The notes under the pieces are model-generated. The model was not told the origin of the DNA and made no database searches. It saw only the letters and a program-made list of their open reading frames with translations. A program made the translations under genes and the position numbers. This document shows positions 1 to 21,735 of a stretch of DNA of 21,735 nucleotides, piece by piece. The stretch is from a virus, in the IMG/VR virus record IMGVR_UViG_3300033571_000199, positions 1 through 21,735 of that record, one strand, 5' to 3'. The stretch's first letter is position 1, and each line of letters begins with the position of its first letter.

Positions 1-87
1 ACCTTCTATGGTGAGAAGCGTTTGTGCTCGAGCGTTGTCGACCCGTTCAGCATCATCCGTTACCGTTCTACCGCAACGGGTGCGTAA
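1..87 (+). CDS. C-terminal end of a capsid-like protein (partial, paralogue of the next gene)
   Basis: Frame 1 is open from the window edge to a TAA at 85-87 and gives the last 28 residues of a protein whose start lies outside the window. The tail contains YGEKRL, then S and V, then DPF and an Arg. The complete capsid gene just downstream ends with YCEKRL, S, V, DPF and an Arg in the same spacing. This is seen directly and implies that the two genes are paralogues, so the missing part is probably another HK97-fold capsid subunit. Whether it is a second major capsid protein, a pentamer (vertex) protein or a decayed copy cannot be judged from 28 residues. The call of homology is fairly firm; the role is inferred. 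Confidence 0.7.
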   Translation, partial: TFYGEKRLCSSVVDPFSIIRYRSTATGA

Positions 88-93
88 TTAAGC

Positions 94-115
94 GAGGGGG
101 GCGCAAGCCCCTCTC
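94..115 (+). terminator. Strong GNRA-loop hairpin between the two capsid genes
   Basis: Positions 94-102 pair with 107-115 to form a 9-bp, mostly G-C stem with one G-U pair. The loop is GCAA, a stable GNRA tetraloop. It starts 7 nt after the stop codon of the upstream capsid-like gene and is followed by TCTTC rather than a clean U-run. It is therefore either a leaky terminator that sets the ratio of the two capsid transcripts or a 3'-end stabilising hairpin. The fold is clear; the function is inferred. Confidence 0.55.
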
Positions 116-129
116 TCTTCAACGAGAGG
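110..129 (+). promoter_or_regulatory. Alternative hairpin that would mask the capsid ribosome binding site
   Basis: CCTCTC at 110-115 can pair with GAGAGG at 124-129. The second segment is the Shine-Dalgarno of the capsid gene that starts at 137. The first segment is also the 3' arm of the GCAA hairpin at 94-115, so the two folds exclude each other. The upstream hairpin looks much stronger, which would normally leave the ribosome binding site free. A switch is possible but not demonstrated. Confidence 0.3.
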
Positions 130-136
130 AAATGAT

Positions 137-1159
137 ATGACCGCAGAAAAGAAAATTTTGGAAGGCATCAAACAGTCACTACTCACAGGTGAGCGTGTGA
201 CGATTGACCTGCGTGAGGCTTCGACCCTTACGGGTTCAGGTCTGGATGTCGGCGGTCGTACTCACTTCGATGATGTCTTTGCCCGTGCCCGTCTTGCAAA
301 CCCTTTGCGTATGGGCGCACGAATTATCAAGGCTCCCGATATGTCGGCAGTGGCTTTTGTTGCCAAGACAGGTAACGCCACCAACTCGACAAATCCGTGG
401 GGCTACACTTTCACCCCGAACTCTGGCAGTCCAAACGTGGCTACCACTTTCTGGCAATTGCCCACCCGAGTGGTGACGGCTCAGTTGCCTGTTCGTATTG
501 CTGCCCTTGATGACATCAACGGGCTAGAGGCTGGCTTGCTTGAAGACCTTGCGATGGAATTTGCCCAAGTTGAAGGTGCATCCATGGCAACAAACAATGA
601 CCAATCTGGAAGCAGCACCACCATTACGGGTGCAACAGAAGGCTTGCGTGGCTTGGATATGTACCTGTCGGGAGCCGCATCTGCATACGGCACCAGCGGT
701 CCTGCTATGACCAACGGCATCCACACTGTCGCTACTGTGTCGCTAGGCGGCACCACTGTGACATACAACAAAATCGTGGACATTGCGAACACCTTGCCTG
801 CTCAGTATTGGGCACGGGGCAATGTTGCATGGCACATGACTCCCGCCATGATTCAAACATTGCGCCAGTTGAAAGACAGCAACAACTTGCCATTGTTCTT
901 GGAATTGGGTGAACCCGGAGAGGGCGGCGCTGTCGGCTCTATTTTTGGCTGGCCTGTGATTCCCAATTCTTACCTGTCCAGCACCTTCCCCATCTATCTC
1001 GCTTGCTGGGAATGCTTCCTGACGATTGCAGATGTGGAAGAAATGACTTGCCAGATGATGGAGGAAACTGCACCCGGATTCGTGACCATGTACTGTGAGA
1101 AACGACTCGTTTCTACTGTCCGTGACCCGTTTGCTGGTGTTCGTGCATCTGCCGCTTAA
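137..1159 (+). CDS. Major capsid protein, HK97 fold
   Basis: This 340-aa protein has the pattern of HK97-type capsid subunits. An early loop region of about residues 60-115 is rich in Gly, Asn and Thr. Next comes a spine-helix-like acidic helix of about residues 125-150 (LEAGLLEDLAMEFAQVEGAS). The segment that in this family reads 'ALNGxG...P.G' appears as ATNNDQSG...TEGLRG. A P-domain/A-domain C-terminal half follows and ends in EKRLVSTVRDPF. It forms the capsid shell. The length is right for a mature subunit and I see no long N-terminal delta (scaffolding) domain, so assembly may rely on a separate scaffold or on the upstream paralogue. The start at 137 is supported by GAGAGGA 6-7 nt upstream. 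The next gene begins 10 nt after its stop. Confidence 0.85.
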   Translation: MTAEKKILEGIKQSLLTGERVTIDLREASTLTGSGLDVGGRTHFDDVFARARLANPLRMGARIIKAPDMSAVAFVAKTGNATNSTNPWGYTFTPNSGSPNVATTFWQLPTRVVTAQLPVRIAALDDINGLEAGLLEDLAMEFAQVEGASMATNNDQSGSSTTITGATEGLRGLDMYLSGAASAYGTSGPAMTNGIHTVATVSLGGTTVTYNKIVDIANTLPAQYWARGNVAWHMTPAMIQTLRQLKDSNNLPLFLELGEPGEGGAVGSIFGWPVIPNSYLSSTFPIYLACWECFLTIADVEEMTCQMMEETAPGFVTMYCEKRLVSTVRDPFAGVRASAA

Positions 1160-1169
1160 GAGGTAAGCC

Positions 1170-1823
1170 ATGCCCGTAGAAAACATGACTCTTGCCCCGT
1201 TCTATGCGGGGAATCGCAATCCGTTCAATTACGCAAAGATTGAGCAGGTGAGCAGAGACTTGGCTACCGCATGGCTGACTCTGGATGAGATTACCCAACA
1301 ACTCAACCTGTTCCAAGATGAGAGCCAAGACCCGTACCTAGAGTCCATTGAACTCGCCACTCGGATGGCGATAGAGGACTACTTGGGCATGGCAATTTTC
1401 CCGACAACATGGCGCACCTACTACGCCAACTTGGGTGTCTACAACACTCAGTGGTTCTTGGACTTGCCAGAAGTTGGTCTTGGTGCAACTGGTGTGACCA
1501 TCAACAAAGTGGAGGTCTACACTACCTCCAACACTGTGCCAGTGACTTTGGCAACCAACTCGTATTCGTATGACCCAACGGGCAACCGAGTGATTCTGAA
1601 TGAGTTGCCAAACAACCTGAACCAGAACATCGTCAACCCGATTGTGGTGACCTACACACAGAACACCAGCATCATTGCTCAGTATCCCGTCATCAAGCAA
1701 GCGGGGCTGATGCTCTTGACCCACATCTACAACAACCGCTCCAACACTACAGACGTAAATCTGAAAGAGATTCCTTTTGGTGTGGCGCAGTTGCTTCGCC
1801 CATACAAGCCACTGGTGATGTGA
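1170..1823 (+). CDS. Head-tail connector protein, gp6-like (phiE125 gp8 family)
   Basis: This 217-aa protein probably forms the adaptor ring under the portal. Residues 30-80 are helical and include LDEITQQLNL and a YLESIELATRMAIEDYLG segment. This matches the 'LR.....DD..l......A...ve..tgr' N-terminal pattern of HK97 gp6/phiE125 gp8 connectors. The end is diagnostic: IKQAGLMLLTHIYNNRS, an acidic linker, then EIPFGVAQLLRPYK, the usual 'lk.A.lll.ahwYenRe...elP.gv.aLl.pyr' signature. Its position directly after the capsid gene is the standard one. The Shine-Dalgarno is AGAGGT just before the ATG. The family assignment is by recalled pattern, without a search. Confidence 0.82.
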   Translation: MPVENMTLAPFYAGNRNPFNYAKIEQVSRDLATAWLTLDEITQQLNLFQDESQDPYLESIELATRMAIEDYLGMAIFPTTWRTYYANLGVYNTQWFLDLPEVGLGATGVTINKVEVYTTSNTVPVTLATNSYSYDPTGNRVILNELPNNLNQNIVNPIVVTYTQNTSIIAQYPVIKQAGLMLLTHIYNNRSNTTDVNLKEIPFGVAQLLRPYKPLVM

Positions 1824-1824
1824 G

Positions 1825-2169
1825 ATGCCGATAGTCCGCTACGAAAACCTCACTGTGAACACCGTTACCAACGGAGTCAATACGTTGGGGGAGCAGACTA
1901 CGGCTATCACCAAGTGGTTTGAGACACGGGGCTTGGTGCATGATGTCGCAAACAGCCTGCGCATTTCTGAGCGGTATCGGGCGTACACCGACATGGTGAC
2001 CATCACCCTGAACTACACCCCGAATGTGAAGCAGATGGTGGATAACCAAGAGGTCTACTCCATCACATGGCGTGACCGACAGTGGCGTATCACGGATGTT
2101 CGAGAATCGAATGACCGTCAGAAAGCCACCTTCATGTGCTATCGCAATGACCCTGTGGTGCCCGTATGA
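1825..2169 (+). CDS. Head closure / head-tail joining protein
   Basis: This 114-aa protein begins 1 nt after the connector stop. Residues 85-105 contain ITWRDRQWRITDVRESNDR followed by a beta-strand rich in hydrophobics. This is the hallmark of the phage head-tail joining family (SPP1 gp16 / HK97 gp7 type), where the motif is 'y.I.wrgr.w.I..v....drr'. It is expected to plug the connector after DNA packaging and to provide the surface that the tail docks on. The small size and its place between the gp6-like and tail-terminator-like genes agree with this. Translation is probably coupled to the upstream gene, because there is almost no spacer for its own ribosome binding site. Confidence 0.75.
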   Translation: MPIVRYENLTVNTVTNGVNTLGEQTTAITKWFETRGLVHDVANSLRISERYRAYTDMVTITLNYTPNVKQMVDNQEVYSITWRDRQWRITDVRESNDRQKATFMCYRNDPVVPV

Positions 2170-2582
2170 GTACCCAACAGAATCCAGTTCTCTACGCAGA
2201 GGCTATTCAGGCGCAACTGGCGACTACAGTTGCCCCTGTCCCTGTGTATGCAAACTTCAACCGTAATTTTGCGACCCAACCGAAATTCCTCACTTGGCAA
2301 CTGAGGAACGTGCACCAGCCTGTCTACACTGGACAGAACAAAGACATCAAAGGCATCGACAGACCCGTTTTTCAGGTGTCTATCTTTGCTCAGTCCATGT
2401 CGGATGCTTTCGGTATTTCCAACACTATATTACAATCTCTCCACGGATATGCTGGACAGTTTGGTGGTGTGTCTGGGTTGTATGTGTCGAAGGTAGATAT
2501 AGACTGGCTCTACAACACCTACGACAATGAACTCGGGCTAAACCAAATCATTCTGGACTGCACCTTGGATGTCCCGACATAA
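2166..2582 (+). CDS. Tail terminator / tail completion protein (DUF3168-like)
   Basis: This 138-aa protein starts in an ATGA overlap with the stop of the head-closure gene. The pattern is that of short tail-terminator proteins. An N-terminal helix (residues about 6-20) is followed by a 'P...TWQLRNVHQPVYTG' strand pair. Then come a central FQVSIFAQSMSDAFGISNTIL strand-helix, a glycine-rich segment and a C-terminal strand. In the DUF3168/lambda gpU group the matching part reads 'R.qvdvwa....a..la..v...L'. It would cap the tail tube at the head end. HK97-type clusters usually place a gp10-like gene just before this one; here that gene is about 2 kb further on (4277-4786). Confidence 0.65.
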   Translation: MSTQQNPVLYAEAIQAQLATTVAPVPVYANFNRNFATQPKFLTWQLRNVHQPVYTGQNKDIKGIDRPVFQVSIFAQSMSDAFGISNTILQSLHGYAGQFGGVSGLYVSKVDIDWLYNTYDNELGLNQIILDCTLDVPT

Positions 2583-2620
2583 GACACGATTGACCAACTC
2601 ATTTTTGAAAGGAACGAAAA

Positions 2621-3151
2621 ATGGCACTAATCAACAAAGTCATGCCGGGTTACTCCGCAACCCTGTGGTGTCAGGATGACGCAACCCCTACCGCTTTGAC
2701 CGATGCACAACTGTCCACTTGGACAGCGCAGGTCGGCTCCATCATTGGCACTTCTGCTGGCGGCACTGGCACCCCGACTACTGGTCTGCAAATTCCAGTA
2801 GAGGCAATCCCCGCTTTCGGTGCTGACGATGCGTTTGCCGCTTACTCGCTGGCAGGTGCTCGCACTGGTCAGAAAATCACCACGCAGAACCAAGTCACCT
2901 CCATGACTATCACTGCGGCATGGAACCCTGCTGACGCTTCTCTGTTGCTCATTCGTGCAGACGGCTACAACGGCACGATTGTTCGCACCTATGTGGTTGC
3001 AGTCTATGACGGCACCAACACTGTTGCGTATGCGTTCAACGCCCGTGTCGGCGGTATGCAGTGGGATATGTCTCCTGCCGCAGAAGGCAAGTTCATCTTC
3101 ACACTCCACCCAGTAGGCGGCAACTCCTACGGCTGGTCTACCAACACTTAA
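2621..3151 (+). CDS. Major tail (tube) protein
   Basis: This 176-aa, beta-rich protein is low in charge and rich in Thr, Gly and Ala. It sits exactly where the tail-tube gene is expected: after the connector genes and before the tail chaperones and tape measure. It has its own 38-nt leader with a strong AAAGGAA Shine-Dalgarno and is closed by an intrinsic terminator. That isolation suits a protein made in very high copy. Residues 90-150 alternate hydrophobic and polar positions in strands such as QVTSMTITAAWNP and GTIVRTYVVAVYDG, as in tube proteins. I see no Ig-like C-terminal extension. Family recognition comes mostly from position and composition rather than a sharp motif. Confidence 0.75.
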   Translation: MALINKVMPGYSATLWCQDDATPTALTDAQLSTWTAQVGSIIGTSAGGTGTPTTGLQIPVEAIPAFGADDAFAAYSLAGARTGQKITTQNQVTSMTITAAWNPADASLLLIRADGYNGTIVRTYVVAVYDGTNTVAYAFNARVGGMQWDMSPAAEGKFIFTLHPVGGNSYGWSTNT

Positions 3152-3155
3152 CGGG

Positions 3156-3175
3156 AGCCCCTTCGGGGGCTTTTC
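3156..3175 (+). terminator. Rho-independent terminator after the major tail gene
   Basis: AGCCCC at 3156-3161 pairs with GGGGCT at 3166-3171 around a UUCG tetraloop closed by C-G, one of the most stable loops known. A short T-run follows at 3171-3174. It lies 4 nt after the tail-tube stop codon. It would end most transcripts after the abundant tube mRNA and reduce expression of the downstream chaperone and tape measure genes. Confidence 0.85.
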
Positions 3176-3181
3176 TATACG

Positions 3182-3412
3182 ATGACGACAATACAAAACA
3201 GCAACGACCTGCTTTCCTACCTAGTGACCCTCGCTCAGACGGGTCAGAAGAATTGGTTTGGCTTCCCGCAACAACGCATTGCGGGAATTCACCTCGCCTA
3301 CGAAATCGCCAAGATTCATGCCGACAAGATGTCGCCTGAAGAAGTGGTTGACTATGTGGTGCGGCTCAACAACGCCATCTTCTCAAAGGTCTTGAAAGGA
3401 AACGCAGAATGA
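3182..3412 (+). CDS. Small protein of unknown function between tail tube and tail chaperones
   Basis: I do not recognise this 76-aa protein. It looks like a compact helical protein: helices at about residues 7-20, 31-47 and 51-70, with an aromatic patch (NWFGF) near residue 24. It starts only 7 nt after the terminator T-run. The nearest purine-rich stretch, GGGGG at 3165-3169, sits inside the terminator stem and is 12 nt from the ATG, so initiation should be weak. Its stop overlaps the next ATG (ATGA), which makes coupling to the chaperone gene likely. It may be an extra tail-assembly factor, but that is only an inference from position. Confidence 0.6.
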   Translation: MTTIQNSNDLLSYLVTLAQTGQKNWFGFPQQRIAGIHLAYEIAKIHADKMSPEEVVDYVVRLNNAIFSKVLKGNAE

Positions 3413-3927
3413 CTCTCAGCAAAAAACTCAATCGAAACCTCGCACAAGTTGCTGAGGAAATCAACATCCGCAAAGTCAGCATTGACCTTGGTGAAGTCAA
3501 GTTTGACGTTCGGGTTCGTGTCCCTCTGAAGAAGCAGATGGAAGAACTCAATGCACGGGTTTTGTCCCCTGCTCAAGAGATGGTAGATGCCATCTATGAG
3601 AGCCTGTCTGCACCCATGCGTGCAACTCTCCAAGAAGGTGGTGAGGAGTTTCTCAAGGCACTCAACGACCGCAAGCAGACCATTGTGGTGACCGACAATG
3701 ACCTCATCATTGATGGCACATCCATTCGTCAGATTGCTCAACTGCAAGCCATGGAGCAGTCCAAGGTGGAGGAGTATTTCCGCTTGCTGGTGTCTGAGAC
3801 AGGAGAACCAGTAAACGAAACTTATGACCAAATCACCGCTGAGTTCCCTGAGTTTGTGGTGAAAGAAATTGTGAGTGCAATTCAGGGGGCGATTGCTCCT
3901 GACTACAAGACAACAAAAAAAAACTGA
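3409..3927 (+). CDS. Tail assembly chaperone, gpG-like (zero-frame product)
   Basis: This 172-aa mostly helical and acidic protein lies between the tail-tube and tape measure genes, the standard place of lambda gpG-type chaperones. These bind the tape measure and help tube subunits polymerise, and are absent from the finished virion. Residues 21-40 form strands (RKVSIDLGEVKFDVRVRVP), then come helices to the end. The sequence finishes KTTKKN just before TGA at 3925-3927. The last codons sit in a run of nine A residues (3915-3923) that contains two -1 slippery heptamers. The -1 frame stays open into the 3924-4280 reading frame, so a share of ribosomes should make a longer G-T fusion. Identification rests on position and this frameshift layout. 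Confidence 0.8.
   Translation: MTLSKKLNRNLAQVAEEINIRKVSIDLGEVKFDVRVRVPLKKQMEELNARVLSPAQEMVDAIYESLSAPMRATLQEGGEEFLKALNDRKQTIVVTDNDLIIDGTSIRQIAQLQAMEQSKVEEYFRLLVSETGEPVNETYDQITAEFPEFVVKEIVSAIQGAIAPDYKTTKKN
3915..3924 (+). promoter_or_regulatory. Programmed -1 frameshift site in an A9 run
   Basis: In the zero frame the end of the gpG-like gene reads ACA AAA AAA AAC TGA. This offers A-AAA-AAA (3915-3921) and A-AAA-AAC (3918-3924), both classic X-XXY-YYZ slippery heptamers, directly before the stop. The -1 frame has no stop from here to 4278. No strong downstream pseudoknot is obvious; a weak AGGC/GCCT pairing is possible around 3942-3960. Polymerase slippage on the A-run is an alternative mechanism. 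Confidence 0.8.
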
Positions 3928-4280
3928 GGAGAAGTCTTCGTAGGCAAGTGACCGCCGCCTTGATTTTCAATGGACATACGGAGAAATCAGTTAGCGAAAT
4001 AAATGAGGAAATTTTTACGGAGATACAGGTTATGTACGCAGATGGGATGCTTGGCAACAGAGCCGTCTTTGACGCTGTAGCCCCTCTGACGGCTGGAGTT
4101 TTCAACTACATCCGTCCCGAAGGCACTCCCGCATACAAGCCTGACCAAATCTTCCCGTGGATTAACCTCTACTGGCAAAACCCCGACAACGAGCCAGCAC
4201 AAGATGAGCAGGTGAGCAACTCCCTGCTGGGCTACATCAGTCAGGCGAAGGGCTTTTCATTGGAAAGGTTCAAGCGATGA
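3924..4280 (+). CDS. gpT-like extension of the tail assembly chaperone (-1 frame)
   Basis: This is the downstream part of the frameshifted chaperone. After slippage at 3915-3924 the ribosome continues in the -1 frame from 3924 and adds about 118 residues, giving a G-T fusion of about 290 aa. The reading frame has no upstream stop between 3924 and 3948, and its first in-frame initiation codon (GTG at 3948) has only a distant AGGAGA. This supports expression by frameshifting rather than as a separate gene. The extension has a helical acidic first half. It also has a distinctive PAYKPDQIFPWINLYWQNP segment near its C-terminus, rich in aromatics, which probably contacts the tube protein. The stop overlaps the following ATG. 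Confidence 0.78.
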   Translation: MRRSLRRQVTAALIFNGHTEKSVSEINEEIFTEIQVMYADGMLGNRAVFDAVAPLTAGVFNYIRPEGTPAYKPDQIFPWINLYWQNPDNEPAQDEQVSNSLLGYISQAKGFSLERFKR

Positions 4281-4786
4281 CTGCCGTATTCAAAATGGAA
4301 GGCTTTGACGAACTCATCAAGAAGATGGATGAGTTGGGTCAGGAAATCGGTAAAGCCAAAACAGACCGCATTTGGCGCAAAGCAATGGCGTATGCCATGG
4401 AGCCAGTGCTTGAGGATGCCAAAGCGTTTGCCCCGAAAGACACAGGGGAGATGGCAAACCGCATCTACATGAAGGTGCACCGCCCAATGGCTCGGGACAA
4501 GCAGGGCAGGATGTACGCTGGTGAGTCGTACATGGCACGGGTCACTGCAAGCCCTATCCGTTCGGATTCGGTGCTCAATTACACAGTCAACAGCAAGGGC
4601 AAATTGCGAGCGACATGGGCGAACAAATCACCCGCCCCTGTTTCGCAAGAGTTTGGCAACGCCAATCATGCTGCCAAGCCATTCATTCGCCCTGCTTTAC
4701 AAGTTAACCTGACCAACGTCCAATCAAGGCTTGGATGGTCAGTGTGGGCGGCTATTCAAGAAATCGCCGCAAAAGGGAAAGGCTAA
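4277..4786 (+). CDS. HK97 gp10-like neck/tail protein
   Basis: This 169-aa protein matches the HK97-gp10-like family. An N-terminal segment ELIKKMDELGQEIGKAK is followed by a helix RKAMAYAMEPVLEDAKAFAPKDTGEMANRI. The last part is the family signature 'lr.Ak..aP.dTG.L..si'. Near the end come QEFGNANHAAKPFIRPAL, the usual 'v..G......a.PflrpA' motif, and a C-terminal helix. Members act in the head-tail neck or in completion of the tail. In HK97-type clusters the gene normally sits between the head-closure and tail-terminator genes. Here it lies between the chaperone pair and the tape measure, overlapping the chaperone stop by ATGA. The family call is confident; its exact job at this location is open. 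Confidence 0.82.
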   Translation: MTAVFKMEGFDELIKKMDELGQEIGKAKTDRIWRKAMAYAMEPVLEDAKAFAPKDTGEMANRIYMKVHRPMARDKQGRMYAGESYMARVTASPIRSDSVLNYTVNSKGKLRATWANKSPAPVSQEFGNANHAAKPFIRPALQVNLTNVQSRLGWSVWAAIQEIAAKGKG

Positions 4787-4789
4787 GTC

Positions 4790-7306
4790 ATGGCAGTCAT
4801 TGGTTCACTCAGCGTAAAACTCGGGCTGGTCACAGTCGAGTGGGATAAGGCTACTGCCAAAGCAAAGCAGGAAGCCAAAGACCTCCAGTCAGCGTTCAAG
4901 AATCTTGGCGTTGACATGACCAACTTAAAGCAGTTGTTCGCCAACCTTGGCGGGGCGGCGGGGCTGAGTGTTGCTGGAATCACGGCGATGGGTGCTGCCA
5001 TTCTGGACATGGCAGGGAAGATGCAAGACCTTGCTGATGCCACAGGGGTTACCAACGGCAAGATTCTTCAATTCCAAAATGCCTTGATGCTTGCAGGGGG
5101 CAAGGCAGAAGATGCTCAGACCATCATTGGAACTCTGTTCACCAAGATTTCTGCGGCACAAGATGGCAATGACACTGCCATCGCTCAGTTTGAACAACTC
5201 GGCATCTCTTTTGCAGAACTCAAAAAGATGTCGCCTGATGACGCTTTGAAGCGTGTCTACGATGGGCTTTCCAACATCGGCAACTCGTATGAGAAGGTCA
5301 AGAACATCAAGGAACTGCTGGGCAAAGCAGGGCTTGGCAAATCGGTAGATGACATTGCGGCGGCTTTGGGGAAGTCAACCAAAGAGTTTGACCGTCAGGC
5401 AGATGCGTTGAAAAAGTGGGATGCGATGGGAGATGCCCTGACCGCAACCATGTTCAATCTGAAAGTGGCAATCGCAGAAATGCTTGCCCCATTCACTACT
5501 GCCAAAGTTGCCACAGTTGACCAGTTCAAGTCCGCATTCATTGCCATCGGTTCGGCTTTAGTAGTCGGACAGATTATGAATCTGGTGGCAGCGTTTAAGG
5601 CTCTCAATACGGCTTTGAAAGGCACGGCGGCATTGAGTGCAGCCATCGGTGCATTGAAAGGCGGCAAAGGGTTGGCAATGGGTGCTGCGGCGCTTGCAGC
5701 CTACACCGGAGCAATGGCTGTTTATGGCAACGATGAGGAAGAAGCAGGGGCTGCTGCACCTCCTTCTGACCAAGGGGCATCGGCAGAAGGCAAGCCTGAT
5801 GGCAAGCAAGGCGGCAACCAAGCCGCTCAGATGCGTGAGCGCCTTGCACTGCTCAAACAGCAAACGCAATTTGACGAAAAGCGCCTACTGCTCCAACAAG
5901 AGGCAATTGGTGGCAGTGAGTTGTTGACTCGGCTTGCAGAAAATCTTTTGCAGAAGCAGCAAGAACTGGCTCAGGCGCAAACAGAGCGCAACCAAGCCCT
6001 TGCCAAAGAGAACCTGACTTCTGAACAGCAGGGGTTGATAGAGGCAGAGTATGCCCAAAAAGTTGCTCGGGCAAATAAGTTGCACGACGCCCGTGCCGAC
6101 TTGATTAACCTTCAAAGCATGTACGCTGGAAGGCTTGCAATTCTGGAAACCGACCAACTGGAGGTGCGTCTTAATCTTCAGAAAAACATTCTTGCTTTCG
6201 AAGAAGAAAGTTACCGAGTTGGACAGGGTGAAGTTCAGCGTCAACGCGCTCAATTTGAGATGGAACAAAAACTGCTCCAACTTCGACAAGAGCGTGAGCG
6301 GTTGGACATTGAAAACAGAACAGAGGATGCACGGAAGGGGCGGGTATACAAAGAGCGCATTTCACAAATTGCCAAACTGGAACAAGCCGCCCGTGACGAA
6401 TACACGGTGAGGACAAACATTGCCGCCCGTGAAGAACAGATACGGATGAAACTCATCCAGAACGAGTTTGAGGGCTTACGCAAACGCAATGCCCTTATTC
6501 TGGATGGCATGACCTTGCAGAACAGGGCACGCTATCTCAATGAGTTTGAGTTGCGAAGGGCACAAGAAGAACTGTCATTGCAAGAACAACTGCTAGGCAT
6601 TGAACAGCAGAAGCAAAACTTGCGAGATAGCGGCAGGTCAAAAACACCAGAAGGCGAAGCCGAAATGAGTCGGCTCACTTTGCTAGAAATTCAGGCTCGG
6701 CGCGAAGCAGACATCCGGAAAGAAGGAATTAAGTTAGACGAAAAAGAAGCAATGTCGTGGTCGGGTGGCTGGGAAAAAGCCATGCGTGAGTTTGCTCAAA
6801 ACGCACAACGGTACGGCGATGTCGCCAAGACCATGTTCGATTCTGTGGTGGGCAACATGAACTCCGCAATCGACAACTTTGTCCGCACAGGCAAGTTTTC
6901 ATTCAAAGACTTTGCTAAGTCAATCATCCAAGACTTGATTGCCATCCAACTCAAGGCACAGGCAGCATTCCTGCTGACCAAAGCATTGGGATACCTTGGC
7001 TTTAGCGGAGGTGGTGGCGTGACTGCAAAAGCAGGTGGCGGTGCTGTGTCCTCTGGCATCCCGTACATGGTTGGTGAGAACGGACCTGAGTTGTTCGTTC
7101 CACAGTCAGGTGGGGCGATTGTGCCAACTCAGCGACTCGGTGAGGGTGGCAGTATGGGTGGTCAGACCATCAACTACAACGGACCCTATATCGCCAACAT
7201 GAGCGCAATCGACACACAGTCAGGCGCACAATTCTTGGCACGCAACAAGCAAGCAGTGTGGTCAGCAAATCAGTCTGCCAGCCGCTCTGCACCAGTGAGC
7301 AGGTGA
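4790..7306 (+). CDS. Tail tape measure protein
   Basis: This 838-aa protein has tape measure architecture. The N-terminal part is helical and Ala-rich (residues 1-240). A hydrophobic Ala/Gly-rich stretch, about residues 247-310, could insert in the membrane. An extended Gln/Glu/Arg-rich coiled coil spans about residues 345-650. A C-terminal domain from about residue 655 (WEKAMREFAQNAQRYGD, then FVRTGKFSFKDFAKSIIQDL) matches the lambda-type tape measure C-terminal family. Near the end, GIPYMVGENGPELFVPQSGG is a widely shared tape measure motif. The protein sets tail length by lining the tube, and at about 0.15 nm per residue the tail would be roughly 125 nm. The ATG at 4790 is preceded by AAAGGGAAAGG and follows the gp10-like stop by 3 nt. 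Confidence 0.93.
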   Translation: MAVIGSLSVKLGLVTVEWDKATAKAKQEAKDLQSAFKNLGVDMTNLKQLFANLGGAAGLSVAGITAMGAAILDMAGKMQDLADATGVTNGKILQFQNALMLAGGKAEDAQTIIGTLFTKISAAQDGNDTAIAQFEQLGISFAELKKMSPDDALKRVYDGLSNIGNSYEKVKNIKELLGKAGLGKSVDDIAAALGKSTKEFDRQADALKKWDAMGDALTATMFNLKVAIAEMLAPFTTAKVATVDQFKSAFIAIGSALVVGQIMNLVAAFKALNTALKGTAALSAAIGALKGGKGLAMGAAALAAYTGAMAVYGNDEEEAGAAAPPSDQGASAEGKPDGKQGGNQAAQMRERLALLKQQTQFDEKRLLLQQEAIGGSELLTRLAENLLQKQQELAQAQTERNQALAKENLTSEQQGLIEAEYAQKVARANKLHDARADLINLQSMYAGRLAILETDQLEVRLNLQKNILAFEEESYRVGQGEVQRQRAQFEMEQKLLQLRQERERLDIENRTEDARKGRVYKERISQIAKLEQAARDEYTVRTNIAAREEQIRMKLIQNEFEGLRKRNALILDGMTLQNRARYLNEFELRRAQEELSLQEQLLGIEQQKQNLRDSGRSKTPEGEAEMSRLTLLEIQARREADIRKEGIKLDEKEAMSWSGGWEKAMREFAQNAQRYGDVAKTMFDSVVGNMNSAIDNFVRTGKFSFKDFAKSIIQDLIAIQLKAQAAFLLTKALGYLGFSGGGGVTAKAGGGAVSSGIPYMVGENGPELFVPQSGGAIVPTQRLGEGGSMGGQTINYNGPYIANMSAIDTQSGAQFLARNKQAVWSANQSASRSAPVSR

Positions 7307-7310
7307 GGCT

Positions 7311-7991
7311 ATGAATCTAAACACAATTCTTTCGGTAAGTGAGAGCGTGGAAATCAATGACCACCGCTTGATTGGTCAGTCATTGAGCCGCAACCAGCGA
7401 ATCACCACCAGCGAAATCCTGACGGTTGTGCCGTTTGAGTTCACTCTCAACCCGATGAAGTATTTGCTCTATTCGCAGAACAGGGTCTTGCTGAGTGCCT
7501 TGCGAGTGGCTGACCGAAACACTATGCAGTTCCTCAACTTCTCCAGCACAGGCTGGCAGGGTTATGTTCGCTACCAAGGGGACATGACGGGAGTGCAAGT
7601 TGCAGCATGCGTCTGGACAACTGCCTCGTCAGGACAAACTCTTGTGCTGGGCAACTTGCCGTCAATCAGTTCCACTGCTTTCATTGTCAGGACAGGTGAC
7701 TTCTGTCAGGTGGGGCAGTATGCCTACATTGCCACAGCGGACGTTCAACGGGGCACGGGCACCACAGTGTCTATCCCTGTCCATCGAACCCTGCTCAACT
7801 CACTGGGGACAACCATTGCCGCAGTCATTGGTCAATTCGGCACAACGGTGGCGATGGGCGGCACACAGTACACGGGAGTTACCTTCCAAGTAGTGCTGCG
7901 AGAATACCCAACCTACCAACTGGTGCCAATGGGCACTGATTCGTACATCAACTGGTCAGGCTCATTCAAAGCATTGGAGATGGTCGTATGA
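7311..7991 (+). CDS. Minor tail protein (distal tail / tip complex)
   Basis: This 226-aa protein follows the tape measure by 4 nt. A segment at about residues 120-165 reads VRTGDFCQVGQYAYIATADV followed by TTVSIPVHR. It resembles the '.GDf.q..g..Y.vt.dV.rg....v.vpvhRpl' pattern seen in minor tail proteins coded next to tape measures in proteobacterial phages. The rest is beta-rich. Its place suggests the distal tail or hub complex that joins the tube to the tip. I cannot assign a specific family name. The stop overlaps the next start (ATGA), so the two tip genes are probably translated together. Confidence 0.65.
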   Translation: MNLNTILSVSESVEINDHRLIGQSLSRNQRITTSEILTVVPFEFTLNPMKYLLYSQNRVLLSALRVADRNTMQFLNFSSTGWQGYVRYQGDMTGVQVAACVWTTASSGQTLVLGNLPSISSTAFIVRTGDFCQVGQYAYIATADVQRGTGTTVSIPVHRTLLNSLGTTIAAVIGQFGTTVAMGGTQYTGVTFQVVLREYPTYQLVPMGTDSYINWSGSFKALEMVV

Positions 7992-8581
7992 ACAACATCC
8001 CACCAGTTCAGAACACGCAGGTCATTCGCTACGCTGACTTTGTTCGAGTCACCAGCCCTGATGGCATCTACCGCTTTGCCACGACACCAGCACCAATTAC
8101 GGTTGCCGCCGTGGACACTCAGCCATTCAACGGGGTGGGGCAGCTCATTCAAGCGGGACAGGCTGTGCGGGATATCAAAAGCACCGCCAATGAGACATCG
8201 TTCACACTGGTGGGCATTGACCCCGTCATGCTCGGCTTTGTGCTTGGACAGCAAATCAAAGGCTCCAAGATTGAAGCATGGCATGGCTTCTTCAATGCGA
8301 ACAACGAACTCATCACCACAGGCGGCACAGGCGGTCTCTACAAGTTTTTTACGGGTTACATCAACTCATTCGCCATCAGTGAGCAATGGATGGAGGAGGC
8401 TCGGATGTATGTGGGCATCATCACAGTCAATGCGTCATCCATCCAACTGATTTTGAAGAACCGAGTGGCTGGAAGATTCACCAACGACAACTCATGGCAG
8501 TTCTACACACCCGGAGACACTTCCATGAACCGTGTGGCGTTCATTACCACCATCAACTACCCGTTTGGTAAAACCACATGA
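7988..8581 (+). CDS. Minor tail protein (DUF2163/DUF1833-like hub component)
   Basis: This 197-aa beta-rich protein is the second tip gene, ATGA-overlapped at both ends. The N-terminal half has DGIYRFATTPAPITV and a later strand TSFTLVGIDPVMLGFVLG. These resemble the 'y.ft.....i' and 'itl..vd......l' rhythm of lambda-L-like and DUF2163/DUF1833 minor tail proteins. Residues 110-125 hold a GLYKFFTGYINSF strand pair. It probably forms part of the baseplate hub between the distal tail ring and the J-like protein. The assignment relies on position plus weak pattern, so the family name is tentative. Confidence 0.58.
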   Translation: MNNIPPVQNTQVIRYADFVRVTSPDGIYRFATTPAPITVAAVDTQPFNGVGQLIQAGQAVRDIKSTANETSFTLVGIDPVMLGFVLGQQIKGSKIEAWHGFFNANNELITTGGTGGLYKFFTGYINSFAISEQWMEEARMYVGIITVNASSIQLILKNRVAGRFTNDNSWQFYTPGDTSMNRVAFITTINYPFGKTT

Positions 8582-9012
8582 TTCGAGAAGCCAACCACTT
8601 CGACAAGCAGGGCATTGCTGACCTGATGCGGCAATTCCGTGCGGAAAGCCCTATGGATGAAGTGCTGGATATGGCTGACGAAGAAAACTTGTTTCGCTTG
8701 CTTGACCACATCTTTGCAGGGCAAGGGGTGGTGTTCTATGAAGAAGGCGTGGGGCTTTTGATGGCGGTGGTATTGCCAAGTGTCTGGACACCCAAAGTGC
8801 TGGCAATGCACGAACTGGCTTGGTATGTGGTGCCTGAAAAACGCACAGGCACCACGGGGGCACGCTTGCTCAAGGCATACGTGCAACATGGCAACAAACT
8901 GAAAGACGAAGGCAGGATTCGCTATTTCACCATCACCAAGATGGTGACTAGCCCTGACTTTAATTACGCCAAGATTGGTTTTAGGAAAGTCGATGAGAAC
9001 TGGATTCAATAA
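8578..9012 (+). CDS. GNAT-family N-acetyltransferase-like protein in the tail tip cluster
   Basis: This 144-aa protein has the GNAT fold order. An N-terminal strand-helix (MIREANHFDKQGIADLMRQF) is followed by central strands around residues 50-70. Then comes motif A at residues 81-100 (AWYVVPEKRTGTTGARLLKA), where the loop after the strand would hold acetyl-CoA. The end, YAKIGFRKVDENW, is the usual 'Y.k.GF......' motif. The canonical R/Q-x-x-G-x-G/A loop appears as R-T-G-T-T-G-A, slightly altered. It sits between two tip genes with 4-bp overlap upstream and 20-bp overlap downstream, so it is made together with tail proteins. It may acetylate a tail or host protein; the substrate is unknown. 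Confidence 0.8.
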   Translation: MIREANHFDKQGIADLMRQFRAESPMDEVLDMADEENLFRLLDHIFAGQGVVFYEEGVGLLMAVVLPSVWTPKVLAMHELAWYVVPEKRTGTTGARLLKAYVQHGNKLKDEGRIRYFTITKMVTSPDFNYAKIGFRKVDENWIQ

Positions 9013-12000
9013 AACTACGATTGCACTCATCCTGCTTTTTTGTGCCACTCCTGCTTTTGCAGTTGGCACCATCATTGCAGGAACAGTTCTTGGGCTGACG
9101 GCAGGGACAGTGGCTTATGCGGTCACTGCGTTTGCTGTCAACATGGTGGTGTCTGCTGTTGTCACCAAAGCATTCTTTACCCCAGAGCAACCTAGTGGTG
9201 GTGGATTGAGCGGCTCTGGCTCACAACCGAATCCCGGCAACCGCCAACAACTGCCGCCAGCAACCGACAACAAATTGCCCGTGGTGTACGGTCAAGCCTA
9301 TGTCGGGGGCACATCGGTTGACCTAAGCATTTCCAGTGACTATCAGTACCTCTACTATGTCATTGCCATCTGTGAGGTGACCAACAATGGTGCAGACACC
9401 AACACCTTCGGCAATGTTTACTGGGGTGGCAAGCGGTGCCAGTTTAGCGGTGCATCAGTGACAGGCTTGGTGGATGAATCCACTGGAGATGTGGATACAT
9501 CATGCAACGGCAAACTGGACATCTACCTCTACCGCAATGGTGTGTCGAGCGGACAGAATACCAGCCTTAACGCAGTGAGTGTCATGCAAGCATCAGGCTT
9601 GTCTTACACATGGGATAGCAACAAGAAGATGACGAATTGCTCGTTTGCAATCGTCAAGTTGAAGTATGACCAAGAGGCTGGCATCACGGGGATGCAGCAG
9701 ACCCGCTTCCAAATTACCAACAGCAGGTTCCGTCCCGGTGACTGCTTCTCCGACTACTTGCAAAATGAGGTTTACGGTGCGGCTATTCCGCTTGACCAAA
9801 TCGACACAGCAAGCCTGACGGCTCTTAACACCTATTGCGCTCAGAGCTACTCCTACGTCAATTCGTCAGGGGTGCCGTCAACAATGCAGAGGTTCCGCTT
9901 TGATGGTGTCGTGGACACATCTATTTCGGTCATGGACAACTTGCAAGCAATGGCTTCGTCATGTGACTGTCTCATCAAGTTCAACGAAATCACTGGCAAG
10001 TGGGGTGTGATTGTCCAGAGTCCGACCTACACCATCGCAATGGCTTTGAGTGACTCCAACGTCATCTCTGCCATCAACATTTCGCCACTGGACATTGCTG
10101 CCTCGTACAACATCATCGAATGTCGTTTCCCTGAAAGCACAGCGCAAGATGCGTTCAGCGTAGCCACCTTGGACTTGTCGGTGGTTGACCCTGCCCTTCT
10201 GTTCCCGAATGAACCCGTAAACAAAGTGGTGGTGACTTTGCCGCTGGTGAACAACAGCGCACGGGCACAACTGATTGCCAACCGCCTCGTCAAAGCAGGG
10301 CGAGAAGACTTGCAAGTCACTCTCACCATCAACTACTCAGGCATCCAACTGGAAGCAGGGGATATTGTCACCCTCACCAATGCCAACTACGGATGGGTGG
10401 CGAAAGAGTTCCGAGTCATGAAGGTGACGGAAAACTTCAATGCAGATGGCACAGTGACGGCTGACCTTATCCTGACGGAGTTCAACGCCAGCATCTACAA
10501 CGATGTCTCGGTGACTGAGTTCCAGCCATCACCAAACTCCGGCATCAACTCACCAACTTACTTCGGTGCTTTGTACGCACCAGATGTGGTTGCAGGGGCG
10601 GGTGCGTATGCGGCTGTGCCTTTCCTGACTGTCACAGCAAGAGCGTCAGGGCGTGGCTTTGTGCAGTATGCAGAAATCTGGTACTCAGCCTATTCCAACC
10701 CGACAGACACTCAAATCATTTTTGCTGGCACGACATCGGTTCGCTCCACAGGTGACCCATTCCCGAACAATGCTTTTATGCCAAGTGTGACCTATACCAA
10801 CATCCCAGCAGGGAACTGGTATTTCTTTACCCGAATGGTAAACAACTTGGTCAAGTCGGCATTCAGTTCTGCTAGCACCATGGTGTCTTGGAGACCCAAG
10901 ACTTACCAGTTCTCAGAGCGGTATCTGTCGGTGGCGTATGCAACCAGTGCGGCAGGGGCTGGCTTTTCGCTTGACCCTCGCAACAAAACCTACTTCGGGG
11001 TTTACAACACTCCGTCAGCAAACGTCAACAACACCCCTGCTGACTACACATGGTATCTGGCAGAGCCTGAGTCATTTGGCACAGCCAACTACCTGATTTT
11101 TGCAAGCCGCACTAACCGCAAGGTATCGCTGGCAGTGGACAACGCAACCACACTTGGTATTGGTGGGGCGTTTGTGCCATCTGAGACATCGGTCTATGAC
11201 CAATCGCAATGGAGTGCTTTGCAGGATGGAACCAACATCATTGACTTGGATGCTCGAACAGGTCAGGTGACTGTGGTGGGCACAACGGCAGTCAGCAGTG
11301 CTGACGGCTTGCTTGCTGTGTCGAACAACACTGACGGCACCATGGTGGTGTCTTTGGAGCGATTCCTCAACTTTGGCTCTGGTGTGTATTCCAAGACATT
11401 CACACCAGCCAGTGTGACGATTGACATCTACGGGCGTGTGGTGGGCTTCACTCAGCAGGATGCCTTCTACTTCACCAATCAAGCCAACACTGCAACAGCA
11501 GGACAGACATCGTTCACAGTCAACCACATCGTTGGACAGGTGTTGGTGTACCGCAATGGTGTTTTGCTCGACACTTCAGAGTACAGCGAAACCAGCACAA
11601 CGGTGGTGATGACGGATGCCTGCGCCGTAGGTGAAGTGCTCAACTTCATCATTATGCGAGCGGTCAGCACAGATGCTTTCTATGAGCCTTTGAGCATCAA
11701 TGTCGGCTCTAGCACAACCAACACTGTGACCTATACGGGCAACCCGTATCAAATCATTGAGGCTGGCAATGCGCTGACATTCACCAATACGGGCACACCG
11801 ACTACCTATACGGTGCAGTCAGTCAATGCAACTACCCGAGTCATCACATTCACGACTTCTATTGCAGGGGCAACAGTTGGCAATGAAATCTACCGCTACC
11901 GTGCGGCAGGTGCATCGTATCGCCCGTATAGCCGCTACACCCTTGACCTGACTAATGCCAACTCAGTGACTCCATCTACTTTCGACATCAACAATGGATT

Positions 12001-12367
12001 CGAGCAGGTATACGTCAATGGCTCGCAGTTCAATGAAGTGGACTACGACTTGTCGGCAAACACTTTGGCAGGGTTTGCATCTGCGGTGACAGGCAAGATG
12101 ACCATCATCATGTTCTCTCAGAACAACCTTGGCATTCCCTGCTCAAACATCACCAATACTGTGGCGTATTCCATTGCCAACAACTTCGCCTACTCTTTCT
12201 CCAGCAACCCCTTGTCCCTGTTGCTGGCGGCGAACGGCTCAATGCTGACTGCTGGTGCAGGTTATGACTTTACAGCAACCAGTACCGCCTACACACTGGC
12301 AACGGCATTCCCGAACAACGTGACACTTATCAATCAACAGACATACGCCCGTGACGGAGCGGCATAA
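8993..12367 (+). CDS. Tail tip / central fibre protein, lambda J-like
   Basis: This 1124-aa protein is the tip attachment protein. I choose ATG 8993 over the in-frame TTG at 8975 because AGGAAA lies 4-5 nt before it. The N-terminus is odd. A basic start is followed by a hydrophobic run ending ATPAFA at residue 23, like a signal peptide, then a second Ala/Val/Gly-rich hydrophobic stretch to about residue 62. Residues 85-110 hold the conserved NKLPVVYGQAYVGG. Residues 275-500 match the J/TipJ hub domain: RFDGVVDTSISVMDNLQAM, then PVNKVVVTLP, ARAQLIANRL and LEAGDIVTLTN. From about residue 500 there are beta-sandwich, fibronectin-like segments and a Thr/Asn-rich beta C-terminus. It forms the tail tip and probably contacts the receptor and membrane. 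Confidence 0.85.
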   Translation: MRTGFNKTTIALILLFCATPAFAVGTIIAGTVLGLTAGTVAYAVTAFAVNMVVSAVVTKAFFTPEQPSGGGLSGSGSQPNPGNRQQLPPATDNKLPVVYGQAYVGGTSVDLSISSDYQYLYYVIAICEVTNNGADTNTFGNVYWGGKRCQFSGASVTGLVDESTGDVDTSCNGKLDIYLYRNGVSSGQNTSLNAVSVMQASGLSYTWDSNKKMTNCSFAIVKLKYDQEAGITGMQQTRFQITNSRFRPGDCFSDYLQNEVYGAAIPLDQIDTASLTALNTYCAQSYSYVNSSGVPSTMQRFRFDGVVDTSISVMDNLQAMASSCDCLIKFNEITGKWGVIVQSPTYTIAMALSDSNVISAINISPLDIAASYNIIECRFPESTAQDAFSVATLDLSVVDPALLFPNEPVNKVVVTLPLVNNSARAQLIANRLVKAGREDLQVTLTINYSGIQLEAGDIVTLTNANYGWVAKEFRVMKVTENFNADGTVTADLILTEFNASIYNDVSVTEFQPSPNSGINSPTYFGALYAPDVVAGAGAYAAVPFLTVTARASGRGFVQYAEIWYSAYSNPTDTQIIFAGTTSVRSTGDPFPNNAFMPSVTYTNIPAGNWYFFTRMVNNLVKSAFSSASTMVSWRPKTYQFSERYLSVAYATSAAGAGFSLDPRNKTYFGVYNTPSANVNNTPADYTWYLAEPESFGTANYLIFASRTNRKVSLAVDNATTLGIGGAFVPSETSVYDQSQWSALQDGTNIIDLDARTGQVTVVGTTAVSSADGLLAVSNNTDGTMVVSLERFLNFGSGVYSKTFTPASVTIDIYGRVVGFTQQDAFYFTNQANTATAGQTSFTVNHIVGQVLVYRNGVLLDTSEYSETSTTVVMTDACAVGEVLNFIIMRAVSTDAFYEPLSINVGSSTTNTVTYTGNPYQIIEAGNALTFTNTGTPTTYTVQSVNATTRVITFTTSIAGATVGNEIYRYRAAGASYRPYSRYTLDLTNANSVTPSTFDINNGFEQVYVNGSQFNEVDYDLSANTLAGFASAVTGKMTIIMFSQNNLGIPCSNITNTVAYSIANNFAYSFSSNPLSLLLAANGSMLTAGAGYDFTATSTAYTLATAFPNNVTLINQQTYARDGAA

Positions 12368-12376
12368 GGAGAATCC

Positions 12377-12985
12377 ATGACTCAAGCCTACAACCTCTCG
12401 CAACTTGCGAACAACCTTAACTCAAGCGGACAGTTGGATGCGGCTGACGGGCTGGTCAACGCTGTGCCTATTGCCAACGGTGGGACAGGTGCAACTACTG
12501 CCAGTGCTGCACGAACCAACTTGGGTGTCGCCGCTGCTGTCTTTGCAGTGCCTACTGGCGGCATCATCATGTGGAGCGGGTCAGCGGCAAGCATTCCTGC
12601 TGGATGGGTGCTTTGTGACGGCAACAACAGCACCCCAAACCTGACCAATCGTTTTGTCATCGGGGCTGGTGGAACATACTCTGTCGGCGCTTCTGGTGGC
12701 TCAAAAGATGCCATTGTTGTTTCCCACACCCATACGGCAAGCACCACCACCACCATCCCAAACCACAACCATGAGTTGCTTGGAGGCTTTGCCGCTGTTT
12801 CAGACTTTTTTGGCGGCTCTGGGAATGATTACGGAGTTGGTGTTGGCTCGGCTGTGGCTGGCTATACGACTGCATCAGCCAGCCTTTCTCCCACTTCTAC
12901 CACTACGGTCAATTCAACTGGTGCCTCTGGCACGGATGCCAACTTGCCTCCGTATTACGCCCTCTGCTTTATCATGAAAACTTGA
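12377..12985 (+). CDS. Tail collar domain fibre protein (microcystin-dependent-protein-like)
   Basis: This 202-aa short fibre follows the tip gene by 9 nt with a perfect AAGGAG-type ribosome binding site. Residues 58-90 carry the tail collar (PF07484-type) signature: PTGGIIMWSGSAASIPAGWVLC, then DGNNSTPNLTNRF, then IGAGG. Downstream HTHTAST and NHNHEL provide the His-x-His metal-site motifs found in T4 gp12-like and Mdp-like fibres. The end LPPYYALCFIMKT is the normal family C-terminus. Residues 34-50 carry an NGGTGATTASAARTNLG repeat that occurs twice more in the large fibre at 15146-17800, so parts of these fibres share modules. It is a likely receptor-binding or decoration fibre. Confidence 0.85.
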   Translation: MTQAYNLSQLANNLNSSGQLDAADGLVNAVPIANGGTGATTASAARTNLGVAAAVFAVPTGGIIMWSGSAASIPAGWVLCDGNNSTPNLTNRFVIGAGGTYSVGASGGSKDAIVVSHTHTASTTTTIPNHNHELLGGFAAVSDFFGGSGNDYGVGVGSAVAGYTTASASLSPTSTTTVNSTGASGTDANLPPYYALCFIMKT

Positions 12986-13010
12986 TGGTAGGGGTAAGGG
13001 GTCGTATAAT
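12982..13010 (+). promoter_or_regulatory. Sigma70-like promoter before the fibre module
   Basis: TTGATG (12982-12987) and a perfect TATAAT (13005-13010) are separated by 17 bp, a near-consensus host sigma70 promoter. It overlaps the stop codon of the collar gene and would drive the two small structural proteins and the large fibres. The -10 box lies inside an inverted repeat and touches an ATG with its own ribosome binding site, so the same bases could have another role. Confidence 0.6.
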
Positions 13011-13029
13011 GAAAAAAACACTATACGAC
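13001..13029 (+). repeat. Perfect 8-bp inverted repeat over the -10 box
   Basis: GTCGTATA at 13001-13008 is the exact reverse complement of TATACGAC at 13022-13029, with a 13-nt A-rich spacer. As DNA it could be an operator for a repressor or activator at the promoter. As RNA it could be a hairpin with a 13-nt loop. It lacks a U-run, so it is not a normal terminator. Confidence 0.6.
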
Positions 13030-13065
13030 ATGATTAGCGGTCTTCTGCAAGTGTGCGAAGGCTAA
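13009..13065 (+). CDS. Possible 18-aa micro-ORF or leader peptide
   Basis: ATG at 13009 opens an 18-codon frame, MKKTLYDMISGLLQVCEG, ending TAA at 13063-13065. AAGGGG (12996-13001) lies 7 nt before the ATG, an ideal Shine-Dalgarno, and the composition looks protein-like (amphipathic helix). It lies in the only gap of the fibre region, 18 nt before the next gene. A transcript begun at the overlapping TATAAT promoter would start downstream of this ATG. Translation would therefore need read-through RNA from upstream. It may be a genuine small gene, a leader that controls the next gene, or chance. Confidence 0.45.
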   Translation: MKKTLYDMISGLLQVCEG

Positions 13066-13083
13066 CCAAGAAAAGGGGCTGAC

Positions 13084-13572
13084 ATGGCGGTATTCAATAA
13101 AAACACACTGACGCAGGTCAGTGGGTTCGACAATCCAATCATTGCAGGTGAGTTGGTCTACCAACAACGCACCTTCTGGAATTTGACGCTTACGGCTGAC
13201 GATAACGTCACGCCCGTAAATCTCACTGGTGCCACGATTGATGCTCAAATCATTCGCCGCACTCTCTCCAATGTAAAAGACACCCGCTACGGGCTGACCT
13301 TTGACATTGGCAACTATGTTCCGACTCCTTCGCCAATTCCCCTGACTATCACCAATCGTGATAACGCAGCAGGAGAATTCACTGTGGTCATTGACGACAC
13401 TTCGTGGGGACTGCTTGCTTCGGATGTAGCGCTAAACATTGACAGCGTCAATGGTGCAGGGTACTCAGGACGAATCAAAATTTCGTTCCCGCAGAACGGC
13501 TCTACCCCGCCTGAAGACAACATCATTTTCTTGCTGTTCATTGTCCGTTCCGATGCAATCGTAAAGGTGTGA
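13084..13572 (+). CDS. Structural protein, possible BppU-type baseplate N-terminal fold
   Basis: This 162-aa beta-rich protein is led by AAAAGGGG and ATG. Residues 30-60 have FWNLTLTADDNVTPVNLTGATIDAQI, and 100-120 have NAAGEFTVVIDDTSW. This matches the general rhythm 'l.l.dg....dLtGa.v...i......G.f.l.v' found in the N-terminal Ig-like domain of baseplate upper proteins and similar adaptor proteins. It is coded just before a collagen-like small protein and two fibres. It could anchor fibres to the tail. The domain name is tentative; the structural role is likely from context and composition. Confidence 0.55.
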   Translation: MAVFNKNTLTQVSGFDNPIIAGELVYQQRTFWNLTLTADDNVTPVNLTGATIDAQIIRRTLSNVKDTRYGLTFDIGNYVPTPSPIPLTITNRDNAAGEFTVVIDDTSWGLLASDVALNIDSVNGAGYSGRIKISFPQNGSTPPEDNIIFLLFIVRSDAIVKV

Positions 13573-13573
13573 T

Positions 13574-13867
13574 ATGGCAAACATCAATGTCCAAGCCGTT
13601 CCATCAAACACTTCGGTGACCGTGCAGGATGGCAACAACATCACTGCCAACATCTCCAACGGCAACAACATCAACCTCCAAGTCACGCCACAAGCGAGAC
13701 AGGTTGTCAATATAAGCCGTGGAGTTGCGGGTCCACCCGGACCAAACGCCATTGGAGGCTACCCCATCAATGTCACGACACCACAACCATACGATGCGTT
13801 AATGTTTGTCAGCAATAACTGGACAAACATTCCCCAAACTGAAATCGCCGATGGCGGCAACTTTTAA
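13574..13867 (+). CDS. Small virion-like protein with a GPPGP segment
   Basis: This 97-aa protein starts 1 nt after the preceding stop. Residues 1-45 are a low-complexity, Asn/Val/Thr-rich beta repeat (TVQDGNNITANISNGNNINL). Next comes a short collagen-like GVAGPPGPNAIGGYP, and the C-terminal 30 residues hold an aromatic DALMFVSNNWTNIP segment. Short GPP stretches followed by a beta cap are common in fibre-associated phage proteins, where they help trimerisation. I do not know a specific function. It is probably a fibre adaptor or minor structural protein co-expressed with the genes around it. Confidence 0.6.
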   Translation: MANINVQAVPSNTSVTVQDGNNITANISNGNNINLQVTPQARQVVNISRGVAGPPGPNAIGGYPINVTTPQPYDALMFVSNNWTNIPQTEIADGGNF

Positions 13868-13878
13868 GGAGAAGGAAT

Positions 13879-15081
13879 ATGGCTAATACCATACGAATCA
13901 AACGCCGTGCCAACGGCGGTGGTGCAGGTGCACCAAGCAGTTTGGCGAACGCTGAATTGGCGTTCAACGAACAAACCAACATCCTCTACTACGGCACTGG
14001 CACAGGCGGTTCAGGTGGCACTGCCACAAGCGTAATTCCAATTGCTGGCAATGGTGCTTTCGTTGACACATCTTCCAACCAGAGCATTGGTGGCACCAAG
14101 ACATTCACCAGCACCATTGGTGGCTCGATTGATGGCAACGCTGCAACTGCAACCAAGTGGGCAACGGCTCGCAACCTATCTCTGACGGGTGATGGTGCGG
14201 CAACTCTGTCTTCAGTAGATGGCTCGGCAAACGTGTCTGCCGCCCTGACGCTGGCGACAGTCAATGCCAACGTGGGCACTTTCCTGAAGACCACGGTCAA
14301 TGCCAAGGGCTTGGTGACTGCGGCGACTACTGCCAACATCAATGACCTGACTGTCCCAACGGCTGACTATGGTTTTGGTGGGTTCAAAATCACTGGGTTG
14401 GCTGACCCCGTCAATGCCCAAGATGCGGCAACCAAGAACTATGTGGACAGCACCGCACAGGGCTTGGATGTAAAAGCATCAGTGGTAGTTGCGACCACGG
14501 GCAACATTACTCTGTCTGGCACTCAGACCATTGACGGTGTGGCAGTGGCGGCTGGCGACCGAGTGCTGGTTAAGAACCAGACTAACCAAGCCCAGAACGG
14601 CATCTATGTGGCAAATGCCTCAACATGGGCACGCTCCACAGACATGGATGTCTGGACTGACTTTCCAAGTGCTTTCACCTTCGTAGAACAAGGCACCACT
14701 CAAGCCGACACGGGCTGGGTCTGTACCGCCAACGCTGGTGGCACTTTGGGCAGCACTGCTATCACTTGGGCACAGTTCTCTGGGGCTGGAACTTATGTCG
14801 CTGGCACAGGCTTGACCCTGACGGGCAACACTTTCAGCATTACGAATACGGCAGTCACTGCTGGTTCGTATGGCGGTGCCGCTCAAACCTTGTCGGCCAC
14901 AGTCAACCAGCAGGGTCAACTGACTGCTCTGTCTGCTCAAAGCATTGCCATTGCCAACACTCAGGTGTCTGGTCTTGGAACAATGTCCACACAGGATGCC
15001 AGCAACGTGGCAATCACTGGTGGTAGTATTACAAACTTGACCACCTTTGACGGAATCACCATCGACGGCGGCACGTTCTAA
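13879..15081 (+). CDS. Tail fibre protein with Mtd-like N-terminus
   Basis: This 400-aa fibre has a strong AAGGAG ribosome binding site. Residues 1-40 (MANTIRIKRRANGGGAG..., then SLANAELAFNEQTNILYYG) resemble the N-terminal attachment domain of Mtd-type fibres. The fibre at 15146 begins in a related way. Residues 165-300 form a well-known fibre module: ITGLADPVNAQDAATKNYVD, then VAAGDRVLVKNQTNQAQNGIY, then DTGWVCTANAGG. The rest is Thr/Ala/Gly-rich beta repeat. The protein ends TTFDGITIDGGTF with no obvious C-terminal receptor-binding head, so it may be a shaft or adaptor for a longer fibre. The composition (very low charge, high Thr/Asn) fits a virion trimer. Confidence 0.82.
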   Translation: MANTIRIKRRANGGGAGAPSSLANAELAFNEQTNILYYGTGTGGSGGTATSVIPIAGNGAFVDTSSNQSIGGTKTFTSTIGGSIDGNAATATKWATARNLSLTGDGAATLSSVDGSANVSAALTLATVNANVGTFLKTTVNAKGLVTAATTANINDLTVPTADYGFGGFKITGLADPVNAQDAATKNYVDSTAQGLDVKASVVVATTGNITLSGTQTIDGVAVAAGDRVLVKNQTNQAQNGIYVANASTWARSTDMDVWTDFPSAFTFVEQGTTQADTGWVCTANAGGTLGSTAITWAQFSGAGTYVAGTGLTLTGNTFSITNTAVTAGSYGGAAQTLSATVNQQGQLTALSAQSIAIANTQVSGLGTMSTQDASNVAITGGSITNLTTFDGITIDGGTF

Positions 15082-15089
15082 TCATCAAT

Positions 15090-15130
15090 GCCCACTACAT
15101 AGTGGGCAGTAAACCCGCCCTAGATAGGGC
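15090..15130 (+). promoter_or_regulatory. Two tandem hairpins between the two large fibre genes
   Basis: GCCCACT (15090-15096) pairs with AGTGGGC (15101-15107) around ACAT. GCCCT (15117-15121) pairs with AGGGC (15126-15130) around AGAT. Both sit in the 64-bp gap after the 400-aa fibre gene. Neither has a U-run. They may protect the upstream mRNA 3' end, set a ratio between the fibres, or slow ribosomes before the AAAGGGGA site of the next gene. The second hairpin ends 4 nt before that site. Confidence 0.5.
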
Positions 15131-15145
15131 AGAAAGGGGAGCCAC

Positions 15146-17800
15146 ATGGCAAACATCATCAAGCCAAAGCGTAGCAATACGGCGGCGGCAGTGCCAACGA
15201 CAGGTCAACTTACTTCTGGTGAGTTGGCTGTCAACATGGCAGACAAGAAGGTCTACATCAACAACGGCACAGCGGTGGTGCAGGTTGGTGCTGGAAACTT
15301 GTCGGGATTGGGTGATACCAACATTACCTCACCTGCCAATGGGCAGGGCTTGTCTTACAACTCAACCAGTGGCAAGTGGGTCAATTCAAACGCTGGCACA
15401 GGTGACGTAGTTGGTCCTGCTTCTGCAACGGACAATGCCATTGCTCGGTTCGATACCACCACTGGCAGGTTAATTCAAAACTCTACCGTCACCCTTGATG
15501 ACAACGGTAACGCAATCAATGTCAATTCCGTAGGCTTTGACACAACTCAAGCAACTGTGCCAGCAACCGTAGGCACTATGTCTTGGGATGATGGCGATGG
15601 TGTGCCTACCACTTTGCTCAAGGGCGGCAACGTCAACTTGCAGGTTGGTACGCAAGAATACGCACGGGTTTACAACGACAGCGGCACAACCCTAACTCTA
15701 GGGCAAGCGGTTTATATTTCAGGTGCCCAAGGCAACCGTGTAGCCGTCAAGCTGGCTCGGGGTAATGTGGAAGCCACTTCTTATGGCACCATTGGTCTGG
15801 TGGCTGAAACTATTGCCAACGGGGCAGAGGGTTTCATCATTGTCTCTGGGGCTTTGTATAAGTTAAACACCACAGGCTTGACGGCTGGTGCAACTGTTTA
15901 TCTATCACCGTCAACGGCTGGTGCTGTTACCTCTACCAAGCCGCAAGCCCCTGACCAATTAGTTGTTATTGGATGGATAGAGCGAGTTCATGCAACCGTA
16001 GGCTCTATCTACGTCAAGATTGACAATGGCTACGAGCTAGATGAGTTGCACGATGTTCGCATTGTGAGTCCAGCATCTGGCAATACGCTTATCTATGATG
16101 CGCCCACAGGGGTATGGAAGAACGCCAACCTTACGCAAGGCACGGGCATCACCATCACCAACGGGGCTGGAGCCATTACGGTTACCAACTCTGCCCCTGA
16201 CCAGACAGTTTCATTGACTGGGGCTGGTGCAACCTCTATCTCTGGCACTTACCCTAACTTCACCATTTCCAGTGTCAACACCACATACGGTGCAGCAACC
16301 AGCACAACGCTTGGGCTGATTGAGTTGGGGTCAGACACGCAGCAAACAGTCGCCGCCAATGCAGTGAGTGCTACGGCTTCACGCACCTATGCTTTGCAGG
16401 TTAACGCCGCAGGACAAGGGGTAGTCAATGTTCCGTGGACAGACACCAACTCTGGCGGCACAGTCACCAGTGTGAGCGGAACGGGCACAGTGTCAGGCTT
16501 GACCTTGACAGGCACCGTTACTACCAGTGGGTCGTTGACACTGGGCGGCTCAATTAGTTTTCCTGTCACTTCTGTCGCAAGTAAAACGGGAGCGGTGACT
16601 CTTGTTGCAAGTGATGTCGGACTTGGAAGTGTCACGAATCTAAGTCAACCAAACTATTTCAACAATACGGGTCAACCACACAGCACAAGAACATCGTTTG
16701 ATGCCACCACTCCATCGTATGACTTTGGGTGGAGATTTGTACAAGGGTCAACCAATGGTCCCAACACTGGCGGCTCTCAGTATTACTCATGGTATGTCGG
16801 ACTTGGCTCTGATTATCCTGCTACTGGTGCTGGTTCATACGGGGCGATGTTCGCTGTAGACCGTAATAGCACCACACCATATCTTTCAGTTCGGTACAAC
16901 GAAGGCAATTCATTCACAGCATGGCAAAGAATACGTGCTGGTTATGCGGACACCGCAGGTAATGTGACGGGCACAGTTGCTGTCGCCAACGGCGGCACAG
17001 GGGCTACAACCGCCGCCAATGCACTGACGAACCTTGGTGCTTATGCAGCAAGCAATCCCTCGGGATATGTCACCACTGCGGGTGCTCGTTCAGCGTTAAG
17101 TTTCACAGCAGGTAGTGGGGCATACAACTCCACCACTGGTGTCATGACCATCCCAACCAACACCAACCAGTTGACCAACGGTGCGGGATTTGTGACTTCC
17201 AGTGGGGTCACCTCTGTTGCCACTGGCACAGGCTTGACGGGCGGCACCATCACAAGCACTGGCACTATCTCACTGGCAAACACTGCGGTGACGGCTGGCT
17301 CATACACAAACGCCAGCATTACCGTAGATGCTCAAGGTAGGATAACGGCGGCATCAAGTGGGGCAAGTGGTGGAGTTACCTCATTCAGTGCTGGCACCAC
17401 AGGCTTGACGCCAAGCAGTGGAACTACCGGCGCAGTCACTTTGGCAGGGACGCTTGCTGTCGCCAACGGGGGCACTGGCGCAACAACGGCATCGGCGGCA
17501 AGAACCAACTTGGGAATCAGTGACCCCATTGGAGTTGGTCAAACATGGCAAAACGTGACGGGGAGTCGTGCAAACGGTGGGACATACACCAACACAACTG
17601 GTCGCCCAATTGCGGTCGCTTTGAGTTGCTGGTCATCTAGTCAGTCGGGATATTTTTACATCAACGGTTCAAACGTCTATCTTGGTTTGGGACGCTCAAC
17701 TTACTTTGATACGCTTCCTCTGTTTATGATTGTTCCAGCGGGAGCAACATATAGCACAAGCGGTCTTGACTACATTGGCTTGTGGATGGAATTGCGTTAA
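15146..17800 (+). CDS. Large tail fibre / receptor-binding protein
   Basis: This 884-aa fibre is built from modules. Residues 1-45 form an Mtd-like N-terminal domain (KPKRSNTAAAVPTTGQL, then GELAVNMADKKVYINNG). At about 170-300 is a beta domain with YARVYNDSGTTLTLGQAVYI and later DELHDVRIV. A Thr/Gly-rich shaft follows. At about 510-600 is a fibre module with QPHSTRTSFDATTPSYDFGW and later YSWYVGLGSDYPATGAG. NGGTGATT repeats lie at residues 615-631 and 774-790. A C-terminal head from about residue 795 (GQTWQNVTGSRANGGTYTN, then GRPIAVALSCW) is a recurrent fibre tip and is the likely receptor-binding part. It is followed at once by its probable assembly chaperone. Confidence 0.85.
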   Translation: MANIIKPKRSNTAAAVPTTGQLTSGELAVNMADKKVYINNGTAVVQVGAGNLSGLGDTNITSPANGQGLSYNSTSGKWVNSNAGTGDVVGPASATDNAIARFDTTTGRLIQNSTVTLDDNGNAINVNSVGFDTTQATVPATVGTMSWDDGDGVPTTLLKGGNVNLQVGTQEYARVYNDSGTTLTLGQAVYISGAQGNRVAVKLARGNVEATSYGTIGLVAETIANGAEGFIIVSGALYKLNTTGLTAGATVYLSPSTAGAVTSTKPQAPDQLVVIGWIERVHATVGSIYVKIDNGYELDELHDVRIVSPASGNTLIYDAPTGVWKNANLTQGTGITITNGAGAITVTNSAPDQTVSLTGAGATSISGTYPNFTISSVNTTYGAATSTTLGLIELGSDTQQTVAANAVSATASRTYALQVNAAGQGVVNVPWTDTNSGGTVTSVSGTGTVSGLTLTGTVTTSGSLTLGGSISFPVTSVASKTGAVTLVASDVGLGSVTNLSQPNYFNNTGQPHSTRTSFDATTPSYDFGWRFVQGSTNGPNTGGSQYYSWYVGLGSDYPATGAGSYGAMFAVDRNSTTPYLSVRYNEGNSFTAWQRIRAGYADTAGNVTGTVAVANGGTGATTAANALTNLGAYAASNPSGYVTTAGARSALSFTAGSGAYNSTTGVMTIPTNTNQLTNGAGFVTSSGVTSVATGTGLTGGTITSTGTISLANTAVTAGSYTNASITVDAQGRITAASSGASGGVTSFSAGTTGLTPSSGTTGAVTLAGTLAVANGGTGATTASAARTNLGISDPIGVGQTWQNVTGSRANGGTYTNTTGRPIAVALSCWSSSQSGYFYINGSNVYLGLGRSTYFDTLPLFMIVPAGATYSTSGLDYIGLWMELR

Positions 17801-17810
17801 GGAGAACAAG

Positions 17811-18179
17811 ATGGATATGGAATACTGGCAAAACAGTGAAGGTCAAGTGTACGGGTTTGATGTCTCAGACCCGTCACAAGTTGAGGCAATGAACCAGTTG
17901 CTTTCTACGGGCACATGGACAAATGTCACAGGCTCATGGCCGCCACCGCCACCGCCACCTACTGCGGAACAAAACAAACAAACGGCAGTCAATTTACTGT
18001 CGCAAACAGATTGGACAGCATTGCCCGATGTCTCTGACCCGCTCAAAAGCAACCCATACCTTGCAAACGCAAACGAATTCAATGACTACCGAAACGCCGT
18101 AAGGCAGTACGCCATCAATCCAGTTGCTGGAGAAATTGTGTGGCCTGTTCTGCCCACAGAGGATTGGCAACCAGCATAG
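17811..18179 (+). CDS. Tail fibre assembly chaperone (Phage_tail_APC-like)
   Basis: This 122-aa protein begins at ATG 17811, supported by AAGGAG 6-7 nt before it; an in-frame ATG at 17730 inside the fibre gene is unlikely. A variable N-terminus with a WPPPPPPPTAEQNK linker precedes the family core. The core is NLLSQTDWTALPDVSDP, then NEFNDYRNAVRQYAINP and EIVWPVLPTEDW. It matches the phage tail assembly chaperone family, whose members follow fibre genes and help fold or attach the fibre tip. The N-terminal part probably recognises the C-terminal head of the upstream fibre, so the two genes are expected to travel together. Confidence 0.82.
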   Translation: MDMEYWQNSEGQVYGFDVSDPSQVEAMNQLLSTGTWTNVTGSWPPPPPPPTAEQNKQTAVNLLSQTDWTALPDVSDPLKSNPYLANANEFNDYRNAVRQYAINPVAGEIVWPVLPTEDWQPA

Positions 18180-18190
18180 AAAGGTAAGAG

Positions 18191-18493
18191 ATGACGGACG
18201 AAGTACGGCTGTCCACTGCTGACAATTCACACATAGACAAACGCTTCGATGAGATTCTTTCGGAACTTCGGAAAATCCACGGGGCGTTTGCTCGCAATCC
18301 AGACGGCACAACCGACTTCGACGGGCATCGTAGGTATCACGAATCCATGATTGCGGCGGCTGAAGCACAGACGCAGTTCTGGAATGAATTGAAACTGGAG
18401 ATAGCAAAGAAAGGCATCTGGGGTCTGCTGGTCATCATCTGCGGATTGGTGCTGGTGGGCATATCGGCAAAATTCGGACTTGGAGGTAAATGA
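18191..18493 (+). CDS. Single-pass membrane protein of the lysis module
   Basis: This 100-aa protein has a soluble charged N-terminal part and one hydrophobic helix at about residues 75-93 (GIWGLLVIICGLVLVGISA), near the C-terminus. The soluble part has helices at 14-30 and 50-72, with a DFDGHRRYHESM segment. It overlaps the three-TM holin by ATGA. Its place and topology suggest a lysis regulator, an antiholin or a second holin, with the soluble part probably in the cytoplasm. It does not look like an i-spanin, which has an N-terminal membrane anchor. I do not recognise a named family with certainty. Confidence 0.6.
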   Translation: MTDEVRLSTADNSHIDKRFDEILSELRKIHGAFARNPDGTTDFDGHRRYHESMIAAAEAQTQFWNELKLEIAKKGIWGLLVIICGLVLVGISAKFGLGGK

Positions 18494-18864
18494 TGCTTTT
18501 GGAAACCATACTTGGGGCATTGGTGCCTGTAGCAGTCGAAGGCGGCAAGCAACTCATCACCAAGTGGGCGGGTGGCGTAAAGCCCACCACCATTGACGAG
18601 CAAATCAAACTGGAACAGGCTGACGTTGCTCGCATTGAAGCCATTGCCAAACTAGATACCCCAATCGGAACACCCAGCCAATGGGTCGTAGACCTTCGTG
18701 CTTCAGCCCGCTATATCGGTGCACTACTGGTGATAGGTGTCGGAGTTTCAACCCTGTATTACCCCGTTTCTGACGCAATACGCACCATTGCTTTGGAGGC
18801 GGCAAACATTGCGTTCGGCTTTCTCTTTGGCTCACGCATTGTGGCTGGGTGGGCAAAGAAATGA
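18490..18864 (+). CDS. Holin of the three-TM type
   Basis: This 124-aa protein has an N-terminal weakly hydrophobic helix (residues 3-17) and a charged helix at 35-55. The PSQWVVDLRASARYIGALLVIG segment then leads into a membrane helix at about 75-93, and a last helix at about 99-120 ends in a basic tail. This matches the 3TM holin family, in which a 'W.r..RP' turn precedes the second helix. It would form holes in the inner membrane and let the endolysin reach the peptidoglycan. It overlaps its neighbours by ATGA at both ends, so the three lysis genes form one translational unit. Confidence 0.75.
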   Translation: MMLLETILGALVPVAVEGGKQLITKWAGGVKPTTIDEQIKLEQADVARIEAIAKLDTPIGTPSQWVVDLRASARYIGALLVIGVGVSTLYYPVSDAIRTIALEAANIAFGFLFGSRIVAGWAKK

Positions 18865-19322
18865 CTTTCAAACTGTCGAAGCGAAGTCTTGACCGATTAG
18901 AGGGGGTTGATGCTCGGCTGGTTCAATGCGTCAAGCGTGCCATTGAGTTGACCTCAGTTGACTTTGCTGTGACGGAGGGACTGAGAACCAAAGAGCGGCA
19001 GATTGAACTATTCAACAAAGGTGCCAGCCAAGTTCGTGACGGCGGCACTCATGTGGAAGGCAAGGCGGTTGACTTAGTGGCATTCCTTGGAGGGCGTATC
19101 TCTTGGGAATTGAACCTGTACGACGACATTGCTCTGTCAATGGCAACTGCCGCCCGAGAAATCAAGTTGCCTCTGAGGTGGGGAGCCGCATGGAACATCC
19201 CCGACATCACTCAATGGAACGGGACAATGGAGGCGGCGATGCAGTACTACATCGACACACGGCGCAAACAGAACCAACGCCCGTTTATCGATGCTCCACA
19301 CTTCGAGATAGCAGTTCGGTGA
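18861..19322 (+). CDS. Endolysin, M15-type peptidase (VanY / L-alanyl-D-glutamate peptidase-like)
   Basis: This 153-aa protein starts at ATG 18861, in ATGA overlap with the holin stop; GTG 18849 is a less likely alternative. Residues 38-52 read TEGLRTKERQIELFN. The metal site follows: H64 and D71 in THVEGKAVDLV (H-x-x-G-x-A-x-D) and H147 in DAPHFEI, with D144 just before. These are the zinc ligands of M15 peptidases such as the T5 and Listeria phage endolysins, which cut peptide cross-links or stems in peptidoglycan. The RWGAAWNIPD segment resembles the 'WGG.W....D' motif of the family. No signal peptide or cell-wall-binding domain is present, which suits holin-dependent release. Confidence 0.9.
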   Translation: MTFKLSKRSLDRLEGVDARLVQCVKRAIELTSVDFAVTEGLRTKERQIELFNKGASQVRDGGTHVEGKAVDLVAFLGGRISWELNLYDDIALSMATAAREIKLPLRWGAAWNIPDITQWNGTMEAAMQYYIDTRRKQNQRPFIDAPHFEIAVR

Positions 19323-19575
19323 CCTGTTCCAGCAGGTCTTCCTCAGTCAGCCCGTAGTGACGGGCAAAGGCTTTGCGCCCCATGCCATGCACACCTGAGT
19401 TGCCTCGGTGATGCTCGGGGCACAGTGGAATGACGGGGGCATCATCCCTGACCCCACCAAGACGGCGAATGTGGTGCACTTCAGCAGGGGTGCCACGATA
19501 CCCAAGGTTGCGACACAAAATGCACCCAAGGTCAGCGACTTCCCCGTAGTGTTTGCGCATGGCGGCGTTCGACAT
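19285..19575 (-). CDS. Ref-like HNH nuclease
   Basis: This 96-aa protein (from ATG at 19575; 19560 is an alternative) matches the Ref/RecA-dependent nuclease domain. A zinc pair C18-x2-C21 is followed by H34-H35 in EVHHIRRLGG, then PLCPEHHRGNSGVHGMGRKAF carries C52, H55, H56 and H63, and HYGLTEEDLL closes the domain. In phage P1, Ref cuts DNA at RecA-mediated D-loops. Here it would serve recombination or replication. The gene overlaps the upstream nuclease gene by 44 bp and its 3' end overlaps the endolysin gene by 38 bp on the other strand. Most of P1 Ref's N-terminal extension is missing; this compact form is common in other phages. Confidence 0.8.
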   Translation of the reverse strand: MSNAAMRKHYGEVADLGCILCRNLGYRGTPAEVHHIRRLGGVRDDAPVIPLCPEHHRGNSGVHGMGRKAFARHYGLTEEDLLEQVTELLSRSVEHR

Positions 19576-19921
19576 GGTAGAACCACTTGAGAATGAGTTG
19601 CTCGAGATGAACCATCGTATCACCCTTGCGCTCCAGTGACCCGTCAGGCTTGAGCCATTCAATGCACGACACACTCATGCCAGCGTCAGTGTTGCCCGTG
19701 ACAATCAGCACCACAAACTTCGGAGTGTTGGCAAGGGCACGGAGCAATATCCATTGCCCACCGCCAAAGTTTTCGTGAGGTCGCTTCCACTCACAAACCA
19801 GAAAGTGTCCCCGCCGCTCATATACCATGTCGAGGTTTGAGGGCAGGAACTTTGGATGGTCTGGAATCAACCCCGCCAAGTCTTGGAAATCCAAGTGCTT
19901 GGCATCGGGGTTGCGCATCAT
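19532..19921 (-). CDS. PD-(D/E)XK-like nuclease
   Basis: This 129-aa protein starts at ATG 19921 in ATGA overlap with the upstream stop, with AAGGGAAG before it. D31 lies in SNLDMVYERRGHF, followed by E44-W-K46 in FLVCEWKRP and Q56 in GGGQWILLRAL. The spacing D-x12-E-x-K plus a downstream Gln is the classical PD-(D/E)XK nuclease core, with the GQ helix as in VRR-NUC or resolvase-like proteins. It would cut branched or single-strand-containing DNA during phage replication or recombination. It shares a 44-bp overlap with the Ref-like gene, so the two nucleases are made together. The catalytic pattern is visible; the substrate is inferred. Confidence 0.65.
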   Translation of the reverse strand: MMRNPDAKHLDFQDLAGLIPDHPKFLPSNLDMVYERRGHFLVCEWKRPHENFGGGQWILLRALANTPKFVVLIVTGNTDAGMSVSCIEWLKPDGSLERKGDTMVHLEQLILKWFYHVERRHAQTLRGSR

Positions 19922-20259
19922 ACGGTTGACTTCCCTTCTGCCCGTGCTGATGATTCCAGTGACCGCCACACCTCAATTTTGGCTTCTGCGGCAATCATTA
20001 ACCATCGCAGTCGCTCGGCTTCGGCAACGGCTTGCTGGAGAGCCTCCAAGTGCTTTTTGTACTCAGGGTGAGAGTAGGCGAATGTCTCCTTGGCTGATTC
20101 TGTTTTTTCAGAGCAAGATGCCATAAGTGTGGCTTTGATGGTCTTTCGGTACTCCGTCATATAGACCACGTTTGCTTTGGCTAGTGCATATTCTTTTGCG
20201 TTGTCCCTGATGAAGTCAAGGGCACGAAAGGGGCTGATGTCTTGGTCTGGAGCATTCAT
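19918..20259 (-). CDS. Conserved small phage protein next to recombination genes
   Basis: This 113-aa helical protein starts at ATG 20259, preceded by GGAGGAAAC. It has an acidic N-terminus (residues 1-20). Helical segments follow with YRKTIKATLMASCSE, FAYSHPEYKKHLEAL, a long AVAEAERLRWLMIAAEAKIEVWRS helix and a short basic end. The sequence pattern (Y...lka.lM......ereAyA.peY...l..l..a...e.lrw....A...iEvWRs) is familiar from many phages that carry recombination or single-strand annealing genes, but I know no assigned function. The neighbours suggest a helper for DNA recombination. Confidence 0.7.
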   Translation of the reverse strand: MNAPDQDISPFRALDFIRDNAKEYALAKANVVYMTEYRKTIKATLMASCSEKTESAKETFAYSHPEYKKHLEALQQAVAEAERLRWLMIAAEAKIEVWRSLESSARAEGKSTV

Positions 20260-20378
20260 TTTTGTTTCCTCCAAGATGCAAGCATCTGCCGCTTCTGCTG
20301 TGCGGCGCAACGGTTAATGTAGGCATGGAGCCGCTTGAGTGCTTCCTCTACCATTCGGTCGATATTCGTCATGGTCAT
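20256..20378 (-). CDS. Small 40-aa basic protein in the early operon
   Basis: A short frame on the minus strand is linked to both neighbours by ATGA overlaps: ATG at 20378 overlaps the upstream stop, and TGA at 20258-20256 overlaps the downstream ATG. It encodes a basic helical peptide with NIDRMVEEALKRLHAYINR and a QQKRQMLASWRKQK end. AGGAG lies 2 nt before the ATG at 20378 but 8 nt before an in-frame ATG at 20372, which may be the true start (38 aa). The perfect fit to the overlap chain supports a real gene. The function is unknown; the positive charge could suit nucleic acid binding. Confidence 0.65.
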   Translation of the reverse strand: MTMTNIDRMVEEALKRLHAYINRCAAQQKRQMLASWRKQK

Positions 20379-20599
20379 AACTCCTGAATGGTGATTCGGT
20401 ACTGCTTGCCAAAGCGGTCTTCGACATCAATGGTTTTGGTGGTGGACAAGAACTCATCGTAATGACCAAGGTCAAACTGCACCCTGCCAACAGATGCCAG
20501 AAGTTTCTGCCCTGCGGTGTCGAGGGTCTTGAGTTCAGTGCTTATGAGCCATGCGATGTAGTCGCAGTATGCAAGCCTGACGGGTTTCGAAGATAGCAT
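20375..20599 (-). CDS. Small early protein of unknown function
   Basis: This 74-aa protein has a good AAGGAGAACCC ribosome binding site before ATG 20599. Its first half is helical (RLAYCDYIAWLISTELKTLD). Its second half is beta-like and ends DRFGKQYRITIQEL. Its start lies inside the 3' end of the 67-aa gene upstream (58-bp overlap in another frame) and its stop overlaps the 40-aa gene. I do not recognise a family. The place between the helicase-loader-like gene and the recombination genes points to an accessory early function. Confidence 0.65.
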   Translation of the reverse strand: MLSSKPVRLAYCDYIAWLISTELKTLDTAGQKLLASVGRVQFDLGHYDEFLSTTKTIDVEDRFGKQYRITIQEL

Positions 20600-20745
20600 G
20601 GGTTCTCCTTTTCGGTGGTGTTCAAAAGATGCTCTCGCAATCGCTGGAGTTCATTGATGCGGTAGCGGTATTCGGCAAGCGCCTCCTGCTTGTACCTAGT
20701 CCTCAGTTCGGTTATGCGGAGGTCGATAGTCGCCACGATGTCCAT
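20542..20745 (-). CDS. Small helical protein of the replication region
   Basis: This 67-aa protein starts at ATG 20745 with AAGGAAAAATCC before it. An in-frame start further upstream (20871) would lie wholly inside the P-like gene and is unlikely. Residues 1-45 form one long charged helix (IDLRITELRTRYKQEALAEY, then RINELQRLREHLL) that looks like a coiled coil. The last 20 residues are Ser/Thr/His-rich and unstructured, and are coded in the overlap with the 74-aa gene. The start overlaps the 3' end of the helicase-loader-like gene by 50 bp. The function is unknown. Confidence 0.62.
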   Translation of the reverse strand: MDIVATIDLRITELRTRYKQEALAEYRYRINELQRLREHLLNTTEKENPCYLRNPSGLHTATTSHGS

Positions 20746-21151
20746 GGATTTTTCCTTGCATTGATTCACGGATTTTTGCCAAGCACTCTTTTGCCCTGCG
20801 ACTGTTCTGCTCCAGTTCCTCTGCTGTCCACTTTCGTTCCAGCATGGGGGTTGCAGGGGCAGTCCAAGCATGACGCATGAGTTCCATAAACTGCGGCAAA
20901 GATGGCGGCTCTATTGGTAAGGCATCCAGAACCTTCTTGATGACATCGGGGCGGTCAACATACCCGCCCAACTTCTCAGCCCAATGGTTCATGGCATTGA
21001 CCACGCCAGCATCATTGCCGTCAGGCAATACTTGCCCCGTTCTCCACATATTGAGGAACCGAGTGCCGTAGTGCCCTTGCATTGTGGCAAAGATTTTCTG
21101 CACCCAATGGTCAGGTAATCTTTTTGATGTCGAGGTCGATTGTTCGGTCAT
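20696..21151 (-). CDS. Lambda P-like helicase loader
   Basis: This 151-aa protein starts at ATG 21151, which has AAAGGAGA 8-9 nt upstream; ATG 21166 (15 nt earlier) lacks such a site. The core reads WVQKIFATMQGHYGTRFLNM, then WAEKLGGYVDRPDVIKKVLD, then PPSLPQFMELMRHA. This follows the replication protein P pattern '...F..l...yg..f...w......v...Wa..L.g.....i..gL..l....p.~lP.F..lc'. P-type proteins deliver the host replicative helicase to the origin opened by the initiator. The neighbouring DUF1376 initiator gene fits that partnership. A charged C-terminal tail (EELEQNSRRAKECLAK) may bind the helicase. It is the lambda P analogue by pattern; this was not confirmed by a search. Confidence 0.68.
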   Translation of the reverse strand: MTEQSTSTSKRLPDHWVQKIFATMQGHYGTRFLNMWRTGQVLPDGNDAGVVNAMNHWAEKLGGYVDRPDVIKKVLDALPIEPPSLPQFMELMRHAWTAPATPMLERKWTAEELEQNSRRAKECLAKIRESMQGKIHGHRGDYRPPHNRTED

Positions 21152-21735
21152 CGTGTAGTCTCCTTTCATCACCAAAAATTGCTCGGGCGGCGGCAATGTT
21201 CTTGTCCTGATATGCCGCAGGTTTATTCCTCAAGTGTTCGGCAATCCAATCTGCTTTGAACCCAACCCAACCCCGCTCACAGCAGATGCGAATTGCGTCT
21301 TCCAAAGGAATGCCAGCCTTGTTCGCTTCCCTGACCAACCCTTTGAGAGCGGTCTCCGTCATCTTGGCTTTCTTGGCTTTGCGAACTTCTAAGAAATCAG
21401 ACCAGACAGATGCAGACACCCCGTCAGGGGCAACCACCGCAGGTGGCTTTGTATTTCTTGATTCATGATTCTTGATTGATGATTCATGATTCATGATTGG
21501 TTGAGCGTCAGTGGCACGGGCGTTGAACCGAGCCTGAGCGGATGCTTTGCCAGCCCGTGACGCTTGCTCATGCTTGGCGTGGTATCGGGCAATCTCAGAA
21601 TCGCATCTCTTGTGCGTCCATGCACCAAGGGTGCCATCCATGGTGAAGAACTCGAGCATGATGCCCTTGCCCAATTCCTCAGGCACACGGCACTTGCGGA
21701 ACACCATCGACAGGTCATCGTGCGGGATGGGTCGC
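21111..21735 (-). CDS. DUF1376-type phage replication initiator (5' partial)
   Basis: The frame runs off the right edge; about 207 residues are visible, and codons upstream of the first ATG read in frame (RPIPHDDLS), so the true start is outside. The visible part has KGIMLEFFTMDGTLGAWTHKRCDSEI, split here as LEFFTMDG, then WTHKRCDSEIARYHAKHEQA, then SRAGKASAQARFNAR. These are typical of the DUF1376 N-terminal domain of phage O-like replication proteins. A repetitive linker (NHESSIKNHES) follows. The C-terminal part is WSDFLEVRKAKKAKMTETAL, then REANKAGIPLEDAI and RGWVGFKADWI, also normal for the family. The linker is coded by six 7-bp repeats that may be the origin. The stop overlaps the P-like gene by 41 bp. 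Confidence 0.78.
   Translation of the reverse strand, partial: RPIPHDDLSMVFRKCRVPEELGKGIMLEFFTMDGTLGAWTHKRCDSEIARYHAKHEQASRAGKASAQARFNARATDAQPIMNHESSIKNHESRNTKPPAVVAPDGVSASVWSDFLEVRKAKKAKMTETALKGLVREANKAGIPLEDAIRICCERGWVGFKADWIAEHLRNKPAAYQDKNIAAARAIFGDERRLHDDRTIDLDIKKIT
21459..21500 (+). repeat. Six tandem 7-bp repeats, candidate origin iterons
   Basis: TGATT recurs exactly every 7 bp at 21459, 21466, 21473, 21480, 21487 and 21494. The units are TGATTCA, TGATTCT, TGATTGA, TGATTCA, TGATTCA and TGATTGG. The stretch is A+T-rich compared with its surroundings and lies in the middle of the initiator gene. Iterons inside the initiator gene are how lambda and relatives mark their origin. Because 3 x 7 bp equals 7 codons, the protein shows a 7-residue repeat (NHESSIK / NHESRNT). 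An origin role is inferred. Confidence 0.75.

Follow-up and report, generated by a model that had tools for sequence, protein, structure and literature searches.

The locus raises the question of why a phage gene for a replication initiator should carry a perfectly phased short repeat in the middle of its coding sequence. The stretch analyzed, called the window here, is one complete virus record, a phage fragment of 21,735 bp (IMGVR_UViG_3300033571_000199). The features of the window on which the argument depends are listed below.

20696..21151, minus strand: neighbor gene, overlapping the 3' end of the initiator gene; putative divergent relative of P-like helicase-loader proteins
21111..21734, minus strand: replication initiator gene (ORF) with a DUF1376-type N-terminal domain, a disordered linker and an O-like C-terminal domain; the 5' end lies beyond the record
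21445..21456, minus strand: A-rich tail AAATACAAAGCC, directly 3' of the heptamers
21457..21498, minus strand: array 2, the reported block read in coding-strand phase as six AATCANN heptamers
21496..21539, minus strand: array 1, four degenerate 11-bp units (GCTCAGGCTCG GTTCAACGCCC GTGCCACTGAC GCTCAACCAAT), directly 5' of the heptamers

The repeat and the gene that carries it

An initial annotation of the window reported six 7-bp units in perfect phase at 21459-21500 on the plus strand (TGATTCA TGATTCT TGATTGA TGATTCA TGATTCA TGATTGG), and this description is exact. The 6-unit TGATTNN pattern is present a single time in the window and in none of 100 dinucleotide shuffles, with a chance expectation of zero, and TRF detects the block independently. 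A better phase is obtained on the coding strand, where positions 21498-21457 read AATCATG AATCATG AATCATC AATCAAG AATCATG AATCAAG. As had been noted, the block also makes a 7-residue protein repeat; it encodes MNHESSIKNHESRNT, within the low-confidence linker of the initiator. The block was described as A+T-rich as well, and its A+T content is 71% compared to 38% in the 100 bp 5' of the array and 48% across the window. The most A+T-rich 54-bp stretch of the record begins at 21448 and overlaps the heptamers. On base composition, array 2 and the A-rich tail (70% A+T together) are an A+T-rich, opening-prone stretch. A sequence search found no near-exact copy of the window's heptamer array.

The initiator gene is cut by the record end, leaving 207 of ~244 residues when judged against a close relative, L005. 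Its product matches PHROG families for a primosomal protein (1.7e-26) and, in its C-terminal part, 'replication initiation O-like' (PHROG 678, 5.4e-20). The block had been placed in the linker of a DUF1376 gene. The linker position and the domain type both hold, but only full-length relatives pass the curated Pfam cut-off for DUF1376 (PF07120), scoring 58-85 bits against 30.1, while the truncated window copy reaches 14.4 bits. A model of L005, which is 89% identical to the window initiator, has two folded parts with a low-confidence linker between them: an N-terminal domain to about residue 111, the array-coded linker at 113-134 and a helical C-terminal domain. A PDB fold search gave no significant match, only weak winged-helix-like matches that include the DnaD N-terminal domain.

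The neighbor gene had been called a P-like loader. Its product is 36% identical (E 2.9e-23) to the annotated replication protein P in MW202520, which agrees with that name, but it has no family match of its own in Pfam or PHROG, and PHROG 109 'P-like helicase loader' is matched only by the neighbors in two relatives (L020 and L022). By sequence, the window's neighbor gene may at best be called a divergent P-like protein. In many relatives the neighbor is annotated as replication protein P, a helicase loader or a replicative (DnaB-type) helicase. Elsewhere in the window, a minus-strand gene at 19285-19674, convergent with the endolysin gene, carries a Pfam RecA_dep_nuc domain (Ref-like RecA-dependent nuclease, E 2.2e-8).

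Occurrence of the heptamers in other phages

Protein searches with the initiator recovered 35 viral loci. All 20 distinct DUF1376-type genes examined, the window included, contain 4-6 AAYCANN units at the same linker position, so the repeat expected in close relatives with the same initiator is present in each of them. Relatives with other N-terminal domains among the 35 loci had no AAYCANN array at the linker. Unit position 3 is T in nearly every unit of the window's clade and C in most others, which are mostly AACCANN. Eight of the relatives with another N-terminal domain and a similar C-terminal domain (L028, L029, L031 and L033-L037) have a linker with AGATAAGATTA-type repeats (peptide DKIRLDKIRLDK) and no heptamers.

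Viral contigs were also scanned with the pattern alone. This returned at least 120 arrays, and among the matches listed 116 of 120 were in ORFs with a DUF1376-type N-terminal domain; two further arrays were in truncated ORFs with the same linker. A C-terminal domain of the window type accompanied only 55 of the 120 arrays among the matches listed, so the heptamer is kept alongside differing C-terminal domains. A further sample comprised 92 initiator genes, from phages and prophages, that were not chosen for repeats; 32 had at least four exact units inside the gene, and none of the 92 fetched loci had at least four exact units elsewhere on either strand. Each of 29 long records contained one heptamer array per genome.

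The 7-bp phase is conserved in relatives, as the initial annotation expected, with arrays of 4-9 AAYCANN units. It had also predicted that copies would be gained or lost in threes, and this was not borne out. All numbers from 4 to 9 were seen in 103 non-redundant arrays (4 copies in 10 arrays, 5 in 59, 6 in 21, 7 in 8, 8 in 3 and 9 in 2), and the flanking codons absorb the frame. The A+T content of these 103 arrays is 66% compared to ~50%, and the A-rich tail is common across them.

Four T-type units (AATCANN) were rejected as a diagnostic by themselves, as that scan returned mostly unrelated repeats. T-type arrays also occur in unrelated DNA and, therefore, the initiator context is essential; six such arrays (L269, L270, L272, L295, L313 and L325) are in short ORFs or apparently non-coding viral DNA unrelated to initiators. 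A reversed-pattern scan of viral contigs (ACYAANN) was invalid as a control because it recovers many AACCAAN arrays shifted by one base. Some DUF1376 initiators have other short repeats or none that are clear. In Polynucleobacter prophages (L428-L455), the heptamer CACCANN replaces AACCANN and adjoins ATGCGAACGCA 11-bp units. A search of a plasmid collection matched nine records, none covering 80% of the query, and showed no plasmid use of the module. One locus, L392 (PQ492659), belongs to Limnohabitans phage DC33; this 39-kb record is classified with the filamentous ssDNA phages (Inoviridae), apparently by a taxonomic mistake.

An 11-bp array 5' of the heptamers

A second array with an 11-bp period, overlooked in the initial annotation, lies directly 5' of the heptamers, and its last unit shares 3 bp with the first heptamer. 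The units in the window are degenerate, and within the window alone lag 11 does not reach significance under codon permutation. When the window was searched for four copies of GTTCAAC at 11-bp spacing, a motif taken from relatives, array 1 ranked top of 43,388 window positions, at the register that the relatives predict.

The signal is clear across the family. In the 66 bp 5' of the 103 non-redundant heptamer arrays, identity is 47% at lag 11 and 41% at lag 22, compared to ~22-29% at most other lags; these two peaks mark helically phased direct repeats. Different clades have different units, with GTTNAAC-N4, ATGCGAACGCA, CCCC-based and AACCCA-based classes; sites of the GTTCAAC and GCGAACGC classes are among them, and GTTCAAC-N4 is the form in the window's clade. 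GTTNAAC-N4 units are found at -8, -19, -30 and -41 from the heptamer array. Both signals were present in 27 genes, and in every one of them the short-period array (7 bp in 26 and 6 bp in one) came 3' of the 11-bp array. The palindromy of the 11-bp units is weak, averaging 0.46 compared to 0.40 in shuffles.

Selection by the 11-bp GTTNAAC motif alone gave 115 loci, of which 74 were DUF1376-type, and 51 of the 74 then had heptamers. In most of the remaining GTTNAAC loci other short purine-rich repeats follow, some of them in other initiator families. At nine loci (L478, L481, L494, L513, L518, L527, L541, L549 and L561), GTTNAAC 11-bp arrays are followed by AAAGTAAAGG- or AGAGAAGAG-type purine repeats; these are mostly mid-size ORFs without a DUF1376-type domain. 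The nine loci suggest that other families of initiator may share the two-part arrangement.

The class of the 11-bp unit covaries with the N-terminal domain of the initiator (Mantel r 0.175, p<=0.001), whereas the C-terminal domain shows no such covariation (Mantel r 0.017, p 0.32). Because of this difference, we infer that the N-terminal domain reads the 11-bp units.

A proposed two-module origin

The explanation we consider likely is that the linker-coding part of the initiator gene contains the phage's replication origin, made of two modules and lambda-like in plan. The initial annotation had proposed an origin inside the initiator gene as in lambda, with one sequence serving as both origin and linker, and the comparative evidence supports this well. 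Module 1 would consist of ~4-6 palindrome-like units of 11 bp, each spanning one helical turn and recognized by the DUF1376-type N-terminal domain, and its sequence would drift along with that domain. Module 2 would consist of 4-9 AAYCANN heptamers and a short A-rich tail. This module, which is A+T-rich, strand-asymmetric and strongly conserved, would be the site of duplex opening, at which one strand is engaged by the initiator or by the helicase loader/DnaB. The reader of the heptamers would then be something conserved, such as a host factor, the loader/helicase or, once the duplex has opened, the initiator. The linker could tolerate a peptide dictated by the DNA since it is disordered. Both arrays, their order, the DNA-level constraint, the family-wide conservation, the covariation of module 1 with the N-terminal domain, the A+T content and the GC-skew location are observed; from these we infer an origin at this locus, binding of module 1 by the N-terminal domain and an opening or loading role for module 2.

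Another possible explanation is that the heptamers are themselves the duplex sites (iterons) of the initiator and the 11-bp array is auxiliary or regulatory. The company that the heptamers keep would fit this, as they go with the DUF1376-type N-terminal domain far more often than with this C-terminal type (116 compared to 55 of the 120 matches listed). However, 7 bp is not a helically phased spacing, the heptamer core is nearly invariant while the initiators diverge, it is the 11-bp class that covaries with the N-terminal domain, and the heptamers and tail form the A+T-rich part. This explanation is unlikely in our view. The heptamers, which had been taken for iterons, are probably not iterons of the classical kind because their core varies far less between phages than is usual for replicon-specific iterons; the helically phased array 5' of them fits that role better.

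GC skew

GC skew at the site had been suggested as a check on an origin. With the arrays masked, the detrended GC-skew minimum was at most 2 kb from the array in 18 of 29 genomes compared to 3.1 expected, a result in which GC skew is confounded by gene and transcription direction. The minimum was within 500 bp in 4 genomes after masking (0.8 expected), and the association at 1-2 kb persists. A first result, in which the minimum was 48-142 bp from the array in 7 of 29 genomes, was largely an artefact of the C-rich array itself and was discarded.

The position of the minimum also bears on whether the arrays could be something other than an origin, either a cis-acting site through which the replication operon is autoregulated or an element of the mRNA. 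The array is transcribed within the initiator gene, and initiators often autoregulate. However, the mid-gene position, the single copy per genome, the A+T-rich block beside helically phased repeats and the GC-skew minimum all fit an origin better, and we find the regulatory explanation improbable.

Selection on the DNA sequence

Since the array is translated, the contribution of the peptide was assessed by keeping the amino acid sequence constant and drawing codons anew at the frequencies of each gene, which gives the number of intact units expected. There were 108 intact units compared to 47 expected with the peptide kept. Within the array, Pro is CCA in 27 of 28 cases, Ser is TCA in 18 of 18 and Thr is ACC in 25 of 28, compared to 31%, 20% and 33% in the remainder of these genes. 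When the window is compared with its four closest distinct relatives, changes affect 1 of 120 sites for unit positions 1-5 and 21 of 48 for positions 6-7; upstream third codon positions in the same comparison differ at 78 of 312. Under synonymous codon permutation of the 92 genes, period 7 was significant in 50 and period 11 in 38, and each other period in at most 8 (period 6 in 8 and period 12 in 6). Because codon choice follows the repeat, positions 1-5 hardly change and period 7 survives codon shuffling, these sequence comparisons indicate that the DNA sequence itself is under selection and that the peptide alone does not explain the repeat.

The least probable explanation is that selection acted only on the peptide, a linker repeating every 7 residues (NQEPITN / NHKSSIT), with the repetition in the DNA being incidental or left over from recent slippage. 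It draws on the repeat that the array does encode in a disordered linker and on 7-bp units yielding the same cyclic peptide in any frame. It is hard to reconcile with the codon choice and the permutation result, with units that vary at positions 6-7 and not 1-5 across deep divergence, and with an adjoining array of period 11 bp, a length not divisible by three.

Comparison with known origins

The lambda origin lies within gene O and has four 18-bp iterons and a 38-bp A+T-rich sequence (PMC3349717, PMC5043065). As in lambda, the origin-like repeats of the window are in the initiator gene between its two domains, iterons are followed by an A+T-rich stretch, and a helicase-loader-type gene adjoins, with the P-likeness of the window's neighbor being partial. 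Unlike lambda, the N-terminal domain is DUF1376-type, the units are 11 bp and not 18 bp, and the A+T-rich stretch is itself the conserved heptamer array. Lambda-type iterons are inverted repeats bound by initiator dimers, and the 11-bp units have the slight average palindromy given above; as for the O-type initiator, the C-terminal part matches the O-like PHROG 678, and the N-terminal domain is DUF1376-type.

At the origins of iteron plasmids, helically phased direct repeats adjoin an A+T-rich region (PMC5043065). The arrangement in the window is similar, but it lies inside the initiator gene and has an 11-bp unit.

A precedent comes from the Obolenskvirus phages Brutus and Scipio, which have the same initiator family as the window (both are among the tblastn matches). 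The available portion of the paper on them proposes, on the model of lambda, that short direct repeats in the middle of the replication protein gene may be an origin; the repeats are 9 to ~20 bp and were described in the two phages (PMC10888812). Repeats as a possible origin inside this gene were, therefore, already proposed for two relatives, while that portion of the paper does not describe the heptamer core, the two-array plan, a codon test or the breadth of occurrence (PMC10888812).

In the Rac prophage of E. coli, the DUF1376 gene ydaU is followed by ydaV, which encodes a putative ATP-binding protein, and the prophage has an active origin, oriJ (PMC3945230). The likeness is that ydaU and oriJ are in one prophage. 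ydaU has no AAYCANN array and only a weak ATAAAG-type repeat. A literature search for DUF1376 or YdaU together with an origin found nothing experimental.

Implications

There is about an even chance, in our estimation, that the two modules represent an origin class common to DUF1376-type phages. In such a class, fast-evolving 11-bp sites recognized by the N-terminal domain of the initiator would be combined with a nearly universal AAYCANN array as a strand-specific opening or loading element engaged by a conserved partner, the whole lying in DNA that codes for a protein linker, and other initiator families would follow the same plan with other short repeats (AACCAG, GATAAA, AGAGAAG). If this is true, the origin of a large and mostly uncharacterized group of phages and prophages could be read from the genome by a simple pattern, and DUF1376, a domain of 'unknown function' and the proposed reader, would gain a testable role. 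The fixed heptamer beside drifting 11-bp sites would make recognition of the opening region directly testable. The locus would also be a clean case, if the reading is right, of one stretch of DNA acting as both an origin and a protein-coding linker.
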